64,000 bases of DNA from Metallumcola ferriviriculae (lineage in GTDB: Bacteria; Bacillota; JADQBR01): contig NZ_CP121694.1 of NCBI RefSeq assembly GCF_035573695.1, forward strand, positions 3,232,001 through 3,296,000, written 5' to 3'. The notes beneath the pieces are model-generated. The model did not search any database, was not told the DNA's origin, and worked only from the letters and a program-made list of their open reading frames with translations. A program made the translations under genes and the position numbers. Below, piece by piece: positions 1 through 64,000 of this stretch (its first letter is position 1; the number at the start of each line of letters is the position of its first letter).

Positions 1-2
1 AA

Positions 3-1070
3 GAATATGTTGAACAAGTCACCCAACACAACATCTATGACCCGGTACTCACCTTTCAACTTATGAATGGCTTTACAGTGAAGCGGATTAATTCCGGATA
101 CCTAACTGATGATATTGCATCGTTAGAATATGCTACGTTAATGGAATGGAACAATACAGATTATATGCCCGCGCAAAAGAGGCCTCGCCGCCATTATATC
201 AGGTCTGTCCCAGTACGCATCACCGTTATTCAGTATATGCTTAAAAAAATTGATTGTTTTGAGGATTTTGCCCAGCAGTGTGAATACTATGTCAACGTCA
301 GCTCGAACTATAAAGCTGATTTTGCGGTGTTTCCCGAGATATTTACTATCCAGTTGTTATCTTTCTTAGAGGAAACCATCCCCAGCCAGCAGGTAAAAAG
401 GCTGGCAGAGTTCACCGAACCGTTTATTAAACTGTTTTCTTCATTGGCAGTAAACTATAATATAAACATCATCGGCGGGTCACACTTTGCCGAGGTGGAT
501 GGTTCCATTTATAACGTATCATACCTCTTTCGCCGGGACGGGAGCATTGACCGGCAGACAAAGCTGCACATTACACCTAATGAGAAAAAATGGTGGGGTA
601 TCCAAAACGGTGATGAAATCAAAGTGTTTGATACCGATTGCGGTAAAATTGCCATTCTTATCTGCTACGATATAGAGTTCCCTGAGTTGTCTCGAATTGT
701 AACTGATAGAGGAGCCAATATAATTTTTACCCCATTTTGTACCGATGACCGTCAAGGCTACCTTAGAGTTCGTTATTCCGCTCAAGCAAGAGCAGTGGAA
801 AATCAGATATATACGGTTATTTCCGGCACGGTGGGCAATCTGACCCATGTGGAGAATATGGATGTACAGTTTGCCCAATCTGCTATTTTTACGCCATCGG
901 ACTTGGCATTTCCACCAGACGGTATCGCGGGCGAATGCAGTATCAATACCGAAACCGTGATTGTCGGTGAAGTAGATTTAGAAACATTAAGGCGCAGTAG
1001 GCGAAATGGTACTGTAACCCAGTTAAAAGACCGACGTAAAGACTTGTACCGCATTAAAGTGATTGATTAA
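3..1070 (+). CDS. Carbon-nitrogen hydrolase, C-terminal part of an acetyltransferase-nitrilase fusion (runs off the left edge)
   Basis: The reading frame is open from base 3, so the gene starts outside the window. The first visible residues (DPVLTFQL.NGF) match the end of the GNAT acetyltransferase domain in the known GNAT-nitrilase fusion proteins of about 510 residues. The rest is a nitrilase-superfamily domain. Counting from the Met at base 63, the Glu-Lys-Cys triad is E92 (FPEIF), K167 (TKLHI) and C201 (LICYDIEFPE). Such enzymes hydrolyse amides or nitriles in the cytoplasm; the substrate cannot be read from the sequence. The Met at base 63 is not a credible start because it cuts inside the conserved linker. 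A convergent hydrolase gene follows 30 bases later. Confidence 0.85.
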   Translation, partial: EYVEQVTQHNIYDPVLTFQLMNGFTVKRINSGYLTDDIASLEYATLMEWNNTDYMPAQKRPRRHYIRSVPVRITVIQYMLKKIDCFEDFAQQCEYYVNVSSNYKADFAVFPEIFTIQLLSFLEETIPSQQVKRLAEFTEPFIKLFSSLAVNYNINIIGGSHFAEVDGSIYNVSYLFRRDGSIDRQTKLHITPNEKKWWGIQNGDEIKVFDTDCGKIAILICYDIEFPELSRIVTDRGANIIFTPFCTDDRQGYLRVRYSAQARAVENQIYTVISGTVGNLTHVENMDVQFAQSAIFTPSDLAFPPDGIAGECSINTETVIVGEVDLETLRRSRRNGTVTQLKDRRKDLYRIKVID

Positions 1071-1102
1071 CTTCCTTTTCGTAGTGTTCTCCCGAGTACT
1101 AA

Positions 1103-1921
1103 CTATGCCCTGGCTTTTAACCAATGCAGGATGATTTCCCTTAATTCGCAGCTTCCAGGTTCCTGCATTAATTCATGGTAAAAACCTGGGAAGAGTTTAA
1201 GGGTTTTGTCCGCAGCCGGTATCCTTTTTATAATTTCTTCCGAGCGATTAAAAGGGATAATCTTATCATCCTTCCCATGCAGTACTAAGCAGGGCAGACG
1301 GTAATCCCGGTCATTCTCTTTGGCCCAACTGATAGCTTTAAAAAATTCACAGAAAAAACCTACTGTAGCATACTTAAGCACATATGGGTCCTTCTTTAGT
1401 CCACGAAGAAACTCTTCATTTCTACTGGCACTTCTCGAAACCACCGGGTAAACACGTAACTTAGAGAAGTATTTGCAGGCAAAGCCATATAACCATCTGG
1501 GAATGATGCTTGTTCCCCAGGGTAGACCTAAAGCAGGCGCCGAAAAAATTTGTCCTTTAATCTTTTCCGGGTATTTAATCCCGTATAAAAAGGTAATCAA
1601 CCCGCCCATACTATGCCCAAAAGTAAATATAGGCAGTTTATGTTCCATGGTAATAAAATCAACCAAGGTCTGCATATCAGCCACAAAGTCCAAGTAAGTA
1701 GTTATGTGCCCCTTCTCACCCGGTGCACGGCCATGCCCCCTATGGTCCAAAGCATAAACACCATATTTGTTGGCGATAAGACAATCCGCTAATTGATTAT
1801 ACTGACCCGCGTGCCCACGAAATCCATGACTAATAGTTATGATTGCTTTGGCACCTTTAGGCACCGCACTAAAGCAGGGAATATTGTGGCCATTTTTTCC
1901 TTGGACGGTGCGATATCGCAT
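1103..1921 (-). CDS. Alpha/beta hydrolase, monoacylglycerol lipase/lysophospholipase type
   Basis: This is a Hydrolase_4-type serine hydrolase of about 272 residues, the usual length of monoglyceride lipase-like proteins. Visible motifs are the oxyanion HGF near residue 33, LDHRGHG near 60, the nucleophile elbow GHSMGG near 105, the acid loop LHGKDDKIIP and the catalytic histidine in GFYHELMQEP. No signal peptide is seen, so a cytoplasmic esterase acting on lipids or acylated small molecules is likely. I chose the ATG at 1921, preceded by a GGGTGTGGGG stretch; an in-frame GTG lies three codons upstream. It is a single gene, convergent with the nitrilase. Confidence 0.85.
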   Translation of the reverse strand: MRYRTVQGKNGHNIPCFSAVPKGAKAIITISHGFRGHAGQYNQLADCLIANKYGVYALDHRGHGRAPGEKGHITTYLDFVADMQTLVDFITMEHKLPIFTFGHSMGGLITFLYGIKYPEKIKGQIFSAPALGLPWGTSIIPRWLYGFACKYFSKLRVYPVVSRSASRNEEFLRGLKKDPYVLKYATVGFFCEFFKAISWAKENDRDYRLPCLVLHGKDDKIIPFNRSEEIIKRIPAADKTLKLFPGFYHELMQEPGSCELREIILHWLKARA

Positions 1922-2063
1922 TTTCCCCACACCCTAGCTTTTTTGATCATATTCAATCTATTCCACCTTATTGTAGTCAATCCTGCTGAAAATCTGCCAT
2001 ATTTGCTCTACACCTAATCCCTTTCTTTAAAATAATTACTCATTGGAAAGTCACTATTTATTA

Positions 2064-3635
2064 TCAGTGCTGGGCTAATTCTTTAATCTTTTTATCCTTC
2101 GCTTTATCAACGGGACAGGCCGCCGCATGGTCTCGGCCCAGATAAAAATTTTTCCAGCCGGATGTTTGATATAAGTCCCAGTTACATGCCGGTATTTGTG
2201 TACCGCGTAGTTGTTCTTCCTCTCCGTATTTTTTCAATCTTGAGTATGCCCTGACATAGATACACTGCCTGTCCGGATTTACCTCACAGAAACCATTGTT
2301 ACTCCCACCGCAGGGGCCGTTACGTTGGTTTTTCGGGCACTGAGACATAGGGCATACATACCCAGTATCAGGCAGGGCACAGTCGCCACAGTCTTTGCAA
2401 TCATACAGTCCTACTTTCAACAGTAATTCCAGCTTATGAAAAGGTCTTTCAAGTATTGACCCATCCAGGGCTTTTGATAGATACTTCATGGCCCGATAAA
2501 GGGGTTTACCCGGGTCAAAAAAGATACTGTGCATAATTCGTGATATTTTATAAGTGATACCCACCGGTGCGTTTAGCGGCAGTTTTTCCCTATTTACCGG
2601 CTTAGTAGTGTTCAGCCCGCTTGCTTTATCTTTCTCAAAATAATAAAATCCTCCTGGAATCGGATAATCAAATTCAGCCGCTAAATCCTGCCAATCAATG
2701 CTTAGTTCTTCACCCTTATCGATGATATACTCTACCTGATGATACTTTATATTATGACCGCCGATATGCACGCCGCTAAAACCCATACCTTTCATAACGG
2801 CATACATCTTGGCTGCTCTTAATAATCTTTTTTCCAAGCCCTTGTCTGATGCATCTTTTTCTTCTTCAATTTTTGCCAGTAGCTTATCCGGCACCACACA
2901 ACCAGGAATTTGGTTTTGATTCATTAGTTTTGCTGCGCTATAAGACAAGATATAAAGATTCCCCAAGACCGGAATATCACCATTGTGCACTTTAAGAAAT
3001 TGCAGGACCTCATGGAACTTTCTCGCATCATAGCCGAGTTGGGTAACAATGAATCGGGCCCCGGCAGCGACCTTTTTTTCAAGTTTAAAATACTGGGTCA
3101 CTTGTTCCGCTTCAGTGGCCTTAAACGGGGATACCGCTGCACCGGTAAAAAAGCTAGTCGGGTGATACTTAATTGGCCCTTTCCTTCCCTGCACCTCAAG
3201 GCCGTTATTCATCTTGGTAATAAGCTCTAACGTATGGGTAGAATCCATATCGAAAACAGGCTTAGGTCTTCTTCCCTCCAGTGCCTCCGGGTAATCACCG
3301 GTAAGCACCAAAAGATTGTTTACTTCGGCCCGGTTAAGCGCATAAAGCTGGCTCTCCATTTGATACCTGTTTTTATCCTTGCAGCTAAAATGAACCAGCG
3401 GCTCGATACCCATTCGGAGAATTTCCATGCCTAAATAGTCTGCCAGTATCGCTGGGTTTCCGCCGGGATTATCTGTAATAGTCAAAGCATGGACTCTATC
3501 ACCCTTTGCCGCTTCCTCTGCCGCTTTTAAAGCGCTTTCTTGACTCTTCTCCCGAGCACCTCTACCGGGAACCAGTTCCCACGCTATGGTCATCTCATTT
3601 TTATTGTTAAGTGAGTTTTGAAATGTTTCTTTCAT
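2064..3635 (-). CDS. Methylenetetrahydrofolate reductase, MetF fused to a MetV-type cysteine-rich domain
   Basis: The N-terminal 300 or so residues are a MetF-like TIM barrel (ITDNPGGNP, VLTGDYPEA, FIVTQLGYDA). It reduces 5,10-methylene-THF to 5-methyl-THF. The C-terminal 100 residues match the MetV/'MTHFR C-terminal' family, with many cysteines near residues 412-455 (CKDCGDC, CPMSQCPKNQ, GPCGGS) that can hold iron-sulfur clusters. In acetogens and related Clostridia MetV is usually a separate partner of MetF; here the two are one chain of 523 residues. This suits methyl-branch C1 metabolism with ferredoxin- or NADH-linked electrons. The gene stands alone, with no other Wood-Ljungdahl genes around it. 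Confidence 0.85.
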   Translation of the reverse strand: MKETFQNSLNNKNEMTIAWELVPGRGAREKSQESALKAAEEAAKGDRVHALTITDNPGGNPAILADYLGMEILRMGIEPLVHFSCKDKNRYQMESQLYALNRAEVNNLLVLTGDYPEALEGRRPKPVFDMDSTHTLELITKMNNGLEVQGRKGPIKYHPTSFFTGAAVSPFKATEAEQVTQYFKLEKKVAAGARFIVTQLGYDARKFHEVLQFLKVHNGDIPVLGNLYILSYSAAKLMNQNQIPGCVVPDKLLAKIEEEKDASDKGLEKRLLRAAKMYAVMKGMGFSGVHIGGHNIKYHQVEYIIDKGEELSIDWQDLAAEFDYPIPGGFYYFEKDKASGLNTTKPVNREKLPLNAPVGITYKISRIMHSIFFDPGKPLYRAMKYLSKALDGSILERPFHKLELLLKVGLYDCKDCGDCALPDTGYVCPMSQCPKNQRNGPCGGSNNGFCEVNPDRQCIYVRAYSRLKKYGEEEQLRGTQIPACNWDLYQTSGWKNFYLGRDHAAACPVDKAKDKKIKELAQH

Positions 3636-3827
3636 TGGTAACTATCTCCCAACTTTAGAGCGATAGTTATAGTTTTTACACAGTCCTTTGCTTTATGATT
3701 GGTAATGATACCAAGTAAAATTTAATCGGCATAGGACAAATTTTTACTGAATAAATTTTAAAATACCACAATGTTCAAGAAGAGCGACCACTTTCATAGC
3801 TTGCGGCGGCATTAAGGTACTCGCTTC

Positions 3828-3857
3828 TAGGAAATTATCCTAACCCATAATTTCCTA
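3828..3857. repeat. Dispersed palindromic repeat, copy A
   Basis: Arms TAGGAAATTAT and ATAATTTCCTA flank the 8-base spacer CCTAACCC. The same palindrome with a closely related spacer occurs at 27574-27612 and, in opposite orientation, at 43636-43674; a decayed copy is at 38673-38706. This copy lies about 40 bases before the start of the ATPase gene. Confidence 0.75.
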
Positions 3858-3897
3858 TACAGTGAAAAAAAGTTTTATATCAGAGGGAGGTTTGGGC

Positions 3898-5016
3898 ATG
3901 TCAGAAAAAGGCAGTCTAAAAAAGATGTTTCCCGGAGGTAACACATCTATCGGTTTTTATTCTTTTTATGATTACATTATCAGCCAAGAGACAGCCACAC
4001 GCATCATGGTGATAAAGGGCGGCCCCGGCGTCGGCAAATCCACATTTATGCGAAAAATTTCTTTGGAATTTCGGGAATTGGGTTACGATGTAGAGTTTCA
4101 TTGTTGTTCATCTGACAATGGTTCTATTGATGGCTTAGTTATCGACGGAAAGGTCGCTATGATTGATGGAACAGCACCACATGTTGTTGACCCTAAAAAT
4201 CCCGGTGCTGTGGATGAGATTATCCATCTGGGTGATCATTGGCAGGAAACTGTTATACGTAAATTTAAAAATGAAGTACTTGCAGTAAACAAGCGGGTGG
4301 GGAGATTGTTTAATATTGCCTATCGCAGTCTGGCGGAAGCCAAGGTTATTCATGATGAGTGGGAAAGTTATATTACTGAAAGTATGGAATTTAATCAGGT
4401 AAATAAACTAGCTAACGAACTGCTTACAGAAATATTTGCTCAGCAGCAGGCGGATTACGGGTACAGACCAAAAGTAAGAAAAATGTTTGGCAGCGCCATT
4501 ACCCCTAACGGCCTGGTGAACACCTTTGACACATTGCTGCAGGACATCTGCGACCTCTATATTCTGCAGGGCGAACCGGGTTCCGGTAAATCTGCAGTTA
4601 TTGAGCGGGTTGCCGCCAGCGCCAATGCCCGGGGGCTGGATATGGAGCTTTACTACTGCCCCTTTGACCCCAATAAGCTTGACTGCATCATTATTCCAAA
4701 ACTTAAAAAAGCTGTGATAAATGGCTCAAACCCCACTAAGTTTGACCCCGGACAACTGCCGGCTTTGGATACGGTCCGCTTCATCAATCTTGACCGCTGC
4801 TCAAACCCGGAAATCCTAAATCTTTACGCCGCAGAAATATCCCAGACAGAGGTACGTTTTGACAGGGCACTGAACAGGGCTATTTCCTACATCAACAAAG
4901 CAAAGGCCGCTCATGATGAAATGGAGGAATATTATATACCCGCCATGGACTTTGAAGCCATCGAAACACGGCGAAGGGAAACAGTAAAGCGCATTAAAAA
5001 CTATCTTAGCGAATAG
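3898..5016 (+). CDS. Tandem-duplicated P-loop ATPase (PRK06851-like family)
   Basis: This is a 372-residue cytoplasmic protein built of two homologous halves. Each half has a Walker A motif: GGPGVGKST near residues 41-49 and GEPGSGKSA near 225-233. Each half also ends in a similar helix (AxxxHDEWESY.. and AAHDEMEEYY..). The family is conserved in Clostridia and has no established function; nucleotide binding is the only safe claim. The ATG at 3898 is preceded by AGGGAGGT at seven bases, better than an in-frame GTG at 3862. A palindromic repeat sits upstream and a strong terminator overlaps the stop region. Confidence 0.8.
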   Translation: MSEKGSLKKMFPGGNTSIGFYSFYDYIISQETATRIMVIKGGPGVGKSTFMRKISLEFRELGYDVEFHCCSSDNGSIDGLVIDGKVAMIDGTAPHVVDPKNPGAVDEIIHLGDHWQETVIRKFKNEVLAVNKRVGRLFNIAYRSLAEAKVIHDEWESYITESMEFNQVNKLANELLTEIFAQQQADYGYRPKVRKMFGSAITPNGLVNTFDTLLQDICDLYILQGEPGSGKSAVIERVAASANARGLDMELYYCPFDPNKLDCIIIPKLKKAVINGSNPTKFDPGQLPALDTVRFINLDRCSNPEILNLYAAEISQTEVRFDRALNRAISYINKAKAAHDEMEEYYIPAMDFEAIETRRRETVKRIKNYLSE

Positions 5017-5038
5017 CAAAGCGAGCCACTCGGCTCGC
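5001..5038. repeat. 38-bp direct repeat, copy 1 (3' end of the ATPase gene plus terminator stem)
   Basis: The last codons of the ATPase gene and the following terminator stem recur almost exactly at 6547-6584: AGCGAATAGCAAAGCGAGCC is identical in both copies. Only the bases in the loop and one upstream base differ. Confidence 0.8.
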
Positions 5039-5046
5039 TTTTATTT
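5019..5046 (+). terminator. Rho-independent terminator after the ATPase gene
   Basis: A 9-bp stem AAGCGAGCC / GGCTCGCTT with a 4-base loop is followed by a T-rich tail, starting two bases after the ATPase stop codon. Confidence 0.85.
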
Positions 5047-5149
5047 ATCTTTTTAACAGGAGTTATGCACTTGATGGAAATAACTAGAAGCCACAACCCC
5101 CAAAAAACTTAAAAAAACCCCAATTGAAAAGTTACAAAAAGTACTTTTA

Positions 5150-5240
5150 CCTTCGGCAGCTCGGCGGCCATAGCCAACTAATTGTCTTTAGACCCGTAGC
5201 TTTGCGTCCCCAGTTTTCATTCACGGGGTTTGCCTTTTCG
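5150..5240 (-). promoter_or_regulatory. Cyclic-di-GMP-I (GEMM) riboswitch, minus strand
   Basis: Read on the minus strand, the segment contains the GEMM-I landmarks in order: AAAAGGCAAACC at the 5' end, GGGACGCAAAGC, ACGGGTCTAA, then GGCnnnGGCCGCCGAG and a closing GCTGCCGAAGG that pairs with GGCA at the start. GEMM-I riboswitches bind c-di-GMP (a subclass binds cGAMP). Its transcript runs left, into the 3' end of the plus-strand ATPase gene. No minus-strand gene is found within 1.4 kb downstream, so the regulated target is unclear. Confidence 0.85.
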
Positions 5241-5531
5241 GGTACTTATATTTTATTTTCGTGGTATTAGCCTGAATATTCGGGATACTTCGATTATTCC
5301 CTGCTTTTTACATGGTATTTTTTGTCATAAATTTCGACATAAATCAAGAGGAGGGGATAAGGCAATTAAAACTTTAGTGATAATGCTCTAACCCTAATGA
5401 ACCAGCATGGATGCATTATCTCTCTAGCAGCCTAATTGAAGGAGAGAGATTTGTGAAAATAATGCGGTTTTCAGAGCAACGTTTCTAATTACCAAAGGGC
5501 AAACGGCTCTGTCTTATATGGGAAACAGTTC
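5241..5531. other. Intergenic region with alternative hairpins, no gene seen
   Basis: No convincing gene is seen. GATAATGC at 5379-5386 can pair with GCATTATC at 5413-5420. The same right arm can instead pair, together with ATCTCTCT at 5418-5425, with AGAGAGAT at 5443-5450 and ATAATGC at 5459-5465. Two very short frames behind RBS-like sequences (8 and 11 codons) are too short to call. Confidence 0.4.
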
Positions 5532-6110
5532 TCACTTTATTTTTTTAGGTTTAATCGTTTTACCGTATCGATTACGATTACGTGTATCCTGTTGTAATAT
5601 CTTAATAGTTTTAAGATTTAAATCATCTTTGTTATTTTTATATTGCTGACCAAAATTATCAACAAGCAGATACAAGTAAGTGGCAAACAGCATATGGGCA
5701 ATATAAAATGCAGCTATGGACAATGGTTCGTCACGAGTGTAATTAGTTATATTTAACAAATTCATCATAAATCCTGCTCCTAATAACCAAGTGCCATTAA
5801 CAACAATAATAGCTTTCAGCCAAAGATTGTTCCATCCAGTTAACTCTAGAGCTACTAAGTAAAGTAATGAATAGACTCCTCCAACAATGGTACTCCAAAT
5901 TACGCCAAGTACTTTTATTAAAAGAGAGTTAGTAACTTCATTATTTAAAAATATTCCCAGTGTGACTTGAGGCATATTTACGTTTTGACCAATTATGGCT
6001 TGATTAATTAGATATAGCGATAAGTTGGCAGCTAAAGCTGCTATAAAACCTGCAAAAGCAGCTAATAAAAGTCTATCATTAATTTTAAATGGGGGTTTAA
6101 TTTTTCTCAC
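5532..6110 (-). CDS. Hypothetical four-helix membrane protein
   Basis: This is a 192-residue protein with about four predicted membrane segments, near residues 15-37, 65-90, 97-118 and 130-150, and a basic C-terminal tail rich in Lys, Arg and Asn. I do not recognise the family; no catalytic motif or metal site is seen. The start is the ATG at 6110. The first helix (RLLLAAFAGFIAAL) resembles the truncated small gene at 6376 on the other strand, so the two may be divergent members of one membrane-protein family. It is A+T-rich compared with its neighbours. Confidence 0.6.
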   Translation of the reverse strand: MRKIKPPFKINDRLLLAAFAGFIAALAANLSLYLINQAIIGQNVNMPQVTLGIFLNNEVTNSLLIKVLGVIWSTIVGGVYSLLYLVALELTGWNNLWLKAIIVVNGTWLLGAGFMMNLLNITNYTRDEPLSIAAFYIAHMLFATYLYLLVDNFGQQYKNNKDDLNLKTIKILQQDTRNRNRYGKTIKPKKIK

Positions 6111-6375
6111 ATAAGGACGCTCCCTAATAATAAGCTTTTTTTATTATTACTCTTTATTAATGCAAATATAGCAAAAACATAAAAAACAACCTTATTGCTC
6201 ATCCCAATTATAAAACGCAATGACCATTTCCATGATAACTGCGTTATTTATAGTTTGAATTAATTGCGTGCTGCTAGAATGACAGCAATTTAATTAGTTT
6301 TTTGACCATATTACTGAATAGAAATGAACCTAAAGCCAACAATAAAAGAAAAACAAAGATTAGGTGAGAATTGTA

Positions 6376-6486
6376 ATGAAAGATAGACTGATAGCCGGAG
6401 GTCTAGCTGGCCTAGCCGCCGGTGTTACTCAAAATCTATATGGTGCTTTTGTTAAAGGTAGGAAACCACCTTTTTACATTCACTAG
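6376..6486 (+). pseudogene. Truncated small membrane protein gene (36 codons)
   Basis: An ATG frame begins with MKDRLIAGGLAGLAAG and ends after 36 codons. The sequence resembles the N-terminus of clostridial integral membrane proteins and the first helix of the protein at 5532-6110, but it stops just after one helix. The 38-bp duplicate of the ATPase gene end follows 60 bases later, so this stretch looks rearranged. It could also be a genuine one-helix peptide. Confidence 0.4.
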
Positions 6487-6546
6487 CGTTGCATGTGATG
6501 TTTTTCTATAGTTTTGCATACCCTCACCTCTAGCTTAAGTATTCCG

Positions 6547-6584
6547 CTATCTCAGCGAATAGCAAAGCGAGCCCCCCGGCTCGC
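6547..6584. repeat. 38-bp direct repeat, copy 2 (duplicated end of the ATPase gene)
   Basis: This is a near-identical copy of 5001-5038, including the former stop codon context and the terminator stem. The T-tract has been lost and replaced by a GCAATAACTT tandem duplication that leads into the palindrome at 6595. Confidence 0.75.
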
Positions 6585-6594
6585 AATAACTTGC

Positions 6595-6639
6595 AATAAC
6601 TTGACAAAATGGTGCCTGGCACCATTTTGTCAAGTTATT
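6595..6639. repeat. 45-bp near-perfect palindrome overlapping the end of the HdrD-like gene
   Basis: Two 22-base arms (beginning AATAACTTGACAAAATGG) surround a single T. The central GGTGCC-T-GGCACC core is of a kind seen as dispersed palindromes in clostridial genomes. The minus-strand HdrD-like gene ends inside it: its last codons and TGA stop are encoded by the right arm. In RNA it would form a very stable hairpin and may serve as the operon's 3' end. Confidence 0.8.
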
Positions 6640-7829
6640 GGTTTTTTATCTTTAATTTTGGTTAAATTACCAAACCGGAGAGGCGGTAATCCCTCTTCCT
6701 GGCGAAACTCCCTTAAATCTGCTAAAGGAAACACTGTGCCGTGAAGTAATATATTCTGATAGGCCTTTTGATAGTTCGACTGCGGTTCTCTGTCGAGACG
6801 CATCCTCACCCCGTTTTGATATACATCTATTCCCTGGGGGCAGGAGGTCGTACATTCAAGGCAAGCAGTACAAGCCCACGGGTTTCCTTCTTCGCCCATC
6901 TGCAGTGAGGGAATGGAAGCAATACCTTTTTGCTCAGCGGGACATACTGTCTTGCAACTACCGCATTTCAGGCATTCCTCGGGTGAAGCCGATGGAAGTA
7001 TGCTCTTTTTCGGCAGTTGGTGTCCCTTTATATCCGGGATAACAGCACCATCAATAGCTTGGGCCACCACATCAGTAATAAATGACACTTCCCGCCGCAA
7101 ATCGGGCCGCTCCTTAGTGGTCAACGGCTGCCAACGAGATAACGCCAACTGACAATTACCGCAGGCGGTAACCAGCAGTTCATCCGCCGCCGAAGCAGCC
7201 AGTTTATCCCGGGCCATGGTATAGGCCATCTCCGGGTCATGGAGAGCCATGGTAGCACCGCAGCAGTCTGTTTGAGCCGAATGCTGCACCACATGGGCGC
7301 CTACCGCCCGTAAAATGTCTGCCATGATATGCGGAGCAGCCGTATCCTCAATGTCTGAAATCCCCTCGGGTTTTCGCAATTGACATGGGTAGGTAGGCCA
7401 GACAGGCTGTTTTGAGGGAAAAGTACAGATCTCCCGCAGCTTTTCCAGCCGATGCCACATAACTTCAGTGACATGACCTACATTCGTCCCATTTTGGTAC
7501 TGTAGGCCGATACTTCTCAGTTGTTGGTTGACCTGCACCTTAATTTGCTCCTGCTCCAGTGCCTGCCTCGCGCGAGTAAGCATATTGGTACAGCTTCCGC
7601 ATAGGGTAATGAGGTTCACTCCCTGCTGCTCTGCCCGGGCGAGATTTACCGCTGCGGGCAGCCACTGTTCCCCGTCAACACTCTCCCAAACGTTGCTACC
7701 GCAGCAAACCGTTTCATCTAAGTTTTCTAGCTGATAACCTAAGGCCGTCAATACTGTGCGAGCAGACCGTTCATACTCCGGAAAACGGGCGGTAACCAAA
7801 CAACCGGGGAAAATTGCTGCGGGGCGCAT
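6630..7829 (-). CDS. HdrD-like iron-sulfur protein (HdrB domain fused to HdrC-like ferredoxin domain)
   Basis: This 399-residue protein carries two CCG (cysteine-rich) domains, then two 4Fe-4S motifs. CCG 1: FPGC, VCCGSN, LCGSC within residues 10-80; CCG 2: YPC, DCCGAT, ACGNC in 165-225. Ferredoxin motifs CLKCGSCKTVCP and CTACLECTTSCP lie near residues 285-340. CCG domains in HdrB/HdrD bind noncubane 4Fe-4S clusters that act on disulfides, persulfides or lipoamide-like disulfides. In order it corresponds to a fused second HdrB-HdrC pair (B2C2) of sulfur-oxidising Hdr systems. It starts next to the mvhD stop and is the last gene of the operon. Substrate assignment is inference. Confidence 0.8.
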   Translation of the reverse strand: MRPAAIFPGCLVTARFPEYERSARTVLTALGYQLENLDETVCCGSNVWESVDGEQWLPAAVNLARAEQQGVNLITLCGSCTNMLTRARQALEQEQIKVQVNQQLRSIGLQYQNGTNVGHVTEVMWHRLEKLREICTFPSKQPVWPTYPCQLRKPEGISDIEDTAAPHIMADILRAVGAHVVQHSAQTDCCGATMALHDPEMAYTMARDKLAASAADELLVTACGNCQLALSRWQPLTTKERPDLRREVSFITDVVAQAIDGAVIPDIKGHQLPKKSILPSASPEECLKCGSCKTVCPAEQKGIASIPSLQMGEEGNPWACTACLECTTSCPQGIDVYQNGVRMRLDREPQSNYQKAYQNILLHGTVFPLADLREFRQEEGLPPLRFGNLTKIKDKKPIT

Positions 7830-8240
7830 TTAGCCCGCTGCCTCCCGGGAACTTCCTTCTTCTAGGCTGATAATCATTTGTTCTACTGCCTTGACAAACT
7901 GATGGGCATTGTCGGGTCCAATGTTGATAAACTGTACCTTATCTTGGTTCATACCCATTTGGTCCAGTTTTTTTCGCACTTCGCCCGCTCGCTGCTCTGC
8001 CCAATGGTTTCCGTTCTGATGATGGCAGCTGCCCTGGTTACAGCCCATAATAATAACTCCATCCGCCTCGTTTTCCAAAGAAAGAATTATTTCATGCACA
8101 CTGACAGCACCACTGCAGGGCAGTGGAACGATTTCCACCCGGGGCGAATATGTCAATCTCTTTCGCCCCGCTTCGTCGGCAGCGCGGTAGGCGGAATGTC
8201 GGCAAGCATAAACTAAAATTGTATCATGTTTATCACTCAT
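7830..8240 (-). CDS. mvhD: MvhD/FlpD-type [2Fe-2S] electron-transfer subunit
   Basis: The 136 residues match the MvhD/FlpD family, which links hydrogenase, formate dehydrogenase or other electron donors to HdrA. Cysteines sit at the expected places: C13 near the start (VYACRHSAY), C43 (LPCSG), and C66 and C72 (GCNQGSCHHQNGN). The gene overlaps the stop of the upstream hdrA-like gene in a TGATG arrangement and abuts the next start, so translation is probably coupled. In QmoB of sulfate reducers this domain is fused to the HdrA-like part; here it is separate. The electron donor is not encoded in the window. Confidence 0.85.
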   Translation of the reverse strand: MSDKHDTILVYACRHSAYRAADEAGRKRLTYSPRVEIVPLPCSGAVSVHEIILSLENEADGVIIMGCNQGSCHHQNGNHWAEQRAGEVRKKLDQMGMNQDKVQFINIGPDNAHQFVKAVEQMIISLEEGSSREAAG

Positions 8241-9730
8241 CAGTTATCACTTCCCCCTTTCGCCGGGGCATATGCAGCCGTAGGAGTACCCGGTACGGCA
8301 ATCGCTTGGGCCGGACATTCAGCGGCACAAATACCGCAGCTTTGGCAGCTGCGCTTATTTACCTTTGCCCTGCCGTCTAATACCATGGCCTTATGCGGAC
8401 AAAGCCTGACACACGTTAGACAGCGAGCACAGTATCCACTGGATAATCTTTCAGCGGTAATCTGCACTGCATCACTCTGACTCACATCCGCTAATAATTG
8501 GTTCACGGCATTAACCGCCACCTTGGCTCTAACGGCATGAGCATTGGCACCAGTAGGAAAGTCACCATGGTACAGCGCATATATACCACTGCGGTTCGTC
8601 CCTATTCCGCCCTGGTACAATCTACTGCCCTGTTTTCTATCATAGCCAACAGGCATTTCCACCTTCAACACTTTTAAGGTATGCCAATCGGAAATTACCG
8701 ACTGTTCAGCCACCAGCAGCAAGTCGGTGGAAATTTCCAACGGTCCCAGCGGTGCCACTGTCAAGTCTGTGACTGTAATTAGCATCTGTTCCTGCTTTTG
8801 AACAATTTGCGGCTCTAGGTCGTACTTAACAAACTTAACACCGGATCGGCGGAGTTTGCCGTATACTTCCTCAATGTCGGGCCCGGCTGAAACTTGGAAG
8901 TTTTTTGCCAAAATGTATACTTCCGTTCCTCCTGCCCGAAGCTTTTCCGCCGTATTTAAAGCACTTTGGAATGCTTGAGGCGAGGACTGATGCTGGTAAT
9001 CAATTAGAATAACGGCCTTTTCAATTGTTTCGCTTAGACCACTATATTGCTTAAGCCCCATAACCTTTTTGGAATTTCTGGCCATAGGCAATAAATATTG
9101 GACATCGGGGGATATGACTACGGCGGAAGCATGGACTTCCTTCTCGTCATCCCCTTTTCTGATCAGCGCCCGGTAATCCCCTACGTCCCCTTGAAAATCA
9201 ATCAAACGGTAGCCGGAATACTTCCGAACATGACTTTGCCGATCCTCTTGGTTGTCTTCAGAAAGAACATGAATTACTTTATAGTCATTAGCCGCGAATG
9301 TCTTAACTGCTTCCTGAGCACTTTCGTCGCTGCCGATAATTAAAACGCTTTTATCAAAATCTGCCAACGGTACCGGGCTGCTTGAAAACCCTATGCTATC
9401 CGCTTGTCGCCTAATTAAACGGCGGGCCTTTTCTTTCGCGGCACTGTTATCTTCAGTAACCCAAAAGGCCTGCTCGCGAATGTTGGCCATGCCACAAAAT
9501 TTATCGCCCATTAGACTACGAAAATAGTCCTCATGCTGCAGTGGTGAACAAGCACCTGCTACCGCTTTATCCAGGGATGATGCTGCTAATGTTTTGCTAA
9601 TGAATTCTTCACCTTTTTTAGTACACAAAGCAGGGTGAGACCAGTGCTGATAACCCTCTTCATCAATCAACCCATCAACCGGCAAAGTGCCCCCGCAGCT
9701 GCACAAAAATATACCTGTTTTAGCCGACAT
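8240..9730 (-). CDS. HdrA/QmoB-like protein with degenerate flavin-binding motif
   Basis: This 496-residue protein starts like HdrA/QmoB (IFLCSCGG near residue 10, GACSPLQHEDYFR near 62). It ends with two ferredoxin motifs (CARCLTCVRLCP, CQSCGICAAECP) near residues 435-480. The Rossmann segment expected to bind FAD reads VLIIGSDESAQEA, without the GxGxxG signature, so flavin binding is doubtful. The start is the ATG at 9730 behind GGGGGAGGG; an in-frame TTG lies two codons upstream. It overlaps the preceding hdrA stop and the following mvhD start. With MvhD it resembles a split QmoB. An electron-relay role is inferred. Confidence 0.75.
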   Translation of the reverse strand: MSAKTGIFLCSCGGTLPVDGLIDEEGYQHWSHPALCTKKGEEFISKTLAASSLDKAVAGACSPLQHEDYFRSLMGDKFCGMANIREQAFWVTEDNSAAKEKARRLIRRQADSIGFSSSPVPLADFDKSVLIIGSDESAQEAVKTFAANDYKVIHVLSEDNQEDRQSHVRKYSGYRLIDFQGDVGDYRALIRKGDDEKEVHASAVVISPDVQYLLPMARNSKKVMGLKQYSGLSETIEKAVILIDYQHQSSPQAFQSALNTAEKLRAGGTEVYILAKNFQVSAGPDIEEVYGKLRRSGVKFVKYDLEPQIVQKQEQMLITVTDLTVAPLGPLEISTDLLLVAEQSVISDWHTLKVLKVEMPVGYDRKQGSRLYQGGIGTNRSGIYALYHGDFPTGANAHAVRAKVAVNAVNQLLADVSQSDAVQITAERLSSGYCARCLTCVRLCPHKAMVLDGRAKVNKRSCQSCGICAAECPAQAIAVPGTPTAAYAPAKGGSDN

Positions 9731-10928
9731 GTTCAACCCTCCCCCTTAGGACATCTATCACCTGAACTGCTGCTTGCTGACCATGATTAATGCTGGCAGC
9801 AATGTCCCGGGGCGCCTGAGTTGTTCCCGCTAGAAAGATCCCTTCTCTGGATGAATAATTACCTTCATTTCCGTCAACTGCGGCAAAGAAACCATCGTTA
9901 TTAGTTTCTAATCCTAAACTATCAGCGTTTGAAGCAGCGCTGTCTAACCCGACGGAAAGTATTACTCGTTGATAGGTACTTTCATTAATCTCCTGGGTAT
10001 TCAAATCTTCCGCGCGCAGAGTAAGCCCTGCTGCCGAAGGTCTTATCTCAGACGGTATACCCCGAACAAAACGTACCCCAGCCCGGAGGCACTTTTGATA
10101 AAGTTCCTGCACTTGACGGGTGGGCAGCTGCAGATCCATATAATATATGGCGCAATCTGAAATCTTTTCTTCTGTTTTCAGCCATAATGCCATTCGCAAG
10201 GCATAAAGGCAGCAAACCCTGGAGCAATAATTATTACCCCGTTGGTTCCGCGACCCTACGCATTGGATGAAAGCCGCGCTGTCTAAAGACGGGACTTTAT
10301 CATCCTTTATCTCCTGCTCCAGTTGAGCAGCAGAAATCATACCCGGCTGCATACTATAGCCCCACGCTGAAACTTTGGGGTCAAATGCTTTGGAGCCGGT
10401 GGCGACAATAACGGCATCGTAATCCTCTTCCATATCTTTGGTATTACTACCCAAATCAATGGCACCGGTGGGACAAACATCCTCACATTCATGGCAGCCT
10501 TCGCTGCATTTATTCTTGTCTATGGTGTAGTATTGTGGATAAGTCCTGTCATCACACGCTGTCACTGCTCCATTATTACAGCTTTCCAAGCATTTGCCGC
10601 AGGCAATACAATCATCCGCTGCTACCGGCATTGCTTGCTGCTGAATCTTTACTTTGAAATCGCCTGGCTTACCTTCTATTTCCTTTATCTCACTGTTCAA
10701 ATAGACATCTACCAATTCGTTATCAAGCAGCGCTTCTATTTCCCCGAAGGGCAGGCAAACATTACACACGTTACAAGTACCATCTGTCGCCTTACAGCCG
10801 TAGCTCTGCCACTGGCCGCCCAATATTCCCTTCTTTTCCACTAAATTTACTGATATCCCGTTTTTCACCAGGGTGTTTGTAGCTGCCAGACCTGCCGGGC
10901 CGGCACCGATTACCAATACTTTTGTCAT
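9720..10928 (-). CDS. hdrA: HdrA-like FAD- and iron-sulfur-containing subunit
   Basis: This 402-residue protein has the intact FAD motif VLVIGAGPAG at residues 4-13. It also has an HdrA-type cysteine cluster (CNVCNVC near 55), two ferredoxin motifs (CIACGKCLESC, CSEGCHECEDVCP, residues 105-170) and the HdrA signature YCSRVCCLYA. HdrA is the flavin hub of heterodisulfide-reductase complexes; its length is close to that of QmoA and of the sHdrA of sulfur oxidisers. The ATG at 10928 follows GGGGGTGGGG at seven bases, which decides against an upstream start inside hdrB. It lies between hdrB and the second hdrA-like gene in one operon. Confidence 0.85.
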   Translation of the reverse strand: MTKVLVIGAGPAGLAATNTLVKNGISVNLVEKKGILGGQWQSYGCKATDGTCNVCNVCLPFGEIEALLDNELVDVYLNSEIKEIEGKPGDFKVKIQQQAMPVAADDCIACGKCLESCNNGAVTACDDRTYPQYYTIDKNKCSEGCHECEDVCPTGAIDLGSNTKDMEEDYDAVIVATGSKAFDPKVSAWGYSMQPGMISAAQLEQEIKDDKVPSLDSAAFIQCVGSRNQRGNNYCSRVCCLYALRMALWLKTEEKISDCAIYYMDLQLPTRQVQELYQKCLRAGVRFVRGIPSEIRPSAAGLTLRAEDLNTQEINESTYQRVILSVGLDSAASNADSLGLETNNDGFFAAVDGNEGNYSSREGIFLAGTTQAPRDIAASINHGQQAAVQVIDVLRGRVEHVG

Positions 10929-10932
10929 AGCT

Positions 10933-11790
10933 CTACCCCACCCCCAATTCTTCCAGCCAGTCTTCAGCATCGACGGAATTAAGCTCAAAGCCCAAATCGT
11001 CCGGGTCAATACCTAAAGCCAGGCCTAAAAGCTGAGGAAAATATATTACGGGGAACTCGTCATCTTCCTCTTGGTTATTAGATAGCATCATGCCACAGGT
11101 AGGACAGGTAACCACCACGGACTTAGCGCCTGCTTCAACCATTGCTGTTACCTTTTCCGCGGACAGCTGACCGGCATAATCCTGACGCAATGCCAACAAA
11201 CCGCCGCCGCAGCAGCCATCTTTTCCGGAATAATCTGTACTTTCTGCTCCTACCAGCCCAATAAGATTATCTAATGCTTGGGATGGCAGGTCCTCGCCGT
11301 AATAATGGTTATAAGCACGGGTCGGTTTGGTAAAGTGACATCCATAATGTGCGGCAACAGGTGATTTAGCCAGTACATCTTCTAATTCCGGCACTTCTCC
11401 CGCTGCTGCTAGTTCCTCTATTATTCGCAAGAAATGTTTCACCTTGGTAGTTCCTTTGTATTCAAGACCGAGTTTTTTCAAGTCTTCGTTAATTTTATTA
11501 CGCAGTGCCTCATCCTCTTTCAGTTCTATATCCGCTTCAAGCAGACTACCGCTGCAGGCATTACACAGAGTGCAAATTTCCAGACCGGCTTCTTCAGCTA
11601 AGGCCAGGTTACGAGCCGCCAATAGTAAGCTGGTATAATGGTCCAGTGCCTTGACTGGGTAACCGCAGCAGCGAAATCCATCTACGTCAACAAACTCCAA
11701 GCCCAGCTTCTCTGCCACCGCCCGGGCACTCTTTTCATAACCCATCACGCGGACAGGAATGCTGCATCCTAGAAACAACGCATATTTCAT
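10933..11790 (-). CDS. hdrB: HdrB-like subunit with two CCG domains
   Basis: The 285 residues contain both full CCG motifs: GCSIPV, RCCGYP, LCNAC in the first half and GCHFTKP, GCCGGG, CPTCG in the second. HdrB carries the active-site noncubane clusters that split or form disulfides. The length equals that of canonical HdrB. It follows hdrC directly (one-base overlap at 11790) and is four bases before hdrA. In an sHdr-type system the substrate would be a sulfur-loaded thiol or lipoamide rather than CoM-S-S-CoB, because no methanogenesis genes occur here. Confidence 0.88.
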   Translation of the reverse strand: MKYALFLGCSIPVRVMGYEKSARAVAEKLGLEFVDVDGFRCCGYPVKALDHYTSLLLAARNLALAEEAGLEICTLCNACSGSLLEADIELKEDEALRNKINEDLKKLGLEYKGTTKVKHFLRIIEELAAAGEVPELEDVLAKSPVAAHYGCHFTKPTRAYNHYYGEDLPSQALDNLIGLVGAESTDYSGKDGCCGGGLLALRQDYAGQLSAEKVTAMVEAGAKSVVVTCPTCGMMLSNNQEEDDEFPVIYFPQLLGLALGIDPDDLGFELNSVDAEDWLEELGVG

Positions 11791-12308
11791 CAGTCCACAC
11801 CCTTTTCCAAACGTTCTTTTAGACCCGTGATGGCAAAGACTTCTTCCAACACTTCTTCATCCTCGTCCAGCGGCGGAAGCCCTTCATCTTCCCTTTCTTC
11901 GTTAAGAAAATCGTCCACCAGGTAAATACGGCTCTCTTCCATCAACTTTTTTGCCCCCATGGCCAAAGGTGCCGGGGCAAAACCTTGCCGAAATGCCTCA
12001 TTCTTTAACGCAGTCAGCACTTCGGTAGGACGAGCATCCTCAGGGCACTCTTCCTGACAGGTATAACAGAGCAGGCAATACCAAAGACTTTCATTCTGCA
12101 GCACCCACTCCTTCAAACCCAGGCCTGCTGCACGAATAAACAGACGGGGGTTATAATCACCATCCAGCCGGGATAGGGGACAGCCGGAAGTGCATTTGGC
12201 GCATTGGTAACATGCCCATAATCTTTCTGCGCCCTCCTGCTGCAGATAATTTGGGAAGGAAGAGTCTACATTATTTGGAGCCTTTTTTTCAATCATATCT
12301 TGGCTCAT
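11790..12308 (-). CDS. hdrC: HdrC-like ferredoxin subunit
   Basis: This is a protein of about 172 residues with two 4Fe-4S motifs, CYQCAKCTSGCP and CLLCYTCQEECP, typical of HdrC, and an acidic C-terminus. It passes electrons between HdrB and HdrA. I chose the ATG at 12308 because GAGGGGG stands six bases before it. An ATG at 12326 overlaps the lbpA stop but has no ribosome binding site of its own. It is the first of the hdrC-hdrB-hdrA block. Confidence 0.88.
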   Translation of the reverse strand: MSQDMIEKKAPNNVDSSFPNYLQQEGAERLWACYQCAKCTSGCPLSRLDGDYNPRLFIRAAGLGLKEWVLQNESLWYCLLCYTCQEECPEDARPTEVLTALKNEAFRQGFAPAPLAMGAKKLMEESRIYLVDDFLNEEREDEGLPPLDEDEEVLEEVFAITGLKERLEKGVD

Positions 12309-12325
12309 AAAATCCCCCTCTTCCA

Positions 12326-12742
12326 TTATTTCTTATGCTTTTCTATCTCCGCTTCGTAAAACTCCTTAACTTTATCGCCGTGAAGCAAATTATCTAATTC
12401 AGCGGGGTCCGCCATCTTAATCTTACAAATCCAACCTTGATCATATGGGTCGTTATTAATAATCTCTGCCTTCTTCTTTAAATCTTCATTGATCTCCACC
12501 ACTTCACCGGTCACCGGGGCATAAATTCTCCCTACCCATTTACCGGATTCAATAGAAGAAACAGGTTTGCCCTGCTTGGTGCTTTTGCCCAGTTTAGGCA
12601 ATTTAATGTGAATAAAGGTACCTGCCAGCTGCTGAGAAAAGTCTGAAAGGCCCAAAATTACCAAATCGCCGTCCACTTTTGCCCAACCATGATTTTCATC
12701 ATAGTAAAGGTCATCGGGAAAAGTATAGCTGCCTAGCTGCAT
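12326..12742 (-). CDS. lbpA: GcvH-like lipoyl carrier protein, probable LbpA
   Basis: The 138 residues have the fold-defining motifs of glycine cleavage H protein (DENHGWAKVDGD, VILGLSDFSQQLAG). The lipoylation site lies in SIESGKWVG, with Lys68 as the modified residue. No glycine cleavage T or P genes are near; instead the neighbours are a lipoate ligase, hdrCBA and sulfur-relay genes. In sulfur oxidisers of the sHdr type the dedicated lipoate-binding protein LbpA carries sulfur-bound lipoamide to the Hdr-like complex. That assignment follows from the neighbours; the sequence alone would allow a GcvH. The start is the ATG at 12742 behind AAGGAGG. Confidence 0.85.
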   Translation of the reverse strand: MQLGSYTFPDDLYYDENHGWAKVDGDLVILGLSDFSQQLAGTFIHIKLPKLGKSTKQGKPVSSIESGKWVGRIYAPVTGEVVEINEDLKKKAEIINNDPYDQGWICKIKMADPAELDNLLHGDKVKEFYEAEIEKHKK

Positions 12743-12764
12743 TTATAAAACCTCCTTGGAATTA

Positions 12765-13823
12765 TTATTCTTTAGGTAGTGCATTTGACACCGCCTGGGC
12801 AATATCTGATGCGGTAACCCCAGGAATATCTAGCCCGTTTTTAAGAATTGTCTCTTGTAACGCCGTCTCAATTATCATCTGGTCGGCATCAACGCCGGTT
12901 AAGGTCTTTTCAAGTTCCACCAACGCTTCCTTAGGGTTAATAGTAAAATCTCCACTAATACTCGCATTTTCAATTATACCTTCGCAGTAACTAACCGTGG
13001 TAGATATCAAACCACCGGTAGCCTTATAATTACCTTGGCCTACGAAAGTCCCGGACTTAACTTTGACCGCCTGATGTCGTTGGTGCCTTTCCTCAAAAAG
13101 AAACTTTTTTGCAGTCAGCTTTTCTTCCACGGCCCGCATCTCATCCTTAATCTCCCTGGTTAATTCCGAGGGCTCAAGCGGCCCCAATATCTTTTCAAAC
13201 TCTTGCACCAATGATTGTTCTACCTCTGCCCGATCCGGCATTTGGCCCAGTTCAAGTGCTAAAGTTGACATGCCCTGTGCCATAGTTTTCTGCACCTTAT
13301 CCCGAAATTTTTCGTCGGGCACCCGTAAAATTTTTACCATGGTGTCGATGTCAAAATCTAAGATTATGCTGCCGACAAACACCATACAGTCACTGATGTT
13401 TGCGCCGCCTTCACCGGCAATTTTTTTCCCTTCCGGCGTAATCAAATCGTTCACCGGCTTAAACCTCGCCTCCACTCCAAAATGTCGATATGTGTTAATG
13501 GGCGGTTGGGAAAATAGGCGGTAAAGTTGGTCAACGCTGGCAGGAAAGTTAGGATTATCCTTCTTCATAACTACATGATAGAAAATTTGGTTTTTGTCCA
13601 GCAGTACAGTGCCGCCGCCAACTTCGCGCCGAATAACGGGTAGGCCCATCCGTCGGCATGCTTCTACGTCTAATACCCGCTGGGTATCCTGAAAATAGCC
13701 CACACTCACCAAAGGCTGTTCAGGCGAAACCAGTACCAGTGCTTCAATATTCAAGCGCGCCAAGGCATGAAAGACCGTCATTGCTTCATATCCTGGAACT
13801 ATACCCAGTTTAAATAGCTTCAT
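12765..13823 (-). CDS. Lipoate-protein ligase with C-terminal LplB-like domain
   Basis: The 352 residues hold the LplA core (LVSVGYFQD, RREVGGGTVLLD near residue 68, KKIAGEGG near 135). A C-terminal accessory domain of about 100 residues starts near 255 (KSGTFVGQGNYKATGG). It attaches lipoate to a carrier lysine using ATP. The gene lies 22 bases upstream of the lipoyl carrier gene, so LbpA is the probable substrate. Dedicated ligases of this sort (sLpl) accompany sHdr clusters. A role in modifying other lipoyl enzymes cannot be excluded. Confidence 0.85.
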   Translation of the reverse strand: MKLFKLGIVPGYEAMTVFHALARLNIEALVLVSPEQPLVSVGYFQDTQRVLDVEACRRMGLPVIRREVGGGTVLLDKNQIFYHVVMKKDNPNFPASVDQLYRLFSQPPINTYRHFGVEARFKPVNDLITPEGKKIAGEGGANISDCMVFVGSIILDFDIDTMVKILRVPDEKFRDKVQKTMAQGMSTLALELGQMPDRAEVEQSLVQEFEKILGPLEPSELTREIKDEMRAVEEKLTAKKFLFEERHQRHQAVKVKSGTFVGQGNYKATGGLISTTVSYCEGIIENASISGDFTINPKEALVELEKTLTGVDADQMIIETALQETILKNGLDIPGVTASDIAQAVSNALPKE

Positions 13824-13881
13824 GATGAGCCCCCGTTCGTTAATTAAAATAAAATCTTAGTAATTATATAAATTTAGTAAG

Positions 13882-14361
13882 TTAGATAAATAAGGAAAAC
13901 TTGGATTCGGATGCCTCATTTAAAAATGCGGCAACACCACCGTATTCAATACCGTCAATCAAGTCTTCTTTGGGTATTTCCATTACATCCATGGACATTG
14001 TACAGGCCACCATTTTTATATCTAGTTCCTGAGCCAACTCCAAAAATTCCGGTAGGCTTTGCACCTTTTTACTTTTCATTTGTTTTCGCATCATCTTCGA
14101 ACCCATACCACCCATATTTAAATTGGAAAGAGGCAGCTTATCCGGTCCGCCGGGCAGCATTTTGTCAAACATCTTACCCAGTATGGTGGATGCTCCCTTT
14201 TTGGGACCCTTTTTCTTCAGCATACTGACTCCCCAGAAAGTAAAGAATAATGTTACCTCCATCCCGGAAGCAGCTGCCCCGGTAGCAATATTCATGGTAG
14301 CTAGGGCCTTATCCAATTCACCGCTGAAAACAATAATAGATAGTTTTTCTTGTTCGCTCAT
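13882..14361 (-). CDS. dsrE2: DsrE2-type sulfur-relay protein
   Basis: The 159 residues belong to the DsrE/DsrF-like family of PF13686 type. They begin with a short strand and helix (LSIIVFSGELDKALATMN), followed by a possible membrane-touching segment (VTLFFTFWGVSMLKK), a Met-rich middle and the conserved active cysteine C120 in VACTMSMDVM. DsrE2 proteins are thought to take part in sulfur transfer together with TusA and rhodanese. It is between tusA and the lipoate ligase gene in the same operon. The start ATG follows AGAGGGGGAG. Confidence 0.85.
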   Translation of the reverse strand: MSEQEKLSIIVFSGELDKALATMNIATGAAASGMEVTLFFTFWGVSMLKKKGPKKGASTILGKMFDKMLPGGPDKLPLSNLNMGGMGSKMMRKQMKSKKVQSLPEFLELAQELDIKMVACTMSMDVMEIPKEDLIDGIEYGGVAAFLNEASESKFSLFI

Positions 14362-14386
14362 GGTTCTCCCCCTCTAACCCTTAGGC

Positions 14387-14614
14387 TTAAGACTTACGAA
14401 TATAATACTTTTTGCAGCCGTCTCCCTCTTCGCTGCTGATAAATTCGTTACCAGTCTTTTTGCACCAAGCAGGCACATCGCTGTCTGCACCGGCGTCATC
14501 TGCTAAAAGTTCCAACACTTGACCGCTTTCCATTGCCTTGACACCTTTAGATAATTTAACAATAGGCATCGGACATAATAAACCCACAGCATCTACAGTA
14601 GTATCAGCTTTCAT
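14387..14614 (-). CDS. tusA: TusA-family sulfur carrier
   Basis: This is a 75-residue protein with the CPxP motif in LLCPMPIVK, where Cys14 carries the persulfide. TusA-type proteins shuttle sulfane sulfur between donors such as rhodaneses and acceptors such as DsrE and Hdr-like complexes. Length and motif are typical. A strong AGGGAGGT precedes the ATG. It sits between dsrH and dsrE2 in the operon. Confidence 0.92.
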   Translation of the reverse strand: MKADTTVDAVGLLCPMPIVKLSKGVKAMESGQVLELLADDAGADSDVPAWCKKTGNEFISSEEGDGCKKYYIRKS

Positions 14615-14626
14615 AGTATTACCTCC

Positions 14627-14935
14627 CTAGTAAACTTTTTTATATTTAAAAATAAGACCTAAAAAACCAGAAAAATCCACAACCTCAACGCCCGCTGCCT
14701 TTGCTTGGTCAGGGGATATACCCCGGGCCTTTAAATCAGCGTCCAAAGCGAAAAACTTGCAGCCTTTTTCTTTAACTTGGTTAGTAATTTCCTTATATTC
14801 CTCAGGTGCTGCCTTAATAGCATATACTCCGTCCTGTATCAGAATGACCGCACCCTCATCCTGACCCATTGCCAGTTTTAATGCCTGGCGGTAATCCGGT
14901 CGGCTAAAAGGTGCCTTATCCAACATGGTGAGCAT
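14627..14935 (-). CDS. dsrH: DsrH/TusB-like sulfur-relay protein
   Basis: The 102 residues match DsrH/TusB: an MLxxLxKAPF start, AVILIQDGVYAI near residue 30 and LKARGI near 68. DsrEFH forms an alpha2-beta2-gamma2 hexamer in purple sulfur bacteria that passes sulfur from TusA onward. The cysteine usually present near residue 20 of DsrH is absent; the only cysteine is in KGCKFF near 59. It may thus be a structural subunit here. The ATG follows AGGGGGGATAATA. Confidence 0.8.
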   Translation of the reverse strand: MLTMLDKAPFSRPDYRQALKLAMGQDEGAVILIQDGVYAIKAAPEEYKEITNQVKEKGCKFFALDADLKARGISPDQAKAAGVEVVDFSGFLGLIFKYKKVY

Positions 14936-14947
14936 TATTATCCCCCC

Positions 14948-15298
14948 CTAAAACTTAATGACTGCTTCTGTTTCCGCGATCAATTGATCCAGCTGCTTGC
15001 GGGTTATTACCTCTCCGGCAATGATATCCCCGGCGTCAATGTTGCGCTCTTGTAAAGACTCATCTAAGACAACCAACCGTGCATCAAAATCCGGCAGGTT
15101 AGCGTAGGCCTGCCCCAAAGATTTCATTTCTATGTCCTGCGGGTCTTGCTCCGGCAGGACACAAAAAACACCGTCATCAGCCAGTACTACTACTGTCTCC
15201 ACGTCTAGGCTAGGTCCTCCGATAGCCAATCGAAAAGCTTCTACAGCAGCAGCCGAACCATACGGCGCACTTTTTAAAAAAAGTAGCATTTTATCCAT
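14948..15298 (-). CDS. dsrF: DsrF/TusC-like sulfur-relay protein
   Basis: This is a 116-residue protein with the DsrF/TusC opening LLFLKSAPYGSAAAVEAFRL and a central VVVLADDGVFCVL. It is the expected third partner of DsrE and DsrH. Only one cysteine is seen (FCVL, near residue 46). The ATG at 15298 is preceded by GGGGGGGGAG; an ATG eight codons upstream has no comparable site. It lies 13 bases after dsrE. Confidence 0.8.
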   Translation of the reverse strand: MDKMLLFLKSAPYGSAAAVEAFRLAIGGPSLDVETVVVLADDGVFCVLPEQDPQDIEMKSLGQAYANLPDFDARLVVLDESLQERNIDAGDIIAGEVITRKQLDQLIAETEAVIKF

Positions 15299-15311
15299 AT
15301 TTCTCCCCCCC

Positions 15312-15665
15312 CTACATGGCAAAGTTAATTACTGCATCTACTTCCATAAGCATATCTGCAAAATCCACAATACTGCCCATCTCAATATCATCAGCGAATG
15401 CTTCATCAGTAATACCGCGGAACTTAGAACAAGCGCCGCATGCTGCAATTGCTGCCCCCTTATCAGCAAGAGCTTGTAACAGCTGATTAAGATTTCTTTC
15501 ATCAGGGGTATCAATATTTTTGTTGGCAGCTATTACACCATCGATGTAAAGGAAAATACTTACTTCATGCCCTTCAGCCAAAGCTGTATCAGCAAGTTTT
15601 ACCACAGTGTCAGCGTTTTCATAAGTATAGGGCCCTGTCTGCAATACCATGCCTAAATGCGCCAA
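15312..15665 (-). CDS. dsrE: DsrE/TusD-like sulfur-relay protein, first gene of the operon
   Basis: The 117 residues match DsrE/TusD: a TGPYTYENADTVVKLADTAL segment near the N-terminus, VSIFLYIDGV near residue 36 and the active site AACGACSKFRG, where C76 or C79 would carry persulfide. I chose TTG at 15665 because GAGGAGGTG lies six bases before it; a GTG at 15674 is part of that ribosome binding site. A good promoter is 40 bases upstream. With the next two genes it gives a complete DsrEFH set, which is rarely met in Clostridia to my knowledge. Confidence 0.85.
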   Translation of the reverse strand: MAHLGMVLQTGPYTYENADTVVKLADTALAEGHEVSIFLYIDGVIAANKNIDTPDERNLNQLLQALADKGAAIAACGACSKFRGITDEAFADDIEMGSIVDFADMLMEVDAVINFAM

Positions 15666-15703
15666 AGTTATCACCTCCTCAAAATTTATTTTTGCACAAG
15701 ATA

Positions 15704-15732
15704 ATTATTTCACAAAACCCCTTCGTAGTCAA
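15704..15732 (-). promoter_or_regulatory. Sigma-A promoter of the dsrEFH-tusA-lbpA-hdr operon
   Basis: On the minus strand TTGACT and AATAAT are separated by exactly 17 bases, about 40 bases before the dsrE start. Together with the terminator at 15779 this makes the sulfur/Hdr operon a separate transcription unit from the lysine operon. Confidence 0.7.
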
Positions 15733-15778
15733 TGCCCTAATTATTCACTGTATATATTTTATGCGTAATGTATCAGCG

Positions 15779-15803
15779 AAAAAAAATGGCCCTACTCGGG
15801 GCC
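15779..15803 (-). terminator. Terminator of the lysine fermentation operon
   Basis: On the minus strand GGCCCCGAGTAGGGCC forms a GC-rich hairpin followed by ATTTTTTTT, 23 bases after the kdd stop. Confidence 0.85.
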
Positions 15804-15825
15804 AAACTCCAATTTTATACTCGCT

Positions 15826-16839
15826 TTATAAAATACCCATGCTTTTTAACTTTCTCGCGGCATCAAGCACAATCTCGGCATGGCCTGCAGTATAACCGTT
15901 GCCGATCAGCATGGTTATGTCCTTCCCGACACCTTCTGCTCCCAGGGCCGCTGCGGTAAACTTGGTAGCCATGCTAAAGAAGTACACCGTACCGCCATCC
16001 CTAGTGGCCAGAACTGAGGCCATTTCCGTTCCGGGCACATCAACACAATTGATAGTAATATCAGCAAGTCCCCCCCCTGTGGCCTCTTGAACCTTCTCAT
16101 ATACTTCCAATGCCTTGGTAGCATCAGCTTGGATTACTCTATTCGCTAATCCCGAACACCTGATACGCTCACAACCGCCGTCACTGCGGGACAAACCCAC
16201 CACATTACCGGTAACTCCGGCACGCTTCGCCGCCTCATAAAGACAGAGGAGTCCGGACTTGCCTCCACCGCCGATAACCAATACCGTATCTCCAGGTTCT
16301 ACCAGCTTGGCAGTCTGGGCCGGGGCACCGGCCACGTCCAGCATAGCCAGAGAAAAATCCTCAGGCAAATCATCGGGCAACTGAGCGTAAATACCACTGG
16401 CAAAGAGGATGGCTTTTCCCGTTACCTTCAACTGATCTGATTTTTCGTTAACCTGATGTACAGCCTCCAACTTTAACGGCGTTAGGGATAAGGATACCAG
16501 CGTTGCAATTTTATCCCCAACTTCTACCTGTCCCGGAAAGTCTCTACCTACCTGAATAACCCTGCCTATAAGCATCCCGCCCGAACCGGTAACAGGATTA
16601 TGCTGTTTCCCTCTTTCGTTAACGGTATCAGTAATCACTCTTGCTATTTCCTCACGGTCGCCACCCACTTGGCTGCTGATTTGAGAAAAACTTGCAGCAT
16701 CAATATTTAGCACCTCTACATCAATCAGCAGTTCATTATCGTATATTTCCATATCGTTATTCAATTTCCACGCTGCCTGGGGCAAAGTTCCTTTGGGTTC
16801 AATAACCCTATGAGTACCGTAAACACATCCTTTTTTCAA
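15826..16839 (-). CDS. kdd: L-erythro-3,5-diaminohexanoate dehydrogenase
   Basis: This enzyme of lysine fermentation oxidatively deaminates 3,5-diaminohexanoate to 5-amino-3-oxohexanoate with NAD(P)+. The 337 residues begin KKGCVYGTHRVIEPKG, the typical Kdd start, and contain a Rossmann motif VLVIGGGGKSG near residue 173. TTG at 16839 is the likely start since GGAGGTG precedes it; the in-frame GTG three codons upstream is part of that site. It is the last gene of the operon, 12 bases after the KamB-like gene. Confidence 0.9.
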   Translation of the reverse strand: MKKGCVYGTHRVIEPKGTLPQAAWKLNNDMEIYDNELLIDVEVLNIDAASFSQISSQVGGDREEIARVITDTVNERGKQHNPVTGSGGMLIGRVIQVGRDFPGQVEVGDKIATLVSLSLTPLKLEAVHQVNEKSDQLKVTGKAILFASGIYAQLPDDLPEDFSLAMLDVAGAPAQTAKLVEPGDTVLVIGGGGKSGLLCLYEAAKRAGVTGNVVGLSRSDGGCERIRCSGLANRVIQADATKALEVYEKVQEATGGGLADITINCVDVPGTEMASVLATRDGGTVYFFSMATKFTAAALGAEGVGKDITMLIGNGYTAGHAEIVLDAARKLKSMGIL

Positions 16840-16851
16840 GTAGGTCACCTC

Positions 16852-17874
16852 CTAATTTGATCCCAATCCCGCCACCAAATCAAAGACAGGGATGCCTTCA
16901 GCCACTTCTTTAATCTTATTAAAACACTCAACGGGGTCTATATTTCTCCCGGCAGGGCTTATCGGGTTAACCGTCACCGCCAGCAGATCGGCTTTCTTAA
17001 TTACCTTGATGCTTCCCCCGGCCGCGATAAACCTATTAATAGACTCCCCCTCCGCCATCAGTCGGGTGACATCCTTGACCACTATCATCAGCCGCTGCAA
17101 GTCAATTGCCGAGGACATAATCCCCTGCAGAGCGAATTGAGTAAGTGCTCCGCCAAAGATTGCCAGAGATACGTCGTTGTATTTTCGCCAGAAGCTCGGC
17201 CCGGCAGCCAGCATTCTAAAACTGGGGATAATCTCATCGGTAGCAGTTCCCTTAAGCGCCACCTTCCCGGGAATATAAAGTTGAGCTGCGGACGTCGGTG
17301 CTAAAGCAAAAGAAAACTGTCTAATGCGATTATGGGTAATTGCTGCCACTTTATCCAGCGTGCTTGCCACCGATGCACCAGTGGCAAGCACGCTGGCGCC
17401 GGTAATATGGGGGGCAGCAAAGGACTGTCTATCCAGGGCGCCATCCACCATTACCATATCGGCACCTGCCTGCTTGAGCGCGTTAATTACCATGTCAATC
17501 TGCTTTACCTTTGACGGACCGGCTAACACCACCGTACCCGAACTGGTGGCCCGGGCCAAAATTACTTCGCCCAACGGAGTGTAAAAACCCATCCTTGCCA
17601 GCGGTACCACCGCCGCCGTACCGGCAGACAAGGTATTTTCAGCGGTAGAAAGAAGTGTACCGGCTGCAACTTGAATAAGGGGTTTACGCTTCTTGGTAAG
17701 CAAATCCCATGTTTCCCCGTCGCGCCCTACTGAAGTAAGCCCCACCCTAACCGTATTCTTTGCAGCAGCACTGATGAGATAATTTAAGGTCACGGTCTTC
17801 CCGGTATTTTTCGCTAAACCGGTCACTGCCAGATTAGGCAAGCCATGTTTTTCATATAACTTCCATAAGCTCAT
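16852..17874 (-). CDS. KamB-like P-loop protein of lysine aminomutase clusters
   Basis: The 340 residues carry a deviant P-loop GLAKNTGKT near residues 19-27, of the form seen in dethiobiotin synthetase-like SIMIBI ATPases. VLAGPSKVKQIDMV and MVMVDGALDR lie further on. Proteins of this size accompany kamDE in lysine-fermenting bacteria (often called KamB or OrfB) and are suspected to help reactivate or load the B12-dependent aminomutase; this role is inferred, not shown. The MutS-like partner (KamC) is not present in the operon. The ATG overlaps the kce stop by four bases. Confidence 0.65.
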   Translation of the reverse strand: MSLWKLYEKHGLPNLAVTGLAKNTGKTVTLNYLISAAAKNTVRVGLTSVGRDGETWDLLTKKRKPLIQVAAGTLLSTAENTLSAGTAAVVPLARMGFYTPLGEVILARATSSGTVVLAGPSKVKQIDMVINALKQAGADMVMVDGALDRQSFAAPHITGASVLATGASVASTLDKVAAITHNRIRQFSFALAPTSAAQLYIPGKVALKGTATDEIIPSFRMLAAGPSFWRKYNDVSLAIFGGALTQFALQGIMSSAIDLQRLMIVVKDVTRLMAEGESINRFIAAGGSIKVIKKADLLAVTVNPISPAGRNIDPVECFNKIKEVAEGIPVFDLVAGLGSN

Positions 17875-18689
17875 TTCCGCTTTATACCCAGTATTTTTTT
17901 CGCTTTTTCAGCATCAGCAATGCCCCTTTCAAATTCACCTGCCAGTCGGACTACACGCTGAACCAAGGGTACATTGCCCTGGGACAGTTCTCCTTTGCGG
18001 TAGTAGATATTGTCCTCCAAGCCTATGCGAACATGGCCTCCTAAGATAATGGCGGCGGCAGCCATGGGAAGCTGATGCCTGCCTATGGCTGCTACAGACC
18101 AGGTGGAATCAGCAGGCAAAGAATTCACTAAAAAGAGCAGGTTTTTCATTTCAGCGGGCAGGGCCCCCGGCACCCCTAGCACTAAGTCAAAATGTAATGG
18201 TGATGGTACCAAGCCTTCTGCTTCAAGCTGGATAGCATTTGCCACCATAGCGGCATCGAAAATTTCCAACTCAGGTTTGACACCTTTTTCCTTCATGGCA
18301 GCGGCGAATTCAGCAACCAGTGTAGCCGGATTATAAAAGACTTCTTCACCAAAGTTAATCGTTCCCGGCGTCAAACTGGCCATATCGGGTGCCAGTTCCA
18401 CTGGTAACAGTCGTTCAGCCGTAGTCATACCAATGGCTCCCCCGGTAGATACCTGTATTATTGGATCGTAATGTTTCTTTATTAATGAAATTATTTCGCG
18501 GTAAACTTCTTTATCCTGAGTGGGAACCCCGAATTCATCCCGAGCATGGAGGTGAATTACCGCCGCCCCTGCTTCACAACAACGGCATGCCTCTGCGGCA
18601 ATCTCCCGGGGCGATAGTGGCAGATACGGCGTATCCGCTTCGGTTAATTCGGCCCCCACCACTGCAGCGGTGATAATTAATTGCTCCAT
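17871..18689 (-). CDS. kce: 3-keto-5-aminohexanoate cleavage enzyme
   Basis: Kce condenses 5-amino-3-oxohexanoate with acetyl-CoA to give acetoacetate and 3-aminobutyryl-CoA. The 272 residues have the family's zinc-site signature VIHLHARDE near residue 48, YLPLSPREIAAEA before it and STGGAIGMTT near 85. ATG at 18689 is chosen because GAGGTG lies six bases upstream; a GTG three codons earlier lies within that sequence. The gene is six bases after kal and overlaps the next start. Confidence 0.92.
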   Translation of the reverse strand: MEQLIITAAVVGAELTEADTPYLPLSPREIAAEACRCCEAGAAVIHLHARDEFGVPTQDKEVYREIISLIKKHYDPIIQVSTGGAIGMTTAERLLPVELAPDMASLTPGTINFGEEVFYNPATLVAEFAAAMKEKGVKPELEIFDAAMVANAIQLEAEGLVPSPLHFDLVLGVPGALPAEMKNLLFLVNSLPADSTWSVAAIGRHQLPMAAAAIILGGHVRIGLEDNIYYRKGELSQGNVPLVQRVVRLAGEFERGIADAEKAKKILGIKRK

Positions 18690-18694
18690 GTTCG

Positions 18695-19087
18695 TCACCT
18701 CACCTTACGCTGCAGGTCACCCGGCACCATACAGGTACCGCTGGCCCTTAATACCATAATCGGCTCTTTCAATACCTCAGCGGCAGACGGTGCCAGGTCG
18801 GGGTCCCGCATTAACCTGACTACCTTTTTCGCTTCAAATTCCATTTTGCGAGACGTCCTTCCCTCTGCAACAATTCTTCCGGTAGCCTCAATATAGTCAC
18901 CTGCATAAACCGGCGCCATAAATTCCACATTATCGTAAGCTACAAACAATCCTTCATCGCCATCTTTACGAATTAACAATTCCGTAGCAACATCGCCAAA
19001 AAGTTGTAAAATACGGGCACCGTCTACCAAATCCCCGGCATAATGGGCCTCATGAGCACTCATTCTTAGTCTCACTTTCACTTCCAT
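18695..19087 (-). CDS. kal: 3-aminobutyryl-CoA ammonia-lyase
   Basis: Kal removes ammonia from 3-aminobutyryl-CoA to form crotonyl-CoA. The 130-residue hot-dog-fold protein shows the family start [20 protein letters not shown] and [19 protein letters not shown] at 19087 follows GGGAGGTG at five bases. It lies between kamE and kce. Confidence 0.9.
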
Positions 19088-19105
19088 TATCACACCTCCC
19101 AAAAA

Positions 19106-19861
19106 TTATTGTTGCTTGACACTGCCAGCCATTAGCTGTACTAAAAAAGAGGCTACATCCTCAGGATATGTGCCGGTGCTAAACCCTGCATCATAACCTA
19201 ACTCTTTAGCAAGCTCCGGTGTAATGTGTGGTCCACCGACAATTACTACCAGCTCATCTCGTAATTCCTCCGCTTCCAATAATTCAATCAGCCGGGTTAA
19301 ATTTTTTACATGTATATCTCGCTGGGTGACCACCTGGGAAATTAATAAGGCATCCGCCTGTTCCTGAACAGCCCTGGCAACCAGCTCTTCAGCAGGTACT
19401 TGGGCGCCCAAATTTATGGCGTTGATTTCAGGGTAGCTTTCTAGACCCTTATGCATGTCATAACCCTTCATGTTCATAATGGCATCAATACCTACCGTAT
19501 GGGCATCGCTTTCGATACATGCCCCCAGAACCGTAATCTTTCTACCCAGATTCTTTTTGATAAAAGTGTTTATTTCACTGGACTGCATCAATTGATAATC
19601 CGGCTTGACAACTTGAATGGCGGTGTAATCCACCCAATGAGGACTCTGGGCATAAAGAATAATATAGGTGAAATTTTCGCCGATCCGATCCATCCAAACC
19701 ACCCTGGCATTCTTTAATCCCATTTGAGCAGCCATCATCAGGGCCGCCTGCCGGGCTTCTTCTCCGGTGGGTACCGGCAGAGTAAATGAAAGCTGAACAG
19801 CCCCGTCATCAAGCGTATCCCCGTACGGTCTCACCCTGCTTAACTCCACTGCCATTGTCAT
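19106..19861 (-). CDS. kamE: D-lysine 5,6-aminomutase beta subunit (B12-binding)
   Basis: KamE binds adenosylcobalamin and holds the PLP lysine of lysine 5,6-aminomutase. The DxHxxG motif DAHTVG is at residues 119-124, so His121 is the axial cobalt ligand. K132, eleven residues on, has the same spacing as the His133-Lys144 pair known in the clostridial enzyme and is the expected PLP lysine. The 251 residues fit the subunit length. GAAAGGAGG precedes two ATGs, at 19861 and 19855; the second has the better spacing. The start overlaps the end of kamD by 53 bases. Confidence 0.93.
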   Translation of the reverse strand: MTMAVELSRVRPYGDTLDDGAVQLSFTLPVPTGEEARQAALMMAAQMGLKNARVVWMDRIGENFTYIILYAQSPHWVDYTAIQVVKPDYQLMQSSEINTFIKKNLGRKITVLGACIESDAHTVGIDAIMNMKGYDMHKGLESYPEINAINLGAQVPAEELVARAVQEQADALLISQVVTQRDIHVKNLTRLIELLEAEELRDELVVIVGGPHITPELAKELGYDAGFSTGTYPEDVASFLVQLMAGSVKQQ

Positions 19862-21413
19862 GCGCCTCCTTTCTTTTAACTAATATTTCAAAGGGATTAT
19901 AATATTGTTCGGACTTTTTCACCACGCCGTCCAGTCCTTTGCCGCCATCCTTCTGCCGGGCAATATCCGCAAACATACCTTGAGAAATCGCTGTCATCAG
20001 GCCAATAGCTGCTATTTCTTCCAACAGAGCCGCCGCATTCTCCAGTACTTCACTTGCCCGTTTTTGGATTAGCCCGTCAGGGGCAAACTGGATTTCCGCA
20101 CCTAGATGCTTCATTGCTTTGAACACATAATCCGTATTTTCCAAACTCAGGTAGCGATCGTGTACATGGGGAGTATGGACTGCCTCGGTGGGCATTCCCA
20201 AAAGGTGCACACTTTGATTAGTGATAACGGAAGCAGCATTGAAGAGAACATTTTGTACATTCCCCTGAAATATATTTCCCGTCATATGCTTGGTAGGGGG
20301 CATATACTTCACCGGATTTTTCGGAAACAGCTGCCTAACTAATTGGGCCTGGGCCAATTCAAACAGAAAACTATCTTCTAACTTGGGTGAAATCTCAAAT
20401 GCATGCCCCAAGCCTACCTGTTCGGCCTTCAACCCGCTTTCCACAGCAAATCGGAGATTAATAAACTGGCTTGCCACCACCGTATGTGCCTTTTCGTACG
20501 CATCCGCGGTAGTTAAATAGTTATCTTCTCCGGTATTTATCATTATGTCTGCGTAACTGAGAATTGCGCGGGAAAAATCTTGGTCAATAAAAGTACGAAG
20601 CATATTTATATCTCGAAAAATTATGCCATACATGGAATCATTCAGCATAATATCTAACCGTTCCAATGCCCCTAGCACTGCCATTTCCGGCATACACAGC
20701 CCTGAGCAGTAATTGGTCAGATAAATATACCTTCCTACTTCCTCACCGGTTTCATCCAGAGCGTGCCGCATCACGCGAAAGTTCTCCCGGGTAGCCAAGG
20801 TACCACCGACACCCTCAGTAGTCATCCCCGATGGGACATAGTCGAACAGACTTTGAGCCGTATGTCTGATAACTGCAATGATATCTGCCCCCTGGCGCAC
20901 TGCTGCCTGGGCCTGCAGGACGTCCTCATGAATATTTCCTGTAGCTACTATTAAATAACGCAGCGGTTTTTCCCCTTCGCCCAATCGACTTAGCAATTTA
21001 TCTCTTTTGTACCTCACCTTATCCAACTCAATAAGCGCCTGCTTAGCACGCTCTATCATCTCATGCCGGACCTTGGTAAATTCTGCTTCAGGAAGCTGAG
21101 TCAAGTCCAGTTGCCCTGCTGCATTCTCCTTGGCAACCTGCCGCGCATCCTTTCCGGTGACCAATATGGCATTGACCAACCAAAAAGCGGCACCCCGATT
21201 CAACTCACCCTTTTTTAGTAATTTATCCACAATGATATTAACCAACGGCACCCCGTCCGCCGTCTCACCCTCTACCCCCAGCAGGCGTAATACTGCCCTT
21301 TCTACTGCCATGGTGGTATTAGCATCAATTTCCTTTTTCACATCCCATGCAATTTTAAGAGAAGCCGCCTTGGCCCTGTTAACAGTTTTTTCATCCAAAA
21401 ATAATTCCGCCAT
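19809..21413 (-). CDS. kamD: D-lysine 5,6-aminomutase alpha subunit
   Basis: KamD is the catalytic alpha subunit that, with KamE, migrates the terminal amino group of D-lysine or beta-lysine. The 534 residues are close to known KamD (about 516), unlike the smaller and larger subunits of ornithine 4,5-aminomutase. Conserved-looking segments include TNYCSGLCMPEMAVLGALER and PTKHMTGNIFQGN. The extra C-terminal residues come from the 53-base overlap with kamE. GAGGAGTG precedes the ATG, two bases after the amidohydrolase stop. Confidence 0.93.
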   Translation of the reverse strand: MAELFLDEKTVNRAKAASLKIAWDVKKEIDANTTMAVERAVLRLLGVEGETADGVPLVNIIVDKLLKKGELNRGAAFWLVNAILVTGKDARQVAKENAAGQLDLTQLPEAEFTKVRHEMIERAKQALIELDKVRYKRDKLLSRLGEGEKPLRYLIVATGNIHEDVLQAQAAVRQGADIIAVIRHTAQSLFDYVPSGMTTEGVGGTLATRENFRVMRHALDETGEEVGRYIYLTNYCSGLCMPEMAVLGALERLDIMLNDSMYGIIFRDINMLRTFIDQDFSRAILSYADIMINTGEDNYLTTADAYEKAHTVVASQFINLRFAVESGLKAEQVGLGHAFEISPKLEDSFLFELAQAQLVRQLFPKNPVKYMPPTKHMTGNIFQGNVQNVLFNAASVITNQSVHLLGMPTEAVHTPHVHDRYLSLENTDYVFKAMKHLGAEIQFAPDGLIQKRASEVLENAAALLEEIAAIGLMTAISQGMFADIARQKDGGKGLDGVVKKSEQYYNPFEILVKRKEAHDNGSGVKQGETVRGYA

Positions 21414-21415
21414 AA

Positions 21416-22975
21416 TTACACTCCTCTCTTCCAGGTTCGGTCAGGATATACCAGCATACCCGCTATAAAAGTCATCGTTACTTGGATATCCTTAATCCGT
21501 TGAGGTGCGATGCGCAGCGGGTTTTCCTCCAAGACCACCAAGTCTGCCGCTTTACCTACTTCTATACTGCCGCGCTCCTTTTCCACACCCAGCGCATAGG
21601 CACCGTTAATGGTAAACATACGCAGTGCTTCCACCAAAGAAGTCTGCTGCATGGGATTGGGATGGTTTATGGCACTATGAATCCCATACATGGGGTTCAT
21701 CGGAGTAACTGAGGCATCGGAACCTCCTGCCACCATCACTCCGGCATCAAAAATTTCCCGCAGCGGATTTGATCTATTTATCCGCTCCTCCCCCAGCCGC
21801 TGACCGTAGAGATTATCCAGGCCACCCCAATAAAATTCAAAGGTAGGCTGCATAGACAAAATTAATCCCAACCTTTTGGCTCGAACAATCTGTCTGTCGG
21901 TGGGAAGTTCAAAATGCTCCACCCGATGACGCGGGTCGCTGCGAGGGCTTAATTTCTGAGCGAGCTCATAAGCGTTAAGAAGTTGCTCTATTGCTCTATC
22001 GCCGATGGCATGGGCAGCAATCTGCAAACCGGCCCGATGCGCTGCTAAGACGAACTGATTTAATTCCTCCTGCGTAAAATATAAAATACCGTTGTTATCG
22101 TCATCGTCGCTGTAGGGAGCTGACAATGCCGCAGTGCGGGAACCCAGTGAACCGTCCAACAATATACATCCGCCTATCCTTTCAAGACCCAGCTCTAGCA
22201 CCCGGTCTACGTCAGTGGTCTGGTAAAACACCTCTATCCTTAGGCTTACTCCCTGTTTATCTGCCAAAAGTAATTTAACTTCCTCCACACCGAAATCATC
22301 GCCGCCTTCAAGCGCTGATACAGTGGTAATCCCCTTGGTAACTGCAAATTGTGATGCCATCTCTAATGCGTGTTTCCGTACCCCGGGGTCCAAGTGATTG
22401 GCAATAAAGCTTCGGGCTACCTGATCAGCCTCAGCCCGCAAGACACCATTAGGAACTCCCCTTTCGTCTTTCTCGAGCCCATCAGTTCCCGGAGGAATTG
22501 CCAATACCTGAAGCAATCGCGTGTTGATTACCGATGAGTGGTAATCAACTCTGTTTAGCCAAACCAAATGGTTGGGGGCCACTGCATCCAGTTCTTTTTT
22601 GGTTGGCGGTTTTTGCTGCGGAAATTTTTGTTCGTCATATCCATACCCACGGATTAAAGTTCCCACCGGATGATAACTTGCCGCCTCTTTAACATTTCTA
22701 AGCACATCGGAAATATCTTCCGTATCTACCAAATTGACACTAATCAAAGATAAACCAGTATGCAGAAAGTGGGTATGATTGTCAATGAAACCCGGTAAAA
22801 CAGTGGCACCCCGCAGAGCAAACACCCGGGTATTAGGCCCTATACCACCTTTGATGTCAACATTCTTACCTACCGCCTCAATTCTATCTCCCGTTATGCC
22901 CACTGCTTCAGCCCGAGGCTGCCTGACATTCATGGTAAGCACACTTGCGTCAACCAAAACCACGTCAAAAGCCAT
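21416..22975 (-). CDS. Amidohydrolase, YtcJ-like (amidohydrolase family 3)
   Basis: The 519-residue metal-dependent hydrolase has GFIDNHTHF (HxH) near residue 63, AAHAIGDRA near 315, HRVEHFE near 343 and GSDASVTPMNP near 415, in family order. Such enzymes split N-acyl or N-formyl groups or cyclic amides, often with unknown substrates. It is the first gene of the lysine operon and lies two bases before kamD. It may therefore release lysine or beta-lysine from a derivative, which is inference only. The ATG follows GGGGGTAG. Confidence 0.85.
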   Translation of the reverse strand: MAFDVVLVDASVLTMNVRQPRAEAVGITGDRIEAVGKNVDIKGGIGPNTRVFALRGATVLPGFIDNHTHFLHTGLSLISVNLVDTEDISDVLRNVKEAASYHPVGTLIRGYGYDEQKFPQQKPPTKKELDAVAPNHLVWLNRVDYHSSVINTRLLQVLAIPPGTDGLEKDERGVPNGVLRAEADQVARSFIANHLDPGVRKHALEMASQFAVTKGITTVSALEGGDDFGVEEVKLLLADKQGVSLRIEVFYQTTDVDRVLELGLERIGGCILLDGSLGSRTAALSAPYSDDDDNNGILYFTQEELNQFVLAAHRAGLQIAAHAIGDRAIEQLLNAYELAQKLSPRSDPRHRVEHFELPTDRQIVRAKRLGLILSMQPTFEFYWGGLDNLYGQRLGEERINRSNPLREIFDAGVMVAGGSDASVTPMNPMYGIHSAINHPNPMQQTSLVEALRMFTINGAYALGVEKERGSIEVGKAADLVVLEENPLRIAPQRIKDIQVTMTFIAGMLVYPDRTWKRGV

Positions 22976-23073
22976 ATCTCACTACCCCCAATCATCAAAG
23001 TGGATCTATTATCATAGTAACAACTGAATAATCAGAATTATATGGCTACTATGGCAAAAAATCATGCCGGGCT

Positions 23074-23090
23074 TTATACATTATGTATAA
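23074..23090. promoter_or_regulatory. Palindromic operator candidate between the lysine operon and pucR
   Basis: TTATACAT-T-ATGTATAA is a perfect 8-bp inverted repeat in the 209-base divergent intergenic region. It is placed to control one or both directions, and the neighbouring PucR-type protein is its most likely ligand. No clear sigma-A promoter could be fixed beside it; ATTATA at 23037 could be the minus-strand -10 box. Confidence 0.5.
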
Positions 23091-23184
23091 CCGAATTAAA
23101 TAAAGGACCCCCTTTAGGAGGGATTTTTCTACTCTTGGGCGAAATAACTCCGGTAGTAAACATTGTCCATGGGAGGGAAAAATA

Positions 23185-24843
23185 ATGACCTTTCAAGTGA
23201 GCGATGCCTTAAAAATGGAAGCATTTAAGGATGCTATACTGTTAAGTGGTAATAAGGGCCTACAAAAAAAAATACGGTGGGTAAATATTCTCGAACTGCT
23301 TGATGACATTAGTTTGGTTCGCCCAGGCGAGCTCTTAATTACAACCGCTTTCGGACTGGCCCAGGACAAAGAGCTTCAAGAAAAACTGATACCCACGTTA
23401 GCGGGAAAAAAAATATCCTGTCTGGCAATCCAGACAGGATACTATCTCCAAGAAGTTCCCAAAAGGCTTATCATTGACGCCGAAAGGTTTTCTATTCCTT
23501 TAATTCAACTGCCCCAAGGTATGTCCTTTTCCCATGCTACTACCGACCTGCTGACAAGAATTGTCAACCGCCAGTTTGGTCTCTTGGAATATCGAGAGCG
23601 GGTCCGCCGCCAGCTGCTACAGACGATACTTGATAATGGCGACTTTTCATCTCTTGTCAAAGTCCTTAGACAACACCTAGGCAAATACCCCATTCGTATT
23701 TTAGACAGCACGTTTAACGCACTGGCCAGTTCCCGGGTAGAACCCGCCCTGCTTTCAACAAAAAACCTTACTAAAGAGCTTGACCAACTGGTGCAGCAGG
23801 GTTACCTGGATAACGCCGAAACCGACCATAGTCTGATGCAGATAAAAGCGGTAGATAATCTGATCCCAGCACAAAGGTTGATGCCCATATTGGCCTCAGG
23901 GAATCAGGTGTTGGGATATATATCAGTTTTAAACCTGCCTGCTAAGCTGTCATATGAACAATCCACCGTTCTAGATCAATCGAGTACGGTTTGCGCTTTA
24001 CTATTTTTACGCCAGATAGCGGTGAAGGAAACAGAAAACCGACTGCAGGGGGATTTTTTGGACGATTTATTGGCCGGAAATTTTCTATCAACTGATCAAG
24101 TAGAAAAACGAGCCGCCTTCCTCGGCTATAATCTAGCTCAGTACGGTATGATTTTGCTGGCCAATATCGATGACTTTAGCGGCTATATCCACGGGAAAAA
24201 TGAAACTGATATTCATGGTCTAAAAAACAATCTGCTGTATCAGGTAAATTGCGCCATAGGAAACCACACGAATCACAGCTTCATTACCCGTCTTCGCAGC
24301 GACAGCATCATTGTTTTAGTATTGGCACCGGAAGCTGATAACAATGAATGGCAAAACCGTTTGGCACAAACCATCCGGGCAAGGGTAAACCAGCAGTTTC
24401 CCAACCTCAGTCTTTCCATTGGCATCGGCCGGTTCTATCATAGTGTTACTGACTTCAGGAAAAGCTACAGCGAAGCAGAAAAATCCCTTCATATTGCACG
24501 TAAGTTATATCAAACCGATGCTATTGCATCCTTCGACCAACTTGGCTTTTACCGTTTGCTGCTGGAAAATGGGACAAACGAATTAGACAATTTCTACCGG
24601 GAAACCCTGGGGGCACTAATTAGCTATGACCAAGAAAAAGGGACGGAACTGGAAAAGACTTTAGCAGTATACCTTGAACAGAATAGAAATGCTCAAGCCG
24701 CAGCCGAAGAATTATTCATTCATCGCCATACGCTGCGATACCGTCTCGGTCGGATAGAAGAAATCGCTGGCATCGGGCTTGATAATGCAGAAAATGTCTT
24801 TAACTTGCAGGTGGGTTTGAAACTTCGCAAAATACTTCGTTAA
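23185..24843 (+). CDS. PucR-family transcriptional regulator
   Basis: The 552-residue regulator has an N-terminal PucR domain (residues 5-125, with WVNILELLDD and PGELLITTAFGL). A middle GGDEF-like/CdaR-type domain follows, and a C-terminal helix-turn-helix (AAEELFIHRHTLRYRLGRIE, near 513). The family usually activates neighbouring catabolic operons in response to their substrate. It is divergent from the lysine operon and is its probable regulator. The ATG follows GGGAGGG. Confidence 0.88.
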   Translation: MTFQVSDALKMEAFKDAILLSGNKGLQKKIRWVNILELLDDISLVRPGELLITTAFGLAQDKELQEKLIPTLAGKKISCLAIQTGYYLQEVPKRLIIDAERFSIPLIQLPQGMSFSHATTDLLTRIVNRQFGLLEYRERVRRQLLQTILDNGDFSSLVKVLRQHLGKYPIRILDSTFNALASSRVEPALLSTKNLTKELDQLVQQGYLDNAETDHSLMQIKAVDNLIPAQRLMPILASGNQVLGYISVLNLPAKLSYEQSTVLDQSSTVCALLFLRQIAVKETENRLQGDFLDDLLAGNFLSTDQVEKRAAFLGYNLAQYGMILLANIDDFSGYIHGKNETDIHGLKNNLLYQVNCAIGNHTNHSFITRLRSDSIIVLVLAPEADNNEWQNRLAQTIRARVNQQFPNLSLSIGIGRFYHSVTDFRKSYSEAEKSLHIARKLYQTDAIASFDQLGFYRLLLENGTNELDNFYRETLGALISYDQEKGTELEKTLAVYLEQNRNAQAAAEELFIHRHTLRYRLGRIEEIAGIGLDNAENVFNLQVGLKLRKILR

Positions 24844-24852
24844 CATTTGGGC

Positions 24853-24884
24853 CCAAGAAAAAGGACGGCTGTCCAGCCGCCCTT
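24853..24884 (-). terminator. Terminator for the minus-strand glutaredoxin operon
   Basis: On the minus strand AAGGGCGGCTGGACAGCCGTCCTT forms a hairpin with an interrupted 10-bp stem, followed by TTTTTCTT. On the plus strand, after pucR, no T-tract follows, so it serves mainly the leftward genes. Confidence 0.7.
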
Positions 24885-24891
24885 AGTAAAC

Positions 24892-25077
24892 TCAACCTGT
24901 GTAGGCATGAAATATCTCGCAATCTCCCTCAGCCCAGTTGATACAATTGTCACAACGAGGGGATTCCATCCCGGAAACATTGGCCAGTGACACCCCATAG
25001 CCCTGAGCCAGTCCCACTGATTCAAATTCTGGGCAGGCATCTGCAATTCGTTCAACCAGAATGTTCCTGGTATTCAA
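24892..25077 (-). CDS. Small cysteine-containing protein downstream of the selenoprotein
   Basis: This is a protein of about 61 residues with one cysteine in ADACPEF and a C-terminal cluster CDNCINWAEGDC. I do not recognise the family. The cysteine pattern suggests a metal or redox site. GAGGTGG lies eight bases before a TTG at 25077; GTG at 25086 is an alternative. It begins 13 bases after the selenoprotein stop and ends before a terminator, so the two are probably co-transcribed. Confidence 0.6.
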   Translation of the reverse strand: MNTRNILVERIADACPEFESVGLAQGYGVSLANVSGMESPRCDNCINWAEGDCEIFHAYTG

Positions 25078-25090
25078 CCGTGCCACCACC

Positions 25091-25324
25091 TCAATGCAGC
25101 TTCTTATCAATGGCCTGCCTGTCAAAGCCAACTATTACTTCACCATCAATAGCAATAACCGGTACCGCCATCATTCCGGTCTTCTTATGCATTTCGTCGC
25201 GCGCAGCCTCATCTGAAGAGACATCCAGTTCCTTAAAAGAAACTCCCTTTTGTGAAAGATACTCTTTCACTTGTGTGCAGTGTGGTCAAGTTGGTGTAGT
25301 ATATACCGTTACGGCATGTTCCAT
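25091..25324 (-). CDS. Glutaredoxin/NrdH-like selenoprotein (in-frame UGA read as selenocysteine)
   Basis: Read from the ATG at 25324 the frame gives MEHAVTVYTTPT, then UGA, then PHCTQVKEYLSQKGV, so the redox site is UPHC where homologues have CPxC. The frame continues through the glutaredoxin landmarks AVPVIAIDGEVIVGFD to a TGA stop at 25091, 77 residues in all. AAAGGAG lies before the ATG. A stem-loop suitable as a bacterial SECIS follows the UGA. A thiol-disulfide or thioredoxin-fold redox role in the cytoplasm follows from the family. A normal gene caller would miss or split this gene. It could instead be a nonsense mutation, but the conserved position makes this unlikely. Confidence 0.82.
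25252..25288 (-). promoter_or_regulatory. UGA codon and candidate bacterial SECIS hairpin
   Basis: The UGA is at 25288-25286. Fifteen bases later on the minus strand the stem GTGAAAG / CTTTCAC closes a loop AGTAT that contains a G, so the loop lies 23-27 bases after the UGA. This is within the known spacing for bacterial SECIS elements. Confidence 0.65.
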
Positions 25325-25399
25325 CTGTAATCCATCTCCTTTCGAAGAGTTTATCCTTAGCATTCCGCCACAAACAAACTTTATTCTCTTAAAAAGGGT

Positions 25400-25543
25400 T
25401 GTTCAAAAAGTCCAACGCAGGTGAGCAGCGAATTTCTGCGTTGCTCAGTCTTCGAGACTGCTCACGTAGCCACCAGTACGCTCCGCGTCTAAAAGCCTTC
25501 GCGCCTTGAATTCTTGCTCCTGCTACGATGGACTTTTTGAACA
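25400..25543. repeat. MITE-like inverted-repeat element, 144 bp
   Basis: Perfect 15-bp terminal inverted repeats (TGTTCAAAAAGTCCA and its complement) bound a stretch without a gene. Inside, GTGAGCAG and CTGCTCAC form a second inverted repeat. The element lies between the selenoprotein gene and the dehydrogenase gene, ending five bases before the latter's stop. It is non-autonomous and would need a transposase encoded elsewhere. No clear target duplication is seen. Confidence 0.75.
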
Positions 25544-25548
25544 CGCAC

Positions 25549-26511
25549 TTAAAATGGGTTGACCCAGTTAGGCGGTGTATCTCCGTTTAAAGCAGCGATA
25601 ACATTATCAGCTACCATTTCCGCCATTCTATTTCTTGTCTCAACTGTAGCGCTGCCTGTATGTGGAGCTAAAACCACGTTATTCATACCAATTAACCTCT
25701 GATGAACAAGAGGTTCATGCTCGTACACGTCAAGTGCTGCCCCGGCTATTTCACCGTTCTCAAGTGCTGATACCAGCGCTTCTTCCTTGACTATCGGCCC
25801 CCGAGCAGTATTAATCAAATAGGCACTATCTTTCATTCTTTTAAAAACCGCCTCATCAATAAAATAGTGCGATTGCTCAGTTAAAGGTAAATGCAGGGTA
25901 ACCAAATCAGCCTCCGCTAACAGCCCTTCCATGGAACGATATGACGCTTTTAGTTCCCCTTCAATCACGGGTGACTTCTGGCGGCGGGAATGATATATCA
26001 CCGGCATGTTAAAGCCGGCAGCACGTTTTGCCACAGCCATACCGATACGACCAAACCCAATAATCCCCAACGTCTTACCGTTTAGCTCACTTCCCAATAA
26101 AAGTTCCGGGGCCCAGCCGGTAAATTGACCGTCACGCATCATCCTATCTCCTTCAGGAATACGCCGCGTCACCGCTAAGATTAAGGCCCAGGTCAGGTCA
26201 GCCGTAGCATCAGTAAGTACGCCAGGGGTATTGGTAACCTTGACCTTTTTTTCGGTGGCGCCGGCAATATCTATATTATTAGTACCAACTGCATAATTTG
26301 CTATCACTTCCAATTGCGGCAATGCTTCAATTACCTCCCGATCCACATTGTCTGATAGCAGCGTGACCAGGGCCTGCTTGCCTTTTGCACCATCAATAAT
26401 CTCTTCTTTTGTCAGGTGCCGGTCTTCAGTCCCCACCGCAACCGAAAAATGCTGTTCAATTTTGGCAACTGCTGCATCCGGCAGCTTGTAGGTCATAAAC
26501 ACTTCTTTCAT
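25549..26511 (-). CDS. D-isomer-specific 2-hydroxyacid dehydrogenase
   Basis: The 320 residues match glyoxylate/hydroxypyruvate reductases: a Rossmann motif GIIGFGRIGMAVAKRAAG near residue 147, and catalytic Arg in NTARGPIV, Glu in YEHEP and His in LAPHTGSAT. It reduces 2-oxoacids (or oxidises D-2-hydroxyacids) with NAD(P)H in the cytoplasm; the exact substrate is open. ATG at 26511 follows GGGGGTGA; the longer frame upstream has no ribosome binding site. It is transcribed alone. Confidence 0.9.
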   Translation of the reverse strand: MKEVFMTYKLPDAAVAKIEQHFSVAVGTEDRHLTKEEIIDGAKGKQALVTLLSDNVDREVIEALPQLEVIANYAVGTNNIDIAGATEKKVKVTNTPGVLTDATADLTWALILAVTRRIPEGDRMMRDGQFTGWAPELLLGSELNGKTLGIIGFGRIGMAVAKRAAGFNMPVIYHSRRQKSPVIEGELKASYRSMEGLLAEADLVTLHLPLTEQSHYFIDEAVFKRMKDSAYLINTARGPIVKEEALVSALENGEIAGAALDVYEHEPLVHQRLIGMNNVVLAPHTGSATVETRNRMAEMVADNVIAALNGDTPPNWVNPF

Positions 26512-26659
26512 CATTTCACCCCCGTAATATTTTAACTTTGAACAACTTAAATTATTCCTGTTAATATCATTAGCTGTCAACTGGCATAAACCTTCCCACC
26601 ACTGTACATCCTATATAACAAATAATCTCTTTCACTACGTTCAGAAAGGAGTTAAGCAA

Positions 26660-26803
26660 ATGACATCTGCCGACCAATGTAAAAACCTAGGCTGTCGTTG
26701 GATTTTTGAACGCCAATGCAATGCCACCTATGCCTGCAGTAACCCGGATGTAATTAACCAGTCGGTAACCTGTCCATATCGGGGAATTATCAATAAGGAA
26801 TAA
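26660..26803 (+). CDS. Small cysteine-rich protein (47 aa)
   Basis: A 47-residue frame begins MTSADQCKNLGCRW and has six cysteines (7, 12, 20, 26, 38 and one near its C-terminal third), consistent with metal binding or disulfides. It is behind AAAGGAG. I do not recognise the family. It is followed 18 bases later by a small membrane protein, with which it forms an operon. Confidence 0.6.
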   Translation: MTSADQCKNLGCRWIFERQCNATYACSNPDVINQSVTCPYRGIINKE

Positions 26804-26821
26804 GAAAAAAAGGAGGGGCAA

Positions 26822-26983
26822 ATGCCTAAAAAAAATGTGGGAAAAACCGACCAGGTTATCCGTTACATTTTGGCAGCATTATTACTGGTTACTGCTTTTC
26901 TGACTAACCTTGGTTGGATATGGTTTGGAGTTTTGCTGATAGTGGGAATAGCACTGCTGGCCACGGCAGCAACTCAGTACTGA
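26822..26983 (+). CDS. Small DUF2892-type membrane protein (53 aa)
   Basis: The protein starts MPKKNVGKTDQVIRYILAAL and has two membrane segments separated by a short turn (TNLGWIW), matching the YgaP-tail/DUF2892 family. A strong AGGAGGGG precedes the ATG. Family members are small inner-membrane proteins often linked with rhodaneses, but none is near. The function is unknown. Confidence 0.7.
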   Translation: MPKKNVGKTDQVIRYILAALLLVTAFLTNLGWIWFGVLLIVGIALLATAATQY

Positions 26984-26996
26984 CCGGGTTATGACC

Positions 26997-27186
26997 TGGT
27001 AGGTTGGTCAACCTACAGCAAGCGCCCAAACAAATGAAAAAATTTATACCTTTTGACTGGTATAAATAAAAAGTTCCTACGCAATGGTAGGAACCTTTGA
27101 AGGGTGGGGTGGGGATTTGGGGAATCCCACATTGATAGTATACAACAAAGAAAACCGTTTGTGACGTGACGAAGGTCACTTTTTTA
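26997..27186. other. Hairpin-rich intergenic region after the small membrane gene
   Basis: Successive inverted repeats are seen: GTAGGTTG/CAACCTAC near 26999-27016, TTTATACC/GGTATAAA at 27043-27066, GTTCCTAC/GTAGGAAC near 27073-27094, and GTGAC/GTCAC followed by TTTTTT near 27168-27186. The first two probably end the plus-strand operon. No gene is seen here. Confidence 0.5.
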
Positions 27187-27250
27187 GCAAGAAAAATAAT
27201 TATTTGTATCAGCTTAGTTGGATAAATCGTTATGAAAGGAATGATTAGTA

Positions 27251-27523
27251 ATGCAGGAACAATTAAAGGGAATGTTAAGCCAATTAGACGCAAGTTCCTG
27301 GGAAAACTGGAAAAAATCTTTAGGAAACATGGTACAACAAGCGAAAAAATCTGGCATTAATCAGGACACCCTGGTAGAGTTTGCAGCAGAATTTGGCGAC
27401 TTCTTAACTCACAATATTTCTCCCGATGTCCCTGAAAACATAGCTCTTAAAGAACTATGGCAAGCAGCTAATGAAGAAGAACAAAAGACACTGGCCAAAT
27501 TGATGTTAAAACTTACGCACTAA
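27251..27523 (+). CDS. DUF3243 domain protein
   Basis: The 90 residues match the Firmicutes DUF3243 family (YmfJ-like), with SSWENWKKSLGNMV, a GD.L motif (FGDFLTHNISPD) and PENIALKELWQAA. It is soluble and helical, with no known function. A terminator directly follows, so it is a single-gene unit. Confidence 0.8.
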   Translation: MQEQLKGMLSQLDASSWENWKKSLGNMVQQAKKSGINQDTLVEFAAEFGDFLTHNISPDVPENIALKELWQAANEEEQKTLAKLMLKLTH

Positions 27524-27537
27524 GCATTAAAATTTAA

Positions 27538-27571
27538 AACCGCGCGAAATGACATTTCGCGCGGTTTTTTT
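27538..27571 (+). terminator. Terminator after the DUF3243 gene
   Basis: An 11-bp GC-rich stem CCGCGCGAAAT / ATTTCGCGCGG with a 3-base loop is followed by TTTTTTT. Confidence 0.95.
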
Positions 27572-27573
27572 GA

Positions 27574-27612
27574 TGTATAGGAAATTATGGGTTGTGGATA
27601 ATTTCCTATACA
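27574..27612. repeat. Dispersed palindromic repeat, copy B
   Basis: Arms TGTATAGGAAATTAT and ATAATTTCCTATACA flank GGGTTGTGG. Together with the following CATGGGGGTTATTAAGGG it matches the inverted copy at 43618-43674. Confidence 0.85.
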
Positions 27613-27646
27613 TGGGGGTTATTAAGGGCCCCTTATACTTATGTAT

Positions 27647-27832
27647 TTATCTGTCTTTGTAAAGAACTCCGCCCTCGGCATAATGTTCTTTTTTCAACTC
27701 TCGGATAATGACCTTAACCACTTCCGGCTTACAGCTAACGGACTCAACTACTGCATCAGTAATGTTCCTTGCCAAACTCCTCTTTTGTTCTTCAGTACGA
27801 CCTTCAATCATGTCAATCTGAACAATAGGCAT
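27647..27832 (-). CDS. 4-oxalocrotonate tautomerase-like protein
   Basis: This is a 61-residue protein that after Met removal starts with the catalytic Pro (MPIVQIDMIEGRTEEQK), as in the small tautomerase family. Such enzymes tautomerise unsaturated 2-oxoacids; homologues in bacteria without aromatic catabolism have unknown substrates. ATG at 27832 follows AAGGAGGTG; a longer frame upstream lacks the Pro-1 arrangement. Confidence 0.88.
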   Translation of the reverse strand: MPIVQIDMIEGRTEEQKRSLARNITDAVVESVSCKPEVVKVIIRELKKEHYAEGGVLYKDR

Positions 27833-27930
27833 CTTCACACCTCCTTCACATAGTCTAAACATTTTAACTAAAGAATACACTTTACTAAGCTTTGGTGCAA
27901 GTGAGCTTACGTAAAAAAGGAGGGGTCCTG

Positions 27931-28143
27931 TTGCTAACAGCCCGGGTAATACGGAGCGAAACGGTGGATGATCGCGAAATAATCCATTACGAGGTGGACT
28001 GTCCCTGCTGCGGCCAAACTAAGTTATTTATCGTTGCCGACCATAACAGTCAATCCCAGCTTCATTGTCCAAACTGTGGTGTCTTCTTCTACCCAACCAG
28101 TTTTGAAAAAGCCTCAACTAATAAGTATCGATATAGACGATAA
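27931..28143 (+). CDS. Small zinc-ribbon-like protein
   Basis: This is a protein of about 70 residues with two CxxC pairs, CPCCG and CPNCG, about 26 residues apart, as in zinc ribbons. The rest is short beta strands. A TTG at 27931 follows AAAGGAGGGG at five bases. I do not recognise the family. It precedes the FAH-family gene by 57 bases and may be co-transcribed with it. Confidence 0.6.
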   Translation: MLTARVIRSETVDDREIIHYEVDCPCCGQTKLFIVADHNSQSQLHCPNCGVFFYPTSFEKASTNKYRYRR

Positions 28144-28200
28144 GAAAGGATTTACGATAGTTATTGTAGAACTACAAGGCAGAAAAGGAGGTAGTAAAAA

Positions 28201-29073
28201 TTGCGCTTGGCTACAATAGTATCAGCAGGTGAAGAAACTCTGGCATTAGTAATTACAGATCATGTTATACCCTTAACCAATATCAATAAACATTACCACA
28301 CCCGATGGAATACCTGTCTCTACTCTCTGTTATCTGACCAACAGCTGGACCAATTTAAAGACTGGGTATCTCAACAAAATCATAATACCCTTACCAGTCT
28401 GGCCCTAAAAAAGACCGCGGATATCACCCCTCTTTACAGACACCCGCGAAAGATATGGGGAATAGGTCTAAATTACGCAGAACATGCAGGGGATTTAGAG
28501 GAAAAAAGCCCCACTACGGCGCCGGCCAGCTTTATGAAACCTGATACCACAATAATAGGACCAGGAGACGCAATCCAAATACCTAAGCAATCCCAACGCA
28601 CCACTGCTGAGGCAGAACTCGGGGTCATTATTGGCAAACGCTGCAAAAATATTACACCGGCTGCGGCACCCGAATATGTGGCAGGCTTTACCAACATCAT
28701 TGATATGACTGCTGAAGACATATTAAGACAAAACCCACGCTATCTTACTCGCTCTAAAAGCTTTGATACTTTTTTCAGCTTTGGCCCCTATTTGGTAACT
28801 CCTGATGAAGTGGCAGATGTTTTGTTGCTTGAAGTCGCCACTGTTATTAACGGCAGTGTTCATCGCAAAAACTATGTCAACAATATGACATTTAACCCCT
28901 GGGAGTTGGTTGCATTCCATTCTCAGGTAATGACACTTCTGCCGGGAGATATTATTTCTACGGGCACACCCGGGGCGGTAGTAATCGCTGATGGTGATGA
29001 AGTAAGCTGCGAGATTACCGGCTTCCCTACTTTACAAAATTCAGTGATGGATTTAAAAACAGACCGCGCATGA
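28201..29073 (+). CDS. Fumarylacetoacetate hydrolase family protein
   Basis: The 290 residues have the FAH-family core from about residue 85: GIGLNYAEHAGD, EAELGVIIGK (metal-binding glutamates), then TGTPG.V near 258. Members hydrolyse or decarboxylate acylpyruvates and 2-oxo-diacids; the substrate here is open. The TTG start follows AAAAGGAGG. The stop codon TGA is inside the loop of the terminator hairpin. Confidence 0.87.
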   Translation: MRLATIVSAGEETLALVITDHVIPLTNINKHYHTRWNTCLYSLLSDQQLDQFKDWVSQQNHNTLTSLALKKTADITPLYRHPRKIWGIGLNYAEHAGDLEEKSPTTAPASFMKPDTTIIGPGDAIQIPKQSQRTTAEAELGVIIGKRCKNITPAAAPEYVAGFTNIIDMTAEDILRQNPRYLTRSKSFDTFFSFGPYLVTPDEVADVLLLEVATVINGSVHRKNYVNNMTFNPWELVAFHSQVMTLLPGDIISTGTPGAVVIADGDEVSCEITGFPTLQNSVMDLKTDRA

Positions 29074-29090
29074 TGCGCGGTCTGTTTTTT
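29056..29090 (+). terminator. Terminator overlapping the FAH-family stop codon
   Basis: AACAGACCGCGCA and TGCGCGGTCTGTT form a 13-bp stem around the 3-base loop TGA, which is the stop codon; TTTTTT follows. Confidence 0.92.
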
Positions 29091-29095
29091 CACCG

Positions 29096-29893
29096 TTAAA
29101 ATTTTATCCCAGTCGGGGACATTTTATCAAGTTCCTCCCAAATAAATGAGTTAAGTACTCTGATATAAGTACCCTTCATACCTAGAGATTTAGAATTAAT
29201 TACCCCGGCGCTTTCGAATTTCCGCAGGGCATTAACAATTACTGAGCGGGTGATACCAGCCTCATCAGCAATTTTACTAGCTACAATAACCCCCTCATTT
29301 CCTTCAAGACCACGCAGTATCGCTACGATGGCCTCAGCCTCAGAGTAGGAAAGAGTCTGGGTAGCTACATGTACCATTGCCTTTAGGCGCGCAATTTCTT
29401 CTGATTTTTCTGATTGGGCACGGAGCATTTCCATTGCAATTACTGTAGCACCATATTCCGCCAATACTAAATCTCCATCGGAAAACCACTGGTCGAATTT
29501 ACTCAATACTACAGTTCCCAATTTCTCGGCACCACCGATCATGGGAATATAAGTTGTGACTTTATTACCAAAAACGCAGGTCTCTCTTCCATTTGATAAA
29601 ACACAGTAATCCTTGTGGGCCACATTAGCCTTGGTCATTTTAATGTCCTCCAAGGATTGGGCGTAATCTTCTGGAAAGCACTTGGCCTCATAAAGTATGT
29701 CGTCAATGGTATCGCAAGAACGACCCCGGGAAAAAGCATACCCGAGAACTTCTCCGTAACAACCAATGATATAGCAGTTTGCTTCCACATGCTCACTAAG
29801 TGCTTTACCCATTTCCTTAAAGTCCACCGGTTGTCCTGCGGACTTTTGAATCAAGTCGTTCATTGCTCGCATTTTTTCCAATAATGTTTTCAT
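29096..29893 (-). CDS. codY: GTP-sensing global regulator CodY
   Basis: CodY represses or activates amino acid, nitrogen and sporulation genes according to GTP and branched-chain amino acids. The 265 residues contain the N-terminal GAF domain (LLEKMRAMNDLIQ, NCYIIGCYGEVLGYAF) and the C-terminal winged helix (SKIADEAGITRSVIVNALRK near 209). Length is normal. It has its own promoter and AGGAGG. Here it is not in the usual xerC-hslVU operon. Confidence 0.95.
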   Translation of the reverse strand: MKTLLEKMRAMNDLIQKSAGQPVDFKEMGKALSEHVEANCYIIGCYGEVLGYAFSRGRSCDTIDDILYEAKCFPEDYAQSLEDIKMTKANVAHKDYCVLSNGRETCVFGNKVTTYIPMIGGAEKLGTVVLSKFDQWFSDGDLVLAEYGATVIAMEMLRAQSEKSEEIARLKAMVHVATQTLSYSEAEAIVAILRGLEGNEGVIVASKIADEAGITRSVIVNALRKFESAGVINSKSLGMKGTYIRVLNSFIWEELDKMSPTGIKF

Positions 29894-29988
29894 AAATTCC
29901 TCCTAGCCGACCGTTGGGTTTTAAAAAAAAAGAATTTCCATTATGACTAGTATTAGTAATACAAGGGATTTTAAAACTACGCACCCCT

Positions 29989-30017
29989 ATTATAATCACA
30001 TTTCGGCTTTTGTGCAA
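29989..30017 (-). promoter_or_regulatory. Sigma-A promoter of codY
   Basis: On the minus strand TTGCAC and TATAAT are separated by 17 bases, about 95 bases upstream of the codY start. Confidence 0.8.
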
Positions 30018-30077
30018 TAATTCACGATAAATTCACCTAGGAAGTACAAATGTCTTCTCACTCGGAACAAAAAACCT

Positions 30078-30106
30078 TTGAGTATTAGTCCAGTTTCAAT
30101 TATAAT
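30078..30106 (+). promoter_or_regulatory. Sigma-A promoter of serC
   Basis: TTGAGT and TATAAT are separated by 17 bases, and the -10 box is 33 bases before the serC start. Confidence 0.85.
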
Positions 30107-30138
30107 GTGAAATAACTAACTTTCAAAAGGAGCGTTAT

Positions 30139-31221
30139 ATGATGAATAAAGTCTTTAACTTTTACCCAGGGCCGGCCACACTGCCGCAACCGGTGCTGGA
30201 AACAGCGAGAACAGAACTTTTGAATTACCGTGACTCGGGTATGTCAGTGATGGAAATGAGTCACCGTTCAAAACCAATAGAAAACGTTATTGCCTCCGCA
30301 GAAGCTAATTTGAAGGAGTTACTAAAAATACCCGAAGGATACCGAGTGCTATTTTTACAGGGCGGTGCTACTTCTCAATTTTTCATGATACCTTTCAACT
30401 TCTTGACAAAGGACCAGACCGCTAACTATGTGCTCACCGGAAGTTTTGCGGAGAAAGCTTATAAAGAAGCGTTAAAAACCGGCAGTGCTCATACTGCCGC
30501 TTCTACTAAAGAGGAAAAATTTCGTTCTATTCCCAAACTTGAAGATATTTCAGTCAGTGACAATGCTGCATATCTGCATCTCACTTCGAACAATACTATT
30601 TACGGAACCCAATGGCAGCAGTTCCCCCAGCTGTCTATTCCAGTGGTAGCCGATATGTCCAGCGACATTTTATCTCGTCCTTTTGACGTATCAAACTTTG
30701 ATTTGATCTATGCTGGAGCACAGAAGAACCTTGGACCGGCAGGAGTTACCGTAGTAATAATCAGTGAGAAACTCATAAACATCAGTGCCCAGGCAAAACT
30801 GCCGGATATGCTAAAGTACTCTGTCCATGCAGAAAAAGATTCTATGTTTAACACACCGCCAACTTTCCCCGTTTATATAGTTAACCTTGTACTCGAATGG
30901 ATTAAGGAAAACGGAGGGTTAGAAAAGATGGCGGCACGCAACCAAGAGAAAGCCGATATGGTTTACCAAGTAATTGACCAAAATCCGGACTTTTATCAAG
31001 GCCATGCAATCAGTGACAGGTCACTTATGAACATTTCCTTCCGATTACCCAATGAAGACCTAGAAAAAGAGTTTGTGCATAGCGCTGAGAAAGTCGGCCT
31101 GGTAGGTTTAAAAGGGCACCGTTCCGTTGGTGGCATTCGCGCTTCCATTTATAACGCCATGCCCGTAGAAGGATGTGCTGCTTTAGCGGCATTCATGCTG
31201 GCATTTAGGAAAACTCATTAA
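30139..31221 (+). CDS. serC: Phosphoserine aminotransferase
   Basis: SerC converts 3-phosphohydroxypyruvate and glutamate to phosphoserine in serine synthesis (and serves in pyridoxal synthesis). The 360 residues show the class-V start NFYPGPATLPQPV, FLQGGATSQF near residue 73, the PLP lysine in YAGAQKNLGPAGV near 197, and GLKGHRSVGGIRAS near 322. Two ATGs (30139, 30142) follow AAAGGAG. No serA is adjacent. Confidence 0.95.
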   Translation: MMNKVFNFYPGPATLPQPVLETARTELLNYRDSGMSVMEMSHRSKPIENVIASAEANLKELLKIPEGYRVLFLQGGATSQFFMIPFNFLTKDQTANYVLTGSFAEKAYKEALKTGSAHTAASTKEEKFRSIPKLEDISVSDNAAYLHLTSNNTIYGTQWQQFPQLSIPVVADMSSDILSRPFDVSNFDLIYAGAQKNLGPAGVTVVIISEKLINISAQAKLPDMLKYSVHAEKDSMFNTPPTFPVYIVNLVLEWIKENGGLEKMAARNQEKADMVYQVIDQNPDFYQGHAISDRSLMNISFRLPNEDLEKEFVHSAEKVGLVGLKGHRSVGGIRASIYNAMPVEGCAALAAFMLAFRKTH

Positions 31222-31229
31222 TAGTGTTT

Positions 31230-31257
31230 ACAGCGGGACCCTACCGGTCCCGCTTAT
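31230..31257. terminator. Hairpin shared by the convergent serC and YkvI-like genes
   Basis: AGCGGGACC / GGTCCCGCT form a 9-bp stem with a short loop; the minus-strand stop TAG falls in its loop. The T-tract is poor on both sides. Confidence 0.6.
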
Positions 31258-32353
31258 CTCTATTATCCTGTGGTTTAACTGCGGGTATTGGTGATAAATT
31301 TACTGACCGCTCCCGAACAAATTGATACACAATGCCTGTCAATAATAACAGCCCAATATAACCTACAGCGGGAAGCAGATAGCGAATAAGATTGACAAAA
31401 CCAATTCCACTGAGGACTAATGCACCAAGACTTGCACCCGCAGTGAACCAAAGCCGTTTTTTACCGGAGCCAGCCAACCTGGCCACAAAACCATAAAGGC
31501 CACCTACCGCGGTAGTGTACACTTCGGCAAAAAGCACACCGCTGTAAATTGTTTGCACCAACGGTGATATGGTACCGGCAAGAAAAATCATAGGTACTTC
31601 AAATTGAGCCGCTGTGGATCTGGTAAGGAGAAGCGCGGTAGCTATTACTATTGCCCCTAATCCCAGACCCAGTCCACCCAATAAAGCACCAGCGTTGATG
31701 GAATGGCGGTCATTGGCTTCGCGCCCAAGCGGAGCGAGCACGGCTACCGCTAAAATTAAATTATACGACACGTAAAGCGTCGCTGCCAGAAGCCAGTTTC
31801 CTACAACTGCGTTACCGGGCAGAGCATTAACAGCACTTATCCCGATTAAATTTGAGTCGATAATGACCCTAACACTGACGTATGTTACCGCTGTCAACAG
31901 CAAGGGCACCACTAAACTAATGGACCGGATAACACTGCTTACGCCAAGAGCTACTGTGACAAATGTGGCGGCAATAACTGTTATACTGCCAAAAAACGGT
32001 GCCAAGCCAAATTGTTCTTTAAATAAGGACCCCGCACCGGCAGCCATAAGTGTTAATGCGCCAAACAAAAAAAAAGTAATCACAATATCTATCAAAGTTC
32101 CAATGATCCTACCGGTAAAATACTTAACTACCGGAAGGTGTGACTCTGCCTTTAGCTTATAACCGTATAATAACATCTGCCAGCCAAAAAACATAAATAA
32201 TAAAGTGGATAAACCTAAGCCAATATAAGCAATCGGCCCAAAATAGCCAAAAAACAAAAGTACTTCTTGACCTGAAGCAAAACCGGCACCAACTACAGTA
32301 CCTATATATGTTGCTCCAACAGTCAATGGAGAAAGTTTTTTCTCTTTTTTCAT
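31241..32353 (-). CDS. YkvI-family membrane transporter-like protein
   Basis: The 370 residues form about ten membrane helices and begin with the family's TVGATYIGTVVGAGFASGQE, a broken-helix motif of the APC/LeuT fold. YkvI proteins (COG3949) are distant relatives of amino acid transporters with unknown substrates. AGGAGGT precedes the ATG. It is convergent with serC. Confidence 0.85.
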   Translation of the reverse strand: MKKEKKLSPLTVGATYIGTVVGAGFASGQEVLLFFGYFGPIAYIGLGLSTLLFMFFGWQMLLYGYKLKAESHLPVVKYFTGRIIGTLIDIVITFFLFGALTLMAAGAGSLFKEQFGLAPFFGSITVIAATFVTVALGVSSVIRSISLVVPLLLTAVTYVSVRVIIDSNLIGISAVNALPGNAVVGNWLLAATLYVSYNLILAVAVLAPLGREANDRHSINAGALLGGLGLGLGAIVIATALLLTRSTAAQFEVPMIFLAGTISPLVQTIYSGVLFAEVYTTAVGGLYGFVARLAGSGKKRLWFTAGASLGALVLSGIGFVNLIRYLLPAVGYIGLLLLTGIVYQFVRERSVNLSPIPAVKPQDNRDKRDR

Positions 32354-32580
32354 TAATCATACCTCCTGTTATATAGCATTTACAAACAGGCAGGTTGTTA
32401 CAGCCGGATATATCTTCCTGTACAAATCTTCCTGATTTTAAAGGAATTAGCCGATAAAAGGAAAAAGTGAATAAATGAAAACTTGGCATGCGTCAATACA
32501 GATCGAAACAAATCAGCACCAATGCCGTCGGAGAGCTATTCTGTCTGACAGGCATATCAACACTCAAGGAGGTCGAAACA

Positions 32581-33783
32581 GTGAAATATATAGTGTTATT
32601 GGGCGACGGGATGGCAGATTACCCGATACCAAGCTTAGGTAATCGTACCCCGCTTCAGTATGCGTCTACTCCGAACATGGACAAACTAGCAGAAGTAAGT
32701 CAACTTGGCATGGTAACAACCGTCCCGGCTGGTTTTTCCCCGGGAAGTGACGTGGCCAACCTTTCCGTAATCGGCTATGACCCAAAAACTTATTACACGG
32801 GTAGGTCCCCCTTAGAGGCCATCAGTATGGGAATTGACCTTTTACCTGGTGATATTTCCTTTCGCTGTAATTTAGTGACCCTTTCCGATGAAGAAAATTA
32901 CCAAGACAAAAGAATGCTTGACTACTGCGCCGGGGAAATATCCTCCGAAGAAGCAGCCGAACTAATCAAAACGATTAATGAAACCCTTGCTCCTGAAGGA
33001 ATCAATTTCTATCCGGGAATAAGTTACCGACATTTAATGGTATGGCATAATGGTACGGGTGAGCAGCATTGCACGCCTCCTCATGATATCGCGGATAAGA
33101 CTATTGGCAATTATCTTCCTCAAGGAAACGGTAGTGAAGAGTTGCTTAACATGATGTTAAACAGCAATAAGCTGATTGAGGAACATCCTATAAACCTGCT
33201 TAGAAAAGAGCGGGGTAAAAACCCCGCTAATTCCATCTGGTTGTGGGGACAGGGAACTAAACCAAAGATGCCCGCTTTTAAAGACGTATATGGCGTTGAA
33301 GGCGCAATGATCTCAGCCGTGGATCTCACCAAAGGCATAGCCCAAGCGGTCGGGCTACAGGTAGTGGACGTGCACGGTGCCACCGGAAACATCCACACCA
33401 ACTTTACCGGCAAAGCCAAAGCTGCCCTAAAAATTTTGTCGGAAGGAAGCGACTTTGTCTATCTTCATATCGAAGCACCTGACGAAGCGGGACACCAGGG
33501 AGACTTAGAGACCAAAATACAGGCCATTGAAGCCATTGACCGGCTTGTATTAGGAGAAATTATCTCGGGGATGAAAGAATTGGATGATTACAAATTAGTG
33601 GTTCTCCCCGATCACCCCACACCTATCAGTTTGCGTACCCATACTGCAGAACCGGTACCATTTATGTTGTTTAACAGTGCAGCAATAAAAAACGGCCCTA
33701 GAATCTTTCATGAGAAATCAGCTCTAGCTGCAAATTTCCACATCGACCAAGGGCCTGATTTAATGAAACTTTTCTTGAGGTAA
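32581..33783 (+). CDS. apgM: 2,3-bisphosphoglycerate-independent phosphoglycerate mutase, archaeal type
   Basis: The 400 residues belong to the ApgM branch of the alkaline-phosphatase superfamily. VLLGDGMADYP carries the first metal aspartate, PGSDVANLSVIGYDP the catalytic serine, and HIEAPDEAGHQGD and LPDHPTP further metal ligands. It interconverts 3- and 2-phosphoglycerate; some relatives were proposed to act as homoserine kinases. GTG at 32581 follows AAGGAGGTC; the extra upstream frame has no start signal. It is transcribed alone. Confidence 0.9.
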   Translation: MKYIVLLGDGMADYPIPSLGNRTPLQYASTPNMDKLAEVSQLGMVTTVPAGFSPGSDVANLSVIGYDPKTYYTGRSPLEAISMGIDLLPGDISFRCNLVTLSDEENYQDKRMLDYCAGEISSEEAAELIKTINETLAPEGINFYPGISYRHLMVWHNGTGEQHCTPPHDIADKTIGNYLPQGNGSEELLNMMLNSNKLIEEHPINLLRKERGKNPANSIWLWGQGTKPKMPAFKDVYGVEGAMISAVDLTKGIAQAVGLQVVDVHGATGNIHTNFTGKAKAALKILSEGSDFVYLHIEAPDEAGHQGDLETKIQAIEAIDRLVLGEIISGMKELDDYKLVVLPDHPTPISLRTHTAEPVPFMLFNSAAIKNGPRIFHEKSALAANFHIDQGPDLMKLFLR

Positions 33784-33819
33784 ATAAACAAGACTTATAC
33801 CTTCTTCTGGTATAAAGAT

Positions 33820-33852
33820 AAGCACCCTAATTTAGACGGGTGCTTTTTCTTT
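33820..33852 (+). terminator. Terminator after the phosphoglycerate mutase gene
   Basis: AGCACCC / GGGTGCT closes a 10-base loop and is followed by TTTTTCTTT. A second small hairpin (TTATACC/GGTATAA) precedes it. Confidence 0.85.
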
Positions 33853-34909
33853 ATGGTACAATCACTATGTTGGTAGTCACTGGCCGTTCTCTTCCGTCTG
33901 ACGGCCGATTAATTACTTTTCCGTTATAAACAAAGGTACTGGAGCCCCCGCCATCTAAGTTATAAGCCTCAATAATTCCTAAGTCATATAATTTTAGCTG
34001 CAAACTTTCAAGACTAATCCCAGCGCTCCATCCCTTTCTTCGTCCATCGATAACCAGGAACAATATATCACCGTTAGCATACTGTCCAATTACAGTGCGC
34101 GGATGCTTTTCCCGCTGCCATTTTTCGGGTATTGGCAAAGGCCGTCCCTCTTGGAAAAGCATGGGAACAAAACTAACACCCTGCCATGGGCGATTTCGTA
34201 TCAGGTCTGCTTCTTCCTTGAACATCCCACCAATTAACTCAGCTTTTTTAGTCCAACCGGAGAAAAAAAGGTCATCATGAGTGGGACTAAAACCGCCAAC
34301 CAATTCCCCGTCAATCATAGTATTGCCAATTGGAAGAGCCTTTTGGTTGCCGTCTTTAACCACTTTGAAGAAGCCGCCCCCGTTTACTCCAAATATCGCT
34401 CCGCTTCGTTCTAGCGCGTCACTGGTAGTTTCTGTTTCGCCCAGAGTGTCCTTGGCCAAAACAACCTGCATAGCCCGCGGGTCAAAAAGCTTTACTTTTG
34501 CCGCGTAACCCCGGTACCCGTTTTCATTGATCGAAAAAAGCTTTAGCTCAACCCGATCATTGCGAACTGTTTCAAATGGTTCACCTAATTTAGCCAGAAT
34601 TCTTTCTTCATAGATTTCCTCTGACTTTACTTTTTGGGACTGACTTTTTTGGGCCAGCTGCTGCAGCAGTTCTTGCTGCTCTTCATATTGCCGCTGCTGT
34701 TCCGCCAGGATTTCATTGATGAAGCTGATACCGTTTTCCAACCGAGATACTTCCGCCTGATAATTTGCTGTCCGCTCTTCAAGACTGTCCACAGAAAAGA
34801 TCAGTTGTTTCTGTTCAATCCCTAACTGGGGAAGTTGCTGATTGAATCCTACAATAATACCCAATAACGGTGCCATCAAAAATAATAGCAGCAGACTAAT
34901 CTTTCGCAT
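33851..34909 (-). CDS. Phosphodiester glycosidase (NAGPA)-domain envelope protein
   Basis: The 352 residues have an N-terminal membrane anchor (residues 4-22), a coiled coil near 30-85 rich in Gln and Glu, and a C-terminal NAGPA/phosphodiester glycosidase domain (GVNGGGFF, PRTVIGQ, GRRKGWSAGI, NLDGGGSSTFV). Such domains act on extracellular glycan phosphodiesters and occur in spore and envelope proteins. ATG at 34909 follows AAGGGG; it overlaps the stop of the upstream coiled-coil gene by 14 bases. Confidence 0.85.
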   Translation of the reverse strand: MRKISLLLLFLMAPLLGIIVGFNQQLPQLGIEQKQLIFSVDSLEERTANYQAEVSRLENGISFINEILAEQQRQYEEQQELLQQLAQKSQSQKVKSEEIYEERILAKLGEPFETVRNDRVELKLFSINENGYRGYAAKVKLFDPRAMQVVLAKDTLGETETTSDALERSGAIFGVNGGGFFKVVKDGNQKALPIGNTMIDGELVGGFSPTHDDLFFSGWTKKAELIGGMFKEEADLIRNRPWQGVSFVPMLFQEGRPLPIPEKWQREKHPRTVIGQYANGDILFLVIDGRRKGWSAGISLESLQLKLYDLGIIEAYNLDGGGSSTFVYNGKVINRPSDGRERPVTTNIVIVP

Positions 34910-35327
34910 TGCCGTTCCCCTTAAGTATCTCAAGACTTTCTTCCAGTTGCTCCAGTTGATTATCTAAATCCTCAATCCGTTTATTCAATTCTTCCCTGCT
35001 GGAATTTGATTGGGTAAGGGTATCATCGGCATCATCTAGAGCTTCGCCAATTTCCTCCATTGCTGCAGTCATCCGGCTTAACTTATCTTCTAACTGTTTG
35101 ATATTCAATGCGTTTGTTTCTTGAACAGACTTGATTGCCTGGGATACCTCCGCTTGGGTTCGGTTGTAATTATTAGTAATTTTGCGGTCCACAATTGTAT
35201 AGGCGGCATACACCGTACCACCCCAAAGAAGAGAAAGTATCAGTGTAGCTGCCACAGTCCTCCACGTACCCTTTTTCGTTTTTCTCCGACGAGTTGCTTC
35301 AGTCTGATCCTGTGAATTTTTCGACAT
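34896..35327 (-). CDS. Membrane-anchored coiled-coil protein
   Basis: The 143 residues have a basic N-terminus (RRRKTKKGTW), one membrane segment near residues 22-42 and a long predicted coiled coil to the end. It has no known domain. ATG at 35327 follows AAGGGGTG. Because it overlaps and precedes the NAGPA-domain gene and both have coiled coils outside the membrane, the two proteins may form a complex. Confidence 0.7.
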   Translation of the reverse strand: MSKNSQDQTEATRRRKTKKGTWRTVAATLILSLLWGGTVYAAYTIVDRKITNNYNRTQAEVSQAIKSVQETNALNIKQLEDKLSRMTAAMEEIGEALDDADDTLTQSNSSREELNKRIEDLDNQLEQLEESLEILKGNGNAKD

Positions 35328-35412
35328 ATTTTTACACCCCTTAAATAACACTCTACTTTAAGCTGACGATAACCAAAGGAAAATGTTCCTTAAAACTAAG
35401 CTATAACACAAA

Positions 35413-35467
35413 AAAGCGATTTCATCGCCTTCGGCGTATTAAGGTAGATTTTTCTCTTCTATACATC
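35413..35467. repeat. Possible partial copy of the dispersed repeat
   Basis: TTTCATCGCCTTCGGCGTATTAAGGTA resembles, in its middle part, the sequence before the palindrome of copy A (TTTCAT.GC.T..GGCG..ATTAAGGTA at 3792-3820). It is followed by CTTCTATACA, like the palindrome edge. The palindrome itself is absent. Confidence 0.4.
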
Positions 35468-35563
35468 AAAAAAGTCCCCCGAAAAGGGGGATAGTTGTTT
35501 GGGACGGTGTTAGGTTAACCCTTCAAAATAACATTCGACAAAAAGCCACTATTTCCTGCAAAG

Positions 35564-37297
35564 TTAGCCGATCATATGTTTTACTTTTTCCTCCAACACT
35601 GGAAGGTATAGGGTGACAACAGTACCCATTCCTTCCTCACTGCGTACCACTATATCCCCGCCATGGCTGGCAACAATGTGCTGGGTAATGGCAAGACCCA
35701 ACCCTGTCCCCTCTTCCTTTGTAGTAAAAAAGGGATTAAGAATATGGCTAATATCCTGCTTGGTTATTCCCATGCCGTTATCTTCAAAGGCAATCGCTAT
35801 TCGGTCCGCCAAGGAATAAAGACGCACATTCAACTGCCCATTTTCGGAGATAGCTTCAAATGCATTTACCATTACATTAACTATAGCCTGCCGTAACTGC
35901 TCCTTATCACCCATCACTAAAGGAAAGCAACTGGGAATTTGCATAACTACGGAAACCTCATAAAGTCTTGCCTGGCTTTCCAAAAAGTCGATAATTTCCT
36001 GCAGCAGGTCAATAATATCAAGGGGTTGTAAATGTGGAGCAGAAGGTTTGGTTAATAATAGGAAATCGTTAATCAATTTAATTAACCGTTCTACATCGTC
36101 ATTGGCAAAGTCCAGATACCCTTTGACGGTAGGTTCCCCTGTGGCTTCCTTCGCCAGCTGACAAAAGCCCTTTACCGAAGTTAAAGGATTACGTAGTTCA
36201 TGGGCCAGCCCGGCCGCGAGATGCCCCACCAAAGCCATCTTTTCTGCTCGTTTCTGCCGTTCTATTTTTTCCCGCTTGACAAGTGCTTTTGCATCTTCCA
36301 GACGGTTCATCGCGTGTTCCAATATATCATCTTCGGCGCATGCATCTTCAGGACAATTGGCACAGCCAACCAACAGGTTTAATCTATCAATGTCCAGCTT
36401 AGCCGCTACTCGGCGGGCATCGGCTTGTAAGCCGTTGATAAATTCTTCCACCGTACCTTTATCAGCTCCGGAAAAAACCGCAAACTGATCCCCTGAATAG
36501 CGGAATGCCTCGTCTCCTGAAGGCAAGGCGTTACGTAATGCCTCAGCCATGCCGCTAATTATCTTATCCCCTGTCTTAAAGCCATACTTGCTATTATGGT
36601 ACTGCAAATTACCCAAGTCAATGATTACTAACTGGAAAGGAATGCCTTCCGTTTTCCATTGTAAGACTTTACCCTTCAAGAGCTTCTCAAATTCACTGTA
36701 GCGCCACAAGCAAGTCTGATGGTCTATCTTTACATCTCCTTCCATCTGCAGTATCTTTTGTTCTACCGTTTCAGTCAAACGGCTCAGTATACGAAACTCA
36801 AAACGCATCAGCACTATAACACCAAGTAGATACAGGAAGTTATCATCTATCACAAAAGAATGCTTCACCATATGCATCTGCACTAACCAACACAAAGCCA
36901 TGGCAGCGGTAGTCAGATTGACAAAAGCCTTAGCTAAGCTAATCTTACCGTCAAAAATGAAAATAACCACGGGCATCAGATATAGGAAGTGATATGTGCT
37001 ATAATAGCCTCCGGTGGTATATGTAACAATGTTCAAGGCCGCAAAGCTTGAAAGGAGACAGAGAACATCCCAAAAATAAATCATTCTATTTTTATTCATC
37101 AGTGTATAGGTACTCAAATAAACACCAAATAAAAAAAACAAACTTACCATTAACAAATTCCCTATGGATTGCCCTGCGCCGACAATCCATAGGGAATAAC
37201 TAACGAAAAAGAGATTAATAACTATTACAGTTTTATGCATGGTAGTTAAGCTACTCTCTATACTGTTTTCCAAGAACCCAGTCACCCTCTCCACCAA
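35564..37297 (-). CDS. Membrane sensor histidine kinase with a degenerate GGDEF domain
   Basis: The 577-residue protein has about six membrane helices in residues 20-180. A GGDEF-like domain (190-330) follows whose signature reads YSGDQF, so cyclase activity is doubtful. Then come a HisKA domain (AHELRNPLTSVKGF, His near 365) and an ATPase domain (NVMVNAFEAI, DNGMGI, TTKEEGTGLGLAI). No response regulator is adjacent. The start is uncertain: TTG at 37297 has a weak site, and the ATG at 37240 is an alternative. Confidence 0.85.
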   Translation of the reverse strand: MVERVTGFLENSIESSLTTMHKTVIVINLFFVSYSLWIVGAGQSIGNLLMVSLFFLFGVYLSTYTLMNKNRMIYFWDVLCLLSSFAALNIVTYTTGGYYSTYHFLYLMPVVIFIFDGKISLAKAFVNLTTAAMALCWLVQMHMVKHSFVIDDNFLYLLGVIVLMRFEFRILSRLTETVEQKILQMEGDVKIDHQTCLWRYSEFEKLLKGKVLQWKTEGIPFQLVIIDLGNLQYHNSKYGFKTGDKIISGMAEALRNALPSGDEAFRYSGDQFAVFSGADKGTVEEFINGLQADARRVAAKLDIDRLNLLVGCANCPEDACAEDDILEHAMNRLEDAKALVKREKIERQKRAEKMALVGHLAAGLAHELRNPLTSVKGFCQLAKEATGEPTVKGYLDFANDDVERLIKLINDFLLLTKPSAPHLQPLDIIDLLQEIIDFLESQARLYEVSVVMQIPSCFPLVMGDKEQLRQAIVNVMVNAFEAISENGQLNVRLYSLADRIAIAFEDNGMGITKQDISHILNPFFTTKEEGTGLGLAITQHIVASHGGDIVVRSEEGMGTVVTLYLPVLEEKVKHMIG

Positions 37298-37515
37298 CTA
37301 AAACATTACCAAGGTTTCATTCCACAATTGCTGACCTTTTCCTTCGGAGAATTATCAGTGTTTTTGAGATTAATTGGCGATTTAGGTCGAATGGAGAAAT
37401 TTATAATAACTTCTCGGAAAAACCTGGTACTATCGTCAAAACAATTTGTTTTGGAGCAGGAATTAGTCATTAAAGCTCGAATTTTTTGGTAGGCAGGGAT
37501 AAGGAGTGATCAAAC

Positions 37516-38190
37516 TTGCAAAATGAGGCATTACATGAATGCATTAATATAAAAGGGACCAAACATGGTTTGTTAATCTATTGTAACGGCCAGGTCGCCG
37601 AGGGAAGCCTAACCGCCACACTTGAGAAGAGACTGCAGGAAGCCAACGGCTTTTTTAGCGGCGCTATGTATTCCTTGCATTGTATTCCACCGACCAACGA
37701 GGATACGACGAAGCAACTGCACACCCTATGTAAACATTATGGGCTCGTCCTGGCGGATACCCCTATTGAACCGCCAAAACCCGTAAAAAAACATAAAATG
37801 CGCAGAAAACCGGCCCCGATTAAGGCAAAACCTACCACCGGGCCAATGGGGGATACACTGTTGCTGCATAAAAACATCCGCTCCGGCGGTAAAGTAACTC
37901 ATGACGGCAATGTAGTCCTGCTTGGCGATTTAAACCCAGGAGCTGAAATCAAAGCAACCGGCAACATCCTCGTGTTGGGAGCACTGAGGGGTACGGCTCA
38001 TGCCGGCTGTGCAGGGGATATGGACGCTGTTATAGCAGCTTATAAACTCCATCCCAGTCAACTGCGCATCGCGGATAAAATTGCCCGTTCACCGGAAAGT
38101 CTCATTGAACGGCCATTCCCAGAACTGGCTTTCGCCAGCGAAGAAGAAGGTATTATAATTGAAAAATATAACCCCAATAAAAGAAGATAG
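37516..38190 (+). CDS. minC: Septum site-determining protein MinC
   Basis: MinC blocks FtsZ assembly away from mid-cell. The 224 residues have the N-terminal domain (INIKGTKHGLLIYCNG) and the C-terminal beta-helix (RSGGKVTHDGNVVLLGDLNP, GNILVLGALRGTAHAG). A basic linker near 88-105 joins them. TTG at 37516 follows AAGGAGTG. minD and minE, normally the next genes, are not here. Confidence 0.92.
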   Translation: MQNEALHECINIKGTKHGLLIYCNGQVAEGSLTATLEKRLQEANGFFSGAMYSLHCIPPTNEDTTKQLHTLCKHYGLVLADTPIEPPKPVKKHKMRRKPAPIKAKPTTGPMGDTLLLHKNIRSGGKVTHDGNVVLLGDLNPGAEIKATGNILVLGALRGTAHAGCAGDMDAVIAAYKLHPSQLRIADKIARSPESLIERPFPELAFASEEEGIIIEKYNPNKRR

Positions 38191-38233
38191 CTTTCGGAAG
38201 CATCCTTAGAAAACGTAGAATTTAAATATTTGT

Positions 38234-38581
38234 TTACCGAGAGCGACGGGCACCGGCAAGGTGCTCGTTTATCTTTTCCAACCCGAATGTAATTACGCCG
38301 ATTTTTTCATCTGCTACATTTAATATCTCACGGCGGCCATTGCTTAATTCGATAATTAACTTACCGTCGCGATAATCCACCACACCTATTTCATGGGGAT
38401 TAAAACTTTTACATTTTAATGAAAGCCATTTCTTTTGAATTACGTACATCCACTGGTTAGATATTACTATTGCCGTTTTCGGTGAAAGCTGAATCGAAAG
38501 TCTCGTTAGTTCCTGCATGGTCACCCGCCGGTTAAATTCCTGTTTGAAATTTGGCAATAACTCTTCCAAAAGCTCCAACAT
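38234..38581 (-). CDS. Hypothetical protein (115 aa)
   Basis: This is a soluble protein of 115 residues with alternating strands and helices (TAIVISNQWMYVIQKKW, GVVDYRDGKLIIELSNGRRE). I see no known domain. GGGGGAGGG precedes the ATG. It is convergent with minC and has no partner on its strand. Confidence 0.55.
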   Translation of the reverse strand: MLELLEELLPNFKQEFNRRVTMQELTRLSIQLSPKTAIVISNQWMYVIQKKWLSLKCKSFNPHEIGVVDYRDGKLIIELSNGRREILNVADEKIGVITFGLEKINEHLAGARRSR

Positions 38582-38672
38582 ATCGGTCCCTCCCCTACCT
38601 GTCTAAATGCTCCACCGCCTAAAGCTTCAGCCGACTGAGTACCTCGCAACCGAAGGGGCACACCCCTCTGTT

Positions 38673-38706
38673 TAGGAGATTATCCGCAATCCATAAGTTC
38701 CGCCAT
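38673..38706. repeat. Dispersed palindromic repeat, decayed copy D
   Basis: TTTAGGAGATTATCC, GCAATCCATAAGTTCCGCC aligns with the palindrome of copies A, B and E with several changes. Confidence 0.45.
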
Positions 38707-38712
38707 ATATAC

Positions 38713-38742
38713 GTAAAAAGCCGGCGGTAGTAACCGCCAGCC
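38713..38742 (-). terminator. Terminator of the carboxyltransferase gene
   Basis: On the minus strand GCTGGCGGTTACTACCGCCGGC forms a hairpin followed by TTTTTA. Confidence 0.85.
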
Positions 38743-38749
38743 CTTTTAC

Positions 38750-40159
38750 TTACACCGGATGATACGGTGATTGTCCATTTTCCGGCCCTTCCTGGGCAAT
38801 ACGAAAATCCACCTTGGTCTTTTTAGACATTCTTTCCTCCAGGAATCTTTCCGCCACTTGGGGAAAAATAGCGTAGGAAATTATGTCCTCTTCCTTTTCC
38901 ATGTACTGAGCAATTTCTTTCTTTGCGGCCGGCAGCTGGGGTTCCAACAAGTCTGCTGGACGACCTTCTATGGGCTGTTCATCGCCGATAATTTTTTTCC
39001 GTATTTCCGGGTCAACTTCCGCAGGCGGGCGTCCATATAAACCGCGCATGTAATTTTTTACTTCATTGGTAACCATTTTGTAGCGTTCCCCTGCCAAAAT
39101 ATTGAATACCGCCTGGGACCCGACAATCTGGCTAGATGGAGTCACCAACGGCGGGTACCCAAAATCCTTCCTTACCCGTGGTACCTCTGCCAAAACATCA
39201 GGCAGCTTATCCAGTGAATTCTGTTGTGATAACTGAGAATAGAAATTTGATAACATACCCCCGGGAATTTGGTAAAGAAGCACATTGGCATCTACCGTAT
39301 TACCAGCCAAATCAAACGCTTTATATTCGCCGCGGATACCCTTAAAGTACTCAGCAATTTCAGATAATAGGTCAAGGTCTAGTCCTGTATCCCACTCAGT
39401 CCCCTGCAGTGTCGCGATCATTGGCTCCGTCGCCGGTTGGGAAGTGCCCATAGATAAAGAAGAGATGGCCGTATCAATAACGTCCACACCGGCTTCTATG
39501 GCCTTGAGATAGGTCATGGATGCCATACCACTAGTATAATGACAGTGCAGCTGAATAGGTATTTCTAACTCCTGTTTGAGCCTTTTAACCAAGTCGTAGC
39601 CATGTATCGGCGTAAGAATGCCGGCCATATCCTTAATACAAAGGGAATCCGCACCCAGCTTCTGCAGCTCCAATGATTTTTCCACGTAATGGTCGATGTT
39701 ATGTACGGGACTGGTGGTGTAGGAAATTGTTGCCTGGACATGGCCGCCAACGCTTTTGGCCACCTCCATCGCTTTAGCCATGTTGCGAACATCATTTAAC
39801 GCATCGAAGATGCGGAAAATGTCTATGCCGTTCTCCTTAGCCTTGGTAATAAAGGCCTCCACTACATCGTCGGCATAATGACGATAGCCCACCAGATTCT
39901 GACCCCGAAGCAGCATTTGCAGCTTGGTATTCTTCAATACTTCTCTTAGTTTACGTAACCGCTCCCACGGATCTTCATTGAGAAAGCGCATACAACTGTC
40001 AAATGTTGCCCCGCCCCAAACTTCCATAGAGTAAAAACCAACTTTATCCATCTTCTCTGCAATGGGCAGCATATGGTCAATTTTCATCCTCGTAGCCAAC
40101 AGAGACTGGTGTGCATCCCGAAAAGTGGTGTCTGTAATTCCCACGGGTTTACCTGACAT
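38750..40159 (-). CDS. Pyruvate/oxaloacetate carboxyltransferase subunit (PycB/OadA/5S type, without biotin domain)
   Basis: The 469 residues hold the carboxyltransferase barrel: ITDTTFRDAHQSL at the start, the metal-site LHCHYTSGMA near residue 205 and the conserved tail (FGYPPLVTPSSQIVG). It moves CO2 between biotin and pyruvate/oxaloacetate. The biotinyl domain present in longer OadA proteins is missing, so a separate biotin carrier and carboxylase must be elsewhere. GGAGGTG precedes the ATG. It lies near the pyk-pfkA operon and feeds the same pyruvate node. Confidence 0.9.
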   Translation of the reverse strand: MSGKPVGITDTTFRDAHQSLLATRMKIDHMLPIAEKMDKVGFYSMEVWGGATFDSCMRFLNEDPWERLRKLREVLKNTKLQMLLRGQNLVGYRHYADDVVEAFITKAKENGIDIFRIFDALNDVRNMAKAMEVAKSVGGHVQATISYTTSPVHNIDHYVEKSLELQKLGADSLCIKDMAGILTPIHGYDLVKRLKQELEIPIQLHCHYTSGMASMTYLKAIEAGVDVIDTAISSLSMGTSQPATEPMIATLQGTEWDTGLDLDLLSEIAEYFKGIRGEYKAFDLAGNTVDANVLLYQIPGGMLSNFYSQLSQQNSLDKLPDVLAEVPRVRKDFGYPPLVTPSSQIVGSQAVFNILAGERYKMVTNEVKNYMRGLYGRPPAEVDPEIRKKIIGDEQPIEGRPADLLEPQLPAAKKEIAQYMEKEEDIISYAIFPQVAERFLEERMSKKTKVDFRIAQEGPENGQSPYHPV

Positions 40160-40355
40160 AGCGTCACCTCCAAATAAAATAAGTGCAGCAACATTATCAT
40201 CGTTGATTACTCAAGAATTAGCTTAAGCCAATAGTCCCGGGTAATAAGCTATATATATTCAATAACGCCCCGCCCATTCCTGCCTATTAGAAATTGAATA
40301 CAATATTCACTACATTCTAGCAAGCTTCTTTGCTTGGCAATGTCACTAAACTTAG

Positions 40356-42095
40356 TTAAAGAACCTTAGTTAAACCGCGATAAATTATTCCCTGTCGGCC
40401 ATCAACAGTGATAGTATCGCCGTTCTGCAGCAAAGTAGTGGCCTGTTCCACTCCAACAACTACCGGTAGTTGAAGACTTAAGCCCACAATGGCCGCATGT
40501 GAAGTTAAGCCCCCTTCTTCGGTTATAACTGCTGCTGCCTTCTTCATCGCGGGTACTAAATCTCCATAGGTACCTACTGCAACCAAAATATCCCCTTCTT
40601 TTACATCTGCCATTGCCTGTTCTTCGGAAGCAGCTATTTTCACCGTGCCCGTTATCACAGTTTCCCCGATACCTGTACCTTGGGCAATAATTTCACCCAC
40701 TATATGAACCTTCAATAGGTTTGTGGTGCCGGATACGCCCACCGGCAGGCCGGCAGTGATAACCACCATATCACCGCATTGAATTAAGTTTTTACCCAGG
40801 GCGGCAGTAACAGCGCCATTGATCATGTCGTCGGTACCATCGGACGCCGGGACTTCCTGTCCAGTAACACCCCAAACCAAAGAAAGTTTCCGCAACACAT
40901 CGCTATGCGGGCTTGCAGCTATAATGGGAGCCTTAGGACGGTACTTTGCCACCATTCGCGGCGTTGATCCGGATTCAGTGGGAGTGATAATCGCCGCCGT
41001 TCCCAAATCAAACGATATGGTACAACTGGCATGACTGATAGCCTCTGTAACGGAACGGGTACTGTCCACTTGGCTTTCCTGGAGGTTCTGCTTAAACTTG
41101 ATGGCCTGCTCAGCCCGCTGAGCTATTCTATGCATGGTGGACACCGCCTCCACAGGATACTCACCGGCGGCTGTTTCCCCAGAAAGCATAATAGCATCAG
41201 TACCATCCAAGATAGCGTTAGCCACATCGCTGGCTTCGGCCCTAGTCGGCCGGGGATGGCTGATCATGGAGTCCAACATCTGGGTAGCGGTGATGACCGG
41301 TTTACCAACCAAATTACACTTACGAATAATTTCTTTTTGAACTAAAGGTACTTCTTCAGCAGGGATTTCTACTCCTAAATCCCCTCGCGCTACCATTATT
41401 CCGTCTGATACCTTTAAAATCGCTTCAATATTATTCACTGCCGCTTGGGTTTCTATCTTCGCGATTATATGTATGTCGGCTTTCTTAGACTCCAGAATCC
41501 GGCGGATTTCGAGAACATCGGCAGCACGCCGGACAAAAGAAGCTGCAATAAAATCAAGCCGATGCTCTATAGCAAAGTTGATGTCCTCAACATCCTTATC
41601 CGTTATTGCCGGAAGTTCCAGTAATACCCCTGGAACATTAACACCCTTATTACTTTTTAAAGTGCCGTCGTTAAGTACTTTGCAGCTGACAGTATCGGCC
41701 TCAGTGTGGAGCACTTCCAAACCAATAAGGCCATCATCCAACAGTATCTTATCTCCCTGGGAAACGTCCCTAGCAAGGTTTTTGTAGGTCACAGGGATTC
41801 CTTCACTGTTACCAGAGGCCAAGACAATTTCCTGTCCTTCTTCCAGTTCCATCTTATCATTGGGCACTTTGCCGATACGTATTTCCGGACCCTTCGTATC
41901 CAGCATCAGGGCAACGCTCTGCTCCAACTGACCAGCAATCTCTCGGATAAGGGATACCCGCTGCCCATGTTCTTCGTGGGTACCATGAGAAAAGTTAAGC
42001 CGCGCAACATTCAGCCCGGCTTTCATTAAATCTTTTAGAATTGCTTCCTTGTCACTAGCGGGGCCAATGGTCGCTACTATTTTGGTATGTCGCAT
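40356..42095 (-). CDS. pyk: Pyruvate kinase with C-terminal PEP-utiliser domain
   Basis: Pyruvate kinase makes ATP and pyruvate from PEP. The 579 residues start RHTKIVATIGPAS, with LDTKGPEIR near residue 65 and ARGDLGVEIP near 240. They end in a PEP-utiliser mobile domain (EGGLTSHAAIVG near 525), the form usual in Bacilli and Clostridia. It follows pfkA by 15 bases in one operon. Confidence 0.96.
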   Translation of the reverse strand: MRHTKIVATIGPASDKEAILKDLMKAGLNVARLNFSHGTHEEHGQRVSLIREIAGQLEQSVALMLDTKGPEIRIGKVPNDKMELEEGQEIVLASGNSEGIPVTYKNLARDVSQGDKILLDDGLIGLEVLHTEADTVSCKVLNDGTLKSNKGVNVPGVLLELPAITDKDVEDINFAIEHRLDFIAASFVRRAADVLEIRRILESKKADIHIIAKIETQAAVNNIEAILKVSDGIMVARGDLGVEIPAEEVPLVQKEIIRKCNLVGKPVITATQMLDSMISHPRPTRAEASDVANAILDGTDAIMLSGETAAGEYPVEAVSTMHRIAQRAEQAIKFKQNLQESQVDSTRSVTEAISHASCTISFDLGTAAIITPTESGSTPRMVAKYRPKAPIIAASPHSDVLRKLSLVWGVTGQEVPASDGTDDMINGAVTAALGKNLIQCGDMVVITAGLPVGVSGTTNLLKVHIVGEIIAQGTGIGETVITGTVKIAASEEQAMADVKEGDILVAVGTYGDLVPAMKKAAAVITEEGGLTSHAAIVGLSLQLPVVVGVEQATTLLQNGDTITVDGRQGIIYRGLTKVL

Positions 42096-42110
42096 TTTTT
42101 TCCTCCCGAG

Positions 42111-43088
<978 letters not shown>

Positions 43089-43289
43089 TCATTTACCAAT
43101 GGTCTCACTGATAATTTCATGGGCTTCTTCAATTTCACCTTCAGGCACTAAAACCTCTACCGACCTTGATTCGCCAAGCGGCGAGGCACCAACTGCCCGT
43201 AAAGTTACCAGCACCCCTTCTTGGGACAGTTTATCGCGGATTTTTTCTGCGGTAATAGAGTTAGTTGCAATATAGACAACGGTCCACAT
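43089..43289 (-). CDS. DUF2007-like small protein
   Basis: The 66-residue protein (MWTVVYIATNSITAEKIRD, then a GESRSVEVLVPEG strand) resembles the putative signal-transducing/DUF2007 family of ferredoxin-like folds. ATG at 43289 follows GAGGAGGC. It is the first gene of the operon with pfkA and pyk. The function is unknown. Confidence 0.75.
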   Translation of the reverse strand: MWTVVYIATNSITAEKIRDKLSQEGVLVTLRAVGASPLGESRSVEVLVPEGEIEEAHEIISETIGK

Positions 43290-43320
43290 AAAAAGCCTCC
43301 TCGATTGCTTAAAACCAGAA

Positions 43321-43635
43321 CAAAAGCATTTAATGCCTTCCGGCACTTAAAGGTAATGCTTTTGCACCCAAGGGCATTAAGATCGACTAGGCAACAAGTT
43401 GCCAAGTCTCTCTATATTCTTACCCAGGGAACCCCTGGGTGCTGCGCACCCGGCCGCCTCACCGACTCGGCGGCGCTCGTACCTTGGCGTCACTTATTCG
43501 TGACGCCACTCGCCCTAGGTCGCTTCGCTGTTGCAAAACTCTTAGCAACTTGTTGCTGTAGAGTTTTGGCATGCCCCTTGCGGGTAGACCCTCCTGCATT
43601 TAACATAAGGGGGCAAGCCCCCTTAACAACCCCCA
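43321..43635. repeat. GC-rich array of successive hairpins (no gene)
   Basis: At least seven inverted repeats follow one another: CAAAAGCATT/AATGCTTTTG (43321-43364), GGCAAC/GTTGCC (43390-43403), CCCAGGG/CCCTGGG (43423-43439), GGGTGC/GCACCC (43437-43451), GCCGCC/GGCGGC (43453-43474), GGCGTCAC/GTGACGCC (43486-43507), a two-layer CAAAACTCT/AGAGTTTTG with inner AGCAAC/GTTGCT (43534-43568), and AAGGGGGC/GCCCCCTT (43607-43624). A long plus-strand frame crosses it but has no start signal or protein-like sequence. It may be a nest of repeats or a structured RNA. Confidence 0.6.
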
Positions 43636-43674
43636 TGTATAGGAAATTATCCACAACCCATAATTTTCTATACA
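43636..43674. repeat. Dispersed palindromic repeat, copy E (inverted)
   Basis: This is the reverse complement of copy B (27574-27612), differing by one base in one arm. The flanking CCCTTAACAACCCCCATG also matches the flank of copy B. Confidence 0.85.
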
Positions 43675-43689
43675 TTAAAAAACTACTAA

Positions 43690-43917
43690 TTATTCCCCGG
43701 TTTCCACCTGTCCGTGTTTAGTGTAAACCCTAGCCCGACCGCGAATTTTGATAGCAGACGTATGCTCGGTAAACTGCGCTATCATAACCTCGCCTTTATC
43801 TAATTTCTCAGTATGATGAAATTTGGTATTTTGCCCTCTGGTCAGGCCAATCAGGGTAACGCCGTTTTCCAAGGCCTTAACAACTATATAATCACCTTGA
43901 ATTTCTAGATTACTCAA
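43690..43917 (-). CDS. mtrB: Trp RNA-binding attenuation protein (TRAP)
   Basis: TRAP is an 11-mer ring that, with tryptophan, binds GAG/UAG repeats in trp mRNAs. The 75 residues match Bacillus MtrB closely: [32 protein letters not shown] and [12 protein letters not shown]. The TTG start follows GTGAGGTGAG. The mtrA (folE) partner of Bacillus is not adjacent, and I found no repeat array for TRAP in the window. Confidence 0.93.
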
Positions 43918-43989
43918 CTTAGCTCACCTCACATATTTTTCATAAAATACTTTCCCCTATGTAACACTTTTTCATGCTTATAAACTACT

Positions 43990-44481
43990 CTACTCACATA
44001 TATTAAGCTTATATTTCTCTTGCAAGGCCTTCTCAACTACCGGCGGCACTAGACCACGAATGCAGCCGCCCATAGACGACGCTTGTTTGATAATACTAGA
44101 ACTTAAAAATGAATACTCACTGGCAGTCATTAAAAATAAGGTTTCCACATCACCAGCAAGTTTTTTATTCATCAGAGACATCTGAAATTCATATTCAAAG
44201 TCTGATACTGCGCGAAGACCTCGAATAATGATACTAGCTCCATTATCCTTTACAAAATGCATTAGCAACCCATTAAACGGTATCACTGTGGTGTTATCCA
44301 TAGATTCAGTGACTTGGGTTAATAACTCAGCACGTTCCTCTAAAGAAAATAATGTGTTTTTATAATTATCAGCAGCAACTGCAATTATCAGCTCGTCAAA
44401 TAAACTTCCAGCCCTTTTGATAATATCCAGATGCCCGTTGGTAACCGGATCAAAAGTACCTGGATAGACTGCAATAGTCAC
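43990..44481 (-). CDS. coaD: Phosphopantetheine adenylyltransferase
   Basis: CoaD makes dephospho-CoA from phosphopantetheine and ATP. The 163 residues have YPGTFDPVTNGHLDII at the N-terminus (TxGH motif), RGLRAVSDFEYE near 88 and SSSIIKQ near 128. GTG at 44481 follows AAAGGAGG; the longer frame would lack a site. rsmD, often upstream, is absent here. Confidence 0.95.
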   Translation of the reverse strand: MTIAVYPGTFDPVTNGHLDIIKRAGSLFDELIIAVAADNYKNTLFSLEERAELLTQVTESMDNTTVIPFNGLLMHFVKDNGASIIIRGLRAVSDFEYEFQMSLMNKKLAGDVETLFLMTASEYSFLSSSIIKQASSMGGCIRGLVPPVVEKALQEKYKLNICE

Positions 44482-44844
44482 ACCGAATGCCTCCTTTGTT
44501 GTATCTGCTCTCATTTTCTGTATTTCCACTAATGGCAACGAAATCCTTCAAGTATTCGATAATTCAACCAAATTTTAAATGGAACCCATTGCGTACACTA
44601 TCATCTTAATAAATTCCACTTGAACCTCCTCATACTAACTTGGGCGCGTTTTTTGGCGGAAAGCAGACCGCCTGTCCAAAATGGTCTAACATCCTGCTTA
44701 AACCTATTTTTCACCTGCCGAAGGCATATTATTAAGTGATAGCTTGTCTTCCATAAGACTAAGCCAGCTTGCTGGCTTAGTCGCACTTGTGCTCCTGAGT
44801 GGATGGGAACTTGCCAGAACTTATACTTTCTGGCTAAACTGGTA
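44482..44844. other. Intergenic region upstream of coaD
   Basis: No recognisable gene is seen. A perfect palindrome with 12-bp arms (GACTAAGCCAGC, 2-base loop) is at 44757-44782. GGCGG/CCGCC forms a small hairpin near 44655. A 14-codon minus-strand frame (GTG at 44619, stop at 44575) lies behind GAGGAGG and could be a leader peptide of coaD; its sequence is hydrophobic, but it is too short to judge. Confidence 0.4.
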
Positions 44845-44875
44845 CAAAAAAAATCTGCCTTTAAGTCGGCAGAAA
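44845..44875 (-). terminator. Terminator after pgpA
   Basis: On the minus strand TCTGCC / GGCAGA closes an 8-base loop, followed by TTTTTTTT. Confidence 0.9.
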
Positions 44876-44895
44876 TGATTATTTAGGAAGCTCTC

Positions 44896-45399
44896 TTATT
44901 CGCTATCTATATCTTTACTGCCCTTTTCCCTTTGATTGTTTTTTGCACCATGGGCCAATTTAGCCGATGCGGCAGCAGCGATACCAGCTATCAGGTCATC
45001 TAAAAAAGTATTCACTTTATTTTTTTTGTTATCATTTAACTGCCCGATAACCCCGGTCTTTTCCTTATCCAAATAGCCGAAACTGGTAATGCCGATGGTA
45101 CCATAAATATTGGTAATACCCATAGCCAACACCTCATCCAAACCGTAAAGTGGTTCATCCCGAGAAACTATATCTTGAAGGGGTTGGGGTAAGGCCCCCT
45201 GCTCGGCCAATACATCCAAAGCAACGCCGGTAAAAATGGCGTATTGTACTTCTCGTTTTTCCAATACCTTTTCCACCGCTTCAAGGCATTGATCCTTAGT
45301 AAGAGAAGATAAATAAGGCTGCTGCAGGTGAAAAACGATATCGCCGATTTGATACAGGTAAACCCCTCGGCTAGCTAACAAATTAGTCGCTTTTTTCAC
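44896..45399 (-). CDS. Phosphatidylglycerophosphatase A family protein (YutG-like)
   Basis: The 167 residues match the PgpA/YutG family in length and in the metal-binding acidic segment FLDDLIAGIAAAASAKL near residue 132. PgpA-type enzymes dephosphorylate phosphatidylglycerophosphate in lipid synthesis. The YutG branch is soluble-looking and its exact substrate is less certain. The GTG start follows AGGGGGG. It is downstream of dnaE and separated from it by 90 bases. Confidence 0.85.
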   Translation of the reverse strand: MKKATNLLASRGVYLYQIGDIVFHLQQPYLSSLTKDQCLEAVEKVLEKREVQYAIFTGVALDVLAEQGALPQPLQDIVSRDEPLYGLDEVLAMGITNIYGTIGITSFGYLDKEKTGVIGQLNDNKKNKVNTFLDDLIAGIAAAASAKLAHGAKNNQREKGSKDIDSE

Positions 45400-45491
45400 T
45401 GTATACCCCCCTAAAAAAATGAATCAGCAGCTACATGAGCTACTGATCATCTAAGTTAGTATATTGTTATGCCTAAAACAGTGTATCCGTG

Positions 45492-48400
45492 CTAGCCATT
45501 TACCAACTTAACACATTCATTACCGCAGATACCCTTCAATCCGTTTATTAATTCCTCTTGCGGGCTTACCCAATGTCCTCTGTCAGTCATGATACAACGT
45601 CCGTTATCAGGGAAATATAGATAAACAGGTGTTTCCCCAGGGAATTGCTGCAAAAAGCCTTTGATCCTGTCCATAGAATGTGTTCGGTCTAATATTTTTA
45701 AATACAGCTTATCGGTGCCGGGTTCAGGCAGCCATTGAATCCCATCCACAAATATCTTTAGTTCATCTTCACTTTTAGCTAACCTTCCTGACATAATTAC
45801 CACCCGATCCTCCTCAAGCAAGGTATTTAGTTGGGAATATGTTCGCGGAAAGACCAAAGCTTCAACCATGCCGCCCGTATCTTCCAATGTAATATAGGCC
45901 ATGGCCTCCCCTTTCCTGGTAATAGCACGCCTGACATAGGTAATAATCCCACCCAGGTTGACCCGGGTGCCGTCCTCTACCAGCGGTAGTTTTGCGATTT
46001 CATAAGAAGTCTGCGCTTTAATTTGTTCTGCATACGAAGCCACCGGATGACCGCTGACATAAAAGCCCAGCATCTCTTTTTCCATCCCCAATAATTCTCT
46101 TGGACCAAATTCAGGTAGATCGGGTATCCGTTCGGAAATACAATCTCCCCTATCTCCCTCACCGACAAGATCCAGAAGAGAAACCTGCCCCTGGGCACGG
46201 TCCCGCTGGTAAGCTTGGGCGGAATCTAGAGATTGGTCTAAAACTGCCAGAAGCTGCGCCCGGTTTAAACCCAGTGAGCCAAAAGCACCGCACTTAACTA
46301 AACTTTCTATCACCCTTCGGTTGACCTGCCTCAGGTCTATTCGCTGACAAAAGTCCGTTAACGATTTGAAACTGCCATTCTGTTCCCGAGCGTCGATAAT
46401 TGATGCTATTGCCCCCCGGCCGACATTCTTTACAGCAGCTAGCCCAAACCGGATCTTCTCACCCACTACGGTAAAATCCATTCTGCTCTCGTTAACATCC
46501 GGAGGTAATATTTTAATGTCCATCTTGCGGCATTCATCAATATATAAAGGAACTTTGTCAGTATTATTCATAATACTTGTTAGAAGAGCAGACATAAATT
46601 CAACTGGATAATTAGCCTTAAAATATGCCGTCTGATACGCCACCAAAGCATAAGCGGCGGAGTGAGATTTATTAAATCCGTACCCGGCAAAGTATTCCAT
46701 CAAATCAAATATTTTCCCTGCAATTACCGAACTAATGTCGTTTTTGTCAGCACCCTTGAGAAATTTATCCCGTAACCCCATAATTACCTCAGGTTTTTTC
46801 TTTCCCATGGCCCTGCGCAGCAGGTCCGCTTCACCTAAAGTAAAACCGGCTAAGGTACTGGCAATTTGCATCACCTGTTCTTGATACAATATTACACCGT
46901 AAGTTTCCTTTAAGATATTTTCCAAGGATGGGTGTAGGTAACTTGCCTCTGTATTTCCATGCTTGCGGTTTATAAAATCCTCCACCATACCACTGCCTAG
47001 CGGACCCGGGCGATACAAGGCAACCAAGGCGATAATATCAGGAAACTGTTCCGGTTTGAGGTTTTTAAGGATGCCGCGCATACCTGAACTTTCTAATTGG
47101 AATACGCCGATGGTGTCTCCCTGGGAAAGCATTTCAAAAACTGCCGGGTCATCCAATGGTATCTCCTTTAAATATACTTCCGTACCACTGCTTTCCCGTA
47201 TTAAACGCAGGGTATGATTCATGACCGTAAGGGTACGTAACCCTAAAATATCCATCTTTAACAGTCCCAATTCTTCAACAGTACTCATGGGAAACTGGGT
47301 GGTGACAATCTTGTCGCTGGTAGTCTGCAGCGGTACATAATTAGTCAATTTCTCTTTAGCTATCACAACACCCGCGGCATGGGTTGACGCATGCCGCGGC
47401 ATTCCCTCAATTGCCTTGGCCATATCTATTAATTCCCTGGTCTTATCCTCTGTTTCGTATCGTTCCCGCAGAATGTCACTTACTTTTAAAGCCCTGGTAA
47501 TAGTTATACCCAGTTCGTTTGGCACCAGCTTGGCTATTTTGTCAACTTCCCCCGGAGAAAAACCCAGTACCCTGCCGACATCGCGAATGGCAGCCTTAGC
47601 GGCCATCGTACCAAAGGTAATAATTTGGGCAACATGGTCACTGCCATATTTCTGGGCCACATAATCAATAACTTCACCCCTCCGTTCGAAGCAGAAATCA
47701 ATGTCCACATCCGGCATACTCACTCGTTCGGGGTTAAGAAACCGCTCAAACAACAACCCGTATTTCAACGGGTCTATATCAGTAATTCCAAGACAATAGG
47801 CCACCAAGCTTCCTGCGGCGGACCCCCGACCCGGCCCGACAAGGATGCCCTTACTCCTGGCAAAGTTGACAAGATCCCATACTATCAAAAAATAACCGGG
47901 GTAATCCATCTTGTTTATAATTCTCAGTTCATACTCCAGTCGTTGGTCGTGTTGTTCAGTCACCTTTTCATAACGCCTGCTGAGGCCTTCACGGCATAAT
48001 TTACTCAGATAGCTGTCCAGGTTATATTCTTCAGGTACTTCATAGTATGGGAGGTGGAGAGAACCAAAATCAAAGTCCACCTGGCATCGTTCAGCAATAT
48101 TAAGTGTATTATCCAACGCCTCAGGGTATTCCCCGAAAAGCATCTCCATCTCACTGCGGTCTTTTAAGTAAAACTCACCGGAACCAAAATCCATCCGGTT
48201 GGGATCTGCCAGGGTTTTTCCTGTCTGGATACACAAAAGAATTTCATGGGTTTTAGTATCATCAGGCATAACATAGTGAACATCGTTGGTAGCCACTAAG
48301 GGAATCCCTGTCCCCCTAGACAAATTTACCAAATGCCGCGTTACATCTGCCTGTCCTTTTAGCCCGTGATCCTGAATTTCCAAATAAAAGTTATTCTTAC

Positions 48401-48938
48401 CGAATATTTCACTCATTTCAAGTGCTATTAGCCGAGCGTCGTCAATACGGCTATCCAGTACCGCAGCAGGTATCTCCCCTGCCAAGCAAGCAGACATTGC
48501 TATCAATCCTTGGTTATATTCCCTCAGCAGCTCTTTATCAACCCTTGGTTTGTAGTAAAACCCTTCAATGTATGCTTTGGAAACCAATGCCATCAAGTTT
48601 TTATAGCCAGTGGCATTTTCCGCCAATAGTACCAAGTGGTATGGAGAATCATCCTTATTCGCTTCTCGATCAAATCGACCCCGCCTGGCCAAATATACTT
48701 CACAACCGATAATGGGTTTGATACCGTACTTGCGGGCCAACTTGTAAAATTCGACCACACCATACATAACGCCATGGTCGGTTAACGCCAAGGCATCCAT
48801 TCCTAACTCTTTAGCTCGGGTAACTAAGTTCTCCAACCTAGCTGCTCCGTCTAACAGGCTATATTCCGAATGAACATGCAGATGCACAAATTTATTGTAT
48901 CGGTCAGTCTCCCCAGTAAAATTGCCGGTAACAGCCAA
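45492..48938 (-). CDS. dnaE: DNA polymerase III alpha subunit
   Basis: The 1148 residues contain an N-terminal PHP domain (FVHLHVHSEYSLLDGA). The polymerase palm has the catalytic aspartates in MPDVDIDF near 410. Helix-hairpin-helix and C-terminal OB domains follow (VNLGGIITYVRRAITRKGE near 1000). It is the replicative polymerase with the DnaE1 layout. The TTG start follows GAGGAGG. It is divergent from ytrH-ytrI, an arrangement also found in Bacillus around dnaE. Confidence 0.97.
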   Translation of the reverse strand: MAVTGNFTGETDRYNKFVHLHVHSEYSLLDGAARLENLVTRAKELGMDALALTDHGVMYGVVEFYKLARKYGIKPIIGCEVYLARRGRFDREANKDDSPYHLVLLAENATGYKNLMALVSKAYIEGFYYKPRVDKELLREYNQGLIAMSACLAGEIPAAVLDSRIDDARLIALEMSEIFGKNNFYLEIQDHGLKGQADVTRHLVNLSRGTGIPLVATNDVHYVMPDDTKTHEILLCIQTGKTLADPNRMDFGSGEFYLKDRSEMEMLFGEYPEALDNTLNIAERCQVDFDFGSLHLPYYEVPEEYNLDSYLSKLCREGLSRRYEKVTEQHDQRLEYELRIINKMDYPGYFLIVWDLVNFARSKGILVGPGRGSAAGSLVAYCLGITDIDPLKYGLLFERFLNPERVSMPDVDIDFCFERRGEVIDYVAQKYGSDHVAQIITFGTMAAKAAIRDVGRVLGFSPGEVDKIAKLVPNELGITITRALKVSDILRERYETEDKTRELIDMAKAIEGMPRHASTHAAGVVIAKEKLTNYVPLQTTSDKIVTTQFPMSTVEELGLLKMDILGLRTLTVMNHTLRLIRESSGTEVYLKEIPLDDPAVFEMLSQGDTIGVFQLESSGMRGILKNLKPEQFPDIIALVALYRPGPLGSGMVEDFINRKHGNTEASYLHPSLENILKETYGVILYQEQVMQIASTLAGFTLGEADLLRRAMGKKKPEVIMGLRDKFLKGADKNDISSVIAGKIFDLMEYFAGYGFNKSHSAAYALVAYQTAYFKANYPVEFMSALLTSIMNNTDKVPLYIDECRKMDIKILPPDVNESRMDFTVVGEKIRFGLAAVKNVGRGAIASIIDAREQNGSFKSLTDFCQRIDLRQVNRRVIESLVKCGAFGSLGLNRAQLLAVLDQSLDSAQAYQRDRAQGQVSLLDLVGEGDRGDCISERIPDLPEFGPRELLGMEKEMLGFYVSGHPVASYAEQIKAQTSYEIAKLPLVEDGTRVNLGGIITYVRRAITRKGEAMAYITLEDTGGMVEALVFPRTYSQLNTLLEEDRVVIMSGRLAKSEDELKIFVDGIQWLPEPGTDKLYLKILDRTHSMDRIKGFLQQFPGETPVYLYFPDNGRCIMTDRGHWVSPQEELINGLKGICGNECVKLVNG

Positions 48939-49105
48939 CTCCGTTCCTCCTCATCATCGTTGCATTATGTTCGTTAGACTTCTAAATTCAAGACTTACTG
49001 TTGCTAACCCTGCTTTTATAATAAATTTGACCTTCCAAAAATGTCGGCATAGCCTGAGCTGACTACTAATAAGTATTTATATGACAACACAGAGGAGGTG
49101 CCTTA

Positions 49106-49429
49106 ATGGACAGCTTTAGCCAAAAAATGCTGCTAATACTTTTCACTTCACTGGGCGTAGAGCTGGGCGCCTCACTAGTGGGTGCGCTTGCCGCCGTACT
49201 AGCCGGCGGTCCGCCATTACGAACCATGGCTAAATTAGCCTACGAAATCAAGATTTGGGCCATTGTCGCGGCAATAGGAGGCACATTTACCACCATTGAA
49301 GTGTTAGAACTGGGCCTCTTTGAGGGGGAGCTTATTACAGTTATCAAACAAATTCTTTATATTATCAGTGCCTTTGCCGGGGCACAGTTAGGCTACTTTA
49401 TACTCTCGAATTTAGCCGGTGGTCGGTAA
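49106..49429 (+). CDS. ytrH: Sporulation membrane protein YtrH
   Basis: The 107 residues have three membrane segments and match YtrH, a sigma-E-dependent sporulation protein: LLILFTSLGVELGASLVGAL, then IKIWAIVAAIGGTFTTIE. AGAGGAGGTG precedes the ATG. It is translationally coupled to ytrI by a TAATG overlap. Together with the spore protein downstream it marks the organism as a spore-former. Confidence 0.9.
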   Translation: MDSFSQKMLLILFTSLGVELGASLVGALAAVLAGGPPLRTMAKLAYEIKIWAIVAAIGGTFTTIEVLELGLFEGELITVIKQILYIISAFAGAQLGYFILSNLAGGR

Positions 49430-49944
49430 TGGGGCGCTTCCTAGTTGTAAAAAGAAAAATATTATTAAAATTAACCGCTGCATTTTCTTTAGGGTTAATC
49501 ATCGGCATGGTTTTTGCCACAATAAATATGGGCCACACCATCGATCAGCTTACGATAGATAAGGAAAACCTGAAAAACGAACTTGCCGGCGTTAAAAAGG
49601 AATTGAAACAGATTAAAGAAAACCTGGAGGAAAGAAAGATCACCGCCGTAAACAGTATCGAGGCAGAAGTGACCTTCCCCGAAGATATCTTCAACAAATA
49701 TGAAGGAACCTCTCTGCAGATGGAATTGGAAAAGGAAGTATGTGAAATGCTTCAATCATTAAACGGGAAGAATATCGATCGACTGGACCCGGATCTAATA
49801 CCGCAGATTATTGAAGGACGGCACATCACTGTTGAAAACCGCAGCTTTCAACTTCATGTGGAAACAGCGGTCATCAGTCAACAACTAAAGATATATGTCC
49901 TGGCTAAGCCTAAAAAAATAACAGAAAATAAAACCACCTTCTAA
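49429..49944 (+). CDS. ytrI: YtrI-like sporulation membrane protein
   Basis: The 171 residues have one membrane segment near 12-32, a coiled coil near 36-70 and a C-terminal domain. Position directly after ytrH, overlapping by one base, and the layout fit YtrI, which is needed for sporulation in Bacillus. Sequence conservation of YtrI is low, so the name rests partly on position. Confidence 0.75.
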   Translation: MGRFLVVKRKILLKLTAAFSLGLIIGMVFATINMGHTIDQLTIDKENLKNELAGVKKELKQIKENLEERKITAVNSIEAEVTFPEDIFNKYEGTSLQMELEKEVCEMLQSLNGKNIDRLDPDLIPQIIEGRHITVENRSFQLHVETAVISQQLKIYVLAKPKKITENKTTF

Positions 49945-49960
49945 CTCATAATAATATACT

Positions 49961-49992
49961 GAAAAGGAGTCGCGAAAACGACTCCTTTTCAA
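49961..49992 (+). terminator. Terminator of the ytrH-ytrI operon
   Basis: GAAAAGGAGTCG / CGACTCCTTTTC is a 12-bp perfect stem with a 6-base loop. Confidence 0.85.
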
Positions 49993-49997
49993 TTGGG

Positions 49998-50132
49998 CTA
50001 TTTATTCTTTTTTAATTTCTTTTTCTGCGGCTGCACTTCACCGGCCAATTCCATATCCATGCTGCCGGCGCTTTGACCCTGGGCCATCTGCTGCTGTTTA
50101 TCCTTTTGCGACGCTTTGGCCTTCTTAGGCAT
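49998..50132 (-). CDS. Small basic protein (44 aa)
   Basis: A 44-codon frame begins MPKKAKASQKDKQQQMAQGQ and ends in a lysine-rich tail. AAAGGAGGG stands before the ATG. Its Lys/Gln-rich, low-complexity composition resembles small spore core proteins, but no motif of a known family is visible. Its position between ytrI and a spore DNA-binding protein gene supports a sporulation link. Confidence 0.6.
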   Translation of the reverse strand: MPKKAKASQKDKQQQMAQGQSAGSMDMELAGEVQPQKKKLKKNK

Positions 50133-50208
50133 TTTATTACCCTCCTTTGACCATGAAAATGTATTACCCACTTTTGGTCAAATAATAGGTTGCCAATTTT
50201 ACCAAAAT

Positions 50209-50445
50209 TTATGTATTCAATTGCATACTTTTCTTCCTTTTAGTAACCAAGCCGCCCAATCGCCCGCTTTCTTCAGAACTGAGACTATCCCAACCGCATT
50301 TTTTCACTTTCTCCAGCAGGCCTAATTCTGAAGCAATTTCTAATTTAAATGCTTCAGCTTGAGTTGGATACTTGCTTTTCTTGGTTGATTTCTTACTGCG
50401 TGGCACTTTTTCATCGTTAATTTTCATGGTTTTAACCTTTGTCAT
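50209..50445 (-). CDS. Alpha/beta-type small acid-soluble spore protein-like
   Basis: The 78 residues have a basic N-terminus (KKSTKKSKYPTQ) and a C-terminal half typical of alpha/beta-type SASPs: KLEIASELGL, the germination-protease-like E-x-A-x-E context, and GRLGGLVTKR. These proteins coat spore DNA. ATG at 50445 follows GGAGG and overlaps the end of the ProC-like gene by 14 bases, so it may be co-transcribed with it. Confidence 0.8.
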   Translation of the reverse strand: MTKVKTMKINDEKVPRSKKSTKKSKYPTQAEAFKLEIASELGLLEKVKKCGWDSLSSEESGRLGGLVTKRKKSMQLNT

Positions 50446-51118
50446 TTTCATCCTCCATTTCCCTGATAATCCCGCTGGCAAAAGGCCCAACATCACCTGA
50501 GGCAAATGCCTTCATGGTGCCTGCTGCAACATTTCTTACCGCAGTCTCCCATAAAGAAAGGGTTATACCCTCCTGCAGCATTTTCTTTTTTATCGTATAG
50601 GCGGCCTTAATGCCCTCACCTGACGCAAGCGTGTTCAGTACTTCCACTAAATCCTCACTTCCCTGTTGTACTGTGCCAAAATGCCAGAATATATGACTGA
50701 TTTTTTCAGTTTCTTCACCTTCATCACCATCCACAATAATTGTTGGTGCTTCTCCAGCAGCTATTTCCCGGGCGTGACCCACTATTTTTGCCGAGACCAC
50801 TTTTGTTTCTCCCGCGATTAATTTCTGCAGCGGTTCTCTCTTTTGATTCGTAGCAATGTTTACCAGGATCTGCTTAGTTGAAAGACTGGGTGCTAGGCGT
50901 TTAACCATTTCAGGCATTACTTCAGCCGGCAGAGCCAGTATTAGAACTTCCAAATCAAATAGCTGCTCAAATCGCGCCTCATGAACGCTTAATTCATCAG
51001 CCGTGGCAGCCGCTATTTTGTTATCATTATCATACAGCCATAAGTCAAAATGCCCTCTCAACTTTTCAGCCAGCTGCCTACCCATTCTTCCCACTCCTAT
51101 TATACCCACAGACACCAA
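50432..51118 (-). CDS. ProC-like NAD(P)-binding reductase
   Basis: The protein of about 228 residues starts with a Rossmann fold (VGIIGVGRMGRQLAEKL) and has ILALPAEVMPEMV and the dimerisation region of pyrroline-5-carboxylate reductase-like proteins. It lacks a convincing full match to ProC, so the substrate is open. AAGGAGTG precedes a TTG at 51118; GTG at 51115 and at 51127 are other options. Confidence 0.75.
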   Translation of the reverse strand: MVSVGIIGVGRMGRQLAEKLRGHFDLWLYDNDNKIAAATADELSVHEARFEQLFDLEVLILALPAEVMPEMVKRLAPSLSTKQILVNIATNQKREPLQKLIAGETKVVSAKIVGHAREIAAGEAPTIIVDGDEGEETEKISHIFWHFGTVQQGSEDLVEVLNTLASGEGIKAAYTIKKKMLQEGITLSLWETAVRNVAAGTMKAFASGDVGPFASGIIREMEDENDKG

Positions 51119-51127
51119 GTCAATCAC

Positions 51128-51428
51128 TCCTTAAATTAATTTATCCCGCTCAACCTTCGTTACCTATTATATCTAGTTGCTTTTTATTTTAACAATCTGA
51201 GGAGCGGCTATTAATTATTTGACTAAACAGAAATTTCTGATGAATTATTCAACCAAAAAAAGGTTTTTTAACAACAACTGTCGAAATCCAAATATGGTAT
51301 TTTATCACCATAATGAGAGAATATTCCAGAAAACTGAATCATATGTTTCATAAGGACTATATTGAAGGGGGGATTTGACAACTCCCTGTCCGGTTTTGGC
51401 AAAAACAGCGGATAGGATTTAAATACAA
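51128..51428. other. Intergenic region left of the IS element
   Basis: No gene is seen. It contains a small inverted repeat TATGGT/ACCATA near 51294-51313 and a TTGACA near 51375 without a good -10 box. It may be the original upstream region of the TRAP-transporter operon, now separated from it by the IS element. Confidence 0.35.
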
Positions 51429-53143
51429 TAGGTAATTGCGAAATTCAAAATTTAACGTAGGCAGCTAATCAGAAAGTTTAATAAAGAGGACAGAAAATTT
51501 TAAGCAGAGGTTGGACAGAAAAAATTCGGCACAAATAACCGCAAGTATTTTGCGGGTTGAAAGAGCAAGTATAAAGGATTTGCTAAGCCAAAAGAGGTTT
51601 AAGGCTTCTGATGAGTTCGTGTTTATGGAGTTTGTCTGCAAGAATAACGGTAAGCAGTTGAGTAATTCCTGCAAGGAGTAAGTCAGCCTTAATGGTTAAA
51701 GCATTTGTAGTTTTTCTGTTGGCGACGCCAAAATTGGATTTAAAGTGTTGAATGGTTTGCTCAATAACGCAACGATTTTTGTAGATATCAATCCATTCAG
51801 GGGTGTCTCTAATAATGCCAGGATAAAGTCTTAAGTCTTTTTCAGGATAGGTATAAAACATTCTACCAGAAGGAGAGTCGGAGCAAGGATGTTCACATAA
51901 AGTAATGCGTTTAGAACCTTTCCACTTCATTTTTGGGCAAACCCATTTATCTCTAACAACGCCACTCCTTAAGGGCGCTTTACCTTCATATTTCATGGGT
52001 AAAGAAGAATCTAACGGACACAGAGGTTGTCCAGATTCGTTGAACCCGGGTTCAGGGAGGTTCTTAGAACCTCGTTCGTTCAGAGGAATGACTGTTTTTA
52101 AAAAGTGACAATCCTTCAATAAAAAGTTATAGGAATCGTTTGTATCAAAAGCAGCATCGCCAATAAACGTGCTGGGTTTAAAATGAGTATGTGTTTTAAA
52201 AAAGTCGCGCAGAACAGGTTTAAGTGCTTTAGAATCGGATAAGGATTTATCTTCATCAGGGGAATCAGACTTTTTCTCTATTGGGATTTCAGGGTGTGCA
52301 TTTATAAAGTCTTCATCAAAAAAGGAAATATTTCTGACTATACCAAGGCCATTTGTGAGCATACCAAATTTATAGACATAGCAAAAATGGCCATTGATGT
52401 AAAGCTGTTTGACATTTGGATTTGATGATGCGCAGGAAGGCATAATGCCGTATGCCATTTTGTATGGGTCAACAGAAGAGTTGCCTTTGTATTGAGACTT
52501 AAGCTGCTTGATTAAGCGATTGATAAACTTAGGATTATTCTCAGTAACGTAAGCTTCAACGCCAGAGGTATCAAAGACGAGATATGAAGCAAGTTCTGAG
52601 TTAATTTGCTCACAAATAGGTTCAGTTTGATCAACAAGGTTATCAAAAAGTGTTTGAAGATGTTTAGAAAAATCTTGCTTAAATCGTGTAAATTTTGATG
52701 CATCAGGTACTTTAGAAAAACCACAGAATTCACGGATTTCCTTGGAAAAATTCAAAAAAATAATCAGAAGCGCATCTGTAGGAATAGAAAAGATTCTCTG
52801 AATGATGAGTGCATAAAGAAAAGACTCAAGCTTAAATTTTCGTTTGCGACCAAAGTGCTTGTAAAAAGCCTGATAGAAACTCAGCGAAATATACTCTGAA
52901 AGTTGAATATGCTCTTCAAGAAGCGCTAGAAACCGAGGTTTATCCTTATCAACGAAATCAAGACAACCGTCATAAATATCAGATAGGGATAATTGTTTAA
53001 ATTTCACAGAATAGATCTCCTTTCTTGTTGAATGTAGATATTGCCTGTTAACTATATTTTACACAAGACAAGTGAGGAGTTCTATATAACTAAGCAAGAA
53101 AAAAGATAGAATTTGCAAGGGTTGCGGCGTTTTGCAAACGCCT
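51429..53143 (-). mobile_element. Insertion sequence with DDE transposase
   Basis: The ends are inferred from imperfect terminal repeats (left TAGGTAATTGCGAAA, right complement AGGCGTTTGCAAAA) and a 12-base direct repeat ATTTAAATACAA on each side (51417-51428 and 53144-53155). The element is about 1.7 kb and carries one transposase gene. The edges are plausible rather than proven. Confidence 0.65.
51583..53007 (-). CDS. DDE transposase (IS1182/IS4-like)
   Basis: The 474 residues have an N-terminal DUF772-like helical region and a split DDE domain: VFDTSGVEAY (first Asp near 145), FIGDAAFDTN (second Asp) and CVIEQTIQHFKSNFG (Glu). A cysteine-bearing insert (CPKMKWKGSK, CEHPC) lies before the last part. 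It is uninterrupted and may be active. The GTG start follows AAAGGAG. A+T content is higher than in the neighbours. Confidence 0.9.
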   Translation of the reverse strand: MKFKQLSLSDIYDGCLDFVDKDKPRFLALLEEHIQLSEYISLSFYQAFYKHFGRKRKFKLESFLYALIIQRIFSIPTDALLIIFLNFSKEIREFCGFSKVPDASKFTRFKQDFSKHLQTLFDNLVDQTEPICEQINSELASYLVFDTSGVEAYVTENNPKFINRLIKQLKSQYKGNSSVDPYKMAYGIMPSCASSNPNVKQLYINGHFCYVYKFGMLTNGLGIVRNISFFDEDFINAHPEIPIEKKSDSPDEDKSLSDSKALKPVLRDFFKTHTHFKPSTFIGDAAFDTNDSYNFLLKDCHFLKTVIPLNERGSKNLPEPGFNESGQPLCPLDSSLPMKYEGKAPLRSGVVRDKWVCPKMKWKGSKRITLCEHPCSDSPSGRMFYTYPEKDLRLYPGIIRDTPEWIDIYKNRCVIEQTIQHFKSNFGVANRKTTNALTIKADLLLAGITQLLTVILADKLHKHELIRSLKPLLA

Positions 53144-53175
53144 ATTTAAATACAAATTTACGAGGAGGTTAAAAA

Positions 53176-54219
53176 ATGAAAAAGTCTCTATCAGTTTTAT
53201 TAGTACTGTTACTGGCACTTTCTTTTATTATAGCGGGGTGCTCTAGTAACCAACCGGCGCCTGATGAAGGGCAAGCAGACAATGCAAAAAAAGAAGCACC
53301 TGCTAAGCAACCTGAGGAACAGGCAGCAAAAGAAACTAAGCTGCTTATGGCAACGGGTGGCACCGGTGGCACCTACTATCCCTTGGGCGGCGCTATGGCC
53401 GAAACTTGGAGCAACCATATCGAAGGTTTAAAAGTAACTGTCCAATCCACTGGCGCTTCTGTGGAAAACATACGTTTGCTTAGTAACAAGCAAACCGAGT
53501 TGGCTATGGCTATGAACGGACCTGCCCAAGCAGCCGTACAGGGCCTAGGTGATTTTAAGGAAAAAGTTACTAATGTCGCTGCGATCGGCGTGATTTATCC
53601 GGAGGTTATGCAGGTAGTTACCCCACAAGCAAGTGGTGTTCAAACCATCGCCGACCTTAAGGGCAAACGCGTTTCCATTGGCCCTCCCGGCAGCGGCACA
53701 GCATCCGCTGCAGTAAAAATCTTAGCGGCTTACGGTATTGACGCTGATAAGGACATCACTAAGTTCCAAGATACTTTCGCGGACGCTGCCGACAAACTGA
53801 AAGATGGTCAACTGGATGCAGCTTTCGCCGTGTTGGCGGTACCCGCTGCAAATATCATTGAGATTTCCACCGCCACCCCGGTAGACATTGTAGATATCGA
53901 TGGTGACGGATTGCAAAAGCTACTTGACAGTGAGCCTGCATTTGCGCCTTACGAAATTCCTGCCGGCACCTATGAGGGCCAAGATGAATTAGGTAAAACT
54001 GTTGCACAATGGGCTGTTCTCTACACCCAAAAAGAACTGTCTGACGACTTAGCATACAATCTGGCCAAGGTAATGTATGAAAATACCGATGAAATCGCTG
54101 CCGGTCACGCCCGGGGTAACCAAATCACTCTGGATAACGCCATCAAGGGTATCAAACCGGTACCATTCCATCCGGGTGCAGTGAAGTATTACAAAGAAAA
54201 GGGCATTTCTGTAGAGTAA
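53176..54219 (+). CDS. TAXI-family TRAP transporter substrate-binding lipoprotein
   Basis: The 347 residues start with a lipoprotein signal peptide whose lipobox IIAGC places the modified Cys at 22, then a charged linker. The TAXI domain follows: MATGGTGGTYYPLGGA, STGASVENIRLL, GPPGSGTA. It captures a solute, often glutamate, glutarate-like or other dicarboxylates, outside the membrane and delivers it to the permease. GAGGAGG precedes the ATG. The IS element ends about 30 bases upstream, so native regulation may be changed. Confidence 0.92.
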   Translation: MKKSLSVLLVLLLALSFIIAGCSSNQPAPDEGQADNAKKEAPAKQPEEQAAKETKLLMATGGTGGTYYPLGGAMAETWSNHIEGLKVTVQSTGASVENIRLLSNKQTELAMAMNGPAQAAVQGLGDFKEKVTNVAAIGVIYPEVMQVVTPQASGVQTIADLKGKRVSIGPPGSGTASAAVKILAAYGIDADKDITKFQDTFADAADKLKDGQLDAAFAVLAVPAANIIEISTATPVDIVDIDGDGLQKLLDSEPAFAPYEIPAGTYEGQDELGKTVAQWAVLYTQKELSDDLAYNLAKVMYENTDEIAAGHARGNQITLDNAIKGIKPVPFHPGAVKYYKEKGISVE

Positions 54220-54220
54220 C

Positions 54221-54754
54221 ATGCAGAGGAACTTGGATAAGAACTTAATGAGCACCCTTCGTGGTGCTCATTCTCTTAAAACCGCCATTTTACTAATTTT
54301 GGTACTATTGGCTCCGCTTTACTTCACTCTATCCCAATATACGGTTTTTTCTATACGTAACCATGATACCGGCAAAATAATTTATCAAAAGGCGCTCAGA
54401 ATCTCTGACGTTTTTAGACTACACTACATTCATTCCGTTACTAATCAACCAGTTGACGAATACTTTTATGTTAAAAACCACCATACCCTCGGTATGAAGG
54501 AAATGCATTACGACTCATTTGGTGCTAACCTGCCGGTGGGTCCGGAAAAATTAAGAAATGAAACCACCCATTTCAGCAAGGAAGAAGATTACTATAAGGT
54601 TACTTATGAGAACAGAGAGTTTGAACTTGTACCGCTGCGGGTTGGGCAGGTGGTGGCAAACCATACACTGATATTTTCCGACCAGCATCGAATGCCCTTT
54701 TTAGATATTGCACCGGGTGGTGCTTATGTAGAATTCTATGTTTCACCATTTTAG
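54221..54754 (+). CDS. DUF1850 domain protein of the TAXI-TRAP operon
   Basis: The 177 residues have one N-terminal membrane segment near 20-38 and the DUF1850 core (FRLHYIHSVTNQPVDEYFYV, MKEMHYDSFGANLP). DUF1850 proteins regularly sit between TAXI binding proteins and their fused permeases, role unknown. ATG at 54221 lies one base after the upstream stop; an ATG at 54248 is an alternative because the ribosome binding site is weak. Confidence 0.85.
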   Translation: MQRNLDKNLMSTLRGAHSLKTAILLILVLLAPLYFTLSQYTVFSIRNHDTGKIIYQKALRISDVFRLHYIHSVTNQPVDEYFYVKNHHTLGMKEMHYDSFGANLPVGPEKLRNETTHFSKEEDYYKVTYENREFELVPLRVGQVVANHTLIFSDQHRMPFLDIAPGGAYVEFYVSPF

Positions 54755-54783
54755 ATTAATTTTTGAAGAAAGGGGGAGAAGGC

Positions 54784-57006
54784 TTGACTTCTAAGGACAA
54801 TGAAACGAACGTTGAACAACCCATCAACCAAATATCGCCAAACAACATCGAAGAGGAAGTGCCGGATGTCCAAGCAATTCTGGAGAAAGTCGATACTGCG
54901 AGCCAATTTCGAAAAGAGCTGCCAACTATTGCTCGATGGCTCGTCTTTGTGCTGGGCGTCACACTAAGTTTATTTCAGCTCTATACAGCATATTTCGGTA
55001 CGCTAATCACTAACCAGCAACGGGGATTTCATGTAGCGTTTGCCTTGGCGCTAGTCTTCCTATTATATCCTGGAAACAAAAAAATAGGCGCAAAGGTAAC
55101 GTGGAGTAGTTGGGCATATACATTAGTATTTGTGGCTATATCAATTTACCTTTATTTAGCCGAAGAAATGACTTTACTGATTACCGGCAGTGTCATTATT
55201 GTCTTGTTATTAGTACAGTTTTCCAAGTACTTTGATAGAAAATACCGTGGCATTCCCCTCCCGGACCTGATTTTAGCAGCGTTGGGTATGGCAGTGGGTA
55301 TGTATCAGTTCTTCTTTTACGAAAGTATTATTGACCGGGTTGGTATTTATAACAACACCGATTATCTATTTTCCATATTAGGAGTACTGTTGGTGATGAT
55401 AGCAGCTGAGAGGGTGATAGGTGCGCCGATTTCCGTCTTGGCAGCGGCCATGTTGGCTTACGCCTATCTTGGTAATCATATGCCCCAAGGATTTCTGTCT
55501 CATCGCGGTTTTGGTATTGAAAGGATATTTACACATTCATTCCTGAGTATGGAAGGAATCTTTGGTATTCCCATCGCTATTTCTGCTCAGTTCATCTATC
55601 TATACTTAATGTTAGGAGTAATTCTTAGCAAGACGGGATTGGAAGAATATTTTACCGACCTGGCCATGTCCATGACCGGTTGGATGGTTGGCGGTACTGC
55701 CAAGGTAGGCATTTTAACAAGCGTGTTTTCCGGCATGATTACCGGTAGTTCCGTAGCAAATACAGTGGGTAATGGCGCCTTTACCATACCAATGATGAAA
55801 CGGTCAGGCTACCGGCCCGCTTTTGCAGCCGCAGTAGAGGCTGCATCGTCAACCGGCGGTCAGATTACACCGCCAATTATGGGGGCCGCAGCATTCCTAA
55901 TGATAGAATTTACAGGACTAAGCTATTATGAGATTATCAAAGCGGCGACCATCCCGGCTATGTTGTTTTTTATTGCACAATTTATCGTAATCCATTACGA
56001 ATCAAAACGGCTCAACATACTTGGTGTAGACCGGGGTGATCTACCTAGTGTCGTGTCACTGATTTTAACCAGGGGTTACCTACTACTTCCCATTATTGTG
56101 ATTTTTGTAATCTTGGGCATCGGTCAGTCAGCAATGCGGGCTGCCTTAATGGGAATTTTTGCAGCGTTGGCCATGAATATTATCACCATGATTGTGGCCT
56201 ACTTTTTAAGCCGCTATGGACAATTAAAGTATAAAGTGACCATACCAATATTTTTTGAAATAATGGAAGAGTCCGCCCGTACTGCCTTGCCGGTAATTGC
56301 GGCCTGTGCCGCAGCTGGTATAATTGCCGGTGTAGTAACCCTGACCGGTTTGGGCCTTAATGTTACCGGCGCCATTCTGGATTTGGCCCGTAATAATCTG
56401 TTATTAACCATGTTTTTTGCCATGATTGCCAGCATCGTACTGGGAATGGGTCTACCCACCACAGCCACCTATGTAATTACGGCAACTATGACTGCCCCGG
56501 CACTGTTGGCCTTTGACAGTGTACCGCTGATCGCGGCACATATGTTTGTATTCTATTTTGGCATTATGGCAGACATTACACCACCAATTGCTCTGGCATC
56601 TTATGCCGGTGCCGGATTAGCTAATGCAAACCCTTTTGATACCGGCATTCAGTCAGTTCGCATAGCCATCGGCGGTTTCCTAGTACCTTATATGTTTGTA
56701 CTATCACCTGAGCTGGTCATGGAACATGCCTCCATCGGAGCATTAGTGCTGTCGCTGGCTACCGCTATTTTAGGGATGTACTGCATTGGTATCGCATCTA
56801 TCGGATATATTGAGAAGCGGGTCAATGTACCGGTAAGAATACTGTTAGGCGCCGCAGGTTTAAGCCTCCTCTACTCAGGTTGGTTCACTGACTCGTTTGG
56901 TCTAATAGTTTTAGCTTCAGTTTTTATTCACCAAAAGGTAAGCACCAGAGAAGTGCGACGTCAAAAGAAACTGCAAAAACAAGAAAAACAAATTCCCGGA
57001 TTATAA
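54784..57006 (+). CDS. TRAP transporter fused permease
   Basis: The 740 residues carry about 16-18 membrane helices: four N-terminal ones of the small subunit type fused to a DctM-like large subunit (MITGSSVANTVGNGAFTIPMM near 325, GLPTTATYVITATM near 558, FGIMADITPPIALASYAG near 600). It imports the substrate captured by the TAXI protein using an ion gradient. TTG at 54784 follows AAAGGGGGAG, in which an earlier in-frame TTG lies. Confidence 0.92.
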   Translation: MTSKDNETNVEQPINQISPNNIEEEVPDVQAILEKVDTASQFRKELPTIARWLVFVLGVTLSLFQLYTAYFGTLITNQQRGFHVAFALALVFLLYPGNKKIGAKVTWSSWAYTLVFVAISIYLYLAEEMTLLITGSVIIVLLLVQFSKYFDRKYRGIPLPDLILAALGMAVGMYQFFFYESIIDRVGIYNNTDYLFSILGVLLVMIAAERVIGAPISVLAAAMLAYAYLGNHMPQGFLSHRGFGIERIFTHSFLSMEGIFGIPIAISAQFIYLYLMLGVILSKTGLEEYFTDLAMSMTGWMVGGTAKVGILTSVFSGMITGSSVANTVGNGAFTIPMMKRSGYRPAFAAAVEAASSTGGQITPPIMGAAAFLMIEFTGLSYYEIIKAATIPAMLFFIAQFIVIHYESKRLNILGVDRGDLPSVVSLILTRGYLLLPIIVIFVILGIGQSAMRAALMGIFAALAMNIITMIVAYFLSRYGQLKYKVTIPIFFEIMEESARTALPVIAACAAAGIIAGVVTLTGLGLNVTGAILDLARNNLLLTMFFAMIASIVLGMGLPTTATYVITATMTAPALLAFDSVPLIAAHMFVFYFGIMADITPPIALASYAGAGLANANPFDTGIQSVRIAIGGFLVPYMFVLSPELVMEHASIGALVLSLATAILGMYCIGIASIGYIEKRVNVPVRILLGAAGLSLLYSGWFTDSFGLIVLASVFIHQKVSTREVRRQKKLQKQEKQIPGL

Positions 57007-57054
57007 TAAAACTCACTTGATAAAAAAATCGTCTATTCTCCTTTGGTTTTTGGA

Positions 57055-57091
57055 AAAGCAGCAGTTTAACGTTAAACTGCTGCTTTTATTT
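57055..57091 (+). terminator. Terminator of the TRAP transporter operon
   Basis: AGCAGCAGTTTAAC is followed directly by its complement GTTAAACTGCTGCT, a 14-bp arm palindrome, then TTTTATTT. Confidence 0.9.
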
Positions 57092-57190
57092 GTCTTATAT
57101 CAGCTACTCCTACTGTATAAGTAAAACTTAAGCTTCCTTGTTGGGCTTTATTAAAATAAAAAAGGACACCCCCGAGGCAGGAGCGTCAAA

Positions 57191-57262
57191 GTGTTTTATA
57201 TGTTATTCCCACTATTATTATTACTATTTTTACTGATATTATGTGAAATATATCACATTTAG
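57191..57262 (+). CDS. Candidate small hydrophobic peptide (23 aa)
   Basis: A GTG frame seven bases after GGAG encodes 23 residues beginning MFYMLFPLLLL, one continuous membrane-spanning stretch ending CEIYHI. It has no known relative. Its size fits single-helix stress or regulatory peptides. It could be chance in an A+T-rich gap; only the ribosome binding site and composition support it. Confidence 0.35.
   Translation: MFYMLFPLLLLLFLLILCEIYHI
57242..57257. promoter_or_regulatory. CRP/FNR-like palindrome
   Basis: TGTGAAATATATCACA matches the TGTGA-N6-TCACA consensus perfectly. It overlaps the end of the small peptide frame and lies 110 bases from the tRNA gene; no obvious promoter is tied to it. 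Confidence 0.35.
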
Positions 57263-57282
57263 CGAAGAATTGTAAAAATAAA

Positions 57283-57320
57283 ATTCCCCAGCATAAGCTG
57301 AGGAATTGTTTTGTAATATC
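57283..57320 (+). terminator. Possible terminator before the tRNA gene
   Basis: TTCCCCAGC-ATAA-GCTGAGGAA forms a hairpin with one mismatch, followed by TTGTTTTG. Confidence 0.5.
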
Positions 57321-57365
57321 CAGTTGTGAACACTAGAACGTTGTGATACATCTAATTAACTTATT

Positions 57366-57442
57366 TGGTCGGGGTGATAGGATTTGAACCTACGGCCTCT
57401 GCGTCCCGAACGCAGCGCTCTACCAAACTGAGCCACACCCCG
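57366..57442 (-). tRNA. tRNA-Pro (anticodon CGG)
   Basis: On the minus strand the acceptor stem CGGGGTG/CACCCCG, D arm, anticodon arm CTGCG-TTCGGGA-CGCAG, variable loop and T arm GGTTCAAATCC are all present. The anticodon is CGG. The 3' CCA is encoded. No other tRNA is adjacent. Confidence 0.97.
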
Positions 57443-57603
57443 GCAGAAGTTACGCAATTTATTATAATGGATGCTGCCGTTAAAGTCAATGTAAGGTTAT
57501 GGGCATTAAATCAATGACATTAGAAGAAATGGTGTGAAAGAGCTATTTGTGCTCCCACTTCAATCAAGCCAAAGGAATAATAAGGCGCAGCCGTCACCAA
57601 TCC

Positions 57604-58062
57604 TTATTTCATCCCCGGAAATCCGTTTTGGCGCAATGCTTCAAAAAGAAATACCGATACGGCATTAGCCAAGTTCATGGAACGAGCATCATTCGCCATC
57701 GGTATACGAATACAATGCTCCGTATTAGCATTAATAATTTCTTGGGGCAATCCCTTTGTTTCCTTACCGAAAACCAAAAAGTCATCCCAGCGGTATCGCA
57801 TATCCGTATGATATTTACTGCCTTTTGTAGTTGCATAAAAGAAGCGGCCTTGAGGAAATTTTTCCTGCAGTTCAGCAAAACTATCGTAATAAAATATGTC
57901 CATAAGGTGCCAATAATCCAATCCTGCCCTTCTTAAATGTTTATCATCAGTAGAGAAGCCCAAAGGTCGCACTAAATGCAATACAGAATCGGTAACCGCA
58001 CACGTACGGGAGATGTTACCGGTATTCTGAGGTATTTCCGGTTCAACTAAAACAATATTCAT
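57604..58062 (-). CDS. trmL: tRNA (cytidine/uridine-34 2'-O)-methyltransferase TrmL
   Basis: TrmL methylates the wobble base of tRNA-Leu. The 152 residues form the SPOUT knot typical of the family: VEPEIPQNTGNISRTCAV at the start, VFGKETKGLP near 97 and RSMNLANAVSVFLFEALRQ near the end. It follows the DUF503 gene by 20 bases in an operon. Confidence 0.94.
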   Translation of the reverse strand: MNIVLVEPEIPQNTGNISRTCAVTDSVLHLVRPLGFSTDDKHLRRAGLDYWHLMDIFYYDSFAELQEKFPQGRFFYATTKGSKYHTDMRYRWDDFLVFGKETKGLPQEIINANTEHCIRIPMANDARSMNLANAVSVFLFEALRQNGFPGMK

Positions 58063-58082
58063 TGCAAAAACTCCTTTGTTAG

Positions 58083-58364
58083 CTAAAGAATTTCCGTACT
58101 AACTTTTATACATTCCAGTCCCTGATGGCTATCTACAAAATTTGTTACATTAGAAAGGACCGAATGAATATGTGCGGTACTGTTGGCCACCACACAAACG
58201 GCGATGGTAGCATGTTGTTTAACGTCTTGGTGCTCAATCTCGGATGCCGAAACGTTAAACCTTGAACGCAGACGATTCAGCAGGCTTGACAGCACCCTTC
58301 TCTTGTCCTTAAGACCGAAAGCGCCGGCAATACGCAATTCAAATACTGCCACCCCTATTACCAT
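58083..58364 (-). CDS. DUF503 protein (YlxP-like)
   Basis: The 93-residue protein has a ferredoxin-like fold with LKDKRRVLSSLLNRLRSRFNV, the family signature. DUF503/YlxP proteins are small, soluble and of unclear role; in Bacillus ylxP lies among ribosome-maturation genes, while here it is with trmL. GGGGGATA precedes the ATG. Confidence 0.85.
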   Translation of the reverse strand: MVIGVAVFELRIAGAFGLKDKRRVLSSLLNRLRSRFNVSASEIEHQDVKQHATIAVCVVANSTAHIHSVLSNVTNFVDSHQGLECIKVSTEIL

Positions 58365-58608
58365 ATAGCTTATCCCCCATTAATATTTTTCTAGTATAAC
58401 ATAGTTTTATCATAAATTGGTTATATATGTCTCCGACAACAATCAAACAAAAGCCGGTTTCTTTACTTTAAGGTTATCGCTTTTAGGGATTGCCTCCCAT
58501 CAAATTCTGGCAAACTTTGCTAAAAATACCTCTTTGCTGCCAGAACACATAGGGATATGGAACGTAAAGGCTACTGCCATAGCTGCATATTACTTTGCGC
58601 ATCTCAAT

Positions 58609-58637
58609 TTGACTCCCCTCGCTGTTTCTGATACATT
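58609..58637 (+). promoter_or_regulatory. Putative promoter of the aconitase gene
   Basis: TTGACT and TACATT are separated by 17 bases, 33 bases before the aconitase ATG. The remaining gap from 58365 shows no gene; TATACT near 58390 on the minus strand may be the -10 box of the DUF503-trmL operon. Confidence 0.6.
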
Positions 58638-58670
58638 TATAAACAAACTGAGAAGAAACGAGGGAGCTGA

Positions 58671-60614
58671 ATGGGAAAGAGTGCAGCAGAAAAGATAATT
58701 TCCCGGCACCTAGTAACAGGTAATCCTGTTGCCGGAGAACAGATTGCCATTAAGATCGATCAAACATTAACACAAGATGCAACAGGTACTATGGCTTACT
58801 TACAATTTGAAGCAATGGGAATTCCACAAGTAAAAACCGACCTATCGGTTAGCTATATTGACCATAATACTTTACAATCAGGCTTCGAGAATGCTGACGA
58901 TCATTTATATCTACAAACGGTGGCAGCCAAACACGGGGTGTATTTCTCCCGCCCGGGTAATGGCATCTGCCATCAAGTCCATCTGGAGCGGTTTGGCAAA
59001 CCGGGTCACACGCTGCTGGGTTCAGACAGCCATACACCTACCGGCGGCGGGCTCGGGATGCTTGCCATAGGTGCCGGGGGACTGGATGTCGCCGTAGCTA
59101 TGGCCGGCGGGCCTTTTTATCTAACTATGCCGGAAATCATAAAAGTGGAACTTACCGGCGGGCTTTCACCGTGGGTAACCGCTAAAGATATTATCCTTGA
59201 AGTATTAAGACGTTTATCCGTCAAGGGCGGCGTTGGTAAAATTATCGAATACGCCGGTGACGGTGTCAAAACTCTTTCAGTACCAGAACGCGCCACTATC
59301 ACCAACATGGGCGCGGAATTAGGGGCAACTACCTCAATATTTCCAAGTGATGAAGTTACCAAGGAATTTCTAAAAGCACAAGGCCGCGAAGAATGCTGGC
59401 AGGAGATATTGGCCGACGAAGATGCGGCTTATGCATCAAGTGTTACCATTGATTTGGGTACCCTCGAGCCCTTGGCGGCCCAACCCCATAGCCCCGATGC
59501 TGTAACCACAGTGGCTGAGTTAAGTAACATTAATGTACGACAGGTCGCCATCGGCAGCTGCACCAACTCATCCTTTGTAGACTTAATGCGTGTAGCTTTA
59601 ATACTTAAAGGAAAGACCATACACCCTGATGTAAGCTTGGTAATTTCGCCCGGGTCACGACAGGTGTTCCATATGCTGGCCGATAATGGCGCTCTTAACC
59701 ACCTGATAAATGCCGGTGCCCGCATTCTTGAATCTGCCTGCGGTCCTTGCATAGGCATGGGACAGTCCCCACCATCGGGTTCAGTTTCGGTACGTACCTT
59801 TAATCGCAACTTTAAGGGTCGAAGCGGCACAGCTGATGCAACTATATATCTTGTCAGTCCCGAGACCGCGGCAGCTACCGCATTGACAGGGCATTTAACT
59901 GACCCACGTACTCTCGGTGAAGCAATAGAAGTCGAACAACCTCATAGTTATCCCGCAGACGATACTATGGTTCTACCGCCCCAGGCTGACCCTAATAAAG
60001 TAAGTGTTCGGCGGGGACCCAATATCAAACCTGTACCGGTCAAGGAACCCCTATCCAACCAGACCAGCGGAAAAGTGGTCCTGAAAACCGGTGATAACAT
60101 TACCACTGACGATATTATGCCCGCAGGCGCTAAAGTACTGCCGCTGCGTTCAAATATCCCTGCGATATCGGAGTATGTCTTTAGTGGGATAGATCCTGAC
60201 TTTTCCAAGCGAACTAAAGAGCTTGGCGGTGGTATAATCATCGGCGGTACTAATTATGGTCAAGGTTCCAGTCGAGAGCACGCAGCATTAGCTCCCATGT
60301 ATCTGGGTATTAAAGCTGTAATAGCCAAATCATTTGCCCGTATTCATAAGGCAAACTTGGTTAACTTTGGTATTCTTCCCTTAACCTTTACCGACGAAAA
60401 TGATTATGATGACATTAATCCCAACGATACCGTATTAATAGAAGATATCCACCAACTCAAACCCGGTGTCCCGATAACCGCAGCAGTAACTGAAACAGGA
60501 AAAGAAATAAGACTGGCCCACGACTTGGACAGTAGGTCTATAGAAATAGTATTGGCCGGCGGCCTGTTAAATTACACGAAAAACCGCGAAAAAGAGACTT
60601 CACAAAATAACTAA
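58671..60614 (+). CDS. Aconitate hydratase
   Basis: Aconitase isomerises citrate and isocitrate. The 647 residues have the cluster ligands in GSCTNSS near 300 and CGPCIGMG near 360, DSHTPTGGGLGML near 122, and the C-terminal swivel domain (GDNITTDDIMPAG near 475, GGTNYGQGSSREHAA near 525). The architecture is that of the shorter, mitochondrial-like aconitases found in many anaerobes. GAGGGAG precedes the ATG. It stands alone, so citrate synthase and isocitrate dehydrogenase lie elsewhere. Confidence 0.94.
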   Translation: MGKSAAEKIISRHLVTGNPVAGEQIAIKIDQTLTQDATGTMAYLQFEAMGIPQVKTDLSVSYIDHNTLQSGFENADDHLYLQTVAAKHGVYFSRPGNGICHQVHLERFGKPGHTLLGSDSHTPTGGGLGMLAIGAGGLDVAVAMAGGPFYLTMPEIIKVELTGGLSPWVTAKDIILEVLRRLSVKGGVGKIIEYAGDGVKTLSVPERATITNMGAELGATTSIFPSDEVTKEFLKAQGREECWQEILADEDAAYASSVTIDLGTLEPLAAQPHSPDAVTTVAELSNINVRQVAIGSCTNSSFVDLMRVALILKGKTIHPDVSLVISPGSRQVFHMLADNGALNHLINAGARILESACGPCIGMGQSPPSGSVSVRTFNRNFKGRSGTADATIYLVSPETAAATALTGHLTDPRTLGEAIEVEQPHSYPADDTMVLPPQADPNKVSVRRGPNIKPVPVKEPLSNQTSGKVVLKTGDNITTDDIMPAGAKVLPLRSNIPAISEYVFSGIDPDFSKRTKELGGGIIIGGTNYGQGSSREHAALAPMYLGIKAVIAKSFARIHKANLVNFGILPLTFTDENDYDDINPNDTVLIEDIHQLKPGVPITAAVTETGKEIRLAHDLDSRSIEIVLAGGLLNYTKNREKETSQNN

Positions 60615-60652
60615 GACAAGCACCGGACCTTATAAGGTCCGGTGCCTGTCTT
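60613..60652. terminator. Hairpin shared by aconitase and the RodZ-like gene
   Basis: AAGACAAGCACCGGACCT pairs with AGGTCCGGTGCCTGTCTT with one G-T pair and a 4-base loop. It lies between two convergent genes and can end transcripts from both. Confidence 0.8.
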
Positions 60653-60668
60653 AAAATAAGCAACTAAA

Positions 60669-61001
60669 TCACATGAATGAAACTAGTGTTCGAAATATGG
60701 CCTTAAAAACACCGCTTCTTTCCGAAGATAACAGACTGCGTTCCCTTTTTGTCCGTACGGTTTCTGCCCCGCTCAGTTCCTGATAATACTTAACCACTGC
60801 AGGGCCATCCAGACCAATATAGTCCGCATAGTTCTTTAAGAAGCTTTTCAGATAAAACTGTCCTCCAGGAATTTGCCTAAAGTCACCCTTTTCCATGCAA
60901 TGCAAATAATGCGTGGCAATTTTGGTGCCCTCCTGCGCTTCCCAGACTGTGATACCCATAATCTCTCTTTGCTTTTTTAAAATTCGTCCTAATTGATGCA
61001 A
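60669..61001 (-). CDS. RodZ-like helix-turn-helix protein
   Basis: The 110 residues match the cytoplasmic HTH_25 domain of RodZ: LGRILKKQREIMGITVWEAQEGTKIA, then YLHCMEKGDFRQIPGG and YLKSFLKNYADYIGLD. The membrane segment and outer domain of RodZ are missing, so this is a short paralogue, perhaps regulatory. The TTG start lies behind GGCGGGGA. Confidence 0.85.
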   Translation of the reverse strand: MHQLGRILKKQREIMGITVWEAQEGTKIATHYLHCMEKGDFRQIPGGQFYLKSFLKNYADYIGLDGPAVVKYYQELSGAETVRTKRERSLLSSERSGVFKAIFRTLVSFM

Positions 61002-61102
61002 AGTCCCCGCCTCCCGCCAACGGATAACTTTATCAATTATTTCGACAAAAGGACGGCAATTCCTGCAAAATTTCTAGATATTGTTTGTATTTTTTATGGT
61101 TT

Positions 61103-61924
61103 CTACCATATATGGTCTAATTCACCATTTAATACATCGATGATTCTATTCTTTTCCCTCGCCAAAGGTTTGCCTTCAAATACGGTTACCGGCATAATTC
61201 CCATTAACGAATTAGTAAGAAATATTTCCTGCGCCGAGGATAATTCCCCGGGTTCAGCTAACACCTGTTGGACTGGTATTGTCAACTTCGCAGCAGTTTC
61301 CATAATCTTAGCCCGGGCAATTCCAGGTAGTATGCCGGCAGATATCGAGGGAGTCTTCAATACCTTTCCGTCATACCAGAAAATATTGCTGACAGTGCCC
61401 TCTGCTGTAAACCCATCGGTATTAAGCAGCAAACCCTCATCTGCTCCTTTTGCCGCGACCTCACTCCTGGCAAGGATATTTTCACCAAAGTTTAAACTTT
61501 TAAGCCCAACAAAAGGCGAAAGGGGGTTACGCCGCAGAAGGGAAACAATAGCGACGGAAAATCCTTTCCGTCGTTGTTCATGAGAATAAGGAATGCCCTT
61601 TTTGACGGTAACAAACACATTATCCGGTCTGCCGGGACCGTAACCGCTGGTCATTATTTTTACACTTCCCATTTCCAGTCGAGTAGCCCTAATCACTTCT
61701 GGCACAGCACTAGACAATTCACCGTCAAGGCCCGCTGGAGATATATGCAGCACTTCTAGGCCGGCCTGCAGTCTAGATATATGTTCTTCAAGCCATATTG
61801 GTTTACCATGATTGATTTTAACGGTTTCAAATAGCCCCAAGCCATATTGAAAGCCTAAGTCAGCGACATCTATTATGAGTTCTTCTCTAGGCAAAATATT
61901 GCCGTTATGATAGCCGTAATCCAT
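61103..61924 (-). CDS. pabC: Aminodeoxychorismate lyase (class IV aminotransferase fold)
   Basis: PabC releases p-aminobenzoate and pyruvate from 4-amino-4-deoxychorismate for folate synthesis. The protein of about 273 residues shows FQYGLGLFETVKI, the PLP lysine in GLKSLNFGENILA and TVSNIFW near 185. By sequence alone a D-amino acid or branched-chain aminotransferase is possible; adjacency to pabB and pabA decides. ATGs at 61927 and 61924 follow GGGGG, just after the pabB stop. Confidence 0.88.
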   Translation of the reverse strand: MDYGYHNGNILPREELIIDVADLGFQYGLGLFETVKINHGKPIWLEEHISRLQAGLEVLHISPAGLDGELSSAVPEVIRATRLEMGSVKIMTSGYGPGRPDNVFVTVKKGIPYSHEQRRKGFSVAIVSLLRRNPLSPFVGLKSLNFGENILARSEVAAKGADEGLLLNTDGFTAEGTVSNIFWYDGKVLKTPSISAGILPGIARAKIMETAAKLTIPVQQVLAEPGELSSAQEIFLTNSLMGIMPVTVFEGKPLAREKNRIIDVLNGELDHIW

Positions 61925-61928
61925 CATC

Positions 61929-63338
61929 CTAACCCCCAATTTTACCTAAAGAGTCCAACAACGCCTTGGCCTTATCCAATGTTTCCTGATACTCGGCTTC
62001 CGGGCTTGAGTCGGCTACTATTCCCCCACCAACCTGGAAATAAGCTGTGCCATTCTTAATAACAAAGGTACGGATAACTATATTCGAGTCTGCGTCACCC
62101 GAAAAATCTATATAACCGATGGAACCGGTATAAATTCCACGTTTGGTGGGTTCTAATTCCTCAATAATCTCCATAGCACGGATTTTCGGTGCTCCGGTGA
62201 TGGAACCGCCCGGAAAGGACGCTGTAATCAAATCGCAGATATCTAGCGCCGGGGACAGGGTTCCCTCTACAGTCGATACCAGGTGAAATACCGTGGCGTA
62301 TTCCTCCAGGCGAAACACCCGGGGAACTTTCACCGTTCCTACCCGGCATACCCTCCCCAAATCGTTTCTTGCCAAATCTACTATCATCACCAGCTCTGCA
62401 CGGTCCTTGGCACTATTAATAAGTTCCTCTCGCAACCTTTCATCTTCGATAGGATTGCAGCCGCGAGGCCGGGTCCCTTTAATGGGGCGAGTCTCTACCC
62501 GATCCCCCTGCAGACGCATAAACCGTTCCGGTGACGCACTGACCACAGCCGCCGGTTGAAAATCAAGGAATGCTGCAAAAGGAGCAGGATTAAGCTTCGC
62601 AAGACGAAGATAAAGCTGCCAAGGGGAGATATAAAGCGGCACCTGCAGCCGTTGTGACAGGTTAACCTGAAAAATATCTCCGGCAGCGATATATTCCTTC
62701 CCTTGGCGCACCATATTCAAATACTGGTCACGCGTAAAATTACTGCTCAAATCTCCGGCTGCTATTTCATTGGTAATTTGCTCGAGTGATGGATGCTCAC
62801 TTCTTAACATCTTTAAAAGCTCGTCTATACGCATCTCCGCTCTTGACTCACCTTCCCCATCAGTCAGCGGAAAACCATGACTAAAAACTAGAGTCTCCTT
62901 TTTAAAATGATCTACTACTATAACGCGGTCATAAAAGGGCAGATAAAAATCCGGCAGCTTTAAATCATCATCGGTGGCATGAGGAAGTTCTTCAAATAAC
63001 CAGCCCAAATCATATGCAAAATAACCCACAGCACCACCGGTAAATGGTACCGCTGCCGTAAGGGGACGGTAAAAACGCTGTAATATCTTTCGCAGTTCCC
63101 GGATAGGATTACCCTCAATCAGCTTCTCACTATTTCCTTCGGTTATAGTGACCTTTTCATCCTTTGCTTGCAGCACAAGAAATGGATCGCACCCTAAGAA
63201 AGAATAGCGACCTATTTCCTCTGTAACCAACCCGGAATGCAGCAGAAACTTATCTTTCCCGCATAATTTTGCCATTAATTCCAATGGGTCTTGGTAAGCC
63301 ATTCTTTTAACCAACGGCAGCCTAGCCAACCTGATCAC
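61929..63338 (-). CDS. pabB: Aminodeoxychorismate synthase component I
   Basis: PabB aminates chorismate using ammonia from PabA. The 469 residues contain the N-terminal anthranilate-synthase-I domain and the chorismate-binding domain ([14 protein letters not shown]). PIKGTRPRG has the lysine characteristic of PabB, where TrpE has [19 protein letters not shown] and [12 protein letters not shown] follow. It overlaps the end of pabA by 17 bases. Confidence 0.92.
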
Positions 63339-63915
63339 CCCTTACCCCACAGGGCATCTCCAAGAAATTCTGTAATAGTTTGTGCCCCCCTTGGGTGAGA
63401 ATTGCTTCCGGGTGAAATTGAACTCCAACCACCGGGAAATCCCGATGAGCCAAAGCCATTATTTCCTTTCTTTCCGTCTCCGCAATTATTTCCAGGCAAT
63501 CCGGGACGCTGCACCGCTCAACAATTAATGAATGATATCTGGCAGCAATAAAGGGATTTGGTAACCCTGACAAAAGGGGGTGCCCCTGATGAATTATTTC
63601 AGACGTCTTACCATGCATCTGTCTATCAGCACGAACTACTTTTCCCCCAAATGCCTGCACAATAGCTTGATGACCCAGGCATACGCCCAAGATGGGCAGC
63701 TTGCCGGCAAAATATCGTACCAGTTCTAACGAAATACCCGCTTCATCTGGCGAACAAGGCCCAGGTGATAAAATAATTCTTTCCGGTGCCATGACCTCAA
63801 TTTGGCTCAGATTAATTCTGTCGTTGCGCACCACCTTTACTTCCTGTCGCAGCTCTCCAAGATATTGCACCAGATTGAACACAAAAGAATCGTAGTTGTC
63901 AATCATCAGTATCAA
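63322..63915 (-). CDS. pabA: Glutamine amidotransferase of aminodeoxychorismate/anthranilate synthase
   Basis: PabA (TrpG) hydrolyses glutamine and channels ammonia to PabB. The 197 residues have [16 protein letters not shown], the nucleophile in [15 protein letters not shown] and the His-Glu pair in VQFHPEAI. In Bacillus this subunit can also serve TrpE. TTG at 63915 follows AGGAGGT. It is the first visible gene of the pab operon. Confidence 0.93.
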
Positions 63916-63943
63916 CTGCAGTACCTCCTAATTTTGGATAAAT

Positions 63944-63980
63944 AACAAAATCTTTGACGAAATTCAAGAAAGATTTTGTT
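63944..63980. other. 12-bp inverted repeat upstream of pabA
   Basis: AACAAAATCTTT and AAAGATTTTGTT flank a 13-base loop, 29 bases before the pabA start. It could be the terminator of a gene outside the window or an operator of the pab operon. No GAG/UAG repeats for TRAP binding are seen. Confidence 0.5.
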
Positions 63981-64000
63981 GATGTCAGAAATCATGCTTT

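Follow-up and report, generated by a model that had tools for sequence, protein, structure and literature searches.

A selenium glutaredoxin of the kind described below has reportedly been purified and crystallised. Selenocysteine (Sec) glutaredoxins were listed as early as 2006 (PMC1794560), and a 2026 review places them among the experimentally verified selenoproteins (PMC13188914). In Clostridium oremlandii, glutaredoxin-1 (cGrx1) and the organism's MsrA are both native selenoproteins, and cGrx1 is the proposed reductant of the selenoprotein MsrA (PMC7642778).

The locus studied here lies at 25091–25324 of the window, the whole stretch of 64,000 nucleotides that was analysed. Its gene almost certainly encodes a glutaredoxin of the YruB/Uxx-star group that is a selenoprotein, with SelB-dependent Sec at residue 13 and a probable role in thiol-disulfide exchange. 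The initial annotation had implied some surprise at such a gene. Given the 2006 listing of Sec glutaredoxins (PMC1794560), that surprise is unwarranted: the finding is correct but ordinary, and the kind is already known.

The reading frame and its family

The position given for the gene in the initial annotation holds; the strand had been left unstated, and the gene is on the minus strand. The plus strand of 25091–25324 has no comparable reading. Translated with TGA as Sec (U), the minus strand from 25324 to 25094 reads MEHAVTVYTTPT-U-PHCTQVKEYLSQKGVSFKELDVSSDEAARDEMHKKTGMMAVPVIAIDGEVIVGFDRQAIDKKLH, with one internal in-frame TGA. The features of the gene are as follows.

25091–25324, minus strand: Sec glutaredoxin gene, stop codon included; 77 amino acid residues, UPHC active site, Sec as residue 13 (translation with TGA as U, and profile scores)
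25286–25288, minus strand: Sec codon TGA at the catalytic Cys position (homologue codons TGA, 40, or TGT/TGC, 55)
25091–25093, minus strand: terminal stop codon TGA (translation)
25336–25340, minus strand: ribosome binding site AGGAG, 11 nt 5′ of the ATG (sequence)

Reading through the one UGA does restore a complete small redox protein, as had been claimed, and the Pfam Glutaredoxin match of its 77 residues spans the TGA. The other expected parts are present as well. In the UPHC motif, a resolving Cys stands three residues past the Sec (Sec13 and Cys16), the VPV cis-proline stretch is in place, and AGGAG provides the ribosome binding site ahead of the ATG.

The match to PF00462 (Glutaredoxin) runs across the TGA with E = 1.9e-22 and 79.6 bits, against a cut-off of 22.9. 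The best model is TIGR02196 (GlrX_YruB), at 104.1 bits against a cut-off of 88.55. We take the TIGR02196 model to represent CxxC proteins; the present protein has Sec instead of the first Cys. With C standing for U, the protein scores 71.6 bits on NF041212 (Uxx-star), only just above the cut-off of 66, and a six-frame search with TGA taken as a stop gives 62.4 bits for the same model. The NF041212 cut-off is passed, yet TIGR02196 describes this protein better. It had also been stated that standard annotation would show no gene here. That is doubtful: NF041212, which is in NCBI's current library, models exactly such proteins, so the gene need not escape modern annotation.

The closest solved structures are PDB 7c10 and 7c12, both "Glutaredoxin" entries, with a best E of 1.1e-21 over residues 4–75. 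Entries 7c10, 7c12, and 7c13 are presumably all C. (Alkaliphilus) oremlandii glutaredoxin-1, and cGrx1 appears to be the closest solved relative. The two proteins have in common a U(C)PxC active site and the VPV cis-Pro region; they differ in species and by a one-residue gap in the alignment.

A Sec glutaredoxin of this group might have as its main role the binding of metal(loid)s or selenium instead of thiol-disulfide exchange, as the Sec of the UXX-star family may serve as a metal ligand (PMC13188914) and the protein is above the NF041212 cut-off. We consider this role unlikely. The protein has the classical UPxC pair, its YruB glutaredoxin score is far higher, and it falls below the cut-offs of UXX-star families 1–3 (NF041114, 40.9 against 72; NF041211, 46.3 against 100; NF047338, 40.3 against 97). 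Thiol-disulfide exchange by the Sec glutaredoxin is the role that we favour.

The genome contains another glutaredoxin-like gene, a divergent one, in which TGA likewise stands first in the active site (TUSDC). It lies at L022 1501–1695 (genome 1653933–1654127), and the divergent type is also found at L023 and L021 in G002. This gene reaches the cut-off of none of the NCBIfam models that it matched, and its hairpin is shifted by one base.

Conservation of the Sec codon and of the SECIS hairpin

A named genome collection supplied 72 homologous loci, and matches were obtained in 196 of the 398 genomes searched within the phylum. The phylum search was used instead of searches at the family, order, and class levels, which covered three genomes each. 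Codons were counted on 95 loci with distinct downstream sequences. Of these 95 homologues, which come from many phyla, 40 have TGA as the catalytic codon and 55 have TGT or TGC; no other codon occurs. The claim that Sec sits exactly where the catalytic Cys belongs is borne out, and the alignment of Cys homologues that had been suggested as a check gives TGT/TGC at the Sec codon in 55 of 95 loci.

The TGA is common to 39 other homologues, several of them in other phyla. A same-family genome carries TGA at L020 (61% identical), L021, and L023; within the phylum such forms are widespread, and records from Deltaproteobacteria, Chloroflexi, Tectomicrobia, and Methylomirabilota (NC10) contain them too. 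The initial annotation had named a sequencing error, TGA for TGC or TGT, as a way in which the reading could fail; the recurrence of TGA in 39 other homologues rules that error out. More broadly, the locus might be a decayed or misread Cys glutaredoxin gene, its TGA being a real stop or a misreading of TGC/TGT, from which it differs by a single base. Against this stand the TGA in L020 and in 38 other loci and the preservation of the remaining frame and of the SECIS, and we give such decay or error practically no credence. The TGA is best read as a Sec codon.

In a tree of the 95 homologues, built on 75 columns that resolve little, the Sec/Cys label changes nine times, at least four of the changes being on well-supported branches. 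It follows that Sec and Cys have probably been exchanged several times.

A hairpin is found just 3′ of the codon.

25252–25270, minus strand: SECIS hairpin GUGAAAGA-GUA-UCUUUCAC, 8 bp, loop GUA (fold of −8.6 kcal/mol; covariation)

The hairpin begins 15 nt 3′ of the UGA, and the spacing from UGA to loop is 23 nt. The published limits for a bacterial SECIS are a loop of 3–9 nt, a stem of 4–16 bp, 16–37 nt from UGA to loop, a G within the first two loop positions, and a fold of −7.5 kcal/mol or lower (PMC13188914). With its GUA loop, 8 bp, 23 nt, and −8.6 kcal/mol, the hairpin is inside all of them, and the downstream hairpin that had been noticed at SECIS distance is confirmed, with covariation in addition. 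By itself, such a hairpin proves little, since the window contains 2061 TGA trinucleotides, and 64 of these (3.1%) come with one inside the same limits. The TGA-plus-hairpin pattern occurs once in the genome, a single contig of 3.72 Mb, and has no occurrence in the reversed control. Single-sequence folding supports a SECIS weakly, with z from −0.3 to −2.7 according to the choice of ends, and a comparative test was adopted for that reason.

At the same alignment columns, Sec forms keep 7.1 of the 8 pairs, against 3.8 of 8 in Cys forms. When the partner is slid by 1–3 columns, the Sec forms retain at most 5.85 pairs, and a synonymous-codon null that keeps each protein gives them 5.95 pairs (sd 0.16), against the 7.1 observed. 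Among 31 aligned Sec forms, three pairs have changed on both sides. The double-changed cells number 11, against 2.4 in shuffles, and none of 500 shuffles reaches as high, with relatedness inflating the counts somewhat. For instance, UA, CG, and AU all occur as the second pair from the base, depending on the genome (GTG...CAC, GCG...CGC, or GAG...CTC). The loop starts with GU in 39 of 40 Sec forms. The residues under the hairpin are K-E-F/Y-L-S in Sec forms and K-A/R/T-Y/F-L-K/S in Cys forms. Given this difference at the positions that carry the hairpin, the protein sequence just past the Sec appears to be under constraint from the SECIS RNA element.

The selenocysteine machinery and a candidate client

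The following genes of the Sec system are present (genome coordinates).

335958–337355: selA (TIGR00474, 615.8 bits)
337360–339261: selB, directly behind selA (TIGR00475, 388.7 bits)
344391: selC, tRNA-Sec, anticodon TCA (UCA)
414315: selD, with an in-frame TGA of its own

The initial annotation had predicted selA, selB, and selC and had treated their absence as fatal to its reading; all three are in the genome, the tRNA-Sec having the UCA anticodon, and selD is there as well. The conserved codon, the covarying SECIS, and the complete machinery together support, at the level of sequence, the selenoprotein interpretation first offered. The UGA might in principle be decoded as another amino acid, through Trp read-through or near-cognate suppression. 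Nothing specific speaks for this, the position is otherwise always a catalytic Cys and never Trp, a complete Sec system is encoded in the genome, and a covarying SECIS follows the codon; its probability is negligible, and Sec remains the preferred decoding. Pseudogene, sequencing error, and Trp read-through were each rejected on codon conservation.

Just downstream of the tRNA-Sec are a MarR-like regulator and two arsenite-methyltransferase-like genes (L017 11714–13801, genome about 344713–346800), named from their translations alone.

In the mechanism that we propose, tRNA-Sec(UCA) would be charged with Sec by SelA and SelD, and SelB would bind the hairpin just past the UGA, so that Sec would be put in at residue 13. 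We infer actual insertion at that residue from the sequence. The target of the Sec13 selenolate would then be a disulfide or an oxidised (seleno)enzyme, and the mixed bond formed by this attack would be resolved by Cys16.

One client would be the selenoprotein MsrA of the genome.

1429399–1429803 (genome; L159): MsrA with an in-frame TGA

This is the one MsrA match in the genome, and its TGA is at the catalytic position, ATFALG-U-FWGPDARFG (GUFWGP). As in C. oremlandii, a Sec glutaredoxin and a selenoprotein MsrA occur together in one organism, and by analogy with the proposal for that species MsrA is likely to be among the clients. A glutamate-cysteine ligase of the PF04262 type, the one type looked for, was not found in the genome, which suggests that the electron donor may not be glutathione.

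The neighbouring gene and the place of the finding

Two further features lie behind the glutaredoxin gene.

24892–25086, minus strand: orf64, a small four-Cys protein with a GTG start, 64 amino acid residues, CPEFES ... RCDNCINWAEGDC
24861–24884, minus strand: terminator-like hairpin and T run behind orf64 (one such hairpin in the scan, against 0.8 expected by shuffling)

The start of orf64 is 4 nt past the glutaredoxin stop, and the two genes are probably on the same mRNA. The orf64 protein matches no Pfam family. Its homologues, with four conserved cysteines, are found in 28 of the 398 genomes of the phylum, and the pattern CPx[FY][ED]S ... RC[DN]xCxxWxxGxC is visible in many of their translations. 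A constant linkage to the glutaredoxin was considered and rejected: the genes are adjacent here, and in G111 they are 0.8 kb apart and separated by two other small genes. In G040 and G381 the distance is 20–24 kb, and elsewhere orf64 homologues adjoin YchF and NUDIX genes. An unrecognised two-gene redox or metal-handling module, in which the orf64 protein would serve the Sec glutaredoxin as a dedicated partner or substrate, is unlikely.

A MITE-like element occupies 25401–25542, with terminal inverted repeats GTTCAAAAAGTCCA / TGGACTTTTTGAAC. It folds far better than shuffles (z = −3.9), and its repeat arms recur at two places in L005, another part of the genome.

The gene is a well-supported addition to the known Sec glutaredoxins and leaves the current understanding of them unchanged; orf64 is one small addition beyond them. 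With this genome, a further lineage is seen to combine a Sec glutaredoxin and a Sec MsrA. In the glutaredoxin family, the SECIS has been kept across phyla and has apparently left its mark on the protein.
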